The notes under the pieces were generated by a model. The model was not told the DNA's origin, did not search any database, and worked only from the letters and a program-made list of their open reading frames with translations. A stretch of 64,000 nucleotides of DNA from Candidatus Magnetomicrobium cryptolimnococcus (GTDB lineage: Bacteria; Nitrospirota; Thermodesulfovibrionia; Thermodesulfovibrionales; Magnetobacteriaceae), in the NCBI GenBank assembly GCA_018606805.1, contig JAGYWI010000006.1:62001-126000 (forward strand), given 5' to 3'. Both the position numbers and the translations under genes were made by a program. This document shows positions 1 to 64,000 of this stretch, one piece after another (position 1 is the stretch's first letter; every line of letters starts with the position of its first letter).

Positions 1-52
1 TAAGGATGAAGACCTAAGCAGGTATATTTTATAGAGTGAGGGGTGGTTTTTA

Positions 53-760
53 GTGGAACTCAAAAAAATAATTGTTTGCTTTTTGGTGGCTATTTTTTTA
101 ACCTCCTGTTCTACAGCTAAACCGAAAACACCGTTGCAACCGGATGTCTCAGACATCGCCTCGTTTATACAGTTAAACCAAAAACCGGAGAGGAAAAATA
201 TGGTGGCATCATGGTACGGACCGGGTTTTCATGGAAAACTAACGGCCTCCGGTGAAGTTTATGACATGTACTCATTTAGCGCTGCTCATAAAACGCTACC
301 ATTTGGTACTATTTTGTGTGTTAAAAACCAGTTTTCAGGCCGGGCTGCTGCTATAACTATAAACGACCGGGGTCCATTTATAGACGGTAGAGACCTTGAT
401 TTGTCTTATAAGGCTGCTGAAAGACTCGGTATTGTTCACCCCGGTACGTCAAAGGTAAAGGTGTCTATACTTGGCCGCGATATGCGGTACGTTAAATACA
501 TACGTCTATCAGGCACGGTTGATAGTGGACCTTACACCGTACAGGTTGCAGCATTTATAGATGCAGAAAAGGCGGTTAGATTAAAAAAATCCCTCGAACT
601 TGAATACAAGGCGGTATACCTAAAGCCAGCTGAAATTAAAGGTACTCAGGTCTATAGGGTAAGGGTAGGGAAGTTTGGGAATAAATCGAGCGCTATTGAT
701 TTAGCTAAAACGTTAGCGCAGGTTGGTTACAATACGCTTATAACAAAATACGATTCTTAA
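53..760 (+). CDS. rlpA: RlpA-like septal lipoprotein (DPBB + SPOR)
   Basis: This is a 235-residue lipoprotein. The N-terminus is a short hydrophobic leader ending in a lipobox (LTSC, Cys19). A double-psi beta-barrel domain covers about residues 50-140 and contains the RlpA hallmarks SWYGPGFHGKLTASG and NDRGPF. A SPOR peptidoglycan-binding domain fills the C-terminus (from about residue 160, GPYTVQVAAF). RlpA proteins act at the septum on peptide-stripped glycan strands, as lytic transglycosylase or structural factor. The start is GTG at 53, preceded by the purine-rich GAGTGAGGGG at 34-43, which fits a ribosome site. The product should be outer-membrane anchored. The family call is firm; enzymatic activity is inferred from the family. 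Confidence 0.9.
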   Translation: MELKKIIVCFLVAIFLTSCSTAKPKTPLQPDVSDIASFIQLNQKPERKNMVASWYGPGFHGKLTASGEVYDMYSFSAAHKTLPFGTILCVKNQFSGRAAAITINDRGPFIDGRDLDLSYKAAERLGIVHPGTSKVKVSILGRDMRYVKYIRLSGTVDSGPYTVQVAAFIDAEKAVRLKKSLELEYKAVYLKPAEIKGTQVYRVRVGKFGNKSSAIDLAKTLAQVGYNTLITKYDS

Positions 761-782
761 AAAATATGGATAAAGGCAATCA

Positions 783-1376
783 ATGACTATGAATGAAGAC
801 TTGATAATGGCCGTAGAGTTTCACGGGCATTTGTGTCCTGGTATAGCGTATGGTGTGCGGGCAGCACAAATAGCGATAAAGGAACTTATCGAAAAACGGG
901 CTGAAGATGAGGAGATTGTTGCTATTGTTGAAAACGATTCCTGTGCCGTAGACGCCATACAGGCATTGACAGGTTGCACCTTTGGTAAGGGCAATCTCAT
1001 ATTCAAAGATTATGGTAAACAGGTCTATACATTTATAAAAAGGCCATCCGGTGAGGCTATTAGAATAGCGCTTACTTGGGAGCCGCCACCGGAAACGCCG
1101 GAGGAGCAGTGCCTTTGGCAGCGGCATATGAAGGGCGATATATCGCCAGAGGTTATTAAGTGCATACAGGAACGGAAAACCAAAAAGGTTAATCTTATAA
1201 TGGAAGTGGCGGAAAGTGAGCTATTTACGGTTGATAAGTTTACAACTATACTGCCAAAGACGGCGCGGATATTTCCGTCAATTAAGTGCGCTATGTGTGG
1301 CGAAAAGGTAATGGAGCCACGCTCAAGGGTTAAAAATAGGCAAATTGTATGCCTACCATGCTTTGAGGATGAGTAG
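783..1376 (+). CDS. FmdE-family protein with C-terminal zinc ribbon
   Basis: This 197-residue protein belongs to the FmdE (formylmethanofuran dehydrogenase subunit E-like) family. It shows the N-terminal signature FHGHLCPG (Cys18) and the conserved block DSCAVDAIQALTGCTFGKGN (Cys54, Cys65). A C-terminal zinc ribbon is formed by CAMC (169-172) and CLPC (190-193). In bacteria these proteins are usually not part of a methanofuran pathway; they are thought to bind metal or act in molybdenum/tungsten enzyme maturation, so the role is unassigned. Two ATGs lie at 783 and 789; either could be the start. It is followed after three bases by argB, so the two are probably co-transcribed. Confidence 0.85.
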   Translation: MTMNEDLIMAVEFHGHLCPGIAYGVRAAQIAIKELIEKRAEDEEIVAIVENDSCAVDAIQALTGCTFGKGNLIFKDYGKQVYTFIKRPSGEAIRIALTWEPPPETPEEQCLWQRHMKGDISPEVIKCIQERKTKKVNLIMEVAESELFTVDKFTTILPKTARIFPSIKCAMCGEKVMEPRSRVKNRQIVCLPCFEDE

Positions 1377-1379
1377 GAT

Positions 1380-2228
1380 ATGGAAAAATTGTTGCAAAAA
1401 GCAGAAGTCCTTATAGAGGCACTTCCTTATATACGGAATTTCTATAAACGTACTTTTGTGATAAAATACGGTGGTGCTGCACAAGTCAGTGAACAATTAA
1501 CAGAGGCCTTTGCAAAGGATATAGTGCTTTTCAACTATGTGGGCATTAATACGGTAATAGTGCACGGCGGTGGTCCTCGAATTTCAAAGATAATGGAAAG
1601 GCTTGGCAAAATTCCTCAATTTATTGATGGCCAACGCGTAACAGATGCTGAAACTATGGAAATAGCGGAAATGGTACTCTGTGGCTCTATCAATAAGGAG
1701 ATAGTTATGCTTTTGCACCGTTACGGAGGAAAGGCGGTAGGGTTAAGCGGTAAAGATGGTGGATTAATCGAAGCGAAAAAAAGGCAAGGTACGGTTGACT
1801 TAGGATACGTGGGGGAGGTTGACAATGTAAACCCTGTAATTTTAACCTCGCTCGATGAAAAGGGATTTATACCAGTGATAGCGCCTATTGGGTTTAACCA
1901 GTTAGGGGAGACTTTTAACATAAATGCAGATGCTGTAGCAGGTGCCGTAGCTGGTGCAATTAAGGCAGAAAAACTTATTTTACTTACCGATGTGCCGGGC
2001 GTTCTTGATGAACATGGAAAGGTTATTTCTACAATAAGAAAAAATGAAGTGCGATCTTTGATAGATAAGAAGGTGATAAGCGGAGGTATGCTACCAAAAA
2101 TCAAAGCTTGTCTAAGCGCCCTTGAAGGAGGGGTAAATAAAACTCATATAGTTGATGGGCGTATACCTAATTGTTTGCTTTTAGAGATATTTACACAAAA
2201 AGGTATTGGTACAGAGATAATTTTGTAA
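1380..2228 (+). CDS. argB: acetylglutamate kinase
   Basis: The 282-residue protein has full family length and the amino-acid-kinase fold signatures: KYGGAAQ near the N-terminus, the glycine-rich VIVHGGGPRI, the substrate-contacting block GQRVTDAETMEIAEMVL, and LILLTDVPGVLD. It phosphorylates N-acetyl-L-glutamate in the second step of arginine biosynthesis in the cytoplasm. The ATG at 1380 directly follows the upstream stop; GAGGATGAGTAGGAT just before it can serve as the ribosome site. No other arginine gene is nearby. An N-terminal helix typical of arginine-inhibited hexameric forms may be present (first 25 residues), but regulation cannot be decided from sequence reading alone. Confidence 0.95.
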   Translation: MEKLLQKAEVLIEALPYIRNFYKRTFVIKYGGAAQVSEQLTEAFAKDIVLFNYVGINTVIVHGGGPRISKIMERLGKIPQFIDGQRVTDAETMEIAEMVLCGSINKEIVMLLHRYGGKAVGLSGKDGGLIEAKKRQGTVDLGYVGEVDNVNPVILTSLDEKGFIPVIAPIGFNQLGETFNINADAVAGAVAGAIKAEKLILLTDVPGVLDEHGKVISTIRKNEVRSLIDKKVISGGMLPKIKACLSALEGGVNKTHIVDGRIPNCLLLEIFTQKGIGTEIIL

Positions 2229-2266
2229 GGTGCGGAGGTGTTCCCCCCTGTTCTTCCCCACACCCA

Positions 2267-2365
2267 TTACGGGAGTGCGCCTACGCACATTACGGGAGTG
2301 CGCCTACGCACCTTATGGGAGTGCGCCGACGCACTTCTAAAATTTTTAGCGTGTTATCTCTTTTT
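2267..2365. repeat. 23-bp palindromic repeat array (GTGCGCCTACGCAC family)
   Basis: Three near-identical 23-bp units, each built on GTGCGCCTACGCAC (a 5-bp-stem palindrome) plus a spacer like ATTACGGGA, are followed by a conserved tail TTCTAAAATTTTTAGCGTGT. The same module recurs at 10.55, 13.84, 34.86, 37.48 and 41.92 kb, always between genes and in both orientations. It sits between the converging argB and endonuclease V genes, so it could also act in transcript ending. Confidence 0.85.
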
Positions 2366-3060
2366 TATTTTGGTATAATAGTGAGCTTGAAATTGCCAGA
2401 AATTAGGTGTGCACAGCGGATAGGTTCAGGAAGTCTATACTTATGGCTGCATTTAAGGGCTATTTCTTTTGAATCTTCTATGTTTATAAGGTGTCCAGGG
2501 GATATATAAAGGGGTTTGATGCCTTTTTTGGTTCTTAATATGACACCAATGGTGTCTCCATTATTATCCATTAGATATTGCCAATCTCCCCTGTTTATAC
2601 CGGGGTCTTTGTGTATACCAATTAATCTGGACTTAGCAACACCAACTGTTGGTATGTCAAGTGTTACGCCAATATGTGAGGCTATGCCAAGCCTTCGGGG
2701 ATGGGCTATGCCCTGACCGTCAACAAGTATTATGTCTGGTATTTTAATAAGTTTTCCGATGGATTCCATTAAAACAGGTGCTTCTCGAAATGAAAGAAAC
2801 CCCGGCACATAGGGAAATTCAACATCCATAATAGACACCTTTTCATCTATTTTTTCCAAGGTAAAAGTGCTGCCATCATCGTTTGTCTTTTTATATAAAC
2901 AGGCACTCCCAATGACCTTATTATCTTTAAAGGCAGCATCTACACCTGCTATAAATACCAAATCGTTATCAAAAGCGGTGAGTTTTACCTTTTTTGATAG
3001 TTCCAACTGAATGTTTTTTGCCTCATAGAATTTACCCGGTTCATTTTTAGTTTTTTTCAT
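2365..3060 (-). CDS. nfi: endonuclease V
   Basis: This 231-residue protein matches endonuclease V (deoxyinosine 3' endonuclease), which nicks DNA near deaminated adenine. Visible motifs are GVDAAF with the first catalytic aspartate, VPGFLSFREAP with the catalytic glutamate, and ILVDGQGIAHPRRLG with the second aspartate. Family length is about 220-240, so it is intact. The ATG at 3060 lies in a divergent region shared with the NifU-like gene. The C-terminal coding end runs into the 23-bp repeat module at 2365, so its last residues may have been supplied or changed by that repeat. Confidence 0.93.
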   Translation of the reverse strand: MKKTKNEPGKFYEAKNIQLELSKKVKLTAFDNDLVFIAGVDAAFKDNKVIGSACLYKKTNDDGSTFTLEKIDEKVSIMDVEFPYVPGFLSFREAPVLMESIGKLIKIPDIILVDGQGIAHPRRLGIASHIGVTLDIPTVGVAKSRLIGIHKDPGINRGDWQYLMDNNGDTIGVILRTKKGIKPLYISPGHLINIEDSKEIALKCSHKYRLPEPIRCAHLISGNFKLTIIPK

Positions 3061-3095
3061 TTGGTTTTTTATCCAGAATTTTTGTAAAATTTTTC

Positions 3096-3124
3096 TTTCA
3101 ATTTTGTTATTTTTATAGTATACT
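3096..3124 (+). promoter_or_regulatory. candidate sigma70 promoter for the NifU-like gene
   Basis: A -10 element TATACT (3119-3124) lies 17 bases downstream of a poor -35 TTTCAA (3096-3101). The start codon is 116 bases further on. The -35 match is weak, so this is only a candidate. Confidence 0.3.
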
Positions 3125-3239
3125 ATTTATGTTAAAGTGATTATTATAGCAGAAGTGGTATTTATAAGGGGTAGTTTTTAGGAAATTCACTAATATAGTC
3201 TCTGTTTTTAGAGAAACAAACACAGGAGGTTTTTTTTTA

Positions 3240-3464
3240 ATGCTTAAAACGAAGGTGGAAGCAACACTTGGGCAGGTGAGGCCATTTTTACAGCGAGACG
3301 GTGGTGATGTTGAACTAATAGATGTAACTGAGGATGGGGTTGTTAAGGTTAAACTTGTTGGGGCGTGTGGTACGTGTCCAATGTCTATTATGACGTTAAA
3401 AGGCGGCATTGAGGCAAAATTAAAGGCTGAAATACCAGAGGTTAAATCTGTTGAGGCAGTATGA
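3240..3464 (+). CDS. NifU C-terminal-domain Fe-S scaffold protein
   Basis: A 74-residue stand-alone NifU C-terminal (Nfu) domain. The motif ACGTCPMS carries the CxxC pair (Cys43, Cys46) that holds a [4Fe-4S] cluster at a dimer interface. The beginning has the family pattern RPFLQRDGGDVEL. Such small proteins deliver Fe-S clusters to apo-enzymes. A strong AGGAGG sits nine bases before the ATG. It stands alone, not in an isc or nif operon. The assignment is firm because length and both motifs fit. Confidence 0.93.
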   Translation: MLKTKVEATLGQVRPFLQRDGGDVELIDVTEDGVVKVKLVGACGTCPMSIMTLKGGIEAKLKAEIPEVKSVEAV

Positions 3465-3573
3465 AACAATATAAACATCTAATATAAAGGATATTTTACT
3501 GTATGGTGGTCAAGTGATTCTTTCCTGTATTACTTAACGCCATAAAGTATATTTCCATATATATTTCAGTTTG

Positions 3574-3617
3574 TAGGGGCGAACCTATGTGAGGGAGGGT
3601 GTGTAGGCACACCTCCC
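3574..3617. repeat. GGGGCGAAC half-element and GGGAGG hairpin
   Basis: The half-palindrome GTAGGGGCGAACCTATGTG (a copy of a dispersed hairpin family, see 45744-45765) is joined to an inverted repeat, GGGAGGGTGTG at 3593-3603 against CACACCTCCC at 3608-3617. It lies between the convergent ends of the NifU-like and CutA genes and could work as a terminator, though no clean T-run follows it directly. The rest of 3465-3687 holds nothing I recognise. Confidence 0.6.
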
Positions 3618-3687
3618 TGTGTGTCTTCGCATCTTAGCCCTTGTTTTTTTGTATACATATTACTATTTTTTCCATCTTTTTCAAGTT

Positions 3688-3993
3688 TCAAGAATTAAGC
3701 CAATCAAGGTAGTCTTTCGAGCTTTCTACTATAGGTAGGGCTATTATTTCTGGTACCTCGTAACTATGCAGCGTTTTTACCTTGTCTTTAAGAGAGTCAA
3801 AATTATCTTTTTTAAGTTTACACACTAAAAGTGTTTCTGGTTCATCTTCGACATTTCCCTTCCACGAATAGATGGAACGTATCTCTTTAATAATATTAAC
3901 GCATTTAACAATGTTTTCACTTACTAAAGTGTTTGCTATTTTAACTGCCTCATCTACATTAGGCGCCGTAATCAATGCCACGTAGTAGTCCAT
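3688..3993 (-). CDS. cutA: CutA1-family protein
   Basis: The 101-residue protein is a full-length CutA1, a small trimeric ferredoxin-like-fold protein linked to divalent-cation tolerance. Conserved features are the ITAPNVDEA start, the block VKCVNIIKEIRSIYSWKGNV and the ETLLVCKLK strand, followed by HSYEVPEII. The ATG at 3993 has an AGGAGGC ribosome site. The SNF2 gene begins upstream on the same strand and ends within this gene's opposite flank: the two genes are 34 bases apart (SNF2 stop region at 4028), so orientation and spacing place them side by side on the minus strand and co-transcription is likely. The molecular role of the family remains unclear. Confidence 0.93.
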   Translation of the reverse strand: MDYYVALITAPNVDEAVKIANTLVSENIVKCVNIIKEIRSIYSWKGNVEDEPETLLVCKLKKDNFDSLKDKVKTLHSYEVPEIIALPIVESSKDYLDWLNS

Positions 3994-4027
3994 ATAAAGC
4001 CTCCTATATTAAATAATAAAAAAATAG

Positions 4028-7000
4028 TTATCTTTCCGTAATAAGTGCCATCAGCTCCTCCGCTGACATCTTACCGCTTAAATCGCTTCCATCAAGTAGA
4101 CCTGTTGCGAGGTCCTTTTTACTTTGGTGTAACTTTACTATTTTTTCTTCTATTGTATTTTTGGTTATCAACTTATATATTGTAACAGGGCGTTGTTGTC
4201 CTATTCTATGTGCCCTATCAGATGCTTGATCTTCTACTGCTGGGTTCCACCACGGGTCCATGTGTATTACGTAATCGGCAGCCGTTAAGTTTAGACCAAA
4301 GCCGCCGGCTTTAATACTTATTAAAAAGACATCACCTTGACCATTTTGAAAATCCTCTACAGCTTGTTTTCTTTGTTTTAACGGGGTACTGCCATCAAGG
4401 TATTGGTAGGATATGGACTTACTTTCTAAGTATTCCCTTAAGATTTTTAAATGGTCTACAAATTGGCTAAATACTAATGCCTTATGTGTGTTATCAAGTA
4501 GCTCCTCTATAGTTTCTGCAAACGTTTTAAGTTTAGCACTTTGTATATTTACATCATTGACAACTAGCTGAGGATTGCAACAGGCTCTGCGTAGTTTCAT
4601 GATTTCCGCTAAGATATGCACGTGTTTTTGGCCTGATGGGGCGTTTATTTCTGCTAAGTGTTCAACAGCCCGCTGTCTGAGAGCCTCATAAAACGCCTCC
4701 TCCTCTTGAGACATTTCCACTTCTAAGATTATCTCCGTACGCGGCGGTAGCTCCTCTAACACTTGGCTTTTAGTTCTTCTAAGTATAAATGGCTGTATCA
4801 GTTTTTTTAACATCTTACGTATATCTTTGTTTTGATATTTTTCTATTGGTATAGCAAACCTTTTATTAAATCTATCTATAGAGCCTAAGAGACCCGGATT
4901 TATGAAATTAAATAGATTCCATAGCTCTCCCAGATGATTTTCTATAGGGGTGCCGGTGGTTATTACTTTAAAATCACCTTTAAGATTCATTGCTGCTTGT
5001 GAGCGTTTTGTTGTATAGTTTTTGATTGCTTGGGCTTCATCAAGGACTATCATCTGCCAGTTAATTTCTTCAAACCGTTTGGAGTTCTGGTAAAGTAAGC
5101 CATAGGTGCATATGACAACATCAAACGGCTTTAAGTTTTCAGATAGCTCATCAGCCATTTTACTATTAAACATTATAATATTTAGTGTTGGAGCATGTCT
5201 TTGGATTTCATTAATCCAGCTTGTTGATACCGATGTTGGCATTATCACTAATACTGGACCTAGTTTAGCTCTAATCAACATTACTGCAATGACCTGTAAG
5301 GTTTTCCCTAAGCCCATATCATCAGCAAGACAAGCGCCTACCCCCCAATAAGCCAGCTTTAAAAGCCACTGAAAGCCGTCCACCTGATAGTCCCGTAAAT
5401 TGGTCTGTATGGTTGATGGTACCAATATGTTTTCTTTTTGATAAGAATTTATGTGGCTAATGAACTGTTTCCATCCGTCATCTGCCTCTATTTCCCCTAT
5501 GTTTTCAAAAAAATCCTGTAGAGCTATGCCGGCTAATGGGTGAATATTGATACTGCCTTTAGATTTTTTGTCAGAAAATGCCTTAAACTCCTCTAATCTT
5601 CGCCTAAACTCACGTGTTAGGGCTATAAACTGTTTATCCCCTATTTGAATAAAACGGCTTGCACTGTTATCTAGTGCTTCAAGTAGTACTTTCATATCTA
5701 ACACTATCGCTTTATCTAAGGCTAACTCCCCTGAAACACTAAACCAATCAGTTTCACGCTTGATTTTTAACTTTAGATGCTCAAACGATGCCTCATGTGT
5801 AACTTGCAAGCGCTCTCCTTCTGGCCATTCTATTAAAATGTCTCCACCTATCTGCTTTAATTCAAGTAAAAGTTGTAAACAACTCTCCGGCTCTCCTATA
5901 TTCCACTCCCAGTTGTAGCTCTCCACTGCTGCAAGTACCGGACAACTGTTTTCAACAACCTTACACTTTTTTGTTTCAACTTCTAATAAGCGCTCTGTTT
6001 GATACGGTTTTCCATTGATTTTTACTATAAGATTAGTGCTACCTACACCCGGCTTACAATACGGTCCATCGCTTGAAAAAGGTTTTACTAAGATTTCCGC
6101 TTTAAGCCCCGCACCAAAAGGCAGTAAGCGTACGTGCGGTGTATGGTCTGCATCTACCTTTGTGATTCCTTCCACCTCCCCGCTAACTGATGATTGCACT
6201 GTTACAATGGACGATAGCGTGGAGATAACATTAATGACCTTGTCTTTTGCCTCCGTCGGCACCAGTAGTCCACTAGGACCTAATAAGGTGGCCATCTGTT
6301 TATGTTTATCTGTTATATCAATTATTCTATACTTTGTAGGGGTTTCCTGCACTATTATATAGTCTGTGTTTTGTACATTTACGGACAAGGTTATTATAAA
6401 CCCCTCTCCTGCGTGTTCCACCTTAAGCTCAGGAGAGCCCTTTAATAATTCTATGTGTTCAAGGTCATCGTTATCCAAAAACAATAATGGATGATTAACC
6501 AATGCAAGAAGCGCCTTTTTAGTTTCAAAATAATAACCCATAGAAAACGATGTCGCTATATATGAACACACTTCCATGTCTTGTTGTGTTAAATTGTTCA
6601 TTATTTTTATTATAGAACCATATAACCGTTTTAAAGATATCGGGCGGCCTTTAGACCACTTGCCATTTGTTAAGAGTTTTTGTTCTTTTGGGATAATATT
6701 ACAGTAGGTCAATAGATTATTTAATGTCCATATGATACGTGTATTATATCCTGTAATATATTTAGAGTTTGTTTCAACTAAATTAATAAGTTCATTTAAT
6801 GAATGCTCCCACTTTTCTTCTTTTATTTTCATTGTTGAAGTTATACTATTTATACCAGTATGATTTTGGATATTGTCAACATATTCTTTTAAAGTGGGCT
6901 CTGTACATCCTGCCAGAAGTAGTGTGCTAGCTATTTCCATAGATAGCCACTCGTAACCATTACGTTTAGCTTTGTTGTGAAGTGCTAGTAATCTTTTAGT

Positions 7001-8152
7001 ATCTTTCACAGAAATATCACGAGCAGTACTTAAAAGTGCTAAGATATAAAATAAATAATATATTGATTTAGCACCATTAGGATTTGTTAAATCAAGAATA
7101 ATAATATTTGCTTCCTTAGTTCTATTTTCAAATACCTTGCAGATAACTTCTAAACATAAATATAAGTATAAATATTGATTATCACGTTTTTTCTTTATTA
7201 AATCTATAATTTGTTCAGCTTTTATGAGAGATTGTGTATCTTTTTTATTTAGCAAGGCCATAATAAAGAAAATCCCTCCTAAATCATAAAAAAAAACAAT
7301 AGTCTTTTTTGTGTGTTTTTTTAGAAGGAGCAGTCCTTTTTCATATTCGTTAATGGCTTCATCATTTTTATTTTGTAAAAAATATATCCAGCCTCGTATT
7401 TTATGAGCAGTAACTTCATCGGTATTTTTTGTTAGCTCTATTGCGTTGTCTAATTTACATTGTAAAATCAATATAGTTGCAATTAACATATGGAAAAACG
7501 ATGTTGTGTCTTTTATGTGTCCCTGTGTCTGTTTTAGTACAAAGTTAAAAATCTCATTTGGTATAGGGTCAACGTTAGTTATAGCGTCAGTGAAAATCTC
7601 ATCCAAAGTAGCTACCTGTATGAATATAGGCGCTTTACTAAACCACTCTGGTTGAAATGGTGTGGCGCATATTTCTTTGAAAATCTTTCTTTCTGTAAAT
7701 GCCGCAGGGTTTTCTTTAAAGGCTTTATTGCTGTATTCTATGAACATTTGCTCATTTTGTTTATGTACAGCTATCCGTATCTGTCGGAAGCACCGTCCAC
7801 TTGTTGTTGGTGGCAATATCTCTTGTACAACTTTAACTAATTCATCAAATCTGCCCCCTGCAATGGATTGTCGTACAATTTCTTCTTTAAAAAGTGCGTT
7901 ACACATATTTATTGGTAGTATGAGCTCTTGTTTATTAAGTTTGTTAAGCGCATATTTTAATGCGTCCATATTAAGTTTGTTGTCTTGGCCTTTTATTCCG
8001 TATAGTATTAAGCAATTGAGTATTTTTTCTTTTGGTATTGGTTCATCTATTATAGCAATGAGTTCAAGTACAGTTTTTTCGTACGTAGATAGTTTTTCAT
8101 AGGCAGCTAATAACTTAGCTGTAGCTTCTAAATATTTGTTATCGTTTAGCAT
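4028..8152 (-). CDS. giant SNF2-family helicase/ATPase
   Basis: This is a 1374-residue protein. The last 480 or so residues are a complete SNF2 ATPase: Walker A in ACLADDMGLGKTLQ, the DEAQAIKN box, TGTPIENHLGELWNL, FILRRTKSQVLEELPP, and motif VI in QASDRAHRIGQQRPV. The N-terminal 600 residues look like a helical, TPR-like repeat region preceded by a small winged-helix-like segment; the middle 300 residues resemble the region seen before the ATPase in bacterial SNF2 proteins. No SWIM zinc finger was found. Bacterial SNF2 proteins translocate on DNA and remodel DNA-protein complexes; some belong to defence systems. Here the neighbours (CutA, sulfide oxidoreductase) give no hint of role. Confidence 0.9.
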   Translation of the reverse strand: MLNDNKYLEATAKLLAAYEKLSTYEKTVLELIAIIDEPIPKEKILNCLILYGIKGQDNKLNMDALKYALNKLNKQELILPINMCNALFKEEIVRQSIAGGRFDELVKVVQEILPPTTSGRCFRQIRIAVHKQNEQMFIEYSNKAFKENPAAFTERKIFKEICATPFQPEWFSKAPIFIQVATLDEIFTDAITNVDPIPNEIFNFVLKQTQGHIKDTTSFFHMLIATILILQCKLDNAIELTKNTDEVTAHKIRGWIYFLQNKNDEAINEYEKGLLLLKKHTKKTIVFFYDLGGIFFIMALLNKKDTQSLIKAEQIIDLIKKKRDNQYLYLYLCLEVICKVFENRTKEANIIILDLTNPNGAKSIYYLFYILALLSTARDISVKDTKRLLALHNKAKRNGYEWLSMEIASTLLLAGCTEPTLKEYVDNIQNHTGINSITSTMKIKEEKWEHSLNELINLVETNSKYITGYNTRIIWTLNNLLTYCNIIPKEQKLLTNGKWSKGRPISLKRLYGSIIKIMNNLTQQDMEVCSYIATSFSMGYYFETKKALLALVNHPLLFLDNDDLEHIELLKGSPELKVEHAGEGFIITLSVNVQNTDYIIVQETPTKYRIIDITDKHKQMATLLGPSGLLVPTEAKDKVINVISTLSSIVTVQSSVSGEVEGITKVDADHTPHVRLLPFGAGLKAEILVKPFSSDGPYCKPGVGSTNLIVKINGKPYQTERLLEVETKKCKVVENSCPVLAAVESYNWEWNIGEPESCLQLLLELKQIGGDILIEWPEGERLQVTHEASFEHLKLKIKRETDWFSVSGELALDKAIVLDMKVLLEALDNSASRFIQIGDKQFIALTREFRRRLEEFKAFSDKKSKGSINIHPLAGIALQDFFENIGEIEADDGWKQFISHINSYQKENILVPSTIQTNLRDYQVDGFQWLLKLAYWGVGACLADDMGLGKTLQVIAVMLIRAKLGPVLVIMPTSVSTSWINEIQRHAPTLNIIMFNSKMADELSENLKPFDVVICTYGLLYQNSKRFEEINWQMIVLDEAQAIKNYTTKRSQAAMNLKGDFKVITTGTPIENHLGELWNLFNFINPGLLGSIDRFNKRFAIPIEKYQNKDIRKMLKKLIQPFILRRTKSQVLEELPPRTEIILEVEMSQEEEAFYEALRQRAVEHLAEINAPSGQKHVHILAEIMKLRRACCNPQLVVNDVNIQSAKLKTFAETIEELLDNTHKALVFSQFVDHLKILREYLESKSISYQYLDGSTPLKQRKQAVEDFQNGQGDVFLISIKAGGFGLNLTAADYVIHMDPWWNPAVEDQASDRAHRIGQQRPVTIYKLITKNTIEEKIVKLHQSKKDLATGLLDGSDLSGKMSAEELMALITER

Positions 8153-8175
8153 AGCATATTTCCTTATACTATATA

Positions 8176-8205
8176 ATCATAGAATGTTTTATCCTAACAG
8201 TACAA
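8176..8205 (-). promoter_or_regulatory. candidate sigma70 promoter for the SNF2 gene
   Basis: On the minus strand, TTGTAC (8205-8200) and TATGAT (8181-8176) are separated by 18 bases, about 24 bases before the ATG at 8152. It is a reasonable but not strong match to the consensus. Confidence 0.4.
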
Positions 8206-8317
8206 ATTTTATAGATTATATGTTAGAATAATTAATCATATCATAAATCAGCCAGTTAATATTTTATATTTGGCGGATTATTAATTACTGAATACTTCTT
8301 AATAAGAGGGAGGATAC

Positions 8318-9475
8318 ATGAAACGAATTGTAGTTTTAGGTGGGGGAAGTGCAGGCGTTATGTTTTCAAATAGAATGAGGCGGGAGTTTAGCAGGGATGA
8401 ACTTGAACTCATTGTTATTGAAAAGAGCGAGAAACATTTTTATCAGCCAGCGTTTACCTTAGTAGTGTTTAATTTAGAAGACCCAAAGAAACTTATCAGG
8501 CCTACGCGTTCACTCTTTTTTGATGGTATTAAAGTTATCATAGATGAAGCAACGCAGATAAAGCCAAATGAAAACAAAGTGGTTACCGCTAAAAACGGTG
8601 AATATTCATACGATTATTTGGTTATAGCAACAGGTGGTCGCCTTGTTTTTGATGAACCATCCGGGCTAAAGGAAGGCATTGGGGTAGCTAAGAATGTCTT
8701 TACTTTTTATAACTATGATGGAGCTATTAAACTACGTGATGCCTTTGCTGATTTTGATGGTGGGACTGTTGTTTCATCGGTGTGTGAGATGCCGATAAAG
8801 TGTCCAGCGGCTCCTATGAAGTTTATATTAATGGCGGAAGATACTGCTAGAAAGAAGGGGATTCGGGATAAGTGCAGATTTGTATTTACAACGCCGATGC
8901 CTGCCGTCTTTAGCAGAGAGCCTTATGCTTCTAAGCTGACATCGTTGTTTTCTGAAAGGGGAATAGAGACAGTGCCAAACTTTACCCCATCTGAGGTTGA
9001 CCACGTTAACGGTACTATCAGCGATTACGGTGGTAAAAAAGTTAATTTTGACCTTATAAGCGTTACACCACCACACGAAGGCTCCTCACTTCTTGAGGCA
9101 TCAGAGGGTATAGGGGATGCTGCTAATTGGGTCAGATGCGATAAACATAAGATGATAAGCCTTGGCTTTCCTAATATATACTCCTTGGGAGATGCCACAG
9201 ACTTTCCAACGTCAAAAACGGCCTCCGGTATTCGTAAGCAGGCAAAGGTACTTGTTGACATATTTAAAGCTGTGTTGAAATCTGAAAAACCGACAGCCAC
9301 ATACGATGGTGAGATAATATGTCCAATCCTTACCAGATACAAGCGCGTAATGTTTGCACACTTTAATTATGAGGAGGCTATCTCTCCGGCTATTGAGAGT
9401 TATGCTAACTGGGTCTTAAAGGTACACATGCTGATGCCTATGTACTGGAATCTAATGCTAAATGGTTTATTATAA
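8318..9475 (+). CDS. sqr: sulfide:quinone oxidoreductase-like FAD protein
   Basis: A 385-residue flavoprotein with an N-terminal dinucleotide fold (GGGSAG, residues 8-13), YLVIATGG at about 100-107 and a second FAD contact, YSLGDATDFP, at about 288-297. Three cysteines sit where sulfide:quinone oxidoreductases carry them: Cys156 and Cys162 in the block CEMPIKCPAAP, and Cys335 in GEIICPILTRY. The enzyme oxidises sulfide and passes electrons to the quinone pool at the inner membrane face. GGGAGG precedes the ATG. The next gene (DUF1641) starts about 20 bases on and often accompanies this enzyme. Polysulfide-producing activity is inferred from the cysteines. Confidence 0.87.
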   Translation: MKRIVVLGGGSAGVMFSNRMRREFSRDELELIVIEKSEKHFYQPAFTLVVFNLEDPKKLIRPTRSLFFDGIKVIIDEATQIKPNENKVVTAKNGEYSYDYLVIATGGRLVFDEPSGLKEGIGVAKNVFTFYNYDGAIKLRDAFADFDGGTVVSSVCEMPIKCPAAPMKFILMAEDTARKKGIRDKCRFVFTTPMPAVFSREPYASKLTSLFSERGIETVPNFTPSEVDHVNGTISDYGGKKVNFDLISVTPPHEGSSLLEASEGIGDAANWVRCDKHKMISLGFPNIYSLGDATDFPTSKTASGIRKQAKVLVDIFKAVLKSEKPTATYDGEIICPILTRYKRVMFAHFNYEEAISPAIESYANWVLKVHMLMPMYWNLMLNGLL

Positions 9476-9495
9476 TTTGAGGGGTGGTTGGCGTT

Positions 9496-10377
9496 ATGGG
9501 TAAGAAGAGTTATGGTGGTGGCAGTTCTGACATAGAACAGTTAACTGCCAAGATGGATGATTTACAGAAAAAATTGCAATTTGTAGAGGACCTGGTTACA
9601 GACTTAATGCCCGGTTTTGACAAGATGTCAAAGGAGTTGAACTCCACTATAAATGAGCTGCGCATTAGGTTTGAACGTGATGAAACGCTTGAATTAATTA
9701 AGAAAATTGGCGATAATATTCCGACTTTTTTAGAGCTTCAAAACCTTATGGGGGTTTTTAAAGGCCTTATAGAAGACCTTGCACCGGCTTTCAATAAACT
9801 GCCAAAGGAACTAACACCTGCTATTAATGAGTTACGGATGCGCTATGAAAAAGATGAAGTGTTTGAACTAATAAAAAAGACTGGTGATAATATCCCCACA
9901 TTTTTGCAAATGATTGACGTTATGGGGGCTTTTAAGGGTCTTGCCGATGATCTGCTGCCAACATTTCAGAAAATCACGAAAGAGCTTATGCCTTCTATTA
10001 ATATGCTGCGGTTGGCTTTTGAAAAAGATGAGCTTTTGGACGTAGCAAAGATGACAGGTGAGAATTTAGGTGCATTTAAAAAACTCCTTGGATTTTTAAC
10101 TGAATATGATAAAAGCGGAGACCTCGACTTTACGCTTCAAACGATGGCTGCAAAGGAAACTGAGTATATGATGAAGGGGCTTGAAAAGTGTGCTGTTAGG
10201 ACGATGAAAGACCTCATGGAAAAACCGATTAAACCGGGGTTTCTGTCTATATTTTCATCACTAAGGGACCCGGAGGTGCAAAAAGGGTTTGTCATAATGA
10301 CTACATTTGCCAGAAATATGCCTCAATGTATGCTTGAAACCGTTGAAGAAGATGGTGAGAAAATAAAGGGTACTTAA
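9496..10377 (+). CDS. DUF1641 protein, partner of sulfide:quinone oxidoreductase
   Basis: A 293-residue protein of the DUF1641 family. Three tandem repeats of about 55 residues are visible, each with a core like KELTPAINELRMRYEKDE followed by TGDNIPTFLQ and MGAFKGL; the whole chain looks helical. The ATG at 9496 is chosen over GTG 9484 because GAGGGGTGG (9479-9487) gives good ribosome-site spacing to it. It directly follows the sulfide:quinone oxidoreductase gene and is probably its operon partner. DUF1641 proteins commonly co-occur with quinone-linked sulfur or formate enzymes; the biochemical role is unknown, perhaps a scaffold or electron-transfer adaptor. Confidence 0.85.
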   Translation: MGKKSYGGGSSDIEQLTAKMDDLQKKLQFVEDLVTDLMPGFDKMSKELNSTINELRIRFERDETLELIKKIGDNIPTFLELQNLMGVFKGLIEDLAPAFNKLPKELTPAINELRMRYEKDEVFELIKKTGDNIPTFLQMIDVMGAFKGLADDLLPTFQKITKELMPSINMLRLAFEKDELLDVAKMTGENLGAFKKLLGFLTEYDKSGDLDFTLQTMAAKETEYMMKGLEKCAVRTMKDLMEKPIKPGFLSIFSSLRDPEVQKGFVIMTTFARNMPQCMLETVEEDGEKIKGT

Positions 10378-10408
10378 TCTTTATGTGTATTTAATAGTTT
10401 GCTTAGTG

Positions 10409-10447
10409 GTAGTTTAAGGGATATGTATATTGTTACCCTTAAACTAC
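10409..10447. repeat. 12-bp perfect inverted repeat
   Basis: GTAGTTTAAGGG (10409-10420) and CCCTTAAACTAC (10436-10447) flank a 15-base loop, 30 bases after the DUF1641 stop. It has no T-run, so it is not a classical intrinsic terminator, but it is well placed to stabilise the transcript end. Confidence 0.7.
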
Positions 10448-10510
10448 TCCTAAACTACTGCACAGAGTAGACGCTCAGACCAATGCTATTAAATATATAG
10501 TAAACGTAAA

Positions 10511-10632
10511 AGGATAGCTAAAGAGATAACAAACCAGAAGTTTTTGGGAGTGCGCCTACGCACCTTTTTCTCGAATTGGGAGTGCGCCTACGCACCTTTT
10601 TCTCGAAAAGGGTTTTCTCCTACGCATCTTTT
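10511..10632. repeat. GTGCGCCTACGCAC dispersed repeat, two units
   Basis: Two copies of GGGAGTGCGCCTACGCACC separated by TTTTTCTCGAATT, preceded by the family tail AGATAACAAACCAGAAGTTTTTGGGA and followed by AAAAGGGTTTTC. This is the same family as at 2267 and 37477. It lies just before pspA; a GTG inside it opens a frame into pspA, but that is not a credible start. Confidence 0.8.
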
Positions 10633-10663
10633 TCTTTTATTTTTATTTAGTTATGGAGGAATT

Positions 10664-11353
10664 ATGAAAGAAAATATTAGCAAAAGGGTTGGGCGCATCA
10701 TCAGTGCTGGTATCAATTCAGTAATAGACTCATTTGAAAATCTCTCACCAGAAACAATCATGGATGAAGCTATCAGAGAAGTGGACTCAGCAATAGATGA
10801 TGTGCGTGAGGAATTGGGGCGGGAGCTTTCAGCAAGACATATGGCTTTAAAGCGGTTTGAGGAAAACAAAAAAAATATAGCTAAGCTTAGTGAACAAATT
10901 AACACTGCTATAAAAGAGGGTAGAGACGATCTGGCTGAAGCCGCCATTGATAAACAAATGGATATAGAGGCTCAATTGCCAGTGCTTGAAAATGTTATTG
11001 CTGAGCAGCAAAGAAAAGTTAAAGAACTTGAAGATTACATAAGGGCGTTACAAGCGAAAAGACGGGAATTAGAGCAGGAGCTTTTAAATTATAAAAAGGC
11101 CAAGGCTACAAAATCCACACAACAAACATCTGGTGAGTCGGTAGATGTAAGCGTTTATGACAAGGCCTCCAGAACTGTTTCAAATGCCCAGTCTGCCTTT
11201 AATCGGGTAATGGAAAGAGACCTTGGTTTTGCCATGAATAAAGGGGCTGACTTGCAAAGGGATGCAAAGCTTGCCGAACTTGAAACCATAGCCAGACAAA
11301 ATAGAGTAAAAGAACGCCTTGAAGTGCTTAAAACACAGGTTAAAGATGGCTGA
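10664..11353 (+). CDS. pspA: PspA/IM30 phage-shock membrane protein
   Basis: This 229-residue protein is a PspA/IM30 (ESCRT-III-like) family member: long charged alpha-helices with the conserved start RVGRIISAGINSVIDSFE, then LSPETIMDEAIREVDSAIDD, and heptad-rich coiled coil over residues 25-150. PspA binds stressed inner membrane and helps keep proton motive force. The start ATG at 10664 has GGAGG five bases upstream; an in-frame GTG at 10544 lies in repeat DNA and is rejected. Its stop overlaps the start of the YqiJ-like gene by eight bases, and flotillin follows, so the three form one membrane-integrity operon. Confidence 0.92.
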   Translation: MKENISKRVGRIISAGINSVIDSFENLSPETIMDEAIREVDSAIDDVREELGRELSARHMALKRFEENKKNIAKLSEQINTAIKEGRDDLAEAAIDKQMDIEAQLPVLENVIAEQQRKVKELEDYIRALQAKRRELEQELLNYKKAKATKSTQQTSGESVDVSVYDKASRTVSNAQSAFNRVMERDLGFAMNKGADLQRDAKLAELETIARQNRVKERLEVLKTQVKDG

Positions 11354-12008
11354 ACTGCTTTTATTACTAACACTTGATGAAAACCTGCCATTTACGGTAT
11401 CACTTTTAATTATGTTTTTAATAGCTGTCTTGGAATTTTTAAGTTTACTCTTTGGTATAGCTACCCATCACCTAATAGATAATCTGTTGCCAGAGTCTTT
11501 TCAAGTAGATGCAGACGTAGATATTGATAGCTCCGTGTTTGTTAAGGCTCTTGGCTGGTTTCATATAGGCAAGGTGCCTGTTTTAGTACTATTGCTTATA
11601 TTTTTAACCTCATTTGGTATAAGTGGACTTATTATTCAAAATATAGCGATAAGGGTTGTTAGTATACTACCGTCATTTGTGGCATCGGTGCCTGCATTTT
11701 TGTTGGCTTTGGTATTAGTGCGCGTAAGTGGGAAGTTTTTGGCAAGGATTATCCCTAAGGATGAGACAAGTGCGGTATCTGAGGATAGTTTTATAGGGAA
11801 GGTGGCTACGATAACAGTTGGGACGGCAAGGGTAGGGCAGCCGGCAGAGGCTAAGTTAAAGGACCAGTTTGGGCAGGTACACTACGTGCGGGTTGAGCCG
11901 GAGGTAGAGACGGATATTTTGCCTGCTGGTACGCAAGTACTACTTGTTAAAAAAAATGGCAATGTGTTTTTTGCTATTAAAAACACGAATGAACTTTTGG
12001 CCAATTAA
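11346..12008 (+). CDS. yqiJ: YqiJ-like inner-membrane OB-fold protein
   Basis: From the ATG at 11346 this gives 220 residues. It overlaps the pspA stop, which suggests translational coupling. The N-terminal half has hydrophobic segments at about residues 14-40, 78-98 and 108-130; the C-terminal half reads as an OB-fold/NfeD-like domain with DSFIGKVATITVGTARVGQP and YVRVEPEVETDILPAGTQV. In enterobacteria YqiJ is encoded just before the flotillin YqiK, exactly as here. NfeD-type OB domains bind flotillin partners at membrane microdomains. The assignment rests on architecture plus neighbour, which agree. Confidence 0.85.
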   Translation: MAELLLLLTLDENLPFTVSLLIMFLIAVLEFLSLLFGIATHHLIDNLLPESFQVDADVDIDSSVFVKALGWFHIGKVPVLVLLLIFLTSFGISGLIIQNIAIRVVSILPSFVASVPAFLLALVLVRVSGKFLARIIPKDETSAVSEDSFIGKVATITVGTARVGQPAEAKLKDQFGQVHYVRVEPEVETDILPAGTQVLLVKKNGNVFFAIKNTNELLAN

Positions 12009-12032
12009 CTCTTTACTTAGGAGTGTACGATA

Positions 12033-13781
12033 ATGAGTCAGATATTATTCTATAGTATTATAATACTTGGTTGCTTTGTTGCAATAGGGTTTGTTCTAGC
12101 AAGGTTATATAAACGTACTACGAAGGAAATAGCATTTGTGCGAACTGGGCTTTGGGGTGAGAAGGTTATTAAAGACGGAGGGGCTTTGGTTTTGCCTGTG
12201 CTTCAGCAAATAACGAAAGTCAATATGAATACAATACGGCTTGAGGTGAAAAGACAAAGTGAGCAGGCGCTTATAACTAAGGATAGGATGAGGGTGGATG
12301 TGGAGGTGGAATTTTATGTGCGTGTAAAACCGACAGAGGAGGCTATAGCGATGGCAGCTCAAACGTTAGGTCTAAAAACACTAAACCCTGCTGAACTCAA
12401 AGAGCTTGTTGAGGGCAAGTTTGTGGATGCGCTGCGCGCCGTTGCTGCTGAAATGACTATGGAGGAGCTGCATGAAAAACGCTCCGATTTTGTCCAAAAA
12501 GTACAAAATGCAGCAAATGAGGACCTTTCTAAAAATGGTTTGGAGCTTGAATCTGCCTCACTAACAGGGCTTGACCAAACCGGCAAAGAATTTTTTAACC
12601 CGCAAAATGCCTTTGATGCCCAAGGTCTTGCTCGCTTAACAGCAGAGATAGAAAACCGCAGGCGGGAGCGAAATGCCATAGAACAGGATACGGAAGTAGA
12701 CATTCAACGTAAAAACCTTGAAGCTGAACGGTATAAATTAGAGATAAAGCGTGATGATGAATACGCCCGTCTTGAGCAAGAGCGAGAAATTCAGATACGT
12801 AGAACAGCCCAAGAAACTGAAATAGCCCGTAACAAATATGAAAAGGAGCGCGAGGCTAAAGAGTCAGATATATTTGCTAAGCAGGAAGTTGAAAAGAAAA
12901 AGATTATATCTGAAAGAGGTATCGAGGAAGAGCGCATAGAAAAGGAAAGGCTTTTGAAAGAAAAAGAAATAGCCCGTGAAAAATCTATAAAAATAGCCTC
13001 AATAGACCAACAAAGGTCTGTTGAACTCAGTGAACAAAACAGGCTTAAAGAAGTCCAACTTGCTGAACAAGACAGGGCTATTATTATAGCACAAAAATCA
13101 AGAGAGCAATCAACGGCTGAAACAGAGGCTAATGTTGCAAAGGCAAATGCTGAGAAATCCAGAGAGGCTATTACTACTGCTATTGAAACGGAGAAGGCTA
13201 ACCGATTTAAACAGATAGAACTTATTGAGGCTGCTAAAATGGCTGAAAAAGCGGCTATCAGTGTAACCTTATCTGCAAAGGCTGAAAAAGAGGCCTCTAT
13301 AGATAGAGCTGAAAAAATAAAAATCGAGGCAATCGCCGAAGCCGAAGCTATTAAGATCAGAGCGGCCGCTAAGGCTACTGATTATGAGGTTGAAGCTAAA
13401 GGTAAAGAGGCTATTCACATGGCTGAAAATAAACTTTCCCCGGAAATTATAGCTATGCAATTAAAGCTTACACTTATAAAAAATCTTCAAGGTATAATTA
13501 ACGCAAGCGTTAAACCTATGGAAAAAATAGATAGCATTAAGATTATACATGTTGATGGACTTGGATTTTCAGGTGGTATAACTCCATCAGATGGAGGAAA
13601 ACCATCAGAAAACCTTGCCGAACAAGTGGTAAATAGTGCTCTTAGATATAGAGGACAAGCACCACTTGTAGATGCACTTTTAAAAGAGATTGGGGTTATT
13701 GGTGGTGATATAAATGCTATAACTAATATATTGAGCGATAAAGGAAAAGAAAAAAAGATAGAGGAAAAAGAAAGGAAATAG
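12033..13781 (+). CDS. yqiK: flotillin-like protein (YqiK family)
   Basis: A 582-residue flotillin/band-7 protein. One N-terminal transmembrane segment (about residues 4-25) is followed by an SPFH domain (about 30-200), a very long charged coiled coil with alternating Glu/Lys/Arg and Ala-Glu repeats (about 215-480), and a C-terminal oligomerisation region containing LTLIKNLQGIINASVKPMEK. Flotillins scaffold membrane microdomains. A TAGGAG ribosome site lies 10 bases before the ATG. Position after pspA and yqiJ supports a shared job in membrane-stress protection. Confidence 0.9.
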   Translation: MSQILFYSIIILGCFVAIGFVLARLYKRTTKEIAFVRTGLWGEKVIKDGGALVLPVLQQITKVNMNTIRLEVKRQSEQALITKDRMRVDVEVEFYVRVKPTEEAIAMAAQTLGLKTLNPAELKELVEGKFVDALRAVAAEMTMEELHEKRSDFVQKVQNAANEDLSKNGLELESASLTGLDQTGKEFFNPQNAFDAQGLARLTAEIENRRRERNAIEQDTEVDIQRKNLEAERYKLEIKRDDEYARLEQEREIQIRRTAQETEIARNKYEKEREAKESDIFAKQEVEKKKIISERGIEEERIEKERLLKEKEIAREKSIKIASIDQQRSVELSEQNRLKEVQLAEQDRAIIIAQKSREQSTAETEANVAKANAEKSREAITTAIETEKANRFKQIELIEAAKMAEKAAISVTLSAKAEKEASIDRAEKIKIEAIAEAEAIKIRAAAKATDYEVEAKGKEAIHMAENKLSPEIIAMQLKLTLIKNLQGIINASVKPMEKIDSIKIIHVDGLGFSGGITPSDGGKPSENLAEQVVNSALRYRGQAPLVDALLKEIGVIGGDINAITNILSDKGKEKKIEEKERK

Positions 13782-13814
13782 GAGAGAAGAAAAGGGATTT
13801 TAAAGAAAAGGAAT

Positions 13815-13910
13815 TTTACGGGGGAAAACCCTTTACGGGAGTGCGCCTACACACTTCCTAAAACTTTTAGCTTGTAATCTATGTAGTTATGCCAGTTATC
13901 CTTTACTACA
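13815..13910. repeat. dispersed intergenic repeat, single GTGCGCCTAC unit with conserved tail
   Basis: GGGAGTGCGCCTACACACTT is followed by the tail CCTAAAACTTTTAGCTTGTA and an AGTTATCC block, matching the copies at 34.86 and (reversed) 41.9 kb. Just upstream, ACGGGGGAAAACCC belongs to a second shared module (compare 15940, 37600, 52905 and 61255). Confidence 0.75.
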
Positions 13911-13958
13911 TTAACTTAGTGGCACAATTAAATATGATTGATAGATATATAGGAAATT

Positions 13959-15398
13959 ATGGTTGAAGATAACTTAGAAAAAGATAGAAAACATCTTTTA
14001 AGTTTTGAATTGAAAAATTTTGGACCTGTAAGTGAAGGAAAAATAGAGGTTAAACCGCTTACAATATTAATAGGTCCTAATAATTCTGGTAAATCGTATA
14101 CGGCTATGCTGATTCGTGCAATTTTTGAAACTTTATCTCAATTGTCTTTTCCGTTCTTTCCTGATGAAGATATTATTTATAGAGATAGTTGTATTTCATT
14201 ACGAGATAAAATTGAACAATTGAGTGATAATGAAACCTTAAATGTACCAGAAACTGTTATAAAAGAATTAATAGAAGGTATTTTAAGAGAAATATATGAA
14301 GAAAGATTAAAAAATGAAATTATTCGCTTATATTCATGTGAAATAAATAATTTAAAGAAGATAAATGGCAGACAATTGGAACTAATAATTGATTTTAATT
14401 TTACTAGTATTTCATTAGTAATAGATAAAGGAAATGTAAAAATTGTCAATTATAACGTTCCTATCTTTCTTATTGAAATAAAAAATGATGCTACAATTCC
14501 ACGCAATATTTATAATTTTATAGAAAAAATTATATGTATAAATAGAAAATTTATAGAAAGTCCAGGTGATATTGAAGTGGTTTTACGTGCAATTAATGGG
14601 ATGGTTAAAATGACTATTATGAGCAAACTGCCTCAATGTCATTATTTACCTGCTTCAAGGTCTGGTATTTTAAATGGATATAAAGTATTGGTAGCAGATG
14701 TTTTGAAAAAAATGCCTTATATTGGAATCAAAGAAATTAATATGCCTAGTTTTTCAGGTGTTGTAGCAGATTTTTTATCTGCAATTGTTAATTTGCCGGA
14801 AAAACAAGGTGATTTTTATGAATTAGCTCGGTTTTTTGAACGTAGGATGTTAAATGGTGAAATTAATATTGATACATCTAAAAGAGGACGTGGTGAAATT
14901 AAATACAAATTTGGCAATAAAGAAATACCTTTACATAGGAGTTCATCAACAGTGTCTGAGTTAGCACCTTTTTTTCTTTACTTAAAATATATTATAAAAC
15001 CTGGTGATGTCTTTATAATAGAAGAACCTGAGGCACATTTACATCCTGAAAATCAGAGAATTTTAGCTCACCTTTTAGTTAAATTGATAAGAAAAGGTGT
15101 CTATGTAATATTAACAACACATAGTGATTATTTATTGAGTCAATTTAATAATTTTATTGTTATGAATAAAATTGAACCTGAGAAACGTAAAAGCAAATAC
15201 AAATATGATGAAGAAGATTATTTGAAACGTGATGATGTTTGTGCCTATGTATTTAATTATGATAAAAAAAGTAATGGCTATAAAATATCTGATATAGAAA
15301 TAAATGAAGAGGATGGAATCTCGCAAGATGAATTTATTAGGGTACTTGAAACGCTGCATAAAGAATCTGTGAAACTTAATAGGGATATTAATAACTAA
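13959..15398 (+). CDS. AAA family ATPase (OLD/RecF-like), defence candidate
   Basis: This 479-residue protein is an ABC/RecF-type ATPase of the AAA_15/AAA_21 group. The start of the ATPase fold, FELKNFGPVSEGKIEVKP, leads to Walker A GPNNSGKS (residues 39-46). Walker B is VFIIEEPEAHLHP, followed by the switch histidine in LTTHSDYLL. Only about 75 residues follow, with no TOPRIM domain, so it is not a complete OLD nuclease. It is noticeably more AT-rich than its neighbours, as is the small gene that starts next to its stop. Single-gene or paired ATPases of this class act as sensors in anti-phage systems; here that is inference from pairing and composition. Confidence 0.8.
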   Translation: MVEDNLEKDRKHLLSFELKNFGPVSEGKIEVKPLTILIGPNNSGKSYTAMLIRAIFETLSQLSFPFFPDEDIIYRDSCISLRDKIEQLSDNETLNVPETVIKELIEGILREIYEERLKNEIIRLYSCEINNLKKINGRQLELIIDFNFTSISLVIDKGNVKIVNYNVPIFLIEIKNDATIPRNIYNFIEKIICINRKFIESPGDIEVVLRAINGMVKMTIMSKLPQCHYLPASRSGILNGYKVLVADVLKKMPYIGIKEINMPSFSGVVADFLSAIVNLPEKQGDFYELARFFERRMLNGEINIDTSKRGRGEIKYKFGNKEIPLHRSSSTVSELAPFFLYLKYIIKPGDVFIIEEPEAHLHPENQRILAHLLVKLIRKGVYVILTTHSDYLLSQFNNFIVMNKIEPEKRKSKYKYDEEDYLKRDDVCAYVFNYDKKSNGYKISDIEINEEDGISQDEFIRVLETLHKESVKLNRDINN

Positions 15399-15418
15399 GC
15401 TTAGTGTGCCAATTGTTT

Positions 15419-15913
15419 ATGGATATTATTGAAAATATTGAAAATGATGCAGAATATAAAGAAGCAATTGAAAAACGCTGTAAGGATAAGGGGAGTAAAT
15501 GTTTACTTACATTACATAAAAGTGGTATTGAGTATAAGTATATAGTATTAAAGGGGGAAAAATTAGTTAAAGGTATAAAAGGTATAAAGGCATGTGATTG
15601 TATAATTTTTATAAGAGATAAGTTTTTAATTATTGGGATAGTGGAGTTAAAAAGTAAAACTGTAAAAGTGGCTGACATTAAGAAAAAGCTTGAAGATAGT
15701 TCAGGAAAAGTTATGGAAATACTGAATAAATATAATATTAGTCATAATGAATGTTCCGTATATCATATTATATTAGCTGAAAAATGGAATGCCGTAGCCT
15801 ATAAAATAGTTTCTACCTGTAAAATTAATATGGGTGGTAAGATGTTTAGTGTTATTCATGATAAATGTGGTAAAAATTTTTTTGAGATTATTTCAAGGTG
15901 TACTACAGAATAA
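15419..15913 (+). CDS. small protein with possible PD-(D/E)xK nuclease motif
   Basis: From the ATG at 15419 this gives 164 residues; a GTG at 15404 would add five. I do not recognise a named family. The block ACDCIIFIRDKFLIIGIVELKSK has an Asp followed about 14 residues later by ExK, the layout of PD-(D/E)xK nucleases, set in alternating hydrophobic strands. It starts about 20 bases after the ATPase gene and shares its strong AT bias, so the two likely form one transferred operon in which the ATPase is sensor and this protein is effector. The nuclease idea is tentative because the motif is short. Confidence 0.55.
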   Translation: MDIIENIENDAEYKEAIEKRCKDKGSKCLLTLHKSGIEYKYIVLKGEKLVKGIKGIKACDCIIFIRDKFLIIGIVELKSKTVKVADIKKKLEDSSGKVMEILNKYNISHNECSVYHIILAEKWNAVAYKIVSTCKINMGGKMFSVIHDKCGKNFFEIISRCTTE

Positions 15914-15991
15914 GTGGATTGCAGGCTAAAAGTTTTATGAAAAGGGTTTTCCCCCGCTTTTTGCTTTCCCTTATCTTCTATTAGCTTTTTT

Positions 15992-17461
15992 TTAATATGG
16001 CAAAAGACCTTGTGTTTTCTTAAGTTCTATAGCAGAGATAGACAAATCGGCAACAGCTTTTTTTTCTTCATACAAAGCTGTAGCGTATTCTTTTTGAGAT
16101 TGCAGGACCTCGTTAAGGGTACTTAGTCCTTCGTTGAGTTTTCCTTCCTTAGCGTCGAGATTTTGCTTTGCGGCAATGAGGGTTTTTTGAGCGGCGGAGA
16201 CACGTTTATTGGCATATTCAACCTCTCTTAATGCTGCTCTTACTTCCTGAGTAATGTTACGTTCGAGTTCTTTAAGAGAAGCCACTGTTTCGTTTAGATT
16301 ATATTTTGCCGCCAGATAGTTCCCCTTATTTTTACGATTGCCTATAGGGACATTCATGGAAAGCCCTAGTAGCCAGTAATGTTTGTCGTCAGGTGAAATT
16401 TTTTCAAATGCGGCTGGATAATCATCCCCCATGCCGTTTACCTCAAAACTAGCAAAGGCATCTACATCAAGAAGTTTTTGGTTTTTATAATAATTAAGGA
16501 GTAGTTCTTTGTTTTTCTTTTCTATTTCGGTTTTTCTGTAATCTTGCCTGATTTTAAGGGCTTTTTTAATGAGTGTTGCCTCGTCTTTTGTTTCAACTGT
16601 GAGTGTTGGTTCAGAGACAGTATTAATTTTGTAATGCCAAGTGTTAATGCCAAGCAATTGTTTAACTTCATCCTCGGCATTTAAAACATCTTTTTTGGCA
16701 TCAATGAGGGTTTCTTGTCTTGAGGCTACCTCAGAATCCGCCGCATAAATATCAACAGCCGGTAAAAGGCCAGCTTCTATTTTTGCACTAACTTGTTTTT
16801 GTGAGTGTAGGGCAAGTTCTAAGGCAACGTTTTCTGAGTTAAGGCGGTATTGCGCTATTTTCAAGTTCCAGTAGGCTTTAGCTGTTTTAGCGGCTATTTC
16901 TATGACCTTAGTGTCGAAGTCGAGGTTGGAAATCTGGTACTTATTTTTGGCCACATTTATTTGTGTAGTTTGTACGTCTATACCAAAATTCTTAATAAGT
17001 GGCTGGGTAAGAGTAAGGGCAAAGTTGGTTGAGTAGTATGGATTTATCAATAAAGAATATGAGCTACTTTCATACCGTTTATTATTAAAGGATAGCTCAT
17101 ATTCAGTGCCAGTAAAAAATTTCCCACCAATAGCCGTGTCAAGTTCTGTTAGGCGTTCATCTTGGCCGCCGTCAGAAGAGATATATTGTAGTTTGTCAAC
17201 AGATTGCTTTAAATCTATATTTAAAGATGGGTCAAATTCGCTTTCTTCAACGATGATTTGTGCATTTGCACTTTCCGATTTATACTTATTTACCTTTATG
17301 GAAAAATTATTCTCTATAGCCATATTGACAGCCTCTTCAATGGTCAAAGGCATGGTGTTATTATTAGCAGCATCTTCCTCATAAGCCCACACTGGCTTTA
17401 GATAAGGAGTGGTGCATAGTTCAGCTAAAACTATAATTATTAAAAATACAAAAAGTCTCAT
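15992..17461 (-). CDS. TolC-family outer-membrane efflux protein
   Basis: This 489-residue protein has a signal peptide (hydrophobic residues 4-15, cleavage probably after VWA at about 26) and the two repeated halves of an outer-membrane factor: long helical stretches at about residues 180-260 and 380-480 alternating with strand-rich segments such as NFALTLTQPLIKNFG. Such trimers form the exit duct of tripartite pumps or type I secretion. No adaptor or inner pump component lies next to it; instead it overlaps the end of an EamA transporter gene by four bases. The pump partner is presumably elsewhere. Confidence 0.87.
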   Translation of the reverse strand: MRLFVFLIIIVLAELCTTPYLKPVWAYEEDAANNNTMPLTIEEAVNMAIENNFSIKVNKYKSESANAQIIVEESEFDPSLNIDLKQSVDKLQYISSDGGQDERLTELDTAIGGKFFTGTEYELSFNNKRYESSSYSLLINPYYSTNFALTLTQPLIKNFGIDVQTTQINVAKNKYQISNLDFDTKVIEIAAKTAKAYWNLKIAQYRLNSENVALELALHSQKQVSAKIEAGLLPAVDIYAADSEVASRQETLIDAKKDVLNAEDEVKQLLGINTWHYKINTVSEPTLTVETKDEATLIKKALKIRQDYRKTEIEKKNKELLLNYYKNQKLLDVDAFASFEVNGMGDDYPAAFEKISPDDKHYWLLGLSMNVPIGNRKNKGNYLAAKYNLNETVASLKELERNITQEVRAALREVEYANKRVSAAQKTLIAAKQNLDAKEGKLNEGLSTLNEVLQSQKEYATALYEEKKAVADLSISAIELKKTQGLLPY

Positions 17462-18324
17462 GCCCTTTGCCTGTTTGAAATTACAAGATAGCCAGACAAT
17501 ACAATAAGTCCACCACCGATTAATGATATGGGTTTTGGATATTCGCTCAAAACAAGCATACTGGTTATTATAGCTGCAAGAGGCTCAATGTAACCAAGAA
17601 CGGCAGCCTTATTGGCTTCAACCATAGAAAGCCCCTTGTAATAAATATAAGTGGCTATTGTTGCATAAAAAATACCCATGAGGACAAACACCCACATTAA
17701 TTTTACAGGAAACACATGTACAAAAGGCAACAAAAAAATTGCCATTATCAGATTTTGAAAAAACACCAGTACGTATCTGTTAAAACTAAGAGTCAAAGTC
17801 TTCACTAGTACAATTAAAGTTCCATAGGCAAACCCGGAGACAATACCAGCCAATAACCCCATGCCCTCAGTGCTTATGCCATTGTTACCACCTAGGTTCA
17901 TTAAAAGCCCAAACACACTAATATCATCAAGAAGCACCCATAAACCAATAGTGGCAATTGCAATGGCAAGCACACTTTTCAATGTTATGCGTTCCTTTAA
18001 AAGAATTGGTGCAAGTATTGCAACAACAATAGGTGCTATATAGTGTGTAAAGACAGCATTAGCTATAGAAGTTTTAGCATAGGCATAAAAAAACGTAATT
18101 GAGTTTAATGTTATAAAAAAACAAAGTAGTAGTATTTGTGGAAACTGCTTAATAGGTGGCACAGCCTTTCTATTACTTTTACTTATAAATATAGTCGTTT
18201 GCATTAATAGGGCAAAGGCTATGGTATAAAACAATATAACATGGGGTTCCTCACCGGTTAACTTAATAATAACCCCTTGTGTGCTCCATATGAGCATAGC
18301 TAATATAATAAAAAAATAGCCCAT
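17458..18324 (-). CDS. EamA/DMT-family transporter
   Basis: The 288-residue protein is almost wholly hydrophobic, with about ten membrane segments in two EamA halves. The family hallmark SITFFYAYAKTSIANAVF is in the first half, and YYKGLSMVEANKAAVLGYIE is the equivalent in the second. Members export amino acids or metabolites; the substrate is unknown. Its ATG shares one base with the stop of the nicotinate phosphoribosyltransferase gene and its own stop overlaps the TolC start, so the genes are tightly coupled. Confidence 0.9.
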   Translation of the reverse strand: MGYFFIILAMLIWSTQGVIIKLTGEEPHVILFYTIAFALLMQTTIFISKSNRKAVPPIKQFPQILLLCFFITLNSITFFYAYAKTSIANAVFTHYIAPIVVAILAPILLKERITLKSVLAIAIATIGLWVLLDDISVFGLLMNLGGNNGISTEGMGLLAGIVSGFAYGTLIVLVKTLTLSFNRYVLVFFQNLIMAIFLLPFVHVFPVKLMWVFVLMGIFYATIATYIYYKGLSMVEANKAAVLGYIEPLAAIITSMLVLSEYPKPISLIGGGLIVLSGYLVISNRQRA

Positions 18325-19484
18325 TATAGTGTAATGTCAGTTAATAATGCGGTAAGGAGTCGCTGTCTTATTTGAGCTGGTTTTTCAATAGGAATGAGGC
18401 GCTCTTTATTATTAATAACTGGAATAAGGATGTCTTCATATAGATTTCCACAGTCGCAGGCTTCTGGTTTTTCAGAATAAGGGATTATTTTGCGTTTCTT
18501 GCACTTAGCGCAGTAATTGAGCTTTTTACTACCTGACCATTTTCCTCTCTTAGCAGCAGGTTTTCCATCTATTTCTACAATATCCATAGAGTAATCAATA
18601 ACCGGTGCATTACTGATTGCTGTACCAATTCCATAAGCATCTACCACAAGATTTAATGTTTGCATATCAGCTTCAGTAATACCACCACTTACAAAGATTT
18701 TGATATGACCATAACCACGTAGGTTAAGTTCCCATCGTACCTCCTCGATTATCCGATAAAAATTCCCTCGCCTTGATGATGGTGTATCAAAACGTATGGC
18801 GTATAGGTTAACCTCTGGCATTTGCACAACATTTAATGCTTCAAATTTTTCATCAATAAATGTATCAATCAAAGCCACTCTCTTTACGGTAGGTTCTATC
18901 ACTTCGTTGTATGCCTTAAGTGCCTCTACGGTTGAGCCAAAGCACAGTATCAAGGCATGTGGCATAGTGCCCATAGGCTCTTCCTCAATGATTTGTCCGC
19001 TTTTAACAACAGCCACTCCATCGCAGCCACCAATATATGCGTTTCTTTCAATCATTGGGGCAAGCACTGGGTGCATTCTTCTAGCACCAAAGGAGGCTAC
19101 AAGCCTGCCATCAGCCAGTTTTTTGAACCGTGCAGCCTTCGTAGCAATCCCTGAAGCTTGACAAATCAAACCCAGTATGGCTGTTTCAAAGACACAAAAG
19201 TCCTGATATCTGCCCTCTATCTCCAAAACCGGCTCGTACGGATAGAAGATAGTCCCCTCGCGTAGTGAGCGTATTTTTATTGGTAAGTCTTTAACTAGGT
19301 ACAAAACCTCTTCAAGTCCAGCCATAACTGCCCATTTATAATCATCCGGTAGACTTTTAGCAATAAACTCCGCTTTTACTAATGGGTTAATCCCCTTAGC
19401 CTTAAGAACCTTCATTGTCCTTTCAAAATATACGTCAGTAATAACACCCTTAAGTATTTCTTCCGGTTTAGCTGTATGAAACAT
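18324..19484 (-). CDS. nicotinate phosphoribosyltransferase
   Basis: This 386-residue enzyme makes nicotinate mononucleotide from nicotinate and PRPP (NAD salvage). Evidence: TDVYFERT near the start, FGARRMHPVLAPMIERNAYI with substrate-contacting residues, MGTMPHALIL, and the phosphate-binding region FVSGGITEADM. It is the shorter, archaeal-type form and carries an extra C-terminal zinc-binding-like cluster, CAKC followed by CDC. It follows coaD by 33 bases, joining NAD and CoA cofactor synthesis in one operon. Confidence 0.88.
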   Translation of the reverse strand: MFHTAKPEEILKGVITDVYFERTMKVLKAKGINPLVKAEFIAKSLPDDYKWAVMAGLEEVLYLVKDLPIKIRSLREGTIFYPYEPVLEIEGRYQDFCVFETAILGLICQASGIATKAARFKKLADGRLVASFGARRMHPVLAPMIERNAYIGGCDGVAVVKSGQIIEEEPMGTMPHALILCFGSTVEALKAYNEVIEPTVKRVALIDTFIDEKFEALNVVQMPEVNLYAIRFDTPSSRRGNFYRIIEEVRWELNLRGYGHIKIFVSGGITEADMQTLNLVVDAYGIGTAISNAPVIDYSMDIVEIDGKPAAKRGKWSGSKKLNYCAKCKKRKIIPYSEKPEACDCGNLYEDILIPVINNKERLIPIEKPAQIRQRLLTALLTDITL

Positions 19485-19517
19485 ACTACCCTCCAGTTGC
19501 GTTTTTATTAGTTTTTG

Positions 19518-19997
19518 TTAAGTGTGAAATTTGCTACGCAAAGCACTGACAACAGCAGGTGGCACAAGTCCTTCCACACATCCGCCAAGCGAGGCTATTT
19601 CCTTAACTGCCGTTGAAGTCAAAAACGAGTATTCCTCTGAAGGCATTTTGAAGATAGTATCTATTTCAGGGTTTAACCGCCTGTTGATAAGAGCCATTTG
19701 TAGTTCATACTCAAAATCTGAAACAGCCCTTAGGCCTCTTATAATAACCCCTCCGCCTTTTGCTCTAACGTAATCAACAGCAAGACCGTCAAAACTATCA
19801 ACAGTAACCCCCCCGGTTTTTGGTAAAGATGCCTTTATTAACTCAATTCTTTCTAAAACACTGAAAAGTGGACGCTTCTTCGGATTATTAGCAACAGCAA
19901 CTATAAGACTATCAAAGAGCCTTAAACTTCGCATAACTATATCTAAGTGTCCATTAGTAAAGGGGTCAAATGTACCTGGATAAATAGCAACTCTCAC
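19518..19997 (-). CDS. coaD: phosphopantetheine adenylyltransferase
   Basis: The 159-residue protein is a standard-length CoaD. The nucleotidyltransferase motif YPGTFDPFTNGHLDIV is near the N-terminus, IIRGLRAVSDFEYE in the middle, and the second nucleotide motif EYSFLTSTAVKEIA near the end. It adds AMP to 4'-phosphopantetheine, the fourth step from pantothenate to CoA. The start is GTG at 19997 with AGGAG 8 bases upstream. It heads the minus-strand operon that continues with nicotinate phosphoribosyltransferase, EamA and TolC. Confidence 0.95.
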   Translation of the reverse strand: MRVAIYPGTFDPFTNGHLDIVMRSLRLFDSLIVAVANNPKKRPLFSVLERIELIKASLPKTGGVTVDSFDGLAVDYVRAKGGGVIIRGLRAVSDFEYELQMALINRRLNPEIDTIFKMPSEEYSFLTSTAVKEIASLGGCVEGLVPPAVVSALRSKFHT

Positions 19998-20227
19998 AAT
20001 AGCACTCCTATATTTATATTATTACCTAATCATTATTGACATTGTTATATTACGAACTTAAATGATTTTATCATTATAACACTTTTTTAAGTATGATAAA
20101 TACAAAAAGAGATTCTTTGTGACATCTACGAGCTTAATGAAACAGTGGCGTTTTCAAAATAGAATTACTTGATTGAATACAAATAATCATTTATAGAACT
20201 GTTAATAACAAAGTAAGCAGCAATAAT

Positions 20228-20923
20228 CTACCATAATTTTGGAACAAATTTGTCGTCATTTGTTATATTGACAGTATTACCGTTTTCAGCTATGACAAAA
20301 AGGCCGTTTCTATAGGCATATTTATCAGCACTTTCTTCAATGACTATACCAGCGACTGCTCCTACTATATATTTATCTTTATATTCTGGAAATACTACTT
20401 TAAAATTCCCCAATCTTTTAATATGTTCTTTTACATCATTTACCTTTAAGGTACTTTTTACTTCTACTAATATAGCATGTTTACCATTTGCAGCCAATAT
20501 ATCTATCTCCATGGACTTATTCTTTGATTGTACCCTTGAAAATATTCTTTCAATTTCAATTCCTCTCTCTCTAAACAGCCTTTCCATGGCAGGTACTATT
20601 AACCCCTCAACAAATCTGCTCCACTTGCCAGATAGGGCATTAATTGCCTTCATTGTCTTTGCTACTTCTATGGATGTTTTCTTTACTTCTACAGAAGTTT
20701 CTTCTACCTTCATAGATAATCTGTCTATTGTTGTTTTGAGTTCCTTGATCTCATTATCAGTTTCTTTGAATCTTTCATCAGTTTCTTTGAATCTCTTATC
20801 AGTTTCTTTGAATCTCTTATCAGTTTCTTTGAATCTTTTGTCAGTTTCTTTAAAATCCTCTCGAAGTTCCATAAAGAGACTCCATATTTTTTGAAACCCT
20901 AAATCCATCTCTTCAGCTGTCAT
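20228..20923 (-). CDS. coiled-coil protein with PD-(D/E)xK nuclease-like domain
   Basis: A 231-residue protein. Residues 20-60 are five near-perfect seven-residue repeats of type FKETDKR, encoded by 21-bp DNA repeats (20745-20870); a second helical stretch up to about residue 100 continues the coiled coil. The C-terminal half carries SMEIDILAANGKHAILVEVKS, i.e. an Asp, then ExK, as in PD-(D/E)xK folds. It resembles proteins annotated as DUF3782 or coiled-coil restriction-like nucleases, widespread in cyanobacteria and sulfate reducers, of unknown role. It stands alone, with non-coding DNA on both sides. The DNA repeat makes the heptad number prone to change by slippage. Confidence 0.72.
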   Translation of the reverse strand: MTAEEMDLGFQKIWSLFMELREDFKETDKRFKETDKRFKETDKRFKETDERFKETDNEIKELKTTIDRLSMKVEETSVEVKKTSIEVAKTMKAINALSGKWSRFVEGLIVPAMERLFRERGIEIERIFSRVQSKNKSMEIDILAANGKHAILVEVKSTLKVNDVKEHIKRLGNFKVVFPEYKDKYIVGAVAGIVIEESADKYAYRNGLFVIAENGNTVNITNDDKFVPKLW

Positions 20924-21087
20924 AAACCTTTTCTCCTTTATGTCTTTTTATAAACTGTAACAAAACACACCTCTTTATATAATTATACACAAATAAAACA
21001 AATTTATATAAAAAAATATATTATGTTTGAGAAATATCATTTAAAATATGTTGAATAACATTAGTGTTTAATGTAAAATAAAGAACG

Positions 21088-22560
21088 ATGGAAAGTACAA
21101 ATAAGCCGGATGATTTAATAAAAGAAACTACGGAAAATGATAGTGGCCCTTATTACACCCAAGCAAATCAACTAAAACGCTTAGCAAAAGTAGTAGAGTC
21201 TGGGCTTGGTTTTTCACCAGTGTTTTCAATGTTCTATGATGCCTCTTACAGAGATTTAATGATTAGTAAAGTTCAAAACATTTATGCTGGTAGTTCTGTA
21301 GTTTTAGAAGCTAATTTTGTTGAATATCCAGATATGAATACATTTGTAAAAGCAATGATAGAGTATAGTAAAAAATATAAACTAATACAAGTTACGAATC
21401 TTGAAAACTGGCTATTTCCGCGCTTTTTAGGTGGATTAATATCAGAGCTGAATATGTACAAACCATATTTAACAGAGCATTGTAAAACTACTGTGGTGTG
21501 GTGGTTAGCGGAAAAGGATTTAATAAACCTGGAAACCAATGCACAAGATATTTGGTCTATTAAAGCAGGCTTACTTGGTTTTGAACTTGACCATACTAGT
21601 GTTATTGATGAAAACCCACAACCAACAAACAAAGAAACCCAACTAATAGAAAACAAACATAAACGTATTAATGAAATTGAAACAATATTGGCAGCAGCCC
21701 CTACTGATGTGGAGAGTATAGTGCGTTCTTATTTACTGTTTGAATTAGGGGAGCTGTATTATTACATTGATAAAGTACCACAAGCGACTAACAGTTTTGA
21801 AAAAAGCTTGGCATTTGCTGAAATTAATTCATATAAAGTATTTAAATCTTCTGTTTGTCATAATATTGGTATAATTTATAAAGAGTTGAAGGAATATGAG
21901 CTATCTAAAGAATTTTTCTATAAGACTCTTACAATAAGTGAAGAATTAGGTGATAAGTCCGGTATTATTTCTGCACTTCATTATTTAAGCCGGCTACATC
22001 AAGAGGAAGAGGAATATGATATAGCTAAGGAACTTGTTCAAAGAAGTCTTCATATACATGAAGAGTTAGGTAAGAAACTAGGTATTGCCTCTTGTGCCCA
22101 TCGCTTGGGTATACTTCACCAAATACTGGATGAATATGAGCTGGCTAAGGCATTTTTATACAAAAGTCTTGCTTTATACAAAGAGCTGGATAATAAGGTT
22201 GGTATAGCCTCGTCGTTTAATTATTTAGGCAGAGTGTATCATGCGGAAGACAAACATGATATAGCTAAAGAGTTTTTTTATGAGAGTTTGGTTTTATACG
22301 AGGAATTGGACTCTAAAGATGATATTGCCTTAGTATCGTGTCAATTAGGAAATATATATGTCTCGGAAAATGATTATTTTAATACTATTAAGCATTACTC
22401 CAGAAGTTTACAGATTTTTAAATATTTTAAATATCCATATTTAAAAATGATTAATGAGATGATGGAGCTGATAAAAGTAATCATTGGCGAAGAGAAGTTT
22501 AACGAATATCAAAAAGAGGCTGAAAAGACATTTTCTAATAATGACGGCAAAATCAGTTAA
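21088..22560 (+). CDS. tetratricopeptide-repeat protein
   Basis: The protein has 490 residues. From about residue 215 there are six or more TPR-type repeats of 40 residues, with cores such as YELAKAFLYKSLALYKELDN. The first 180 residues form a separate region, with aromatic-rich segments like NLENWLFPRFLGG and TTVVWWLAEKDL, that I cannot assign; it resembles the start of TPR proteins that carry a P-loop domain but no Walker motif is seen. The TPRs should form a protein-binding superhelix. The gene overlaps the start of a small zinc-ribbon gene, so the two are probably coupled. Confidence 0.78.
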   Translation: MESTNKPDDLIKETTENDSGPYYTQANQLKRLAKVVESGLGFSPVFSMFYDASYRDLMISKVQNIYAGSSVVLEANFVEYPDMNTFVKAMIEYSKKYKLIQVTNLENWLFPRFLGGLISELNMYKPYLTEHCKTTVVWWLAEKDLINLETNAQDIWSIKAGLLGFELDHTSVIDENPQPTNKETQLIENKHKRINEIETILAAAPTDVESIVRSYLLFELGELYYYIDKVPQATNSFEKSLAFAEINSYKVFKSSVCHNIGIIYKELKEYELSKEFFYKTLTISEELGDKSGIISALHYLSRLHQEEEEYDIAKELVQRSLHIHEELGKKLGIASCAHRLGILHQILDEYELAKAFLYKSLALYKELDNKVGIASSFNYLGRVYHAEDKHDIAKEFFYESLVLYEELDSKDDIALVSCQLGNIYVSENDYFNTIKHYSRSLQIFKYFKYPYLKMINEMMELIKVIIGEEKFNEYQKEAEKTFSNNDGKIS

Positions 22561-22729
22561 AAAATGTCCTTACTGCGGCGGGATTAGTGCATTACTTATC
22601 AACGCTAATGAGTTATTATCTACAGAGGAAACCACAACTGCAGATATTTTAGATACTTTAAATCCATTACAGCACCTTATAATAGAGTCTTTTCAGTGCC
22701 CATATTGTGGAAACGAAATTAAGTATTAG
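22541..22729 (+). CDS. small double zinc-ribbon protein
   Basis: From the ATG at 22541, which overlaps the end of the TPR gene by 20 bases, this gives 62 residues. Two CPYCG knuckles (residues about 8-12 and 55-59) form one zinc ribbon separated by a helical insertion. No specific family is recognised. A TTG at 22484 opens the frame further upstream but that stretch is basic and lies inside the TPR gene, so the ATG is preferred. The overlap suggests translational coupling with the TPR protein. Confidence 0.6.
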   Translation: MTAKSVKKCPYCGGISALLINANELLSTEETTTADILDTLNPLQHLIIESFQCPYCGNEIKY

Positions 22730-22743
22730 CGCATATATTGAAC

Positions 22744-23295
22744 TTAACGATTGTCATCCTCTTGTTTATTAGCAGAATTGCCATGCCCTTTTGACATAAA
22801 AAACACTGATATAGACAATAACAAAACTCCCATACTTAAATAAAGGAGGTTTAAGACACTATCAAATTTAACATCAAGTGCATACTTAAAAAATGTTACG
22901 ATTAATACCATAATAATAACCTTTGCCAGTTTTTCTTTTAATTCATCGAGATTGTGAACAATTAGTATTTTTGATGATTTAATGTCTTTTTCTGCATATT
23001 CAATCTTACTTATGAACAATTCATACAAACCTATACCAAAAATCAAAACAACTGTAGCAACAAGATATACATCTAAGGAGGATATTATATGCTTCATAAC
23101 AGAGGAGTGAAAATGGACAAATGTTTCTTCCGTTTCAAAGGCATGAAAAAACTCCTTGATTACCATTATAATATCATATGTTCCTACTACAATAAGGATA
23201 AGCGCAGAAACAATACTTGCAAACACTGCAAAAATAATCATTGTTCTACTTTGCCAAAGAATCCATTCAAATGTTTGTTCAATTAACCTTATCAT
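22744..23295 (-). CDS. YqhA/UPF0114 family membrane protein
   Basis: The 183-residue protein has four predicted membrane segments: about residues 16-38, 75-95, 125-145 and 150-168. Its opening and the segment GIGLYELFISKI match the UPF0114 (YqhA) family, small integral membrane proteins of unknown function. A low-complexity hydrophilic tail (ANKQEDDNR) ends it. It converges with the TPR/zinc-ribbon pair. The dispersed GGGGCGAAC hairpin lies just before its start. Confidence 0.82.
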   Translation of the reverse strand: MIRLIEQTFEWILWQSRTMIIFAVFASIVSALILIVVGTYDIIMVIKEFFHAFETEETFVHFHSSVMKHIISSLDVYLVATVVLIFGIGLYELFISKIEYAEKDIKSSKILIVHNLDELKEKLAKVIIMVLIVTFFKYALDVKFDSVLNLLYLSMGVLLLSISVFFMSKGHGNSANKQEDDNR

Positions 23296-23350
23296 AAGCT
23301 ATCTATCCTTCTTTATTGGCTATGGTGTTATACTTAGGCATCCATTACGT

Positions 23351-23378
23351 AGGGGCGAACCTTTCGAGTGTTCGCCCT
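23351..23378. repeat. GGGGCGAAC/GTTCGCCC hairpin repeat
   Basis: GGGCGAAC (23353-23360) and GTTCGCCC (23370-23377) form an 8-bp stem around CTTTCGAGT. It is one of the dispersed GTAGGGGCGAAC family copies, here between the GNAT and YqhA genes. Confidence 0.85.
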
Positions 23379-23395
23379 TAGTTTTTTAGTATACC

Positions 23396-23905
23396 TTATT
23401 TTTCTTTCATTTTCTTCATAAATATAAGTTTATTATCCATATTGGCATAATAGTCTGGGACACTTGCAACTAATACATAGCCGTGTTTTTTATAAAACTC
23501 CCTTGCTGGTTTATATGACACCTTTGAAGAGGTTTCTACAAATACCGAATAACCGTCTTTTCCTATAATATTGTGTTCTGCGTTAGAAATAAGCATACTG
23601 CCAACACCACCTTGTTGCACGTTTTTTCCAACGCATATCCAATATATGTCAAACCTATTCTCTGTTAAAGTAATAGGTCCATAGGAAATATAGCCAAGTA
23701 TGTCTGTATTAAGTTCTGCAAATAAAAATGAATATTCACTTAGATTACCTTTTTCAATTCTGTCATCAATTAGCTCTATTGCTACATCTATTTCACGGGC
23801 ATTAAACACGCCTGCTGAAGATAGAAGTCCCCTGATGTTTTCCCTATCCTGTAAAATCGGTTCACTTCTTAGTGTAACTTCCTTTATACGTGATAAATAT
23901 TCCAT
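23396..23905 (-). CDS. GNAT-family acetyltransferase
   Basis: A 169-residue GNAT acetyltransferase. The acetyl-CoA-binding motif is visible as NVQQGGVGSMLISNAE (a Q/RxxGxG/A-type loop), and SYKPAREFYKKHGYV is the typical beta6-alpha4 segment. It lies last in a minus-strand operon after a lysine 2,3-aminomutase/ATP-grasp fusion and a second ATP-grasp enzyme, so its substrate may be beta-lysine or a peptide made from it. This is shorter than the known beta-lysine acetyltransferase AblB, so identity with that enzyme is not claimed. Confidence 0.85.
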   Translation of the reverse strand: MEYLSRIKEVTLRSEPILQDRENIRGLLSSAGVFNAREIDVAIELIDDRIEKGNLSEYSFLFAELNTDILGYISYGPITLTENRFDIYWICVGKNVQQGGVGSMLISNAEHNIIGKDGYSVFVETSSKVSYKPAREFYKKHGYVLVASVPDYYANMDNKLIFMKKMKEK

Positions 23906-23912
23906 AAATAAC

Positions 23913-24977
23913 TTAAAAATATCTTTTTAAAGCTACATTTATAATTCTATTAATAATGTCAGCAGTTCCATAGCCTGCCCTTGCACAAGATGCGATAAAT
24001 CCAGACTCATAACCAATGCACGGATTTGTATTTATCTCCAATACATACATATTCCCCCTGCTATCTACACGCATATCAACCCTTGCGTATCCATTTAAAT
24101 TGAAAACCTGCCAACAGGTAAGGGCAATATCTTTCATTACTGGAATAAACGGCTCCGTACAATCAAAAACACGAGGTGTATTAGCATATTCAAAGGAATT
24201 GCTCTCCCATTTTGCCTTATAATCAACAATTTTTGGTTTATCAGTTGGCCAATCATTAAATACAATCTCAGAAACTGGCAAAATCTCAACATAGCCATCA
24301 ATATGTTCCAAAAGTGAAACGTTGAACTCTCTTCCATCTATATATTGCTCAAAAAACGTTGGTCTACCATCAAACAGTCGTTTTGTTTGTCCGACAGTTA
24401 AGGTTTGTAACGTATTGCTAGGTAGTACTGAAAAATCGCCAATACCAACGGAGCCATCCTCCCAGACGGGTTTAACCATCCATAAGAGTTTCTCTTGGAA
24501 GAGCTTCTCTTGGAAGGGCTTCTCTGGAAAAAGTTCTTTTGACAAGTTATTAATGTGCAAATTAGTATTACCTTCTGACCAAACATTCCAGTGTGGGGTT
24601 GGTATATTACTTTTTTGTAGTATGTTTTTTGCAACTACCTTATTTGTTGTATTGTGTATGACACCAAAAGAAGAGCCAGTATAGGGAATATCAATCTCCT
24701 TAAATGAACGCATAATTAATGAATATACATGCTCGGATGTATCAATTTCTTCTATCAGATTAAAGATAACCGCTGGCTTATATGTCTTTATACTATTTAC
24801 AAATGCCTCCAGTTCATTTTCAAAACCACTTAATGGGTTTACTAAATTTACTGGAAATAGGTTGTGTTCATAACCCAGTTTCCCTATAGCCTCAATTACA
24901 AAGGCTATCTCTTCTATTGTATCTTGTATGTCAGGTCTTTCGATTAGAATTTCACTATATACTATTGCAACTTTCAT
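23913..24977 (-). CDS. D-Ala-D-Ala ligase-like ATP-grasp enzyme
   Basis: The 354-residue protein has the ATP-grasp fold of D-alanine:D-alanine ligase relatives. Visible parts are the N-terminal strand VAIVYSEILIERPDIQD, FNLIEEIDTSEHV, the substrate region IPYTGSSFGVIHNTTNKVVAK, the ATP-lysine strand LLWMVKPVWEDGSVGIG, and the magnesium-binding end YARVDMRV then LEINTNPCIGYESG. It likely forms an amide bond using ATP and an acyl-phosphate. It overlaps the end of the KamA/ATP-grasp fusion by 23 bases. It lacks cell-wall genes around it, so a cell-wall role is unlikely. Confidence 0.85.
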   Translation of the reverse strand: MKVAIVYSEILIERPDIQDTIEEIAFVIEAIGKLGYEHNLFPVNLVNPLSGFENELEAFVNSIKTYKPAVIFNLIEEIDTSEHVYSLIMRSFKEIDIPYTGSSFGVIHNTTNKVVAKNILQKSNIPTPHWNVWSEGNTNLHINNLSKELFPEKPFQEKLFQEKLLWMVKPVWEDGSVGIGDFSVLPSNTLQTLTVGQTKRLFDGRPTFFEQYIDGREFNVSLLEHIDGYVEILPVSEIVFNDWPTDKPKIVDYKAKWESNSFEYANTPRVFDCTEPFIPVMKDIALTCWQVFNLNGYARVDMRVDSRGNMYVLEINTNPCIGYESGFIASCARAGYGTADIINRIINVALKRYF

Positions 24978-27309
24978 GTATAATGTCCTTCATATAGATG
25001 CTTTGCAAGGAGATTCTTTGCAGGGCACTACCTAAGATTTTTTTAATCAACTCTCTGTATGAAATGCCAATCTTGCTACAAAGAATAGGTAAATCCGACG
25101 TTACAGGGTTTAAGCCCGGAAGCGGATTAACTTCAAGAAAGTGCAGTTTTCCGTTTTCATCAGCACGTAAATCCACCCTTGCAGCATCCTTGCACTCAAG
25201 GCTATTGTATACTTTAAGGGCTAAACAGGTTGCCTCTTCCACAATAGCTTTATCTTCCACTAATACATAGTCAATAAGTTCTTCACAGTATTTCTTGTTC
25301 ATATACGAATAGACATTTTTTTCCGCTTTATCGCAAAGTATAATTTCAAGTACCCCTATACATTCACTTTCCTTGCCATTGCCGACAATACCTACGGTGT
25401 ATTCCCTCCCAGGTAAAAATTCCTCTATTAATAAGGGCTGCTTGTACTTTTTAAAAAGAACCGCACACTGCCCTTTAAGCATATCCGTATCATACACTAT
25501 GGAGTTTCCGTCAATTCCCTTACTACTTCCCTCGTAAACTGGTTTGACAAATACTGGCAATCCCATTTCTTGTAAATCCCTATCACTATTTGATAGGCTT
25601 TCTATAGACCTTACCAAAAAAGACCGCGCCATTGGTATATCAAAGGCCTTAAGGTATTTTTTTGCAGCAGCCTTATCAAGACAAAGGGACAACGTCAGTG
25701 GATCACTAAATGTATAGGAGATATTATATGCCTCAAGTACTGCTGGCACTTGAGCCTCCCTGTTTCTACCTCTAATCCCCTCACATATGTTAAATACCAT
25801 ATCCCATGTATTATTTTTATTTAACTGCATAAGAAGGCTATCAATATTGCCAATGCGTTGCACTTTATAACCAAGACTTGTAATAGTCTTTTCCATAGCA
25901 TTAATAGTGTCCTCATTATCAAATTCAGCGGCTTCTTCTTCAGTATAACCTTTCTTTAGGTAATCACTTTTTAGATCATAGGTAAGGCCTATTTTTAACA
26001 ATTTAGGCATTTCTTCGTTATAGTAGGACTTTGATGCCCTTCTTTTAAGCCTTAAAATATTGCTTTCAGACGGTTGGGTTGATTTATAAAAGAAACTTTG
26101 TAAAGTGCCAGTACTTATTTTTTGTTTTCCTGAATCATTTGTACGTGGATTATGATAATTGATGATTAACCCCTCATGGTTTCGTAAAATTACCTCATTG
26201 TCAGACATCGAAAGTAAGTAAAATGGCTGTAGTGGAATCTTGCCCCCGCCACCTGGTGCATCTACAACAAAGGTTGGTATACATAATCCCCCCATGTGCC
26301 CACGCATGTTTTCAATTATCTCAATACCCTTCCACACATTAGTTCGCAAGTGTTCAACCCCAACAACGGGATCGCACTGAAATAAATAGTACGGTCGTAC
26401 CATTATCTTTTGAAGCTTATAACAGAGCTCTTTCATGACATCTACGGAGTCATTAACCCCTCTAAGGAGGACTGACTGATTAGATACCGGTATGCCTGCC
26501 CTGATTAGCTTATCACAAGCATCGGCTGATTGTGGGGTAATCTCCCTTGGGTGATTAAACTGCGTGTTTAGCCACAGTGGCCTATGCTTTGCAAGCATAT
26601 GAACAAGCTCTTCTGTTATTGCCATAGGGAGCACTACAGGTATACGGCTACCTATACGCAGTACCTCTACATGCGGAATCAGCCGCAATTCCCCAAGAAA
26701 CCAGTCAAGATTTTCAAGGCTCATTGTTAAAGGGTCCCCACCAGATACTATAACCTCCCGTACCTGTGGTGTTTCCTTTACATATTTAACCATAAGCGCC
26801 ATCTCTTTTTTGGTAGTGTGTGCTTGTTCTTCATACCACTTTCTCTTCCTAGTGCAGTGCCTACAATACATGGCGCAAATATTTGTTACTATTGCAAGCA
26901 CCCTATCCGGATACCGGTGTACAAGACCTGGTACTTGCATGTCCTCTTCTTCCCATAGCGGATCCGTTTGGCCAACTACATGGTAATCCATCTCTTTTAA
27001 ATCTGGTATACACTGCTTCCTTATAGGGTCTGCAGCATCTAGCCAGTCTATAAGAGAAAGGTAGTAGGGAGTAACTTTATACCTAAACTGCCTTATTAGC
27101 TTTTCATATTCAAACTGTGTTGCATTATCAATATTCAGTAATTTACTAAGCTCGCTCAATGATTGTATACTGTTAGTAAACTGCCATCCCGCGTCGTACC
27201 ATCTGTCACTTACTGCAAAAAAGCTACCTTGACCGTCTACTACTAAACAGTCCGTCAAACAGTCTGGAGGTTTATCCTTTTCTTCTTCTAAAATGATTCT
27301 TTCAATCAT
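24955..27309 (-). CDS. lysine 2,3-aminomutase (KamA) fused to an ATP-grasp ligase
   Basis: This 784-residue fusion has a radical-SAM KamA domain at about residues 10-400 and a D-Ala-D-Ala-ligase-like ATP-grasp domain at about 430-770. The [4Fe-4S] motif is CAMYCRHC (Cys145, 149, 152); the PLP lysine is in DAPGGGGKIP (Lys357). Asp313 (FQCDPVVG) and Asp350 match the two aspartates that hold lysine's amino groups in clostridial lysine 2,3-aminomutase, so lysine rather than glutamate is the likely substrate. The ligase half keeps VKPVYEGSSKGID and RVDLRADENGKLHFLEVNP. Together these suggest that beta-lysine is made and then ligated. The fusion is intact: no stop or frameshift is seen. Confidence 0.88.
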   Translation of the reverse strand: MIERIILEEEKDKPPDCLTDCLVVDGQGSFFAVSDRWYDAGWQFTNSIQSLSELSKLLNIDNATQFEYEKLIRQFRYKVTPYYLSLIDWLDAADPIRKQCIPDLKEMDYHVVGQTDPLWEEEDMQVPGLVHRYPDRVLAIVTNICAMYCRHCTRKRKWYEEQAHTTKKEMALMVKYVKETPQVREVIVSGGDPLTMSLENLDWFLGELRLIPHVEVLRIGSRIPVVLPMAITEELVHMLAKHRPLWLNTQFNHPREITPQSADACDKLIRAGIPVSNQSVLLRGVNDSVDVMKELCYKLQKIMVRPYYLFQCDPVVGVEHLRTNVWKGIEIIENMRGHMGGLCIPTFVVDAPGGGGKIPLQPFYLLSMSDNEVILRNHEGLIINYHNPRTNDSGKQKISTGTLQSFFYKSTQPSESNILRLKRRASKSYYNEEMPKLLKIGLTYDLKSDYLKKGYTEEEAAEFDNEDTINAMEKTITSLGYKVQRIGNIDSLLMQLNKNNTWDMVFNICEGIRGRNREAQVPAVLEAYNISYTFSDPLTLSLCLDKAAAKKYLKAFDIPMARSFLVRSIESLSNSDRDLQEMGLPVFVKPVYEGSSKGIDGNSIVYDTDMLKGQCAVLFKKYKQPLLIEEFLPGREYTVGIVGNGKESECIGVLEIILCDKAEKNVYSYMNKKYCEELIDYVLVEDKAIVEEATCLALKVYNSLECKDAARVDLRADENGKLHFLEVNPLPGLNPVTSDLPILCSKIGISYRELIKKILGSALQRISLQSIYMKDIIHESCNSI

Positions 27310-27764
27310 TTTTTCTCCATGGGTTTAAGAGTTGTTTTTGACCTTCCTTCTGAAGAGTCTTACAAGGAAAATAATAGCAAATTCAATGCCATAATGTTGT
27401 TATTTTTTTACTTTACTCACAATAAATAATACCTTAAAATATTCTTACTTTAATTATACATAAAATATGTTATTTAAACAACTTCTCTCTTTAAGAGGAA
27501 TTTGAAAAATCACAGGCATAAAATAAGGCTAACAGCTTTGAGCGAAAAACTTTTTAGGCAAGAATTTTTCCCCTCAAACTCTCCTTTCAAGAATTTTTGT
27601 ACTGCTAAAAAAAATTAGATGAATTTATTTACTTAATTTATGCTTTTTTGTTATTATTATGACTGATTTTTGTGTGTATAAAGTTTTCAGGGGCGGGATT
27701 GTTTTTTATTATGAAATTGGTAGTAATAATCTAACTACTTTAATATCGTTAATTGTTTAAATTT
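27310..27764. other. intergenic region without a recognised gene
   Basis: This 455-base AT-rich gap separates the divergent KamA fusion and HD-GYP/PilZ genes. No frame longer than a few codons with a ribosome site was found. It presumably holds both promoters, but no convincing -35/-10 pair stands out. TTGGTAGTAATAATCTAACT (27718-27737) carries a small inverted TAGT/ACTA pattern. Confidence 0.6.
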
Positions 27765-29336
27765 ATGGAAGAAAGAAAGAAAAGTAAGTTTAGTTTGCAA
27801 GTAGGGGATAGTCTACCATTTAGTGTGTACGATGAAAATGGCGCATTAATAGGCAGAAAGGGATACAAGATAGCTGATGAAAAACAGCTTGAAAGGTTAA
27901 TGCAGGTCTTTGCAAAGGGTGATAGGCCATCTACACAAATAGATGTAAATAAATTTGCAAATATTTCCGGCACACTTATAGATGCAGTAGAAAATGAAAT
28001 ACGTGAACTAATTGGTGGTAAGTCAGAAAAAGAAGATAAAACGCTGCTCAGAAACATCCTTGAAGAAAGCCCCCACGAAACCATTGCGATGATGCAGGCA
28101 AGATTAGCTAATATATTGCGTAATGCACAAAAAGATAAGGATTTTGAAAAGAATATTATTGATATATGTGAAAACTTACAAGACACTTGTCAAAAAGACG
28201 AGGATATGGCTATTGCAAGCATTATAATGACAAATGCGGTTTCTTACTCCATAAGGCATCAAGTGCACACTGCCATAGTGTGCGAAATAGTATCTAAATA
28301 TCTAGGCTGGTCAAAAACAAGCAGACTTTACTTGTTAGCAGCAGCCCTTACTATGAATATTGCAATGTGGCAGCTTCAGGATATGTTGCATAAACAGACA
28401 AGACCACTATCAAGTGAACAAAAAGATGAAATATACAGTCACGCCCAAAGAGGGGTTGAGCAGCTTATGAGTATTGGTATTCAAAACAGTGAATGGCTCG
28501 ATTATGTGATGACCCATCATGAGGTTTTAAACGGTACGGGATACCCATATGGCGTCAAGGGTGAACAAATACCAAAGGGAACTAAGATACTATCTTGTGC
28601 TGATGTTTACTGTGCGCGGATTTCACCACGTTCATATAAGCCAACCCATTTACCTACGGATATTATGAAAGAGCTCTTTAAAGATGGGCAAAAGATTTTT
28701 GAACAAGAAGTCGTATTGGCATTAGCTAAGAATTTAGGTATGTTTCCACCGGGGGTTTTTGTGAGGCTTAAAAATAATGAGATAGGCATCGTAACCCAAA
28801 GGGGAGGCAAGGTGTATTGGCCGATTGTACATGTGGTGTTTAAGGCCAACGGCGATCTGGCTATGGGAATTGTTAAAAGAGATACGAGCCGTCAGGAGTT
28901 TGCAATTGTGGAGGAGATACCGTCTGGAGATAGAATAGAGGTAGACCCTAATAAGTACTGGGGATATTCTGTATATACACGGAAAAAGGTATTTAAAAGA
29001 AAACATGTACGTGTAAATACAAATATTAGCGCTAAGCTCCTTGATACAGAAAGGGGGATTGTCGCTGATGCCAATGTTGCAAATCTTAGCTTGGGTGGAT
29101 GTCTTTTGAAGGTTAATATAGATTCAGGGAAATTTTTTGAAGTTGACAGCTCCTATATACTGATATTTAATGTATTTGAACACTTCATGGAAAATTTAGA
29201 GTTTATTATAAGGAATATTACAGAAACTACCAGCTATGCCTTTTTTGGTTGTCAGTTTCACAAATTATCATCTGAAAACGAAGTACTAATTGGCAATTAT
29301 ATTGAAACAATTAAAAATCCCACCAAACTAACCTAA
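27765..29336 (+). CDS. HD-GYP-like phosphohydrolase with C-terminal PilZ domain
   Basis: From the ATG at 27765 (a TTG at 27753 is possible) the protein has 523 residues. The centre is an HD/HD-GYP domain: IRHQVHTAIVCE, HAQRGVEQL, and the family loop HHEVLNGTGYPYG near residues 250-262, followed by LSCADVYCARISPR. The last 110 residues form a PilZ domain with KRKHVRV (RxxxR-type) and NLSLGGC. Such proteins hydrolyse and/or sense cyclic di-GMP, linking it to motility and surface behaviour. The first HD motif is not canonical (RHQVH), so activity is uncertain. Regulatory fusion with PilZ is clear. Confidence 0.83.
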   Translation: MEERKKSKFSLQVGDSLPFSVYDENGALIGRKGYKIADEKQLERLMQVFAKGDRPSTQIDVNKFANISGTLIDAVENEIRELIGGKSEKEDKTLLRNILEESPHETIAMMQARLANILRNAQKDKDFEKNIIDICENLQDTCQKDEDMAIASIIMTNAVSYSIRHQVHTAIVCEIVSKYLGWSKTSRLYLLAAALTMNIAMWQLQDMLHKQTRPLSSEQKDEIYSHAQRGVEQLMSIGIQNSEWLDYVMTHHEVLNGTGYPYGVKGEQIPKGTKILSCADVYCARISPRSYKPTHLPTDIMKELFKDGQKIFEQEVVLALAKNLGMFPPGVFVRLKNNEIGIVTQRGGKVYWPIVHVVFKANGDLAMGIVKRDTSRQEFAIVEEIPSGDRIEVDPNKYWGYSVYTRKKVFKRKHVRVNTNISAKLLDTERGIVADANVANLSLGGCLLKVNIDSGKFFEVDSSYILIFNVFEHFMENLEFIIRNITETTSYAFFGCQFHKLSSENEVLIGNYIETIKNPTKLT

Positions 29337-29359
29337 GCTGTTTTTACTGAACCTTTTAC

Positions 29360-29884
29360 ATGGAATACAAAGATAAGATTGCTGTTGTTGAAGCTATCCT
29401 ATTTCTATCTGCCGATGCCGTTAGTATTAATGAATTAAAAGACTTAGTGGGGCTTTCTGCTAGCGATGTGGATTCAGCAATTAAGTACCTGTTAAATGAA
29501 TACAGAGAAAAAAACAGGGGTATACTTATTGTGGAAGTTGCAGGGGGTTACAAAATGGTATCAAACCCCGGTTATTCTGTTTGGCTTCAAAAACTGAAAT
29601 CTGCTAAAAATCCAGCCAAGTTATCTATTCCATCACTGGAAACATTAGCGATTGTTGCCTATAAACAACCTATAACAAAAATAGAGATAGAACAGATACG
29701 GCGTGTAAGTTCCGATCAAACAGTAAAGAATTTATTAGATAGGCGGCTGATTAAAATTATTGGTAGGAAAGATGCCCCCGGCAAACCACTCCTGTTTGGT
29801 ACAACGAAGGAATTTCTTGAATATTTTGGACTTAAAGATATTTCCGACTTGCCAGTACCAAAAGACCTTACAAAAGAAGATTAA
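29360..29884 (+). CDS. scpB: segregation and condensation protein B
   Basis: The 174-residue protein has the two winged-helix domains of ScpB. The N-terminal VEAILFLSADAVSINELKDL and the central IPSLETLAIVAYKQPITKIE are highly characteristic; the second winged helix ends in IGRKDAPGKPLLFGTTKEFL. ScpB forms the SMC-ScpA-ScpB condensin complex for chromosome segregation. ScpA is not adjacent, which is unusual since the two often sit together. It begins 24 bases after the HD-GYP/PilZ gene. Confidence 0.95.
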   Translation: MEYKDKIAVVEAILFLSADAVSINELKDLVGLSASDVDSAIKYLLNEYREKNRGILIVEVAGGYKMVSNPGYSVWLQKLKSAKNPAKLSIPSLETLAIVAYKQPITKIEIEQIRRVSSDQTVKNLLDRRLIKIIGRKDAPGKPLLFGTTKEFLEYFGLKDISDLPVPKDLTKED

Positions 29885-30199
29885 CCACGCTATATTCAAA
29901 TCTTAATCGGTTAAAATGTTATTAAGCAATATTGATGCCAAATGGCATTGATACTTAATGGTAAAAATCCTTTTTTCTTAAATCAACAGCATTTCTCCAT
30001 GCAGTAAAAAACATTCACGCACAAATAATACTTCACTTAGATTTTTAGGGCTAGAAACGAAAGTGGTGCATGTTTTTTTATGCGTCAACATATCTATATT
30101 GTCAAGTAAAGCATTGTATTTTGCAACTGGCATATAAATTGATTATATAAATTACATATAACGTAATCATAAACAATATAAAAAAAGGAGACATAAGAG
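29885..30199. other. intergenic region with imperfect palindrome and promoter
   Basis: ATTAAG (29921-29926) pairs with CTTAAT (29954-29959) around an inner GATGCC/GGCATT, giving an imperfect 39-base palindrome after scpB, followed by a CCTTTTTTC run, so a weak terminator is possible. Further on lies the promoter candidate at 30121-30149. No gene was found. Confidence 0.55.
30121..30149 (+). promoter_or_regulatory. candidate sigma70 promoter of the TauE operon
   Basis: TTGCAA (30121-30126) and TATATA (30144-30149) are separated by 17 bases, 51 bases before the small-protein start at 30200. Each hexamer matches four of six consensus bases. Confidence 0.5.
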
Positions 30200-30379
30200 A
30201 TGGAAAGTTTAGAACAAATAATATCATGGGTGGTTGAGTTAAATAATTCTAACCATATGGGTTATGCTTTTTTGACTGTATTTGTAATGGCTGGCATTGG
30301 AGGTTTGTTGGGTGTTACGATTGAACTTATATTTAAAACATTGGGTATAAAGTCAGACAAAATAGAGATTAAACATTAA
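30200..30379 (+). CDS. small single-span membrane protein (59 aa)
   Basis: A short gene with AAAAGGAG 9 bases upstream of its ATG. The product starts MESLEQIISWVVELNNSNH and has one clear membrane segment (about residues 23-46, AFLTVFVMAGIGGLLGVTIE) and a charged tail ending EIKH. It lies 27 bases before the TauE-type exporter gene and after the promoter candidate, so it is the first gene of that operon. I do not recognise a family; a small subunit or regulator of the exporter is a reasonable guess from position. Confidence 0.7.
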   Translation: MESLEQIISWVVELNNSNHMGYAFLTVFVMAGIGGLLGVTIELIFKTLGIKSDKIEIKH

Positions 30380-30406
30380 TATTATTAAAAATAAGGAGGC
30401 ATTATA

Positions 30407-31606
30407 ATGGACTGGACACAAATACATTTGCCAATAGCTGGGGTTGATATAGTAGGTTGGCAGCTTATATTAATAGGCTTAACGGTAGGAATAATTGGTG
30501 GGTTTTTTGGTGTAGGAGGGGCTTTCATGGTAACGCCGGCTCTTAATGTGTTTGGTTTTCCGATGGCTTATGCAATAGGTACGGATATGGCTCATATGGC
30601 GGGCAAGTCTATTGTTGCTACGATAAAGCATAGGAAGCTTGGCAATGTTGATATGAAGCTTGGTTTATTGATGGTGGTTTTTACGGCTGTGGGTATTGAA
30701 GTAGGGGCAACAACCATAATGTGGCTTGAAAAGATTGGGCGGGTTGGGCCTGTTGTTAGAATCGTATATATGGTATTACTATTTAGTCTTGGTCTTTATA
30801 TGGTAGTAGAGTACATACAGTACATGCGTTTAAGAAAAAGAGGACACGATGTTAGTGATGCAAAGCGCTCTGCTCTTTCGGTTAAGATGACTAGTATAAA
30901 ATTACCACCAATGATTAATTTACAAAAATCCGGTGTTGTAATATCCCTTTGGGTTATAGCAGTGCTGGCCACATTTACAGGGTTTATCGCTGGTTTCCTT
31001 GGTGTAGGTGGTGGGTTTATAAGAATGCCAGCCCTTATGTATGTAATAGGTTGTCCTACGACAGTGGCAGTTGGTACAGACCTTTTTGAGGTAATGATTT
31101 CTGGTGCATATGGAGCATTTAGCTACGCGATGAAGGGACGTGTGGAAATATTTGCAGCAATAGTGATGCTACTTGGTGCGGCAGTAGGTGCTCAGTTTGG
31201 AACACTTGCAACTAAATATGTAAAGGGTTTAACGATAAGGCTATATTTTGCAATAACTATGATTACGGCTGGCGTTTCTGTAGTATTTAAACACGTTTCT
31301 TCAAATTACAAATATATGTATGAAAGTTCTTTAAATGCGTGGATAAAACTTCAAACTGGATTAACTGAAAAGGATGCTATAAAAGATTGGACTCTCATGA
31401 ATAAAGCTGCTGTCAAATCGTGGATAGCAGGCCAGTCTGAGACTTTACAACATGCTTATGCGCTTGAAAAGATATGGAACAACTATGCTGGCTACCTTAT
31501 GCTTGGCTCTGCCTGCATACTAAGCTCTATAATCTTGGTTAAAATGACACAAGGTATAATCATTGAAAGACGCTTGAATAAGCTTGAAACTGTACATAGT
31601 AATTAA
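30407..31606 (+). CDS. TauE/SafE-family anion exporter (TSUP)
   Basis: The 399-residue protein has about nine membrane segments in two repeated halves, each with the TSUP glycine motif: GIIGGFFGVGGAFMVTPAL in the first half and IAGFLGVGGGFIRMPAL in the second. The family exports sulfite, sulfoacetate or similar sulfur compounds, or takes up sulfur anions. A long soluble insertion (about residues 300-365) precedes the last membrane segment. GGAGG precedes the ATG. With the sulfide oxidoreductase in the same window, a role in sulfur handling is plausible but inferred. Confidence 0.88.
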   Translation: MDWTQIHLPIAGVDIVGWQLILIGLTVGIIGGFFGVGGAFMVTPALNVFGFPMAYAIGTDMAHMAGKSIVATIKHRKLGNVDMKLGLLMVVFTAVGIEVGATTIMWLEKIGRVGPVVRIVYMVLLFSLGLYMVVEYIQYMRLRKRGHDVSDAKRSALSVKMTSIKLPPMINLQKSGVVISLWVIAVLATFTGFIAGFLGVGGGFIRMPALMYVIGCPTTVAVGTDLFEVMISGAYGAFSYAMKGRVEIFAAIVMLLGAAVGAQFGTLATKYVKGLTIRLYFAITMITAGVSVVFKHVSSNYKYMYESSLNAWIKLQTGLTEKDAIKDWTLMNKAAVKSWIAGQSETLQHAYALEKIWNNYAGYLMLGSACILSSIILVKMTQGIIIERRLNKLETVHSN

Positions 31607-31654
31607 AACTTAATAAATAAAATAAACTAAAAACTAAACAATGGAGGAGTTAAA

Positions 31655-32122
31655 ATGATTACAACAGTAGATATAAATAGCACAGATTTAAAGAAAATAG
31701 TGGTAATAGTGTATCCAGGGATAGAGTATAAAAAGGCCGTTGAGTATGGTAGCAATATGGCAAAAATGATTAATGGCGAAATAACCCTACTTGGTGTAGT
31801 ACCTGAAATAGATAACCGGGAAATAGCATCCATGGCATGTTTTGAAATGGCACCCTATGCTGAGATAAGTTCAGAGCTTGAGAGGGAGTTTATCAAATTT
31901 TATGATATTGTCTGTCAATACTGTACCGAAATCGGTGTATCAGTGCAAAAATGCTTAGTTAGCGGCTCTATTGATGATATTATTGCACGTATAGAAAAGA
32001 AGGATTTAAACCTTATAGTACTTCCAACATCTTCATCTAAGGTTGATTACACGCTAACACCGCTTTCGTTTGGTCGTGGATATAGTGGATTATCACGTTG
32101 TCCTATTGTTGCAGTATTATAA
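31655..32122 (+). CDS. universal stress protein (UspA) family
   Basis: The 155-residue protein has the Usp fold pattern: strand KKIVVIVYPGIEYKKAVEYG, then EITLLGVVPE, and the C-terminal nucleotide-binding end LSFGRGYSGLSRCPIVAVL, which is a variant of GSVSxxVxxxxxCPVLVV. A GGAGG ribosome site precedes the ATG. It is 48 bases after the exporter gene and ends just before a clear terminator, so it is the last gene of the small-protein/TauE/UspA operon. It may regulate the exporter, a pairing common for TSUP and other transporters. Confidence 0.85.
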   Translation: MITTVDINSTDLKKIVVIVYPGIEYKKAVEYGSNMAKMINGEITLLGVVPEIDNREIASMACFEMAPYAEISSELEREFIKFYDIVCQYCTEIGVSVQKCLVSGSIDDIIARIEKKDLNLIVLPTSSSKVDYTLTPLSFGRGYSGLSRCPIVAVL

Positions 32123-32175
32123 GATTTTTATAAAGAAAAAAAATCTACCCCTAATATTCTTTAATTTACAAAACG

Positions 32176-32216
32176 AAGCCTCTAAAGCTTAAGGAGGCTT
32201 TGTTTTGGTTTTTTTT
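32176..32216 (+). terminator. intrinsic terminator
   Basis: AAGCCTC (32176-32182) pairs with GAGGCTT (32194-32200) around an AT-rich loop, followed directly by a T-rich run TGTTTTGGTTTTTTTT. It closes the TauE/UspA operon. Confidence 0.88.
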
Positions 32217-32254
32217 GCAGTTTTATTAACGGCAAACATGAGGAGGTTTATCCA

Positions 32255-34843
32255 ATGCTTTTCAAACGCCTTAAAGACTTTATTAGTGGAAATCAAACCA
32301 AAGCAGATGCTATTGAACAACTGCAAGTTGAACAACTACGCATTCTCTTTAAAGCCAGATATCACAGTTTTCAGCTTTTACTAAACGCTAACAATGAAGT
32401 ACTTATTTTAATGTCAGAAATAGAAGAAGCGCTCACGGGTAAACACCCATTTAATATGTCGTTTATAACAGCTAAATGTACAAAACTATTAGTAAATGTA
32501 TTTAGTATGGTTAAACACATTAATGAATTATCCACCGATAAATACAAGACACTATATGATATATTTAGTCAAATACAAGAAAGAATCAGGCAGATATTAG
32601 AAAACCAACAGCAAACACATAGTGATAAAATAGTACTGCCTTTAAGTCATGTTGATATGAAAACAATAGACTATGTTGGTCCAAAGATGGCTCGTTTAGG
32701 GGAAATTAAGAAAAACACTTCATTATTAGTACCCGAGGGATTTGTTATTACAAGTGCTGCACACACAAAGTTCTTCGCTCATAATGGTCTTGGGGAGGAA
32801 GTGGATAGACGCATACAAGCAGCTGAAAAAGACACCGTAGAAGCCCTCTATCAACTTTGTAGTAATATACAGCAACTTATTATTAACGCCGAGCTGCCTG
32901 TGCAAATACAAGATGACATCCTTAGTGCCTATGACACACTAAGCCAAAACGGCTCTAAAAATTTCAAAATATGCCTACGCAGTAGTGCCATTGGCGAGGA
33001 CTCCCTTCATGCTTCCTTTGCCGGTCAATACGCAACAAAGCTAAACATATCACGTGAACATATATTAAATACATATAAAGAGATAATTGCAAGTAAATAT
33101 AATATAACGGCAATGACATATCGAATAAATAAAGGCATTGTAGATGGGGACGTACTCATGTGTGTGGGTTGTATGGAAATTGTGGAAGCAAGCGCAGGAG
33201 GGGTTATCTACACAGCCGATCCCATTGGCATATGGCATAACGCAATAATCATAAACGCAGCGTGGGGATTGCCAAAATCCGTTGTAGATGGCACTGTTGA
33301 GCCAGACGTTTTTGTTTTATCAAAAGATACTCCAATAACTATCATCGAGCAAAAGATTAATAAAAAAACAGCCAAAATAGTTTGTAATACCGTTGAGGGC
33401 TTACAACAAGAAAGGCTTACAGATGATATAGCCGAGTATCCATCATTAAATGATAACGAGCTCTTTGAACTTGCCAATATAGCCCTTAGATTAGAAAACT
33501 ATTACGGTACTCCTCAAGATATAGAATGGGCTATTAGTAGTGATAAAAACATATATGTACTTCAGTGCAGACCACTAAAACTAATATCAAAAGATTATAG
33601 TATGAACAACCTCTCCATAAAAAAACCGCCAATAATTCACGGTGGTGTTACAGCAAGTACGGGTGTGGCTTACGGCATGGTATTTAATGTAAAACGCCAC
33701 TCAGATATGTTACTATTTCCACAAGGAGCTGTCCTTATTACAAGACAGGCACTACCAGTGTGGGCAACTCTAATGGGACAGGCATCTGCTATCATTACAG
33801 AAGAAGGCAGCGTACTTGGCCACCTAGCAAACGTAGCAAGGGAATTTCACGTACCTACAATTTTTAATCTACCAAAAGCAACTACGCTATTTAGCAATGG
33901 ACAAGTTATAACAGTAGATGCAACATCATGTAAGATATATGATGGGAAAGTTGATGAGCTTTTAAATCTTAATCAAAAAGCTGAACAAGAAGCATTTATG
34001 AAAAATACCCCTGTTTTTAATATATTAAACAGTATAGCAAATGAAATACTACCACTTACATTAATAAATCCATCAAGCTCAGATTTTAAACAAATAAACT
34101 GTAAAACCTTACACGATATTACAAGGTACTGCCATGAAAAGGCTGTTGATGAAATATTTAATTTTGGTAAGTCTCATAAATTTTCCGAACGCTCAAGTAA
34201 AAAGCTTATCTGCAACTCACCGCTAACGTGGTGGGTTATTAATTTAGATGATGGCTTTAAAAAAGACGTAGAAGGTAAATATGTTCATATAGAAAACATT
34301 ATATCGGTACCATTTCTTGCCCTGTGGGAAGGGCTAAACGCCTTCGCCTGGCAAGGACCACCTTCTCTTGATGCCATGGGGTTTCTCTCTATTATATTTG
34401 AATCAACCTATAACCCAGCCCTCAACCCCGCTAATATGGATAGTAAGTCAAATAATAATTATTTTTTGCTGTCCAAAAACTTTTGTAGCTTATCCTCACG
34501 TCTTGGTTATCATTTATCAACGGTGGAGGCACTTGCTGGAGAAAGAACAGGGGAAAACTATGCAAATTTTTTGTTTAAAGGTGGCGCAGCAGACTATAAC
34601 AGAAGAACAGCAAGAACCCTATTCTTAGCTGAGATACTGCAGGATTTTGGTTTTAAAACTCAGGTAAAAGAAGATTCACTAAAAGCACGCGTTGAAAAAG
34701 AGGAACTACCACACATGATAAAACAGCTTAAGCTTATAGGTTATCTACTTATGCATTCAAGGCAGTTAGATATGATAATGAATGACAAACGGTCAGTTGA
34801 AAAGTACAGAGCTAAATTTATTAAAGAAATGACTTCAATTTAG
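32255..34843 (+). CDS. PEP-synthase-like protein with atypical C-terminus
   Basis: This 862-residue protein has an ATP-binding PPDK/PEP-synthase N domain (about 140-440: VGPKMARLGEI, CLRSSAIGEDSLHASFAGQY, IEWAISSDKNIYVLQCRP) and a swivelling phosphohistidine domain (about 465-560: AIITEEGSVLGHLANVARE). In place of the usual PEP-binding barrel, the last 280 residues form an unrelated domain with LGYHLSTVEALAG and GGAADYNRRTARTLFLAEIL. The first 140 residues look helical and lack a family. It is therefore not a normal PEP synthase; a phosphotransfer to another substrate is likely. GGAGG precedes the ATG, and the gene stands alone. Confidence 0.8.
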   Translation: MLFKRLKDFISGNQTKADAIEQLQVEQLRILFKARYHSFQLLLNANNEVLILMSEIEEALTGKHPFNMSFITAKCTKLLVNVFSMVKHINELSTDKYKTLYDIFSQIQERIRQILENQQQTHSDKIVLPLSHVDMKTIDYVGPKMARLGEIKKNTSLLVPEGFVITSAAHTKFFAHNGLGEEVDRRIQAAEKDTVEALYQLCSNIQQLIINAELPVQIQDDILSAYDTLSQNGSKNFKICLRSSAIGEDSLHASFAGQYATKLNISREHILNTYKEIIASKYNITAMTYRINKGIVDGDVLMCVGCMEIVEASAGGVIYTADPIGIWHNAIIINAAWGLPKSVVDGTVEPDVFVLSKDTPITIIEQKINKKTAKIVCNTVEGLQQERLTDDIAEYPSLNDNELFELANIALRLENYYGTPQDIEWAISSDKNIYVLQCRPLKLISKDYSMNNLSIKKPPIIHGGVTASTGVAYGMVFNVKRHSDMLLFPQGAVLITRQALPVWATLMGQASAIITEEGSVLGHLANVAREFHVPTIFNLPKATTLFSNGQVITVDATSCKIYDGKVDELLNLNQKAEQEAFMKNTPVFNILNSIANEILPLTLINPSSSDFKQINCKTLHDITRYCHEKAVDEIFNFGKSHKFSERSSKKLICNSPLTWWVINLDDGFKKDVEGKYVHIENIISVPFLALWEGLNAFAWQGPPSLDAMGFLSIIFESTYNPALNPANMDSKSNNNYFLLSKNFCSLSSRLGYHLSTVEALAGERTGENYANFLFKGGAADYNRRTARTLFLAEILQDFGFKTQVKEDSLKARVEKEELPHMIKQLKLIGYLLMHSRQLDMIMNDKRSVEKYRAKFIKEMTSI

Positions 34844-35176
34844 TAAAAGACGGGATAACAGGGAGGTGCGCCTTAGCACTTCCTAAAACTTTTAGCCTAC
34901 AATTTTTTTAGTTATTCCTCTTATCTTTTACTACATTATTGTTGCAAAGTATAGGGAAGTTGAAAATTATTTTATTGAATCTTAATTACGACACAGCCTT
35001 AATGATAGCATACTATATACTATCTGACACTACCTATTCATGACTACCCTTTTTTTACATTTACAACTATATTGCAATAATGATACAATTTGTTATTATT
35101 ACAGGCTTAGGCGCTTTAAAATATTAACGTATCTTTATCTTCTATTTATAGAATCATAAATAAGGAGAGCGGTCAA
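34844..35176. other. intergenic region with dispersed repeat
   Basis: The first 90 bases hold a degenerate copy of the dispersed module: GGTGCGCCTTAGCACTTCCT, then AAAACTTTTAGCC, AGTTATTCC and TTTTACTACATTA. The remaining 240 bases are AT-rich with no gene or clear promoter, and a ribosome site (AAGGAGAG) leads into the chemoreceptor gene. Confidence 0.65.
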
Positions 35177-37429
35177 ATGTCTTTCTTAGATAACATGAAG
35201 TTTAGAAATCGGTTATTGTTGTTATTATTATGTCCAGTATTAGGTGTTTTATTTTTTTCAGGACATGGGGCTAATGAAAAGTATGATTTATTCAATGAAA
35301 TGAAATTAGTTAAAAACCTTTCAGAGCTCGCAGTGAGGATTAGTGCTTTGGTGCATGAAACGCAAAAGGAAAGGGGGATGACGGCTGGATTTATTGGTAG
35401 TAAGGGTGAAAAATTTAAAGATGAGCTTTCAAAGCAGAGGTCTATAACTGATGATAAGTTTTCAGATGTTGATAAGTTTTTAAAAGAAGGTGATGATGCT
35501 TCCTATACGGAGGAATTTAAAGGAATTTTAAGTGGTGCATTAAATAAATTTAAGGATATTTCTAATAAGAGAACGAAGGTTACCACTTTAGATATTACAG
35601 GAGAGGAAGCTATTGGTTATTATACTGAAATGAATGCCCTTTTTCTTGATGTCATAGCATATATGACAAAAGTAACGAGAAGTGCTGATTTAATGGATTT
35701 GTTGTCTGCGTATGTAAATTTTTTGCAAGGCAAGGAAAGGGCTGGTATAGAGCGTGCAGTGCTTAATAATACGTTTGCCCTTGATAAGTTTGCACCGGGT
35801 ATGTTTTATAAATTCAGTGCCTTGGTGGCTGCTCAAAAGACCTATGAGAGTGTGTTTATGTCTTTTGCATTAAAGGACCAGAGAGACTTGTATAAAAGTA
35901 AACTATCTGGTGCAACAATAAACGAGACGGAGGCGATGAGGGCTATTGCATTTGAAAAGGCAAATGAGGGGAAGTTTAATGTTGAACCGGCTGTTTGGTT
36001 TAAGGTGCAAACGGAAAAGATAAATCTTCTAAAAGAGGTGGAGGATAAACTGTCTGATGGTTTAACTGCGAAGGCAGGACAATTAAAGGATGAGGCATGG
36101 AATGCACTCATATTATATAATGTGTTGATGGTTGGTATTCTTGGAATCTCTGCTGTGCTTTTCTATTTTATTGTTTATGGGTTACTTAGACAAATAGGTG
36201 GTGAGCCGGTAGAGATGGTTGCATTAGCGCAAAAATTATCAAGAGGCAATCTGACAATACAGTTTAAGAAAACTGATGTAAAAGATAGAAGTCTGTATGC
36301 TGTTTTACGGGCTATGACGCTGAGACTTCGTGATGTGGTGGAAAATATACATGTATCCGCTGGTAGCGTTTCGGTTGGTAGTGAAGAGATTACGGTAAAT
36401 TCACAGGCGTTATCTGAGGGGGCTACACAACAGGCTGCTAGTGTTGAGGAGGTATCCGCATCAGTTGAAGAAATGGCTGCTAATATTAAACAAAACTCCG
36501 ATAGTGCTGAGCTAACAGAGCAAACTGCTGTGCAGGCTGCTAATGAAGCACAAGAAGGTGGTAAGTATGTAATGCAGGCAATTGATGCTATGAAGCAAAT
36601 TGCAGAGAAAATATCAATAATAGAAGATATAGCAAGACAGACGAACCTTTTAGCTCTAAATGCGGCAATAGAGGCAGCACGGGCAGGGGAGGCAGGTAAA
36701 GGGTTTGCTGTTGTGGCATCGGAGGTGCGTAAACTTGCTGAGAGAAGTCAACATGCTGCAAGTGAAATCAACGAGCTGTCAACCTCAAGTATGCAGGTTG
36801 CAGAAAAGGCCGGCAGCTTTTTAAAAAGGATGGTGCCAGCTATTCAAAAAACTGCTGATCACACAAGAGAAATCACTCTATCAAGCCGTGAGCAGAGTAT
36901 TGGTGCTGAGCAGATAAATAAAGCAATACACCAGCTTGATCAGGTAATTCAACGAAATGCCTCATCTGCTGAAACGCTTGCTAAGACAGCGGAAGCCCTT
37001 AATGGCCAATCTACGCAATTACAGGAAGTCATTGCCTTTTTTAGGATTGGGGATTCTGTTGCAAAGAAAGGCGGTTTAGTGGCTGGGGTTAATTTTGTAA
37101 CTATACGTTTTAAACACCTGCAGTGGGTGTCTCGCCTACGGGATTTTCTTGACGGACGTGGGGCTTTGACTATAGAGCAAGCTGTATCTCATAAGGATTG
37201 TGCACTAGGAAAATGGTATTATGGAGAAGGGCTTGCTAAATATGGCGACATTCCAGAAATACAGATGATTGAAAAACCCCATGAGTTATTACATGAAACA
37301 GTAAAACAGATTATTAGGCTTAAAGAATCCGGTAATACTACACAGGCAGAGTCGGAATTTGATAAAATAGGCTATATTTCTCAGGAAATAATTGACTTAC
37401 TGCATGTTATAGAAAGGAAAGTGGCATAG
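35177..37429 (+). CDS. methyl-accepting chemoreceptor with NIT and CZB domains
   Basis: The 750-residue receptor has a first membrane segment at about residues 12-29, a periplasmic NIT (nitrate/nitrite-sensing) helical domain with [21 protein letters not shown], a second membrane segment at about 310-335, HAMP, and a signalling domain with the conserved tip [21 protein letters not shown] zinc-binding domain ends it (about 640-750), recognisable by [19 protein letters not shown] and HELLH. CZB domains bind zinc and can sense zinc or hypochlorous acid. The combination of NIT and CZB implies two inputs, external nitrogen oxyanion and internal metal/redox. It feeds CheA; no che gene is nearby. 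Confidence 0.9.
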
Positions 37430-37476
37430 TTTATGTAAGTAAAGCTATAGGAATCACTATATAGATGACAGACCAA

Positions 37477-37600
37477 CAAGTTTTAGGAAGTGCGTAGGCG
37501 CACTCCCGTAAGGTGCGTAGGCGCACTCCCGTGAGGTGCGTAGGCGCACTCCCGTGAGGGTGCGGAGTTGGGGAGTGCGCCTAAGCACCTTTTTCTTGAA
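37477..37600. repeat. 23-bp palindromic repeat array, reversed orientation
   Basis: Three tandem units of GTGCGTAGGCGCACTCCCGT plus three bases (23-bp period) lie at 37489-37558, then a degenerate inverted unit GGGAGTGCGCCTAAGCACC at 37571-37589. Upstream, AGTTTTAGGAAG matches the family tail. There are no unique spacers of CRISPR type. It lies between the convergent ends of the two chemoreceptor genes. Confidence 0.9.
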
Positions 37601-37632
37601 AAGAGTTTTCCCCCACTCCTCTATTTCTTTAA

Positions 37633-39294
37633 CTATATTTTAAAAAAAGCCATTAGTTCTTGCAACCTTTGAGCGTTTGATGATAGTTCTTGTGAAGTGG
37701 AGGCCATTTCTTCTGCTGCTCCGGCATTTCGTTGGATAACTGTATCCAGTTGTTGTATTGCTTGGTTGATTTGTGCTGCACCTGTATTTTGTTCATTTGT
37801 AGAGGCAGTAATTTCTCGAACAAGGTCTGCTGTCTTTAAAATATCGGGAACTAGTTTGGCAAGCATAGTGCCTGCTTTTTCGGCAACATTAACACTGGAG
37901 TTAGCAATTTGTGTTATTTCAGCTGCTGAGCTTTGGCTTCTTTCGGCAAGTTTTCTTACTTCTGATGCAACTACTGCAAAGCCTTTGCCGTGTTCACCTG
38001 CTCTTGCTGCCTCTATTGCTGCGTTTAAGGCTAAGAGGTTAGTTTGTCTTGCTATTTCCTCTATTATTGTAATCTTATCTGCTATTTCCTTCATAGCTTT
38101 AACGGCTTCAGAGACAGATTGTCCGCCTTCCTTAGCATCTTCTGAGGATTTCGTAGCTATTTTATCGGTTTCGACTGAGTTACTGGCGTTTTGTTTTATG
38201 CTGGCGGTCATTTCCTCCATAGCTGAGGAGGTTTCCTCTATTGAAGCAGCCTGTTGATTTGCGCCATCTGATAGTTCATTAGCAGCGGCATTCATTTGTT
38301 GGGCATCGTTATAAACACCACTGGAGGCATCTACTACTTCTCTAACGACCTCTTGTAGTTTTTTAACCATATCGGCCATGGCTAATGTTAGTTGCCCAAT
38401 GTCATCTGAGTTATTTGGTTTATCTATTTTAACGAGTAAATTGCCTTTTGCCACTTCGGTTGCTATTTCCTTGATTTTCCTAACTGGTGCTATTGCTAGT
38501 GAGGTTACAAAATAATATATAGCGAAAGCCGCTATTAATAACAATATAAAACTTAAGATAAATGTTGTTATCATGGTGGAAGTAATAGTCGTTTGTATTG
38601 GTTGCAGAGCAAAAATTAGCTCAAAAGCCCCTCGTTGGTCGCCAACCTTCATATTTTCCATTTTAAAACCCAACACATCACTTCCATTGCCATCTGGATA
38701 ATCTGCACTACTGCCGTGGCAAAACAGACAGCCCTTTTCAATATCTACCGTACGCATAAACCGTATAGAGTTGGTTTCGGTGTCTTCCTTATACATAACC
38801 GATTTGCCTGTTTTTTGCATTTCTTCAAGCATTTCTGATTCGAAGGGATTTGCCTTGTTTGCCGGATTTCTTGGGGTTTGGCTAACTACTTTAAACACAT
38901 AGCCGGTTTCTTTAGAATCCACAGCTTGAGCGCTTGTCCAAGAAACAACTACAGGTATTGTGTAATAAATGCTTAGTTTTTTAGCTATATCAATTCTTTC
39001 TTCGTTAGATAGAGAACTGCCTTTTGATTTTTCACCTTCTTGTATAGCCTTTTTGGTTTCTGCTATCATCTTTTCATCGTTAAAAACATTGTATTGGGAG
39101 CGCAGCTTATCTGTAAAATTTCTAGTTGCTGCTAGTTGTGAGGTTACGGCCATGCCTTCTTTTATAATTCCGTTATAAGCTTCTTCTTTTATTTTATTTT
39201 GTACGTAGAAGATGTTAATTATAACGTTTAAAATAAATATGAGCATTACTGCAATAATAATTTTAGTTCCAAAGCTTAAGTTTTTAATAAACAT
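37633..39294 (-). CDS. chemoreceptor with Tll0287-like haem domain
   Basis: The 553-residue receptor begins with a membrane segment (about 10-28), then a periplasmic Tll0287-like (DUF3365) domain of about 200 residues that contains the c-type haem motif CLFCH in [14 protein letters not shown] second membrane segment (about 243-265), HAMP, and a signalling domain with [17 protein letters not shown] follow. The haem suggests redox, oxygen or nitric-oxide sensing. It faces the NIT/CZB receptor gene and precedes the CoA-transferase gene on the same strand. Confidence 0.9.
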
Positions 39295-39314
39295 ACAACA
39301 TCCCCTCAGTTTAT

Positions 39315-41204
39315 TTATCTTTTAAAAATCATTTTTAAAAAATACATCCCCTCATCTACGTCTTTGTCAATATCATAATCCATTGATTCAAAAAGATGAA
39401 TCATACCTGTGTTTGTAATTAATACTTCAGCAGTGAAGCCAAGTAGTCCTTTTTTTCTTGCTATATATGTTAGGTACTTAATAAGTTCTGTGCCTATGCC
39501 TTGTCCCTGATAATCGTCTCTAACAAGAAATGCAATTTCTGCCATATGTGTATTTTCGTCAATTGTGTATTGCCCAATGGCTATTATTGTATTTTCTGTT
39601 TCACTTTGAATGAGTGCAAGGAGCGCCATGTCCTTTGTGTAGTCTATTACGGTGAATTCCTGAAGGCGCTCGTGGGGCATGTCCTGTTTTATAGACAAGA
39701 ATCTTTTAAAAAGTGTTTCTTCTGACAGTAGATAAAAGAACTCTTTTAATAATGGTTCATCGCTGATTTTAACAGGCCTTAGAAATATTTCAAGACCTGT
39801 TTTAGTTTTTCTGTATACCTCAATGGCCTCAGGGTATTTGCCTCCTTCACCTTCTATAAAACACTGATCTTTATAAATTAAACCAAGTCTTTTAGCCTCA
39901 TCAATTAACCATTGCCTAAAGGCTGGGTGGGCTATGGAAATCAGTTGCATAGCGCGTTCCCTGATGTTTTTTCCATGCAGGTATGCGATGCCGTATTCTG
40001 TTACTAGATAGTGAATGTCTCCGCGGTTTAAGGTAGCCCCTGCCCCTTCTCTTAAAAACGGTACTATCCTTGAAACTGTTTGATTTTCGGCGGTAGATTG
40101 TAGTGTTAAGATGGTTTTGCCGTTTTTGGCAAGCACAGCCCCACGCATAAAATCCGCCTGACCACCTATACCACTAAAGAAAAGTTTACCGATGGATTCG
40201 GCAGAGGCTTGACCTGTTAGGTCTACCTCTAATGCGCTATTTATTGCCACCATGTTTTCATGTTGAGCTATAATTAATGGGTTATTTGTATAGTCAATGG
40301 TGCGAAAAAGCACTGTTGGGTTATCATCTATAAATTCGTATGTGTTACGTTTACCCATACAAAATGTAGCTACTGTTTTTTCCCGGTTAGTTGTCTTTCG
40401 CGTGTTATCTATTACCCCAAGCTGCATTAATGCAACGATACCATCCGTTAGAAGTTCTGTGTGAATGCCAAGCTGGTTTTTTTCTGATAGGTTAGCCATA
40501 ATTTTATCCGGAATACTTCCATAACCAACTTGTAGTGTATCACCATCTTGGATAAGTTTTGCTACGTGCTTACCGATACTTTGGGCAACGTCGCTGTCAA
40601 CCCCCTCGTTATATTCAAGCACTGGTTCGTCGTGGTGTACAAGAAAATCCACATCATTAATATGTATAAAACCATCACCATGTGTGCGTGGCATGTGGGC
40701 ATTTATCTGAGCAATAACTAAAGAAGCTGCTTGTGTGGCTGCCTTTACTATGTCAACACTAATACCTAAGCTAACATAACCGTGTTTGTCTGGTAAGGAG
40801 GTTTGTATGAGGGCAACGTCTATAACGACAAGTTTATTAATGAAAAGCTTTGGTACGTTTGAAAGAAAAACTGGTGTGTAATCAGCCAAGCCCTTGTTTA
40901 CGATGTCTCTTGTATTATTTCCAACAAAAAAAGAATTATGACGAAAATTTTGTTTAAATTTTGCATTTACGTATGGTGCAACACCGAGTGTCCAAACGTG
41001 GTAGATTTCAGAGTCTATGATAGCCTTTGGGTGAGTTTCCACATATTTAATTAACGCATTAACTAAATACTGAGGTTCACCGCAAGCGGTACTTATGAAT
41101 ATCCTGCTGCCTTTTGTTATTTTACTGAAGATATAGTTTTCAGTTGCAAATTTCTTCGGATATTGTTTTTTAAGTGCCTCAATTGCACAATTGTCAAAAC
41201 CCAT
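39315..41204 (-). CDS. acetyl-CoA hydrolase/CoA-transferase fused to GNAT domain
   Basis: This 629-residue protein joins a CoA-transferase of the acetyl-CoA hydrolase/4-hydroxybutyrate CoA-transferase family (about 10-440) to a GNAT acetyltransferase domain (about 465-629). Transferase marks are [30 protein letters not shown] and [20 protein letters not shown]. The GNAT end shows [15 protein letters not shown], the acetyl-CoA loop. Such fusions occur in anaerobes and may be controlled by, or carry out, lysine acetylation. The product likely interconverts acetyl-CoA and acetate or another acid. It lies 15 bases downstream of the rubrerythrin gene. Confidence 0.9.
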
Positions 41205-41219
41205 AGTATTTAATTAATT

Positions 41220-41795
41220 TTAGAAGTTATCGGTTGTTATTTCGAAGTATCCTTGTGGGTGTTCACACGCAGGACACTTTTGTGGGGCTTCTTTTCCGAT
41301 TGCAGTATATCCACATACACGGCATTTCCACTTTACAGGTGTTTCACGTTTAAATAGGGTACCGTTTTCCAAATGAGTTTTTAGCGCAAAATACCTTTTT
41401 TCATGTTCGGCTTCTATTAGCGAAATAGCACGAAAAGCTGCTGCTACTTCTTTAAATCCTTCGTCGTCGGCTGTTTGTGCAAAGTTAGGGTAGAGTGAGG
41501 TGTGCTCGTGATTTTCCCCTACCGCTGCTGCTTGTAAATTTTCTACAGTTGTTGCTATAACCCCGCAAGGAAAGGAAGCCGTTATTTCCACATCTCCGCC
41601 TTCTAAAAATCTAAAAAATTTTTTGGCATGCGACCTTTCATTATCTGCTGTTTCTATAAATATTGCTGATATTTGTTCGTAACCTTCCTTTTTGGCTTGT
41701 TTTGCAAAATAGGTATAACGATTCCTTGCTTGTGATTCACCAGCAAAGGCTTTTAAAAGGTTGGCCTCTGTTTTTGTTCCCTTTAAACTATTCAT
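41220..41795 (-). CDS. rubrerythrin
   Basis: The 191-residue protein is a full rubrerythrin: a ferritin-like four-helix di-iron domain (LLKAFAGESQARNRY, EAEHEKRYFA) and a C-terminal rubredoxin domain with two CxxC pairs, CRVC and CPAC. It reduces hydrogen peroxide in anaerobes and microaerophiles. The ATG has AGGAGGTG just upstream. It fits an anaerobic lifestyle. Confidence 0.95.
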   Translation of the reverse strand: MNSLKGTKTEANLLKAFAGESQARNRYTYFAKQAKKEGYEQISAIFIETADNERSHAKKFFRFLEGGDVEITASFPCGVIATTVENLQAAAVGENHEHTSLYPNFAQTADDEGFKEVAAAFRAISLIEAEHEKRYFALKTHLENGTLFKRETPVKWKCRVCGYTAIGKEAPQKCPACEHPQGYFEITTDNF

Positions 41796-41890
41796 AAATC
41801 ACCTCCTAAGATGTGTGGATTAAATTAACTTCAATATTTTGCATACATGATTAGATATTGTCAATAAAAAGTAAATAATTAAAAAAGTAG

Positions 41891-41967
41891 AAGGATAACT
41901 AAAGAGATGACAGTCTAAAAGTTTTAGGAAAAGGGGGGCGCAGTTGGGGGAGTGCGCATACACACCC
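41891..41967. repeat. dispersed repeat inserted in a broken nuclease gene
   Basis: In reversed orientation: GATAACTAAAGAGATGACAG, then AAAAGTTTTAGG and GGGAGTGCGCATACACACCC. This is the same family as 13815-13910. Its inner edge falls exactly at the point where the Rpn-like coding match ends (about 41967). Confidence 0.8.
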
Positions 41968-42172
41968 TTGAAATTCTATGTGATAAATCTCTTGGCCGCC
42001 ATCTTTAAGTTGTGCATTTAGTATAAAATCAGCTTCCCGTTCATCTGTAATTTGCATCTTCGGCTCTAATAACTCAGCCTTCCTTATATTCACACCTGTA
42101 ATCTTTTCAAGCAAAGCCGCTACCGTATCCTTATAAAAGTTCCTTAATAACCTTGTCGTATTCTTTTGACAT
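41968..42172 (-). pseudogene. truncated, frameshifted Rpn-type nuclease/transposase-like gene
   Basis: On the minus strand an ATG at 42172 starts MSKEYDKVIKELL and meets a stop; one extra base in the TTTT run at 42135-42138 shifts the frame. In the next frame the reading continues YKDTVAALLEKITG, then LLEPKMQITDEREADFIL and IYHIEFQ, the typical start of Rpn-family (recombination-promoting nuclease, PD-(D/E)xK) proteins. The match ends abruptly where the dispersed repeat begins. About 70 residues of a protein that is normally 200-300 long remain, so the gene is dead. Confidence 0.72.
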
Positions 42173-42457
42173 TTTTTAATCCTCACAATATTATTATAAT
42201 CAGATTGTAGATTTGCCGCTATAAAAAAAACATGGATTTATGGTATGTCAAAATTCTTATAAATATGTATTTTGATACTCATTTCATGGCATTTTGCCAT
42301 AGTTGTTAATGAAAAAGACTGGCATCACGTAACCATTTGAAAATAATACAAAAATGATGGGATTTTTGTAGTTTTAGTGGCTCTCAAGATTAAAAAAGTT
42401 TAATAAACAATGTTCTATAAAAAATATAATGTGAATTGTTCAATATTTTTTTATTGT

Positions 42458-42499
42458 TGCAATATTGTATTTTTTGTGATACAATTAATGCAATATTGT
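42458..42499. repeat. paired 11-bp direct repeats, operator-like
   Basis: TGCAATATTGT occurs at 42458-42468 and again at 42489-42499, 31 bases apart, which is close to three turns of DNA. Each copy holds the symmetric core CAATATTG. This layout is typical of paired operator sites, but no regulator is known. Confidence 0.5.
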
Positions 42500-42746
42500 T
42501 AATTGAACGGCGCTTATATTGACTTAATCGTTTAAGTTTATTGATCTTAATGAAAAACATAGCTTATGTTGGTATAAATTATAGCTATATAATATTGGAG
42601 GATAAATGCTTGACAATGGATATGTAAACCGCACACTATCTATCTAGTATTGTCTTATTAAAAATCTTTAAAAGTCAATACTTTTTCTTCAAACAATCTT
42701 AATAGTTCTTATTTATACCCATCCTGTCTTCTATCATTTCCTTTCG

Positions 42747-42775
42747 TTGTATCTTACTGCGGTAAATAATATAAA
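42747..42775 (+). promoter_or_regulatory. candidate promoter of the DGR target gene
   Basis: TTGTAT (42747-42752) and TATAAA (42770-42775) are 17 bases apart and 63 bases before the ATG at 42839. The -10 is good and the -35 moderate. Confidence 0.4.
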
Positions 42776-42838
42776 TTCTACTAAGCTTATGTCTATATAC
42801 GCTTGTAACAATTTTAACTTAAAAGGGGAGCAATAAAA

Positions 42839-43486
42839 ATGAAAAAATTACTTAATAATTATGGAAATGTATCAACAATAATGATTGTACTGAGTTTGTG
42901 CTTAGCAGTGTGTTACTTCATTGCTGGTTTGCCAAGGGTAGCAAATGCAGGAGAAACTATAGACCTTCCCAGAACGGGGCAGACGGCTTGCTATTCATCA
43001 AACGGCAGTGTAATTTCGTGTGCTGGCACCGGTCAAGACGGAGATACTTTGGCGGGTGTTGAGTGGCCCTCGCCAAGGTTTACTAGCGACAATAGCACTA
43101 TGACAGATAACCTTACAGGGCTGATGTGGGCAAAGGACGCATCAACCCCTACTGTTAGTTCATGTACAGGCGGGGCTAAGACATGGTCAAATGCCATAAA
43201 TTATGTAACTTGCTTAAATGGCATAAACTACCTTGGATATAATGACTGGCGACTGCCGAACAGAAATCAGCTTGAAAGTCTTGTAAATGCTGAAAGTAGC
43301 AGCCCATCCTCGTGGTTGACATCGCAAGGGTTCAGCGGACTACAGGGCCTATACTGGTCGTCTACTTCTTACGCCGTCGGTACCGTCTACGCATGGTACG
43401 TCAGTATGGGCTACGGCATCGTGTCCCACGGCTACTATAAGGGCTACCACGATACCTATGCGTGGCCAGTACGCCTCGGACAGTAG
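42839..43486 (+). CDS. DGR target protein 1, exported DUF1566 domain
   Basis: The 215-residue protein has a signal peptide (hydrophobic 14-30, cleavage probably after VANA at about 37) and a DUF1566/Lcl domain, a C-type-lectin-like fold: TDNLTGLMWAKDAS, CTGGAKTWSNAINYV, LGYNDWRLPNRNQLESL, then YWSSTSYA and the end YAWPVRLG. Its last 48 codons are variable repeat VR1. Two cysteine pairs near residues 107 and 124 fit an exported protein. GGGGAG precedes the ATG. DGR targets display a variable ligand-binding face; binding partner unknown. It is followed by avd, TR and reverse transcriptase. Confidence 0.92.
   Translation: MKKLLNNYGNVSTIMIVLSLCLAVCYFIAGLPRVANAGETIDLPRTGQTACYSSNGSVISCAGTGQDGDTLAGVEWPSPRFTSDNSTMTDNLTGLMWAKDASTPTVSSCTGGAKTWSNAINYVTCLNGINYLGYNDWRLPNRNQLESLVNAESSSPSSWLTSQGFSGLQGLYWSSTSYAVGTVYAWYVSMGYGIVSHGYYKGYHDTYAWPVRLGQ
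43341..43484 (+). repeat. DGR variable repeat VR1
   Basis: VR1 (144 nt) aligns to the TR at 44036-44176 from TACAG to GG(A)-AGT. In the core, from TACTGGTCG to the shared TATGCGTGGCCAGTACGCCT, I count 18 substitutions, all at TR adenines; all 13 AAY codons of the TR are changed here. VR1 has one codon more than the TR. Outside the core, the 5' edge differs (GGCCTA against AGCTGG) and the 3' edge has C where TR has G. Confidence 0.93.
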
Positions 43487-43514
43487 GTTATTTGATAATT
43501 TGATTATTTGAAAG

Positions 43515-43868
43515 ATGGCACAATACGAACATTTACCAATATATAAAAAAGCCTTTGATTTGGCTGTATATATAGAAAAGATGGTAAAAAATTTTTCACG
43601 ATACCATAAATATACACTTGGATATGCCCTTAGGAATGTATCGAGAGAGATAGTAATGCTGATAATTCGTGCAAATTCTGAAAGGGATAAGCTCTCTACC
43701 CTTGTTCGTTTAAGGGATATGATAGAGGAGCTAAAGCTGACAATACGACTCTGCAAAGAAGTTGAAGCATTGAAGAATTTTAATTCATTTAAGGAGTTAA
43801 TGTCAGCAACAATCAACATAGGCAAACAGAGCGAAGGATGGATAAAGAGTATAAACGGGAGGAAGTAA
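43515..43868 (+). CDS. avd: Avd, DGR accessory variability determinant
   Basis: This 117-residue helical protein has the Avd four-helix-bundle pattern: LPIYKKAFDLAVYIEKMVKN, KYTLGYALRNVSREIVMLII, DKLSTLVRLRDMIEELKLTI, then a last helix ending IGKQSEGWIKS. Avd forms a positively charged pentameric barrel that binds reverse transcriptase and template RNA. It lies 28 bases after the VR1 gene and 170 bases before the TR, the usual DGR order. Its basic composition supports nucleic-acid binding. Family identification comes from sequence pattern and from position. Confidence 0.92.
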   Translation: MAQYEHLPIYKKAFDLAVYIEKMVKNFSRYHKYTLGYALRNVSREIVMLIIRANSERDKLSTLVRLRDMIEELKLTIRLCKEVEALKNFNSFKELMSATINIGKQSEGWIKSINGRK

Positions 43869-44035
43869 TGCCAGAACTGTCATTCATGTTTTTGTGTAAC
43901 TCACAAAACCATAATGGACGGGCGTGCAAAATTAAAACACTGTGCGTCCACCACGCCTCAATGGCATTAAAGGGCAGTCAGTCATACCCGAAGAGGGATT
44001 GGCTGATGAAGAACTCAGAAGTTGGTGGACAAATA

Positions 44036-44176
44036 TACAGAGCTGGTACTGGTCGTCTACTTCTTACGCCGTCAATACCGACAACGCATGGAACGTCAAT
44101 ATGGACAACGGCAACGTGAACAACGACAATAAGGGCAACAACAATAACTATGCGTGGCCAGTACGCCTCGGAGAGT
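44036..44176 (+). repeat. DGR template repeat TR
   Basis: The TR (141 nt) is nearly identical to both VRs except at adenines. It holds 13 AAY codons when read in the VR frame; changes at the first two bases of AAY can give many residues but no stop. The invariant 3' end is TATGCGTGGCCAGTACGCCT then CGGAGAGT. It lies between avd and the reverse transcriptase, and in the reverse-transcriptase frame it is open throughout. Confidence 0.95.
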
Positions 44177-45777
44177 GTTTACCTCCACTTTTTTCTTTTG
44201 AGAATCTCTACAGGTGTTACCTTAAATGTAGAAAAAACAAAAGAAATACAATGAATGTGTTGAAGTTTGAAATCAACGCTGAAGAAAATATTTTTACGCT
44301 ATCCGAACAATTGTTTATGGGAACATATATGCCATCCCGCTCAGTTTGCTTTATAGTTGAAAAACCTAAAATGAGAGAGATTATTGCGGCTGATTTTAGA
44401 GATAGGATTGTCCATCATGTTCTAGTTGAAAGACTCGAAAGAATATTTGAACCGATTTTTATCCATGATTCCTATGCTTGCCGTAAGGGTAAAGGTGTAC
44501 ATAAAGCGCTTGAAAGAGTTAAGGAATTTATAATAAAGGGCAGTAGAAACGGGAATGATAAATTATTCTTTCTTCATTTGGATATTAAGAATTTTTTTAT
44601 GACTATGGATAAGGAGGTTTTATATAGAATATTACAAAAAAAGGTTAAAGATAAAAATGCCTTGTGGCTTGCAAAGATAATAATATTTCATAATCCGGCT
44701 GAGAATTGCATTATTAAAGGTAAGAAATATCTTATAAAGACACTTCCACCACACAAAAGTTTGTTTAATGCTAAACCAAAAACTGGTGTACCTGTAGGAA
44801 ATCTAACGAGTCAGTTTTTTGCAAATGTTTATCTTAATGAATTAGACCAGTATGTAAAGCATGCACTTAAATGCAAATATTACCTGCGTTACTGCGATGA
44901 TTTTTTAATCCTTGATTGCTCAACAGAAAGACTTGAGCAGGTAAGGGGAGATATAGAAAACTTTGTAACTGAACAATTGAGGCTTGCCCTTAATGAAAAG
45001 TACCGCAGTATTTTGCCAGTATCAAACGGCATAGACTTTCTGGGATATGTAATTAGGGGGCATTATACCTTAGCAAGACGGCGAGTTGTTAATAATATGA
45101 AAACAAAGCTAAAAATGTATAAAAAAAGCCTTGTTGTCGAGCAGCAAGAAGGGATTTGTAGTGATTTATTTCCAATTGTTTGGCACTCTAAAGGCAGGAA
45201 TTCATCATTATCGAAGGGTAAACGTATTGTTACCGGAGTGCAGATAATAAAATATGAATGCAGTGTTATTGAGACTTTGAGGGCTACTATTTCTTCATAC
45301 TTTGGTCATTTAGGCTGGGCAGACAGCTACAGATTAAAAGCCAAAATATTGAAGAGATATAGTTTTCTGAATGAATATTTTGTCTTTATGAATGGAAAAA
45401 TACGCCCTTTGTGTAGGTGGAAACAAGATTTTTATAGCGTAAAAAGTCAGTATATTTATTATGCCTCGCTATTTAAAAACAGCGTTATATTATTTCAAGT
45501 AGGTAAATTTTATGAATTTTATGATGACTTGAGTGATGAAATAAATGGAATATTAAAACTAAAAGAGATTAAAGACAGCAGGAGAGGGGTTAAGTATGGA
45601 TTTCCATATACTATGTTAAATAAAAATATCAATAAACTGATAAATCAAGGGATAAGTGTAGTAATTATAAATGAAACAAACAGGTATGTGTTTAAATTAA
45701 AAGAACGAATACCTGTGATAAAAATAGGAGTCTTATTATGTAGGGGCGAACCTATGTGTTCGCCCTATTTGCAATAA
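44101..45777 (+). CDS. DGR reverse transcriptase with C-terminal MutS-like domain
   Basis: From the ATG at 44101, inside the TR, this gives 558 residues; the open frame extends back to GTG 43942. DGR reverse-transcriptase marks are FENLYRCYLKCRKNKR, FRDRIVHHVLVERLERIFEP, HDSYACRKGKGVHKALERV, PVGNLTSQFFANVYLNELD and the active site YCDD (44890-44901). There is no standard start codon between the TR and the first conserved motif. After the thumb region, about residues 450-545 resemble MutS domain I, with ILFQVGKFYEFYDDL (Phe-Tyr-Glu at 45508-45516) and GFPYTMLNKNINKLINQGIS. The final 12 codons come from a dispersed hairpin repeat. It makes mutagenised cDNA from TR RNA. Confidence 0.9.
   Translation: MDNGNVNNDNKGNNNNYAWPVRLGECLPPLFSFENLYRCYLKCRKNKRNTMNVLKFEINAEENIFTLSEQLFMGTYMPSRSVCFIVEKPKMREIIAADFRDRIVHHVLVERLERIFEPIFIHDSYACRKGKGVHKALERVKEFIIKGSRNGNDKLFFLHLDIKNFFMTMDKEVLYRILQKKVKDKNALWLAKIIIFHNPAENCIIKGKKYLIKTLPPHKSLFNAKPKTGVPVGNLTSQFFANVYLNELDQYVKHALKCKYYLRYCDDFLILDCSTERLEQVRGDIENFVTEQLRLALNEKYRSILPVSNGIDFLGYVIRGHYTLARRRVVNNMKTKLKMYKKSLVVEQQEGICSDLFPIVWHSKGRNSSLSKGKRIVTGVQIIKYECSVIETLRATISSYFGHLGWADSYRLKAKILKRYSFLNEYFVFMNGKIRPLCRWKQDFYSVKSQYIYYASLFKNSVILFQVGKFYEFYDDLSDEINGILKLKEIKDSRRGVKYGFPYTMLNKNINKLINQGISVVIINETNRYVFKLKERIPVIKIGVLLCRGEPMCSPYLQ
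45744..45765. repeat. GGGGCGAAC/GTTCGCCC hairpin at the end of the RT gene
   Basis: GGGCGAAC (45744-45751) and GTTCGCCC (45758-45765) form an 8-bp stem with loop CTATGT. The element supplies the last codons of the reverse transcriptase before TAA at 45775. Related half or full copies lie at 3574, 23353 and 45907. Confidence 0.88.
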
Positions 45778-45837
45778 CAAAATGATGGTAGGTTTAGGAA
45801 ATATAATATTGACCGTTGCCCATCTACAAAAAGGACA

Positions 45838-45930
45838 GGGCAGACACACAGGTCTGCCCCTACGCATTCATTACGAATGGATGAACCAAAACGACATACA
45901 GGAGACATATGTAGGGGCGAACCTATGACA
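45838..45930. repeat. GGGCAGAC hairpin plus GGGGCGAAC half-element
   Basis: GGGCAGAC (45838-45845) pairs with GTCTGCCC (45852-45859) around ACACAG; then GTAGGGGCGAACCTATGAC occurs near 45910. These are two members of the same intergenic family, in the 190-base gap between reverse transcriptase and second target gene. Confidence 0.8.
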
Positions 45931-45990
45931 AGTCCTTATTTTTAAATTACATAAAGAAGGAATAAACAAATGGAGAGGAGGAATAAACAA

Positions 45991-46596
45991 ATGGTAAGAA
46001 AGTTAATCTTAATTCAAATGCTTCTGCTAATGATATGTACCAGTGTATATGCTCAAAATACCAAATTATGGAAAACTGGACAAACCACGACTTACCAAAA
46101 TTACGATGATGGTTATTATAGTAATCGTGGACAAGGAGGCGTTAACTGGTCTTCGTCGAGATTTACAGAAAATGATGATGGTACTATAACAGACAGTCTT
46201 ACGGGACTTATGTGGGCAGAAGATGCTTCAACTCCAACTGTTGGTTCTTGCACTGGAGGACGTCGTAGCTGGCAACAAGCATTAGACTATGTAAAATGCC
46301 TAAACAATAACAACTACCTTGGTTATAGTGATTGGAGACTTCCAAATAGAAAAGAGCTTGTGAGCCTTATTGATAGCAGTATGTATAATCCAGCCTTGCC
46401 TAATGGACATCCATTTAGTGGAGTACAGAGCTGGTACTGGTCGTCTACTTCTTACGACGCCGTCTATACCGACGTCGTATGGTTCGTCGTCAGTGTGGAC
46501 TACGGCCACGCATGGAACGTCAATATGGACCACGGCAGCGTGAGCTACGTCCCTAAGGGCTTCGACGGTGGCTATGCGTGGCCAGTACGCCCCTGA
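45991..46596 (+). CDS. DGR target protein 2, exported DUF1566 domain
   Basis: From the ATG at 45991 the protein has 201 residues: signal peptide (hydrophobic KLILIQMLLLMICTSVYA, cleavage after about residue 18), DUF1566/Lcl domain with TDSLTGLMWAEDASTPTVGS, CTGGRRSWQQALDYV, LGYSDWRLPNRKELVSL, then YWSSTSY and the VR2 end YAWPVRP. AGGAGG lies 9 bases before this ATG. A further ATG at 45970 has its own weaker site; a 16-base stretch AGGAATAAACAAATGG is duplicated there. It resembles target 1 over the whole domain. Its TGA (46594-46596) falls within the VR 3' edge, and the frame continues open downstream. Confidence 0.9.
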   Translation: MVRKLILIQMLLLMICTSVYAQNTKLWKTGQTTTYQNYDDGYYSNRGQGGVNWSSSRFTENDDGTITDSLTGLMWAEDASTPTVGSCTGGRRSWQQALDYVKCLNNNNYLGYSDWRLPNRKELVSLIDSSMYNPALPNGHPFSGVQSWYWSSTSYDAVYTDVVWFVVSVDYGHAWNVNMDHGSVSYVPKGFDGGYAWPVRP

Positions 46597-46600
46597 CAGT
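46424..46600 (+). repeat. DGR variable repeat VR2 with internal re-copy
   Basis: VR2 (177 nt) begins like the TR (TACAGAGCTGGTACTGG) and ends TATGCGTGGCCAGTACGCC. It is 36 nt longer: GCATGGAACGTCAATATGGA and its continuation to 30 nt occur twice, the first copy heavily changed and the second with its first seven codons unchanged, and two single codons (GAC, GTC) are added. By hand I count about 23 changes at TR adenines and one C-to-T. Confidence 0.92.
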
Positions 46601-46617
46601 CTGGGTCATTCGATAAT

Positions 46618-47883
46618 TTGATAATTTCGCTGCCTGGCACAGGCAGCGGCAGCGTAACTAGTGAGCCGTCTGGTATAGACTGTGGCTCAGATTGTTCAGC
46701 ATCATACTCACCAGGTACTACCGTAATGCTTACGGTAGTACCCAATGCTCGTTCAACCTTTGACGGTTGGGGAGGGGATTGTAGTGGTACAGGCTCTACT
46801 TGTACTCTTACTATGACTGGTGACAAAAACGTAACAGTTACTTTTAATCTGATACCAACGCCCACTCCTACCCCGACAGCAACACCAACACCAACAGTTA
46901 CAGCCACACCTACAGCGACCCCAACAGCAACGCCAACCCCTACCCCTACTCCAACGGCATTGAGTATTGATGTTTCGTATCAGGGCTTTTTGTTACCGTC
47001 GGAGTTTGATTATTTTTCTTTAGAGGCGGAGGCTAATAAATTACTCAAAGTAGAGGTTGTACCTCAAGGCGGTGTTAGTTCTTTAATCTTAGATGCTAGC
47101 ATTGGAAAACTGCCCTCGTATGCAGGAACAGGTACTTACACCACAAAAGATAAAACCGTACGTGGCAATTATGAGCTTTCTATACCGGTGTCAAAGAGTG
47201 CAAATTCAACATATTATTTTTCTCTCTTTGGCCATGGAATAGACAAATTAGGTGGCAATTATACAATTACGGCTAGTTATGTTGAAAAATACATTAGTGA
47301 TGTCTCCCCAAAGGATGGGGGAAACTCCGGTGTGATTAAGCTTTCTATCAAAGGCATTGGTTTTGTGGATGGCGTAGATGTAGAGTTAAGCGGCAGCGGG
47401 CTTCCTGTTTATAAACCAGATGAAATCACCGTAGTATCATCAATCGAATTGATGGTGTTATTTAATATAGCGGGTGCTTCTCCTGGTCATTATAATGTGA
47501 GCGTTGCTTGGCCTGATAGTACAAAGAAGACCTTAGAGGGGGCTTTTGAAATTACTTCCGGCAAGATTGGTTACAAGCTTGAAACTCAACTCATAACCCC
47601 AAGCGCTACAAGGCCGGGCAGAAATTACAGTTTTGTCGTTGATTATAAAAACACTGGCGATGCCGATATGTATGCCCCGCTTTTAACTGTTTATAGCAAT
47701 ACCAATATGTCTTTAGATAAAAGCAATATTAATGGTGATACGGTTCAACTGTTGGGAATAGGCTCATCATCAATGCCAAACATGTTAGGCATTGGCGAAA
47801 GGCGGAGTATTTCGCTTTATTTTACAGCCCCCTCAACGGGTAATGCAGACCTCACACTTTATGTAACAAACAGACAGTGCTGA
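46618..47883 (+). CDS. adhesin-like fragment, in frame after VR2 stop
   Basis: This open frame (421 residues from TTG 46618) is in the same frame as the VR2 gene and separated from it only by the TGA and seven codons. It starts at once with an InlB-B-type repeat (GTGSGSVTSEPSGIDCGSDC, GWGGDCSGTGSTC), then a PT-rich linker (46858-46964), a pre-peptidase-like strand-rich domain, a TIG/IPT-like domain (ISDVSPKDGGNSGVIKLSI) and a CARDB-like end. It has no signal peptide or good ribosome site of its own. It therefore looks like the middle of a longer secreted protein, broken by the TGA and by a frameshift near 47870. Whether it is expressed is unknown. Confidence 0.6.
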   Translation: MIISLPGTGSGSVTSEPSGIDCGSDCSASYSPGTTVMLTVVPNARSTFDGWGGDCSGTGSTCTLTMTGDKNVTVTFNLIPTPTPTPTATPTPTVTATPTATPTATPTPTPTPTALSIDVSYQGFLLPSEFDYFSLEAEANKLLKVEVVPQGGVSSLILDASIGKLPSYAGTGTYTTKDKTVRGNYELSIPVSKSANSTYYFSLFGHGIDKLGGNYTITASYVEKYISDVSPKDGGNSGVIKLSIKGIGFVDGVDVELSGSGLPVYKPDEITVVSSIELMVLFNIAGASPGHYNVSVAWPDSTKKTLEGAFEITSGKIGYKLETQLITPSATRPGRNYSFVVDYKNTGDADMYAPLLTVYSNTNMSLDKSNINGDTVQLLGIGSSSMPNMLGIGERRSISLYFTAPSTGNADLTLYVTNRQC

Positions 47884-47914
47884 GGCTATCAATTGGGATG
47901 AGCAAAAGGCATAT

Positions 47915-50900
47915 ATGAAACCCACCGATATGACTGATGCGGAGTGGGAGAGCTTGTTTCCAGTGCTAACTGCAAGGCTTGGCAATACCTGGACGGATTA
48001 TCTAACGGTACTGCGGGCAGATGCCCTTAGGTATAAGCAGAGAGGTTTAGATGTGTATGACGTTAAGGAACTTCTGCGCATGGAGACACGCCTGGCAAAG
48101 GGCGAGCCTGTGGCGGCAATAAGCGGCACAGTAAGGGATGCCGATACAGGGGCAGCTATTAAAGGCGTTACTGTTAAAATACAAAGTGAAGACGACACGA
48201 TTGTAAAGCAAACCGATAGTCTATATTTCCCCGCTGGACATGTTATTATAGAAGACTTGCCAGATGGCAACTATGAGGTGTTTGTCAGCGGATATTACTT
48301 TGAAACGCCTGTGGTGGTTACCATATCTGATGGTAAGGATTCAAACGACAATGTGTTTTACGTCAAAAAGCTCCCAACTGAGGAAATTAGCGAAGAGGTC
48401 AGCTTTGATGACAGTAACCCATCTTTAACAAAAGATACGTCAGGCAATACTTATCTTGTTTGGCAGCGTGATGGCGAAATCTATTGGGCGATAAACTCAG
48501 GAAACGGATGGGAGAAATACGGCAAAATCCAAGATGCCACGGGCAGTTATCCGGTAATTGCTTATGATTCAGCGCTTTTAGATGATGGCGCAACGCCGGG
48601 ACTGTTTGCCTTGTGGGTATCGGCTGATTCACCAAAACGGTTAGCGTGGTCGGTGGGCAAATTAACAGACAGCGGCATCCAGTGGAGTGAGCCTCAGTAT
48701 CTAACGTCAGATGAATTTGATGACTTTAGCAGTACGGTTGTTATGGATAATAGTGGCGATCCGGTGGTGTTGTGGCTGCAAAAAAATACCAGTATAGATG
48801 ATGATACGGATTTGTATTATAAGGGAATTGAATTGTCTGATATAAACTTGAATTGGGAGCAGGCAATTATTGATGACAATTATGAAAGGTCTTCCAATAC
48901 TGCTTGTATTGAAGAAAATAATTTTAATTATAGAGTGTTAATTCCAGCAACATTATTTGGTAATATTCCAATATTAAAAAAATATTTTAGTACAGTATTT
49001 GGATTATGGGGTAAAAGTAAAGGTTGTGGTGAACTAAATTGTAGTGGTTTATCAATATCGGCTAATAGTGAGATTGGAATGTCCTTACTAAAAGGTTTTC
49101 AATTTACTACTACTGCATCAACTGATGGATATTATGTTTTAAATAAAGAGGAATGTAAGCTTGTGATAGTAGAAGTAGAGGAACGGTTTAAAAATGAAGG
49201 GGTGTTTAATTTAACGGGTGTAGCAGCACCTATACCAGTACTTGGTCTCGTTAGTGTTCGTATAGGTCTTGTTACTTCTATAGAAGGTAAACTTGTATGG
49301 CATACTGAAAGTAGAATTGCTGATCAAACTTCAATACTGTTTGGGTTTGGTGGAAGTGGCTCAGCAGAACATATAGTTTTTACAGGTGCTTATGGAAAAA
49401 GATTAGCTGTAAAATTAACAGGTGAGTTGGAAATATCTTTAACTCCGCCTACTTTTCGACTTAATGGTGCATGTTTTGTTATAAAGTCAGATATGGTTAG
49501 ACTTGCTTGGGGTGTTGTGCTTACAATTCCAACGATAAAATTTGGTTCTGCTTGCCCAGAGGATCCTTTTGTGCTATATAGTTCAAAGAGGGTTTCTGAT
49601 AGTGATACTGCTCAGAATACTTCTTTTGAGTATTCAAAAGACCCATTAATAGGCACAGGTAGCATTTATGAAGGAACACCTGTGCTTGGTAATATGTCAG
49701 AGGATATTTATGATGATAATCTACCATCTGTTGCTAAAAGTAATACAGGTGAGATTATTGTTGTCTGGGCTAAGAATTCTCAAGCTACAGATTTAGGTGC
49801 AAAGGTGTATGCTGGTACCTATAACGGCGCAACTTGGGAAAATTTTGTTGAAATAACCCCTGATTTTGATTTTAATAAAGACGTAGCAGTAGCCTTTGAC
49901 ACTAATGGCAATCCGATGGTCTTGTGGTCAAGTGCCCCTAATGAAGGACTTGATTATAACGCAAGTTCAGTTGAAGAACTTATAGGGGCTACAAATAATG
50001 CCGATATTAAATTTTCATATCGCACGGACAGTGGCTGGAGTACGCCACCGCAGACGTTGGCAATGCTTGCAGGGCGGGATGAGATGGTATCACTTACTAG
50101 CGGTGAAGACGGGCAGATAACCGCATCATGGATTAACCGTTCTGATGATGGTCTAACGTCAACAGTATATGCCTCAAGCTGGAATGGTAGCGATTGGTCT
50201 ACGCCAGTAGCCATAACAACCGTTTATTTATCCGAAAGACCGCAGGTTATTTATGTATCTGGAAAACCTCAGATACTCTTTGCAGCTATGGAAAGTGAGG
50301 ATTCTAACTGGAAAATGTACTCAACCTCGTGGGATGGCGTGCAATGGGCTGTGCCTACTATTATAGATATAAAAGAAGTTCAAGAACAGTCATCTTTAAA
50401 GAGGCGCTGTGCAAAAAATCAAACTCGTTCTACTACCAATAAACCGCCTGCTGAATGCTGTGATAAAGGGGACGATGACGATGAGCCAAAACCTCCAGTT
50501 GACCCTGCTAACCCATATGAGCCAGATGCCCCAGGCAACCCCGGCAAAGAACCTGCTGACAATGCAAGCGTTCCACCGGTTCGATCTCTTGATCCAAATG
50601 AAAAGAAGGGGGCTGATGGTGTGGGTGAGAAGCACTATGTAAACGTTGGAAGTACGCTTCAATACAAGGTATATTTTGAAAATAAATCAACAGCCGAAGC
50701 CCCAGCGCAAGAGGTGTTTGTTACCGATTGCATAGATGAAGACCTTGATATGACTACATTAAAGATTAAAGAGGTTGCCTTTGGAAACACAATTACAGCC
50801 AATCCGGAGGATTCTCCAATATTTGACTCACGGGTTACCATTGACGATTATCGCGGAGATGATAAGGAGTGGTGGGTAGATATTAGCACGGAAATTAATA

Positions 50901-52789
50901 ATAGCACGAGATGCGTTAAACTGACACTACGCACCCTTGACCCAGATACGGAAGACTTACCAGAGGATGCCCTTGCGGGGTTTTTACCGCCTGAAAACGG
51001 CACAGGTAGAGGGCAGGGACATATTGGCTTTTCCATTGATACAAAGAGCAATTTAGCGCCAGGTACAAAGATAGTAAATAATGCCTCTATCGTATTTGAC
51101 ACAAACGAGGCTATTGTTACTAATGATGTAACTAACACTATATTTGAAGAGCTTGACCCGTACATATCCATATCACGCACCTCTTATGATTTTGGCGATG
51201 TTAATGTGGAGAGCAGCAAAGAGCAGGTGTTTACAGTAACTAACGTAGGCGCTGGAGAGCTTAAGATAGATTCAATATCTCAAGGCGGTGCTCAGCCTAC
51301 CCAATTTGTTACACAAGCAGACAACTGCTCAGGTAAAACCCTGGCGCCCGAGGGCAAGTGCACTATCTATGTAGCGTTTAAACCATTATCAGATGGTACG
51401 AAAACTGCGTTATTGTCAATACCATCAAATGACAGTTCTAACTCCATAATTGAAATATCATTAACAGGTATAGGCACAGGCAGTGGAACACAAACGCTGA
51501 CGCCTACACCTACACCAACCCCTACCGAAACAAACGGCGGTAATACTGGCGGTGGTACTGGCGGTGGTACAAGCGGAGGAAGTGGCGTCGTCGGTAGTAG
51601 CTCGACGCCATTACCAACACCAACGACGACTATAACGCCAACGCCAACTGCAACACCTACAGTTACTCCAACACCGACGTTAACGCCTACACCTACCTTG
51701 ACGCCAACGCCAACAGTTACCCCAACGCCAACACCGACCGTAACGCCAACGGCGGCGCTAAAGACGATAAATCCATTTAAAGCAACCAACATGGGGGATT
51801 TAAACGGGGATGGCAATACGGATGTCCTTGGGCTTACGTCAAATGGTGATATATACTATACAGCCGACTTAGCGACGTGGCACTATATACCCGGCCAACT
51901 GTCTCAGGCTGTCGTAAGAGACATTAATGGAGATGGACAGGATGATATTATTGGCATTAGTGCTGATGGTAGTGGGCAAGTATACTTTACAACAAATCTT
52001 GGTGTTAACTGGACTTGGGTGCAGGGGCAACTAAAGAGGCTTTATGCAGCCGATCTAAATGATGATGGCAAGCTTGATATTGTTGGTTTTGCAAATGACG
52101 ACAGTGTTTGGTATACCACAAATCCTACGGATACTACACCAAAATGGGCTAGTGCTTCTGGTATACTTACAGATATGGTGATAACGGATATGGATAATGA
52201 TGGTATGGCTGAAATATTTGGTATTAATGGAACTGGCAGTGGTGAGTATCAAGGCTCGATTTGGTATACTGAAAATCCAACAGGGCTTAATCCCACATGG
52301 CAGAGGATACAGGGCTCGTTGTCAAAGATGAGTGTAGGAGACTTTAATAGGGATGGACAGATTGAAATATTTGGTATTAATGAATATGGAAGTGGTGAGT
52401 ATCAAGGGTCGGTGTGGTATACAGGAAACCCAACGGCTGCAGCACCTGTGTGGAGTCGTTTAAGTGGAATACTTTCGGATATTGCAATTGGGGATATTGA
52501 TGGGGATGGGAAATATGATATTGTAGGCTTAAACGGCTATGGTGTGGGTGAGTATAGAGGGTCAATTTGGTATATGGTGCAGGCTAATCAAGGACAGTGG
52601 GGTAGAATTAATGGAAATCTATCCGCCATATCGGTTGGTGATATGGATGGTGATGGTAAGGCGGATGTAATAGGAATAAACGGCGACGGAGTCGGTGAGT
52701 TTAGGGATACGGTATGGTACATGCTAAACCTATTGTCTTATACTGAGAAGGGTTGGCATCAGATTAGAGGATATTTGAGTATATTTTAA
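47915..52789 (+). CDS. giant surface protein with ASH-like, PT-rich and FG-GAP-like domains
   Basis: The 1624-residue frame begins at ATG 47915 but coding sequence clearly extends upstream in frame (SAEAINWDEQKAY before it) with no start. In order: a conserved helical block (PTDMTDAEWESLFP), a carboxypeptidase-regulatory-like domain (ISGTVRDADTGAAIKGV), beta-propeller-like repeats, a DUF11-like block after VRSLDPNEKKGADG, an ASH/choice-of-anchor-D domain (ISRTSYDFGDVNVESS), a PT-rich linker (51490-51765), and six FG-GAP/integrin-like repeats with DLNGDGNTD-type calcium loops. It is probably an adhesin or cell-surface protein; export needs the missing N-terminus. Confidence 0.8.
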   Translation: MKPTDMTDAEWESLFPVLTARLGNTWTDYLTVLRADALRYKQRGLDVYDVKELLRMETRLAKGEPVAAISGTVRDADTGAAIKGVTVKIQSEDDTIVKQTDSLYFPAGHVIIEDLPDGNYEVFVSGYYFETPVVVTISDGKDSNDNVFYVKKLPTEEISEEVSFDDSNPSLTKDTSGNTYLVWQRDGEIYWAINSGNGWEKYGKIQDATGSYPVIAYDSALLDDGATPGLFALWVSADSPKRLAWSVGKLTDSGIQWSEPQYLTSDEFDDFSSTVVMDNSGDPVVLWLQKNTSIDDDTDLYYKGIELSDINLNWEQAIIDDNYERSSNTACIEENNFNYRVLIPATLFGNIPILKKYFSTVFGLWGKSKGCGELNCSGLSISANSEIGMSLLKGFQFTTTASTDGYYVLNKEECKLVIVEVEERFKNEGVFNLTGVAAPIPVLGLVSVRIGLVTSIEGKLVWHTESRIADQTSILFGFGGSGSAEHIVFTGAYGKRLAVKLTGELEISLTPPTFRLNGACFVIKSDMVRLAWGVVLTIPTIKFGSACPEDPFVLYSSKRVSDSDTAQNTSFEYSKDPLIGTGSIYEGTPVLGNMSEDIYDDNLPSVAKSNTGEIIVVWAKNSQATDLGAKVYAGTYNGATWENFVEITPDFDFNKDVAVAFDTNGNPMVLWSSAPNEGLDYNASSVEELIGATNNADIKFSYRTDSGWSTPPQTLAMLAGRDEMVSLTSGEDGQITASWINRSDDGLTSTVYASSWNGSDWSTPVAITTVYLSERPQVIYVSGKPQILFAAMESEDSNWKMYSTSWDGVQWAVPTIIDIKEVQEQSSLKRRCAKNQTRSTTNKPPAECCDKGDDDDEPKPPVDPANPYEPDAPGNPGKEPADNASVPPVRSLDPNEKKGADGVGEKHYVNVGSTLQYKVYFENKSTAEAPAQEVFVTDCIDEDLDMTTLKIKEVAFGNTITANPEDSPIFDSRVTIDDYRGDDKEWWVDISTEINNSTRCVKLTLRTLDPDTEDLPEDALAGFLPPENGTGRGQGHIGFSIDTKSNLAPGTKIVNNASIVFDTNEAIVTNDVTNTIFEELDPYISISRTSYDFGDVNVESSKEQVFTVTNVGAGELKIDSISQGGAQPTQFVTQADNCSGKTLAPEGKCTIYVAFKPLSDGTKTALLSIPSNDSSNSIIEISLTGIGTGSGTQTLTPTPTPTPTETNGGNTGGGTGGGTSGGSGVVGSSSTPLPTPTTTITPTPTATPTVTPTPTLTPTPTLTPTPTVTPTPTPTVTPTAALKTINPFKATNMGDLNGDGNTDVLGLTSNGDIYYTADLATWHYIPGQLSQAVVRDINGDGQDDIIGISADGSGQVYFTTNLGVNWTWVQGQLKRLYAADLNDDGKLDIVGFANDDSVWYTTNPTDTTPKWASASGILTDMVITDMDNDGMAEIFGINGTGSGEYQGSIWYTENPTGLNPTWQRIQGSLSKMSVGDFNRDGQIEIFGINEYGSGEYQGSVWYTGNPTAAAPVWSRLSGILSDIAIGDIDGDGKYDIVGLNGYGVGEYRGSIWYMVQANQGQWGRINGNLSAISVGDMDGDGKADVIGINGDGVGEFRDTVWYMLNLLSYTEKGWHQIRGYLSIF

Positions 52790-52841
52790 GACTACGTTGC
52801 AAATATCGCGGTCAATGTTGTAGAAATAATGTTGTAGAAGA

Positions 52842-52868
52842 GGGGCAGACACTCGAAAGGTCTGCCCC
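52842..52868. repeat. GGGGCAGAC/GTCTGCCCC hairpin
   Basis: GGGGCAGAC (52842-52850) pairs with GTCTGCCCC (52860-52868), with ACTCGAAAG between. Further on, GTTCGCCCTAGGGTTTTCCCC joins pieces of two repeat families. It lies between the converging giant-protein and lolD genes. Confidence 0.87.
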
Positions 52869-52935
52869 TACACATCTGTTAGTAGAGGCTAACTTATACG
52901 TTCGCCCTAGGGTTTTCCCCCGCTCATCCTTTTCC

Positions 52936-53619
52936 TTATTCTTTGCTAATTTGGCCGTCAACCATTTCAATTAATCGGTGGCATTTTTTAGCGAAATTGG
53001 CATTATGGGTTACTATGACAAATGTAGTTTGCAACGTTTTATTAATTTCAAAGAGTATGTCAATAATGCCATCGCCTGTTTTGGAGTCGAGGTTACCGGT
53101 TGGTTCATCGGCAAGCACGACGAGTGGGTTTAGTACTAGTGCGCGTGCTAGTGCCACACGTTGTTGCTCACCACCGGAAAGTTCGCCAGCTCGATGATGT
53201 AGTCTATCTTTTAAGCCAAAGCGGATTAGTAATGTGCTGGCTAATTTAACGAGTTCGTTATTATTTATAGCACCAATTAGCCCTGGCATCATTACGTTTT
53301 CAAGGGCTGTAAAATCTGCTAATAGGTGGTGGAATTGGAACACAAAGCCAATCGTTTTATTCCTAAAAGATGCAAGCTCTTTATCATTATAGAGAAAAAT
53401 GTCTTTGCCGTTATAAAGTATTTTTCCTGATGTTGGGCGGTCTATTGTGCCAAGCAAGTGCAGTAGCGTACTTTTGCCAGCCCCTGAAGCACCAACAACA
53501 GCTACGACCTCGCCTTTATTTATTGACAGGTCTATGCCTTTTATGACCTCAAGTTCACCGGCTTCGGTTTTATATGATTTACGCATACCTGTTACATGAA
53601 TAAGCTCTGTATTTGACAT
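52936..53619 (-). CDS. lolD: lipoprotein-releasing ABC transporter ATPase
   Basis: The 227-residue ATPase has Walker A GASGAGKST, the Q-loop region FVFQFHHLLADFTALENVMM, signature LSGGEQQRVALARAL and Walker B LVVLADEPTGNLD. The FQFHHLLxxFxALENV block is typical of LolD. With LolC/E it lifts mature lipoproteins from the inner membrane to the carrier LolA. It is the last gene of a minus-strand operon lysS-lolC-small protein-lolD. This matches the RlpA-like lipoprotein seen at the window start. Confidence 0.93.
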   Translation of the reverse strand: MSNTELIHVTGMRKSYKTEAGELEVIKGIDLSINKGEVVAVVGASGAGKSTLLHLLGTIDRPTSGKILYNGKDIFLYNDKELASFRNKTIGFVFQFHHLLADFTALENVMMPGLIGAINNNELVKLASTLLIRFGLKDRLHHRAGELSGGEQQRVALARALVLNPLVVLADEPTGNLDSKTGDGIIDILFEINKTLQTTFVIVTHNANFAKKCHRLIEMVDGQISKE

Positions 53620-53620
53620 G

Positions 53621-53968
53621 TTATTTCGGTGGTGTTTCCTTATTATTTGTAGCAGCGGAGTCTTTGTTAACTCCTTGTGTTAAATTACTCGTTGTGTCTA
53701 CTAATTGTTTAGCCTTACCAAAAAAACTAAGAAGTCCATCTTTAAATGAATGAATTTTATCAGCAAATTCAGCTGCCTTTAGACATACATTTTTAGTAAC
53801 AAGACCCGTTTGCTCTGCTGTGTTGCCAAGCCAAACTAAGCCGTTTCCACCGTAAAAGAGGGACATCCCTATATATAATAATAGGATTGTTACGGTCATA
53901 CAAAGCAGTTTATTTATAGTGCCAAACAGTTTAAATATAAATCCGAGAAAGACTATCATGTTATTCAA
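53621..53968 (-). CDS. small membrane protein in the lol operon
   Basis: The 115-residue protein has a long hydrophobic N-terminal region (about residues 4-40, two possible spans) and a hydrophilic, Thr/Asn-rich tail. I recognise no family. It overlaps the end of lolC by eight bases and ends one base before lolD, so it is translated with them. Its role may be in lipoprotein release or it may only be carried in the operon. Confidence 0.7.
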   Translation of the reverse strand: MNNMIVFLGFIFKLFGTINKLLCMTVTILLLYIGMSLFYGGNGLVWLGNTAEQTGLVTKNVCLKAAEFADKIHSFKDGLLSFFGKAKQLVDTTSNLTQGVNKDSAATNNKETPPK

Positions 53969-55184
53969 ACCTCAATGGCTCTACAGGGTTAATCTTAGTA
54001 GCCCTGTAGGACGGATAAATTGTTGATAGGAAGCTTATTGCAACTGCCGATATGCAAACAAGGGCGAAATCGTTTAACTTGACTTTGGCTGGTAGATAGG
54101 TTAAGTAATAGACGTCGCCAGGCAGCTTAATTATCTGGTAGTTATCTATTACATATGAAATAACCACTCCAATGGTAGCCCCAACGGTTGTACCGATTAG
54201 CCCAATAAGCAGACCTTGAAACATAAATACCGTTAATATGCCGGTGCTGTTTGCTCCCATTGTCCGCAATATTGCTATTTCCCGTTCTTTTTCCATAACG
54301 TTCATAGTAAGCGTGGATATTATGTTGAATGATGCCACTATGACAATAAGCGTTAAGATAATAAACATAGTCAGTTTTTCAAGATTTAGGGCAGCAAATA
54401 GATTTTTATTCATTTGCATCCAATCGCGGGCGTAGTATACGCCTCCAAGTGTTTTAGCGATTTCATCCCGTAGTTGAGGGGCTTTGTATATATCATCAAG
54501 TTTAACTTCTATGCCGGTTGCTACGTCTCCTACACCAAAAAAGTCTTGTGCACCCTTTAGACTAGTAATAACAAGACTTGTATCGTATTCATACATGCCG
54601 ATTTCAAAAATTGCCACTATTTGGAATTTTTTTGCCTTCGGTATTAAGCCAAGGGGGCCTATTTCCCCAATTGGTGATATTATGTTAATCTCATCACCAG
54701 TTCTTAGCCCCATATTGTTGGCTAATTCTTTGCCGATGACTATGCCATTACTTGATTCCGATAATATTTTGAAACTGCCACTTTTAATAAATCTGCTAAG
54801 GTCTGTTGTTGCCGCTTCGTTTTCAGGAATAATACCGCGCAGAAATGCCCCTTGTGCGTTTTTATTATTTGAAATCATAACCTGCCCAAGTATAAACGGT
54901 GAGGTTGCCTTTATGCCATCTATGTTTTTAATTGTCTTGGCGGTATCCATGTATGATTTCATTTTGCCTTCGTAACTAAAGACAAGCACGTGGGTGCTAA
55001 CGCCAAGTATCTTTTTTTGTAAGTCCTCGTGAAAGCCGCTCATAACTGACAGTACTATTATTAATGCCATAACTCCGACCATAACTCCAACCATGGAGAT
55101 AAGCGTTGTAAATGAAATCGCCTTATGTTTCTTTCGGGATTTTAGGTAGCGCAGGGCTATGAAGAAACTATATGGTAATTTCAT
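53961..55184 (-). CDS. lolC: LolC/LolE-family lipoprotein-releasing permease
   Basis: The 407-residue protein has four membrane segments: one near residues 20-45 and three in the last 150 residues (about 270, 315 and 370), with a large periplasmic MacB-type domain between. Conserved marks are ALRYLKSRKKHKAISFTTLI at the start and REIAILRTMGANSTGILTVF at the third cytosolic loop. A single LolC/E-type permease, as here, is found in many non-proteobacterial diderms, where it works as a homodimer with LolD. It overlaps lysS by four bases. Confidence 0.9.
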   Translation of the reverse strand: MKLPYSFFIALRYLKSRKKHKAISFTTLISMVGVMVGVMALIIVLSVMSGFHEDLQKKILGVSTHVLVFSYEGKMKSYMDTAKTIKNIDGIKATSPFILGQVMISNNKNAQGAFLRGIIPENEAATTDLSRFIKSGSFKILSESSNGIVIGKELANNMGLRTGDEINIISPIGEIGPLGLIPKAKKFQIVAIFEIGMYEYDTSLVITSLKGAQDFFGVGDVATGIEVKLDDIYKAPQLRDEIAKTLGGVYYARDWMQMNKNLFAALNLEKLTMFIILTLIVIVASFNIISTLTMNVMEKEREIAILRTMGANSTGILTVFMFQGLLIGLIGTTVGATIGVVISYVIDNYQIIKLPGDVYYLTYLPAKVKLNDFALVCISAVAISFLSTIYPSYRATKINPVEPLRFE

Positions 55185-56659
55185 TGTTCTGGTTTAAGCT
55201 GTGGGAAAAGTATGACATCTCTGATAGAGTGTGAGTTTGTTAAAATCATGACAAGTCTGTCAATGCCAATACCTTCACCTGCTGCCGGTGGCATGGCGTA
55301 TTCAAGGGCGCGTACGAAGTCGTGGTCCATCCAGTGAGCCTCCTCGTCGCCTTCTTGTCTGGCTTGCAGTTGTTTTAAAAAGCGGTTTTTTTGGTCTATT
55401 GGGTCGTTTAACTCTGAAAAGGCATTTGCTATTTCGCGCCCGGCTATGAATAATTCAAAGCGTTCGACAAGGTCTTGGTTATCTTCTTTCCGCTTTGCTA
55501 GTGGTGATAGCTCTACCGGGTAGTCGTAGATAAATGTTGGTTTAATTAATGTTGGTTCTACTAGTTCTGAAAAGATTTCATCAAGGATTTTTCCATGGGA
55601 CATGCCGGGCTCTATCCGAATTCCACGATTGCGTACCCATTTTAAAGCCTTCTGATTGTCATAGATTATCTCTGAGGGCACGCCTCTATTATTTAGTGCT
55701 TCGGTAAATGAAAGACGACTCCATGGTGGGTTAAAATCTATCTCAGTATCTCCATAAGGCACCTTAACAGCCCCCGTAGCCCTTGCTGCCGTGTAGCTTA
55801 ACATCTCCTCTGTGAATGTCATTAAATACTCGTAGTCTTTATATGCAGTGTAAAATTCAAGCATTGTAAACTCCGGATTATGTCTTGTAGAGATGCCCTC
55901 GTTTCTGAAATTTTTGTTAATTTCAAAAATCTTGTCATAGCCGCCAACGAGCAGTCTTTTAAGATAAAGCTCAGGTGCTATTCGCAAATAAAGGTCTATG
56001 TTTAAGGCATTGTGGTGTGTTTTAAATGGCTTAGCAGCAGCGCCTCCGGGTATTGGGTGCATCATAGGGGTTTCCACTTCTATAAAACCGCGCACTTCCA
56101 AAAAATCCCTAATAGCCTTAATTATTTTACTGCGGACGCTAAAAGTCTTTCTAACCTCTGGATTGACTATAAGGTCTACGTAACGCTGCCTGTATCTAGT
56201 TTCCACGTCTTTTAGACCGTGCCATTTCTCCGGTAATGGTCTAAGTGCCTTTGAAAGTATCTTAAAATCAGTTACCTCAACAGTTAATTCATCGGTTTTA
56301 GTCCTAAAAAGTCTGCCCTGTATACCGATAATATCGCCAACGTCAATAAGTTTTAAAAGAGGAAATTTATCTTTTAATAGCTCTTTAGTAAAATATACCT
56401 GTATCTTCTCACCCGATGCGTCTTGTAAATGTGCAAATGAGGCTTTACCAAAGTTCCGATACGAAACCACCCGTCCAGCTATCGATATTTTAGTTTCTAT
56501 CTTTGATAGCTCTTCTTTAGTATATTTGCCGTATTGTTCTATAACTTCCGATGCACATGTTGATATGTCAATTTTTTGAGTAAAGGGATTGTGATTTTTA
56601 GCTCGAAGTTCTTCAAGTTTTTTGCTCCTTTGCTCTATTAGTTCGTTTGTTTCATCCAT
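55181..56659 (-). CDS. lysS: lysyl-tRNA synthetase, class II
   Basis: The 492-residue enzyme has an OB-fold anticodon-binding domain (about 55-150, ISIAGRVVSYRNFGKASFAH) and the class II catalytic domain with motif 1 around VRGFIEVETPMMHPIPGGA, motif 2 FRNEGISTRHNPEFTMLEFY and motif 3 GEGIGIDRLVM. It attaches lysine to its tRNA. It heads the lysS-lolC-lolD operon, a pairing seen in many Deltaproteobacteria and Nitrospirota-type genomes as best I know. The ATG is at 56659. Confidence 0.97.
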   Translation of the reverse strand: MDETNELIEQRSKKLEELRAKNHNPFTQKIDISTCASEVIEQYGKYTKEELSKIETKISIAGRVVSYRNFGKASFAHLQDASGEKIQVYFTKELLKDKFPLLKLIDVGDIIGIQGRLFRTKTDELTVEVTDFKILSKALRPLPEKWHGLKDVETRYRQRYVDLIVNPEVRKTFSVRSKIIKAIRDFLEVRGFIEVETPMMHPIPGGAAAKPFKTHHNALNIDLYLRIAPELYLKRLLVGGYDKIFEINKNFRNEGISTRHNPEFTMLEFYTAYKDYEYLMTFTEEMLSYTAARATGAVKVPYGDTEIDFNPPWSRLSFTEALNNRGVPSEIIYDNQKALKWVRNRGIRIEPGMSHGKILDEIFSELVEPTLIKPTFIYDYPVELSPLAKRKEDNQDLVERFELFIAGREIANAFSELNDPIDQKNRFLKQLQARQEGDEEAHWMDHDFVRALEYAMPPAAGEGIGIDRLVMILTNSHSIRDVILFPQLKPEQ

Positions 56660-56775
56660 GCCCTTTCACCTTAGATGTTTTTTTATTAACTGTAGTCAAC
56701 GACAATGTAACCGTAACGTAAAGTAAGGGGAAGCTAACGGTTGCAATCTTTAAATTATATCATTTTGAACAATTC

Positions 56776-56804
56776 TTGACAAGTTTAAATTAAAAATTTA
56801 TAAT
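56776..56804 (+). promoter_or_regulatory. consensus sigma70 promoter of DUF177-rpmF-plsX-fabH operon
   Basis: TTGACA (56776-56781) and TATAAT (56799-56804) are both perfect and 17 bases apart. The DUF177 start lies 35 bases downstream. This is the strongest promoter match found in the window and should give high constitutive expression. Confidence 0.88.
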
Positions 56805-56839
56805 TACATTTTTATCAATTGAATTATTGATTAAGTTGT

Positions 56840-57346
56840 ATGAAAATATTATTTAAAAACATACTGGAAAGCGGTTTTAGTTGCGACTTTGAGCTTACTG
56901 TGGATGAAAGCCATGTGCCAGGTCCTGTAAGAGGTGTGATTTCAATACAAAGGGCTGCTAATGACACGTTTTATCTAAGCGGTAGTGCTAGGTATATAGA
57001 GGAAAATGACTGCAATTTCTGTCTAACCAGATTTAGCACGGAAAAAACGGTGCAGTTTTCATTTGTGTATATGCCGTTGGAGGCTATGAATAATAATGTA
57101 GAAGAAAATGCAGAGCTTGCTTTTGATGATTTAGATGTTTGTTTTTATAAGAAAGAGGAGATTGATGTTAAAGGGTTGCTAAGGGAGCAAATATTGTTAA
57201 ATACTAATATGTATCCGGTTTGTCGTCAAGGGTGTCAGGGGTTATGTACGGTTTGTGGTACAAACTTAAATGTTGAAAAGTGTAGCTGTGTTAAACTGGA
57301 AGTAGATGAGCGATTTTCCAAATTAAAGGAATTATTTAAAAAATAA
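56840..57346 (+). CDS. yceD: YceD/DUF177 family protein
   Basis: The 168-residue protein belongs to DUF177 (YceD), typically encoded directly before rpmF, as here. Conserved pieces are a first cysteine pair CNFC, and the end CRQGCQGLCTVCGTNLN with a metal-binding-like cluster. YceD is linked to 23S rRNA accumulation and ribosome assembly. It is first in the operon with ribosomal protein L32, PlsX and FabH, just after a perfect promoter. Confidence 0.9.
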   Translation: MKILFKNILESGFSCDFELTVDESHVPGPVRGVISIQRAANDTFYLSGSARYIEENDCNFCLTRFSTEKTVQFSFVYMPLEAMNNNVEENAELAFDDLDVCFYKKEEIDVKGLLREQILLNTNMYPVCRQGCQGLCTVCGTNLNVEKCSCVKLEVDERFSKLKELFKK

Positions 57347-57385
57347 AGTAAAAAAACTATCACTTATGAAAGGAAGGAAAACTTA

Positions 57386-57571
57386 ATGGCTAATCCAACG
57401 TCAAGACATTCGAAGTCAAGGAGAGATAAAAGAAGGGCTAATTGGAAGGGTAGGGTACCAAATTTAGGAAAGTGTCCTAAATGCGGTGAACCAAAGATGC
57501 CACACAAGGTTTGTGTTAGTTGTGGGACATATAAAGACAGAAACATTATAGCAGTGATGGAAAAAGAGTAG
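57386..57571 (+). CDS. rpmF: ribosomal protein L32
   Basis: This 61-residue protein has the L32 start MANPTSRHSKSRRDKRRANW and the zinc-binding C-terminal CPKCGEPKMPHKVC then CGTYKDR. It is of normal length. All four cysteines of the zinc knuckle are kept, so it is the zinc-containing form. AGGAAGG lies before the ATG. Confidence 0.97.
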   Translation: MANPTSRHSKSRRDKRRANWKGRVPNLGKCPKCGEPKMPHKVCVSCGTYKDRNIIAVMEKE

Positions 57572-57574
57572 TGT

Positions 57575-58681
57575 ATGATAGTAGCACTGGATGCAATGGG
57601 GGGGGATAATGCCCCGGATGTTAACGTTGAAGGCGCTATAGAGGCTATCAGGGAGACTGATGACATAGAGGTGATTCTCGTTGGCAATAAGGATGTGTTG
57701 ACTGAAAAGTTACATGCGAGATTACACATGAAGGATATGGCGACTAAGGCTACGGCTAATATGTTGGATAGTAAGCGGATAACCATAAGGCATTCATCAG
57801 AGGTTGTAGAGATGAATGAAGCGGCAACGCTTGCATTACGCAAGAAAAAGGACTCATCCATACGCGTGGCGGTTGATTTGGTTAAAAGCGGTGAGGCTAA
57901 CGCTGTAGTAAGTGCGGGGCATTCAGGTGTGGCCATGACGACGGCGCTTTTGTATTTAGGTAAACTAAGTGGGGTTGACCGGCCGGCTATTGGTGTTGTT
58001 ATGCCAACTTTAAATGGTAGGTTTTTGCTTATTGACAGTGGTGCTAATGTTGATTGTAAGCCTGTTAATTTGCTGCAATTTGCCTATATGGGCAGTGCCT
58101 ATGTAAAGACAGTGTTTGCTGAAAAGTCCCCTCGTATTGGTATGATAAGCATTGGTGAGGAGGATACGAAGGGCAACGAGCTTACGAAGGAGGCTTTTAA
58201 ACTTTTAAAAGATTCGAATCTGAACTTTGTAGGAAACATAGAGGGGAAAGATGTTTTTTTTGATACTGCGGATGTGGTTGTTTGTGATGGGTTTATTGGC
58301 AATACGGTTTTAAAGTTAAGTGAAGGGCTTTCAGATGTTTTTATGAAGATGTTAAAACGTGAGTTATCTAGCCTGTGGTTTGGTAAGCTCAGTTATCTGC
58401 TTCTAAGACCTGCTATTAGAAATTTTAAGAAACTGATGAACTATGAGGAATATGGTGGAGCGCCACTTCTTGGTATTGACGGGACGTGTATAATCAGCCA
58501 TGGAAGGTCTACGGCAAAGGCTATACGTAATGCCATTAAAGTTGCTAATAAGTTAGCAAAAAATAATTTGCACAAGCAAATATCCGAAGAGCTCTCCAGT
58601 ATAAACTGTTCCAGCATAAACGGTAAAGAGCTACTCAACGTAAATTGTAAATACAAGGAGAAAGAATTTGTTAAAGGCTAA
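57575..58681 (+). CDS. plsX: phosphate acyltransferase PlsX
   Basis: The 368-residue enzyme has the N-terminal IVALDAMGGDNAPD, the block VVSAGHSGVAMTTAL and FDTADVVVCDGFIGNTVLK, all typical of PlsX. It makes acyl-phosphate from acyl-ACP for phospholipid synthesis (PlsX/PlsY route). Length is slightly longer than the common 330-340, with a short, lysine-rich extension at the C-terminus. Its end overlaps the start of fabH by 14 bases. Confidence 0.96.
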   Translation: MIVALDAMGGDNAPDVNVEGAIEAIRETDDIEVILVGNKDVLTEKLHARLHMKDMATKATANMLDSKRITIRHSSEVVEMNEAATLALRKKKDSSIRVAVDLVKSGEANAVVSAGHSGVAMTTALLYLGKLSGVDRPAIGVVMPTLNGRFLLIDSGANVDCKPVNLLQFAYMGSAYVKTVFAEKSPRIGMISIGEEDTKGNELTKEAFKLLKDSNLNFVGNIEGKDVFFDTADVVVCDGFIGNTVLKLSEGLSDVFMKMLKRELSSLWFGKLSYLLLRPAIRNFKKLMNYEEYGGAPLLGIDGTCIISHGRSTAKAIRNAIKVANKLAKNNLHKQISEELSSINCSSINGKELLNVNCKYKEKEFVKG

Positions 58682-59657
58682 GATAATCTCAACAGGTTCC
58701 TATTTGCCGCAAAGAAGGCTTACAAATAGTGCACTTGAACGGATGGTTGATACCTCTGATGAGTGGATAACGGAACGGACAGGGATAAAGGAAAGACGAA
58801 TAATATCAGATGAACAGGTAACCTCGGATATAGCTTACGAGGCATCCATTGTAGCACTTGAGCGTGCCGGTGTGGCGGCGGAGTCTTTGGAGTTAATCGT
58901 ACTTGCAACTATTAGCGGTGATATGCCGATACCTGCTACTGCTTGTTTTTTGCAAAAAAAACTCGGTGCAAAAAATGCTGCTGCTTTTGATATAAATGCT
59001 GCCTGTTCGGGGTTTATCTATGGCCTTTCTCTGGTTAGTGCATATGTTCAGTCTGGTATGTATAAACGGATATTGCTTGTCGGTACGGAGGCACTCTCAC
59101 GGTTTACCGATTGGGAGGATAGAAATACGTGTGTGCTCTTTGGTGATGGAGCAGGGGCTGTGGTAGTTGAGGCATCGGATTATGGCCAGTGCGATAGCGG
59201 GATTTTATCTGTGGATATTCATTCGGATGGTTCTATGAGTGATATTTTGAATCTGCCAGGTGGTGGCTCTAAGTTTCCAGCTTCAAATGATACTATTAAT
59301 AATAGACTTCATTTTATAAAAATGAAGGGTAATGAAACATTTAAAGTTGCCGTGCGAACACTTGAACGGTTAGTTGTTGATGCCCTTGAAAAAAATAATC
59401 TGAAGGTTTCAGATATAGCACTTTTAATACCTCATCAGGCCAATTCACGTATTATTACGGCTACGGCAAACCGTGTGGGGCTTCCTATGGAGCGTGTTAT
59501 GGTTAATCTAGATAGGTGCGGTAACACCTCAGCAGCGTCCATCCCCATAGCCCTTGATGAGGCTGTTACGGCTGGAAGAATAAAACAAGGGGATTACGTT
59601 TTACTTGAGGCCTTTGGTGGAGGATTAACGTGGGCATCTGCCCTTTTAAAATGGTAA
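58668..59657 (+). CDS. fabH: beta-ketoacyl-ACP synthase III
   Basis: The 329-residue enzyme starts fatty-acid synthesis by condensing acetyl-CoA with malonyl-ACP. The catalytic triad is visible: Cys in AACSGFIYGL, His in IPHQANSRI and Asn in RCGNTSAASIP. The start is TTG at 58668, supported by AAGGAG about 8 bases upstream and by the conserved N-terminus KAKIISTGSYLP; the next in-frame ATG would cut into the fold. It overlaps plsX, so the two are coupled. Confidence 0.96.
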   Translation: MLKAKIISTGSYLPQRRLTNSALERMVDTSDEWITERTGIKERRIISDEQVTSDIAYEASIVALERAGVAAESLELIVLATISGDMPIPATACFLQKKLGAKNAAAFDINAACSGFIYGLSLVSAYVQSGMYKRILLVGTEALSRFTDWEDRNTCVLFGDGAGAVVVEASDYGQCDSGILSVDIHSDGSMSDILNLPGGGSKFPASNDTINNRLHFIKMKGNETFKVAVRTLERLVVDALEKNNLKVSDIALLIPHQANSRIITATANRVGLPMERVMVNLDRCGNTSAASIPIALDEAVTAGRIKQGDYVLLEAFGGGLTWASALLKW

Positions 59658-59688
59658 CATGTTAAAAAATGGTTTTTTAATAGCTCTA

Positions 59689-60264
59689 TTAGAGTAGTTC
59701 TATGATAATATCATCAAGCTTCCTTTTTGGGACGTAGTGAACTCCTTTGTTATCCCTGTAGTACTTGATGCCTTGCTCAGGCTCTATTTCTGTTATTATG
59801 ACCTCTTCTTTAGGCTTGCCAAGGGCAATAATAAGGAGGATTTCAAGGTTTTCTTTAATATTTAATGTATGTTTAAGCTCGTCTTTTTTTATGGAAACTA
59901 TTATACAGCCACCAAGTCCCGCCTCCCGTGCACCAAGCATAATGGTTTGGGCAGCTATGCCGTGATCGCAAAAAATATTTTTACTTATGGATTTATCCCC
60001 TAACATTATAATATAAGCCGATGGGTGCTCACCTACCTCCGGTCCTTGCCAATTAGTCAAATATGCAGCCCAAGCAAGCGTCGAAAATATTTTATCATTT
60101 GTTTCCGGCGTGTTTGATATAATGTACTTAAGAGGTTGAAGATTACCAGCCGATGGACAAAGGCGTGCAAGGTCAATAAACCCCCTCAGAGTGTTTTTTG
60201 GCACGAAAAAGCCTTCATAAAACCGCCTCACGGTTCTGCTATGTCTTACAAGTGTCTCTATCAT
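59689..60264 (-). CDS. nitroreductase-family FMN protein
   Basis: From the ATG at 60264 it has 191 residues; a TTG at 60306 would add 14 unlikely ones. Marks of the nitroreductase fold are SRTVRRFYEGFFVP with FMN-contacting arginines, LARLCPSAGNLQPLKY, and REAGLGGCIIVSIKKDEL near the C-terminal half. It should bind FMN and use NAD(P)H; the substrate is unknown. It is divergent from the PfkB-type kinase gene with a very short shared leader. Confidence 0.85.
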   Translation of the reverse strand: MIETLVRHSRTVRRFYEGFFVPKNTLRGFIDLARLCPSAGNLQPLKYIISNTPETNDKIFSTLAWAAYLTNWQGPEVGEHPSAYIIMLGDKSISKNIFCDHGIAAQTIMLGAREAGLGGCIIVSIKKDELKHTLNIKENLEILLIIALGKPKEEVIITEIEPEQGIKYYRDNKGVHYVPKRKLDDIIIELL

Positions 60265-60305
60265 ATGTGTTATAATACCATAAAAATCAATGGAGATGAT
60301 AGACA

Positions 60306-61229
60306 ATTATAATAACAGTAACATTAAATCCTTCAATTGATCGTACGATTTTGGTTGAAGGTATGGTTTTAAATAGTGTTTTGCGTGCAGAGGCGATTAG
60401 TGTTATTGCCGGTGGCAAGGGAATAAATGTGGCAAGAGCCGTGAAGCGTCTTGGGGGAAGGGCTAAGGCTTTAGGTGTTATTGGTGGAGATACTGGTCTT
60501 TTAATAGCAGATAAAGTAAAAGCTGAAGGGATTGATTTTAAGTATGTCTGTACTAATGGAGAGTCGCGGAATTGTTATGGGCTTATAGATAGAAGTAGTG
60601 GTGTGGAAACGATTATTAACGAGTATGGGCCTACTTTAGGCGAAAAAGAGATAAACGATTTTATAGATTTATATGAAGCAGAAGTTTTAGATGGTGATAT
60701 TGTAGTTTTGTCCGGTAGTGTTGCAAAGGGGTTTAATGTTTATATTTATAATAAGTTAATGGAAATTGCCAAAACTAAAGCTGCTGTGGTTATCCTTGAT
60801 GCAAGCGGTTTGCTTTTGGCAAATGCTATAAATGAAAGCCCACTTATGCTTAAAGTAAACCATAGGGAGTTTGAATCATTAGTTGGCAAAAAGATAGATG
60901 TGCAAAAAGAGCTTATTAACGAAATAGAATACATTTCTAAAAAATATTCCTGTGCCGTTATTGTAACTAATGGTAAAGCCGATGTTACCGCTTTGGTTGA
61001 TGGAGTAATATGGGAGGTAACGCCTCCTTTAGTTAAGTCTGTAAATAGTTGGGGGAGCGGGGATTGTTTTTTAGCTGCAATTGCGTATGGTTATGAACAT
61101 GCTAAGCCAGTAGATCACACCCTGAGATTAGCTGTTGCTACTGGTGCTGCAAATACGCTTAGTTATGGAGCTGCTTGTTTTTCAGTTGATATGGTTTATG
61201 AATTCTACGAAAAAATAAAGGAAAAGTAA
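60306..61229 (+). CDS. 1-phosphofructokinase/PfkB-family sugar kinase, non-ATG start
   Basis: With a start at ATT 60306 (or ATA 60309/60312) the protein has 307 residues, normal for FruK-type kinases. That start restores the conserved strand ITVTLNPSIDRTILV, which the nearest standard start (TTG 60351) would remove; a stop lies at 60300-60302 so no ATG or GTG is available. GGAG at 60292-60295 gives 10-base spacing. Further marks are GGKGINVARAVKRLGG and the catalytic WGSGDCFLAA. It phosphorylates fructose-1-phosphate or a related sugar phosphate. Confidence 0.85.
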   Translation: MIITVTLNPSIDRTILVEGMVLNSVLRAEAISVIAGGKGINVARAVKRLGGRAKALGVIGGDTGLLIADKVKAEGIDFKYVCTNGESRNCYGLIDRSSGVETIINEYGPTLGEKEINDFIDLYEAEVLDGDIVVLSGSVAKGFNVYIYNKLMEIAKTKAAVVILDASGLLLANAINESPLMLKVNHREFESLVGKKIDVQKELINEIEYISKKYSCAVIVTNGKADVTALVDGVIWEVTPPLVKSVNSWGSGDCFLAAIAYGYEHAKPVDHTLRLAVATGAANTLSYGAACFSVDMVYEFYEKIKEK

Positions 61230-61254
61230 GGGAAAAGTAGAGTAGATAGAAGAG

Positions 61255-61295
61255 CGGGGGGAAACCCTTTTAGACAAAAGGGTTATTCCCCCGCA
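61255..61295. repeat. hairpin GCGGGGG...CCCCCGC with AAACCCTTTT arms
   Basis: GCGGGGGGAAACCCTTTT and AAAAGGGTTATTCCCCCGC form an imperfect 18-bp stem with a four-base loop. Partial copies (AAAAGGGTTTTCCCCCGC) occur at 15938, 37598 and 52907. It follows the PfkB gene and may also end transcription. Confidence 0.8.
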
Positions 61296-61395
61296 TCCCC
61301 TTTCCTAAAACTTTTGTCCTGACAATAAGTGTTAAATGCTATATACTGTGGAGAATGGTACTTTCTTTCCCAAAGCTTGTGCAGGCATAACGACT

Positions 61396-61498
61396 AAATC
61401 GCAGACGGGAAAGAGTACCACCCGTAAAAAAGATGGGTGGTACTCTTTCCCGTCTGCGATTTGGCGCAAAAAGGGGGAGGAAAAATATCTCCCCCTTT
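61396..61498. repeat. perfect 28-bp inverted repeat and adjacent GGGGG hairpin
   Basis: Arms 61396-61423 and 61435-61462 (AAATCGCAGACGGGAAAGAG and its continuation to 28 bases) are perfect inverted repeats around an 11-base A-rich loop. Right after, AAAGGGGGAG (61470-61479) pairs with CTCCCCCTTT (61489-61498). A degenerate partial arm (GGTACTTTCTTTCCC) lies at 61357-61371. No frame of note is present in 61230-61583, which is bounded by convergent genes. This looks like a MITE/REP-type element. Confidence 0.9.
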
Positions 61499-61583
61499 AA
61501 AACCCCCTCTATCAACTCTTTTGGAGCTAGCGCAGAGTCCTTCCCCTTTTCTTCTATCTTCTATTTTTTATCTTTTTCAAATA

Positions 61584-62348
61584 TTAATTAAGATAGACGT
61601 GTAGGAGTTCTTTACCAAACAACATCACTAAAAGAGTACCAGCAGCAAGGAATGGACCAAATGGAATCTTAGTTTTTCTTCCTTTACCTTTAAAAATCAT
61701 TAAAGGTAAACCGTATAGAGTACCTAATAAACTTCCTATAAACATGGTCATTAATACTGATTGCCAACCGAGTATAGAGCCTACCATTGCCATCATTTTG
61801 ATGTCTCCGCCACCCATGCCGCCTCTGCTGATAAGTGCTATAATGTAAAAAATTCCTCCGCCTGTAAATAGACCTATTAATGAGCCAGTTATACCCAAAA
61901 GTTCGTTTGTTTTATGGGGGTTAATCAGTATAAAAGAAGATGCTATTAGCCCGATAATGATACCTGCTAACGTTATTCTATCTGGTATAATCATAAACTC
62001 TAAATCTATAAAAGTTACCACGATTAAGGCAGAGGCCAATGCCATGTACAATATTGTATATTCGTGTAGGCCAAACTTATAAATACAGAAGGTGTAGATA
62101 ATGCCATTCATTAGCTCAACTATTGGATACCTCATTGATATTTGTGTTTTGCAATATGCGCATTTACCTCTTAATAGTATATAGCTAAGGACAGGAATAT
62201 TATGCCACGGTTTAATTGGCTGTTTACAGAACGGACAACTCGACCGCGGCTTTACTATAGACATTCCCTCCCTTGGTAGTCTATATATGCACACATTTAA
62301 AAAAGAGCCAACAATTAATCCAAAGAGTAATGCTACTACTATGTACAA
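61584..62348 (-). CDS. pilD: prepilin peptidase (type IV leader peptidase)
   Basis: The 254-residue membrane protein has the cytosolic zinc-binding cysteines CPFC and CAYC in the first 80 residues, and the two aspartates of the aspartic protease: one in FIDLEFMIIPDRIT, the other in GGGDIKMMAMVG (the GxGD motif). Eight membrane segments are likely. It cleaves and N-methylates type IV pilin and pseudopilin precursors. It follows a small coiled-coil gene and nusA on the minus strand. Confidence 0.94.
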   Translation of the reverse strand: MYIVVALLFGLIVGSFLNVCIYRLPREGMSIVKPRSSCPFCKQPIKPWHNIPVLSYILLRGKCAYCKTQISMRYPIVELMNGIIYTFCIYKFGLHEYTILYMALASALIVVTFIDLEFMIIPDRITLAGIIIGLIASSFILINPHKTNELLGITGSLIGLFTGGGIFYIIALISRGGMGGGDIKMMAMVGSILGWQSVLMTMFIGSLLGTLYGLPLMIFKGKGRKTKIPFGPFLAAGTLLVMLFGKELLHVYLN

Positions 62349-62351
62349 ATA

Positions 62352-62669
62352 TTAATCTTCCTCTATATATTTTAGTTTTCTGATTTCTTTTTTTACATTA
62401 TTAATTTTTAGGTCAACCTTTTCAATTTCCTTAAATAAATCATTGACTTCCTCTATGTTAAAAACATTAGGATTGGGTTTATTCCTTATTTCATATACCC
62501 TTTCTCCAATACCTTTGAAAAATTCATTTTTAGCATTTTCAAGAGTCTTTATTTCATTTGTTAATTTTACCAAAGATAGCTCAACTGTTATTCGTGCTGA
62601 TACTGCCCCTGAGTATCCCTTAATTGTGTCAATTCCTTTTTTAAAGTCATCTTTTATTTGGTCAAACAT
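62352..62669 (-). CDS. small helical coiled-coil protein
   Basis: The 105-residue protein is predicted fully helical, with two heptad stretches: ELSLVKLTNEIKTLENAKNE and DLFKEIEKVDLKINNVKKEI. I recognise no family. It lies between nusA and pilD, three bases before pilD, so it is co-transcribed with them. Charge and helix pattern suggest a protein-binding adaptor; nothing more can be said. Confidence 0.7.
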   Translation of the reverse strand: MFDQIKDDFKKGIDTIKGYSGAVSARITVELSLVKLTNEIKTLENAKNEFFKGIGERVYEIRNKPNPNVFNIEEVNDLFKEIEKVDLKINNVKKEIRKLKYIEED

Positions 62670-62714
62670 ATTTGCCTCCTTAAAACTTAATGTTGCTTGG
62701 CATTTAAAAAATTT

Positions 62715-63809
62715 TTAATTTTCTTCGTTTTTATTGACATTGCCAACCACATTTTGTGCATCGTCCATTCGTATTTTTGAATAATTGGATTCGCTTATAA
62801 TGTCAATATCCCAACCGGTTAGCTTCATAGCAAGTTTGACATTTTGTCCTTTCTTGCCAATAGCCAGTGAAAGTTGTGAATCATCAACGACGACCATAGC
62901 GTTTTTATCTTCTTCATTAATGCCAATCTTATCAACCTCTGATGGTGTTAGTGCTCTTGCGATATAGAGTCTTGGGTCGTCTGTCCAGTTGATAATATCA
63001 ATTCTTTCACCTCTAAGCTCACGTACTATGGATTGCACTCTTGTCCCTTTCATGCCAACGCATGCCCCTACGGGGTCTATAGAAGAATCCTTTGAATAAA
63101 CAGCTATTTTAGTGCGCTCGCCAGCCTCTCTTACTACATCTTTTATTTCTACAATGCCATCGTTTATTTCTGGCACTTCAATACGAAACAACTCTGCAAC
63201 AAAATCTGTGTTTATTCTTGTAAGTGTAATCTGAGGCCCTTTGGCAGCTGGGTTTACTGAGTCTATATAGGCACGCACTGTATCACCAATTTTCAGATGT
63301 TCGTTATTGATAGTTTCCTTTGCTGGCAGTACTGCCTCTGCCTTACCTATACCAATAATGTAATTACCTCTGTCCTTTCTAAGTACAGTACCTGCTATAA
63401 TGGTGCCAACTTTATCTATATATTTTTCGTAAATAACACCTCTTTCTGCTTCACGCACTTTTTGTAGTATCACCTGTTTTACGGTTTGAGCAGCTATGCG
63501 GCCGAGGTCTTTTACATCTAATGGGATTTGTACGATAGAGCCTAACTCTACTGCTTCATCGTATTGTTTAGCCTCTTCAAAGAGTATTTCTGTTTTGGGT
63601 GAATTTATTACGTCCACTACTGTTTTTAACGCATAAACAGAAATTTCAAATGTGTTTGGTATTATTTTTAAGGTAATATCTTCATCTTTAGAGAATTTCT
63701 TTCTAATGGCTGTAAGCATAGCCGACTCAATCATCTCTATAAGCACACCCTTTGGTATACCTTTCTCATGGCAAATCTGATCCAGGATATAACGGATTTC
63801 TTTACTCAT
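62715..63809 (-). CDS. nusA: transcription elongation/termination factor NusA
   Basis: The 364-residue protein has the NusA N-terminal domain, an S1 domain (about 135-200, IIAGTVLRKDRGNYIIGIG) and KH domains with DSSIDPVGACVGMKGTRVQS and LSLAIGKKGQNVKLA. It lacks the acidic C-terminal repeats of enterobacterial NusA, as is common outside them. It binds RNA polymerase and modulates pausing and termination. Its ATG overlaps the stop of the rimP gene upstream (ATGA), the classical rimP-nusA order. Confidence 0.96.
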   Translation of the reverse strand: MSKEIRYILDQICHEKGIPKGVLIEMIESAMLTAIRKKFSKDEDITLKIIPNTFEISVYALKTVVDVINSPKTEILFEEAKQYDEAVELGSIVQIPLDVKDLGRIAAQTVKQVILQKVREAERGVIYEKYIDKVGTIIAGTVLRKDRGNYIIGIGKAEAVLPAKETINNEHLKIGDTVRAYIDSVNPAAKGPQITLTRINTDFVAELFRIEVPEINDGIVEIKDVVREAGERTKIAVYSKDSSIDPVGACVGMKGTRVQSIVRELRGERIDIINWTDDPRLYIARALTPSEVDKIGINEEDKNAMVVVDDSQLSLAIGKKGQNVKLAMKLTGWDIDIISESNYSKIRMDDAQNVVGNVNKNEEN

Positions 63810-64000
63810 TTTATCTCTATCTCCAGTCTAGCTCTAGATATGTTTTGGTAGTTTATCTCATATCTGTTGTCGTTATCGTCTACTATAATACCTTCCTCAA
63901 AAGTATCTGCCAGCCTGCCTGTTATGGAATTAGTATTATTTACCTTTTGGCGGGTTACTACCTTAACAAGCTTACCGATGTTTTTAACAAAATCCTCCCT
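63806..64000 (-). CDS. rimP: ribosome maturation factor RimP, partial
   Basis: The last 64 residues of a reading frame that continues beyond the window: REDFVKNIGKLVKVVTRQKV, GIIVDDNDNRYEINY and the end RARLEIEIK. This is the RimP C-terminal SH3-like domain. It assists 30S subunit assembly. The stop TGA overlaps the nusA ATG. The N-terminal domain is outside the window. Confidence 0.88.
   Translation of the reverse strand, partial: REDFVKNIGKLVKVVTRQKVNNTNSITGRLADTFEEGIIVDDNDNRYEINYQNISRARLEIEIK

Follow-up and report, generated by a model that had tools for sequence, protein, structure and literature searches.

A diversity-generating retroelement of Candidatus Magnetomicrobium cryptolimnococcus with a structured RNA upstream of its template repeat and a periodic sequence array behind its targets

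How does a diversity-generating retroelement (DGR) tell its targets from its template, and where does its cDNA start? Current knowledge of both matters comes mainly from one phage. The locus described here, which raises both questions, lies in a stretch of 64,000 nt (the window; G000:C72:62001-126000) of the 3.59-Mb genome of Candidatus Magnetomicrobium cryptolimnococcus. A first-pass annotation had proposed a complete DGR in which a VR1 gene, avd, the template repeat (TR), the reverse transcriptase (RT) gene and a VR2 gene follow one another on the plus strand. Coordinates (42839-46596), Pfam domains and the adenine-specific divergence of the repeats confirm this order. That annotation did not include the MutS domain of the RT, the in-frame TR, the upstream RNA, the arrays, the duplication within VR2, or the stop codon and frameshift behind it. 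The core DGR is of an already known kind; the main interest of the locus is the three-way-junction RNA upstream of the TR together with the array on the VR side. We read the whole as a DGR of the working type with an upstream RNA platform and array-marked targets, a reading to which we assign a probability of about 0.9. The features are as follows.

42839..43486, + strand: target gene 1; signal-peptide-like N-terminus, Lcl_C/DUF1566 domain with VR1 at its end (Pfam Lcl_C 1.1e-27)
43341..43484, + strand: VR1, 144 nt, equal to the TR plus a single 3-nt insertion
43490..43510, + strand: array after VR1, ATTTGATAATTTGATTATTTG; T-rich, 8-nt period, identical to the consensus
43515..43868, + strand: avd (accessory variability determinant); Pfam bAvd 1.9e-13, PHROG Avd 1.4e-23
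43906..44045, + strand: structured RNA; a hairpin followed by a three-way junction with GUCCACCA/UGGUGGAC as its closing stem, the final bases overlapping the TR start
44036..44176, + strand: TR, 141 nt, A-rich relative to all VRs; IMH* CGGAGAGT at its end
44101..45777, + strand: reverse transcriptase, from its most likely start; RT domain from 44191 (Pfam RVT_1 4e-18, PHROG RT 4.6e-110)
45445..45681, + strand: MutS domain I at the RT C-terminus; PF01624 1.2e-9, F-x-E motif GKFYEFYDD
45970..46596, + strand: target gene 2; signal-peptide-like N-terminus, Lcl_C with VR2 at its end (Pfam Lcl_C 1.1e-29)
46424..46600, + strand: VR2, 177 nt, a mosaic of the TR
46608..46628, + strand: array after VR2, ATTCGATAATTTGATAATTTC; 8-nt period
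46618..47883, + strand: in-frame continuation of the VR2 gene past its TGA; InlB-type B repeat, CARDB-like
46628..46648, + strand: hairpin after VR2, CGCTGCCTGGCACAGGCAGCG; 9 bp

To judge by its sequence anatomy, the locus is a genuine DGR, an identity resting on A-specific TR/VR divergence, an RT with the SQ motif, Avd, the IMH/IMH* difference and lectin-like targets. VR1 departs from the TR at 20 of 47 A positions and at 4 of 97 others (Fisher p 2.7e-8); the corresponding counts for VR2 are 23/57 and 4/120 (p 8e-10), an excess at adenines that is far beyond chance. The four non-A differences of VR1 comprise three at its 5′ edge and the G/C difference of the IMH; in VR2, one is a C-to-T change inside a duplicated segment and three lie at the IMH end. 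In nearly all loci the IMH at VRs reads GGACAGT and the IMH* at TRs reads GGAGAGT or GGAAAGT, the same base separating the two at every TR and at almost every VR of the clade; VR2 of the window reads TGACAGT. The RT carries the DGR-type (I/V/L)GxxxSQ motif as VGNLTSQ, and among solved structures it is closest to the RT of the Bordetella phage DGR (8ub7; sequence 1.1e-37, fold TM 0.87 on target). AF2 modeled the RT domain well (pLDDT mostly 80-97) and gave no confident model of the C-terminal domain, from an input alignment without MutS_I rows; the VR2 protein reached a pLDDT of 41. The avd product also matches NCBIfam DivGenRetAVD at 1.1e-13, under the model's own cut-off. In RT sequence and fold, Avd, A-specificity, IMH/IMH* and gene order, the locus resembles the DGR of Bordetella phage BPP-1 (avd-TR-spacer-brt, with target mtd). 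Both targets had been described as exported and lectin-like. Pfam supports the latter, and Lcl_C/DUF1566, which has been assigned to the C-type-lectin (CLec) fold (PMC6642488), was found at the VRs of this genome by Pfam and, for VR1 of contig C67, by sequence. Export is likely, given signal-peptide-like N-termini that were read by eye and not by a predictor.

The first-pass annotation counted two targets and one template. This holds for the cassette in the window; a search of the genome with the TR, which it had suggested, yielded further VRs, namely ten places comprising two cassette TRs (TR1, that of the window, and TR2) and eight VRs. Contig C67 of the same genome carries the second complete cassette, with TR2, its own avd and RT, and two VR genes. 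A further VR, about 100 kb from the window cassette on C72, fits TR2, from which it differs by 12 A changes and by a single other change, at the IMH base; we read it as probably written in trans from TR2 of the other cassette. On contig C25 (L010, 7737-8936, minus strand), a VR lectin domain forms the end of a trypsin-like protease (Trypsin_2 6.9e-22) that has no obvious signal peptide; sensor and effector may here be combined in a single protein. On contig C4 (L011, 841-2583, minus strand), one protein contains two VR lectin domains, of which VRa combines TR1-like with TR2-like features and VRb has a long back-jump, a pattern that may point to a third TR or to a recombinant. The VRs of C25 and C4 mismatch the present TR1 at a few non-A sites, where they match adenines of other TRs (GCC AAC vs GCC GTC in TR1); either TR1 was altered at adenines, or a third TR is missing from the assembly. 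TR1 (44036-44176) has GCC GTC, and the other TRs of the clade have GCC AAC or GCT AAC; TR1 itself may have changed at adenines and handed the change to VR1 and VR2. In having several loci, remote targets, tandem VR domains and peptidase-associated targets, this genome is similar to the multi-locus DGRs of Thiohalocapsa PB-PSB1 (PMC10907252) and Stenotrophomonas SKA14, the latter with two TRs, six VRs and DUF1566 targets (PMC6642488). It differs from both in the union of trypsin-like and VR lectin domains in one protein on C25.

The RT reading frame extends without a stop through the TR, which ends 14 nt before the RT domain, and no ATG, GTG or TTG occurs between the two. The start is most likely ATG 44101, within the TR; the alternatives are GTG 44116 and, upstream, GTG 43942 and TTG 43999. 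In family f21, the RT frame opens just 84 nt before the domain, and the RT start codons lie within the TR, in a frame other than the lectin frame. Overlap of a TR with an RT ORF is known as a class, DiGReF group 3 (PMC3521204). In that group the TR overlaps an end of the RT ORF, and the window is like it in that its TR overlaps the 5′ end of the RT frame. What differs is that in one family studied here the only standard starts of the RT lie within the TR. The RT of BPP-1 shows neither this overlap nor the domain fusion described below.

Residues 502-580 of the 611-aa RT frame match MutS domain I with 38.9 bits against a Pfam cut-off of 20.6. The same fusion occurs in G081, G082, G108, G211, G215 and G240; in G218 an overlapping frame encodes the domain, and in G133 alignment reveals it where Pfam does not. 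In the tree, the ten RTs labelled MutS_I group as a single clade (support 99/96), and the viral RTs related to the window RT contain no F-x-E domain. A search of the phylum with the domain returned mostly genuine MutS proteins, which bears out the homology, and did not demonstrate separate MSL genes. It should be noted that MutS-like (MSL, PF01624) proteins are known DGR accessories (PMC10053308), and a MutS domain tied to DGRs is thus not new in general; what differs here is its fusion to the RT C-terminus within one clade, in place of a separate gene. Perhaps the domain grips the mismatched duplex of cDNA and target. Elsewhere in these RTs, L046, L047 and L050 (G215, G211 and G218) have in-frame, repeat-like inserts between conserved blocks (e.g., HSRESGNPE, NPSLPKRG). 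At the RT 3′ end of the window locus, two identical 20-nt repeats (TATGTAGGGGCGAACCTATG) are found at 45737-45756 and 45908-45927, the first encoding the final RT codons.

In the Bordetella phage, the spacer 3′ of the TR folds, recruits RT-Avd and primes (PMC12875486). The window has no such structured spacer between TR and RT; its structured RNA lies upstream of the TR. A covariance model of this RNA, built from four loci, gave 140-146 bits in G084, G240 and G252, in addition to finding its four source loci. Weaker matches fall exactly 5′ of the TR in family f21 and in G133, those of f21 (28.4 and 20 bits) being counted only for being flush with the TR; the RNA abuts the TR in distant families. 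Across ten loci, some related and therefore not independent, 96.5% of the cells in 27 pairs are standard and 13 pairs changed on both sides, in an alignment that was fitted to the structure and is biased in its favour. The compensatory changes are nevertheless present already in the first four-sequence MAFFT alignment, and the pairing was equalled by none of 500 shuffles and was lost when partners were slid by one to three columns. No part of the locus matches Rfam (E 1). Comparative sequence evidence thus strongly supports the upstream RNA as a structure. A model match of 27.8 bits in G211:C72, within a sugar-nucleotide gene, was rejected and sets the chance floor. A 31.5-bit match in another genome (L118, G224:C67, 5708-5858) has neither RT nor VR nearby and is perhaps the relic of a lost DGR. 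A further locus, L117 (G084:C29, 3364-3636), consists of a TR with the upstream RNA and two VRs differing at adenines, with no RT behind; the G084 genome (88% complete) contains no RT match at 1e-20.

In this lineage the upstream RNA would most likely serve as the platform for RT and Avd, since no space is left 3′ of the TR for a folding, priming spacer such as the Bordetella phage has. A different assignment, which we consider somewhat doubtful although it deserves weight, makes the upstream RNA a regulatory leader for TR and RT expression and places the priming element in the 5′ part of the RT gene. The known system does rely on a 3′ RNA (PMC12875486), and the first 45 RT codons show raised synonymous conservation in comparison with G081a (21/35 vs about 90/258 elsewhere). 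The rise is not seen, however, against C67, G081b or G240, and structure between TR and RT is weak, with a covariation score of -0.56 in the 5′ coding part of the RT vs -3.56 upstream. With weak covariation and a synonymous signal in one of four comparisons, a 3′ RNA element in this coding region is unsupported, though conceivable. Two cassettes, C67 and G240, have inserts between TR and RT (240 nt and about 90 nt) that are not common to other loci, and their VRs nevertheless match their own TRs mostly by A changes, which argues that nothing directly 3′ of the TR is indispensable. Finally, the three-way junction is flush with the TR and accompanies it even at the RT-less locus of G084, which counts against the leader assignment.

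Behind the VRs, a few bases from the IMH, the clade has an array with an 8-nt period and the consensus ATTTGRTN, a feature by which the window differs from BPP-1, as it does in having several targets, some of them remote. Scored out of 21, all 17 VRs reached 15-20, nine TRs 7-12 and none of 614 control flanks 16, with the consensus derived from the VRs being scored and only the lag-8 self-match serving as an independent test. A few VRs found later scored 13-15, and that of G133 lacks the array (score 12). With two mismatches allowed, the pattern matched 14 times in the whole genome, 12 of these at six VRs, and the reversed pattern did not match at all. The two non-VR matches, both on the minus strand (G000:C16:52133-52153 and C62:11472-11492), have no lectin gene within the 3 kb around each. 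For this clade, the lag-8 self-match behind VRs had a z of 13.7; it was 9.5 for 24 VR flanks from other DGRs (Bacteroidota, Legionella, Ignavibacteria and further genomes from the class) and 6.9 for the flanks of 20 viral VRs, several of these VRs and loci sharing descent; TR flanks gave no lag-8 signal. The unit varies by clade and the period is constant (ATTTGATN; CTCTTTGT GCTTTTAC in G202). Homing in the Bordetella phage needs a hairpin after the VR, separated from it by a 4-bp spacer without sequence requirement (PMC3240598). Many loci have a GC-rich hairpin behind the array, and some viral VRs have a hairpin-like flank in place of the array; no hairpin of at least 6 bp occurs within 70 nt after VR1. 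No description of the array was found in the literature that could be searched.

As a sequence pattern, the array is strongly supported; the role that we infer for it is the marking of targets. Might the arrays instead be functionless remnants, carried along with the VRs when targets were duplicated? The VR flanks within one genome are indeed alike in sequence. Simple copying, however, sits poorly with a period that is conserved though the unit differs between clades, and with the presence of arrays in genes without homology to one another, in flanks that are coding or non-coding, in several phyla and on viral contigs; we regard this explanation as unlikely.

The sequence comparisons suggest an active element, and the DGR of the window has probably been active recently. 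The second target calls for comment in this respect. A TGA at 46594-46596, inside the VR2 IMH, ends the VR2 gene, and the same frame runs on to 47883, shifting near 47870 into 47915-52789; the TGA and the frameshift look as though they split one long surface-protein gene reaching 52789. In the C4 homologue, Lcl_C and the following repeat share a single frame, and a similarly composed gene in G252 encodes 2005 aa. Target 2 may be decaying or may be misassembled, both being possible. The nonsense codon and frameshift, the misfit of the C25 and C4 VRs to the present TR1 at several non-A positions and the RT-less TR locus of the relative G084 could also be taken to mean that the DGR was once active and is now silent, its TR/VR differences old and target 2 being lost. 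We think this improbable. Both cassettes have an intact RT, Avd and TR, and VR1 and the three VRs of TR2 are nearly free of non-A changes within the repeat; during a long silence such changes would have accumulated.

The first-pass annotation took both targets to end in near copies of the 141-nt template; the length of the TR stands, and VR2, at 177 nt, is a mosaic of the TR, 36 nt longer than it. Its alignment runs through TR 1-33, 31-61, 59-76 and 47-141, with back-jumps of 3, 3 and 30 nt, and both copies of the duplicated stretch have changed almost solely at adenines. Replication slippage can create tandem duplications, but an origin of the added 36 nt in ordinary DNA slippage or selection rather than in reverse transcription is quite unlikely, as the copies, whose changes are not the same, depart from the TR almost exclusively at adenines, and a long back-jump of the same type recurs in a second VR, C4b. 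Slippage by threes at AAC repeats has already been proposed (PMC12875486), and the 30-nt jump of VR2 is, from its sequence, apparently a larger case of it.

The mechanism that we propose is as follows. A transcript running from avd into the RT gene would contain the TR, and the RT, probably initiated within the TR and aided by Avd, would copy it to cDNA, with the three-way junction directly 5′ of the TR as the RNA platform for both proteins. The RT would misincorporate opposite template adenines and sometimes slip or jump back at AAC-rich repeats, making the copy longer by multiples of three. In lectin-like genes, the mutated cDNA would then take the place of the VR, upstream of the IMH. The one-base difference between IMH (GGACAGT) and IMH* (GGAGAGT) would spare the template from becoming a target, and the target would be marked by the IMH and the T-rich array behind the VR, a hairpin being optional.

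Beyond this locus, we tentatively suggest, with somewhat less than even confidence, that DGRs have two general parts that have gone undescribed: a 5′ three-way-junction RNA replacing the 3′ spacer, which would make an RNP permuted with respect to that of the Bordetella phage and with different priming, and a T-rich array of 8-nt period, common to DGRs from several phyla, that marks genuine targets. Such an array could bind Avd or RT, or could open easily as a single strand for entry of the cDNA. The MutS_I domain would on the same proposal hold the mismatch-rich duplex of cDNA and target away from host repair. If the upstream platform is real, a conserved RNA fold on the other side of the TR would mean that the priming arrangement of the Bordetella phage is not universal. 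The fusion of MutS_I, with its F-x-E motif kept, connects hypermutation to mismatch recognition. The array, present at targets and absent at templates, is a candidate recognition element that is directly testable, and it offers an easily computed marker of VRs that lack a TR nearby.
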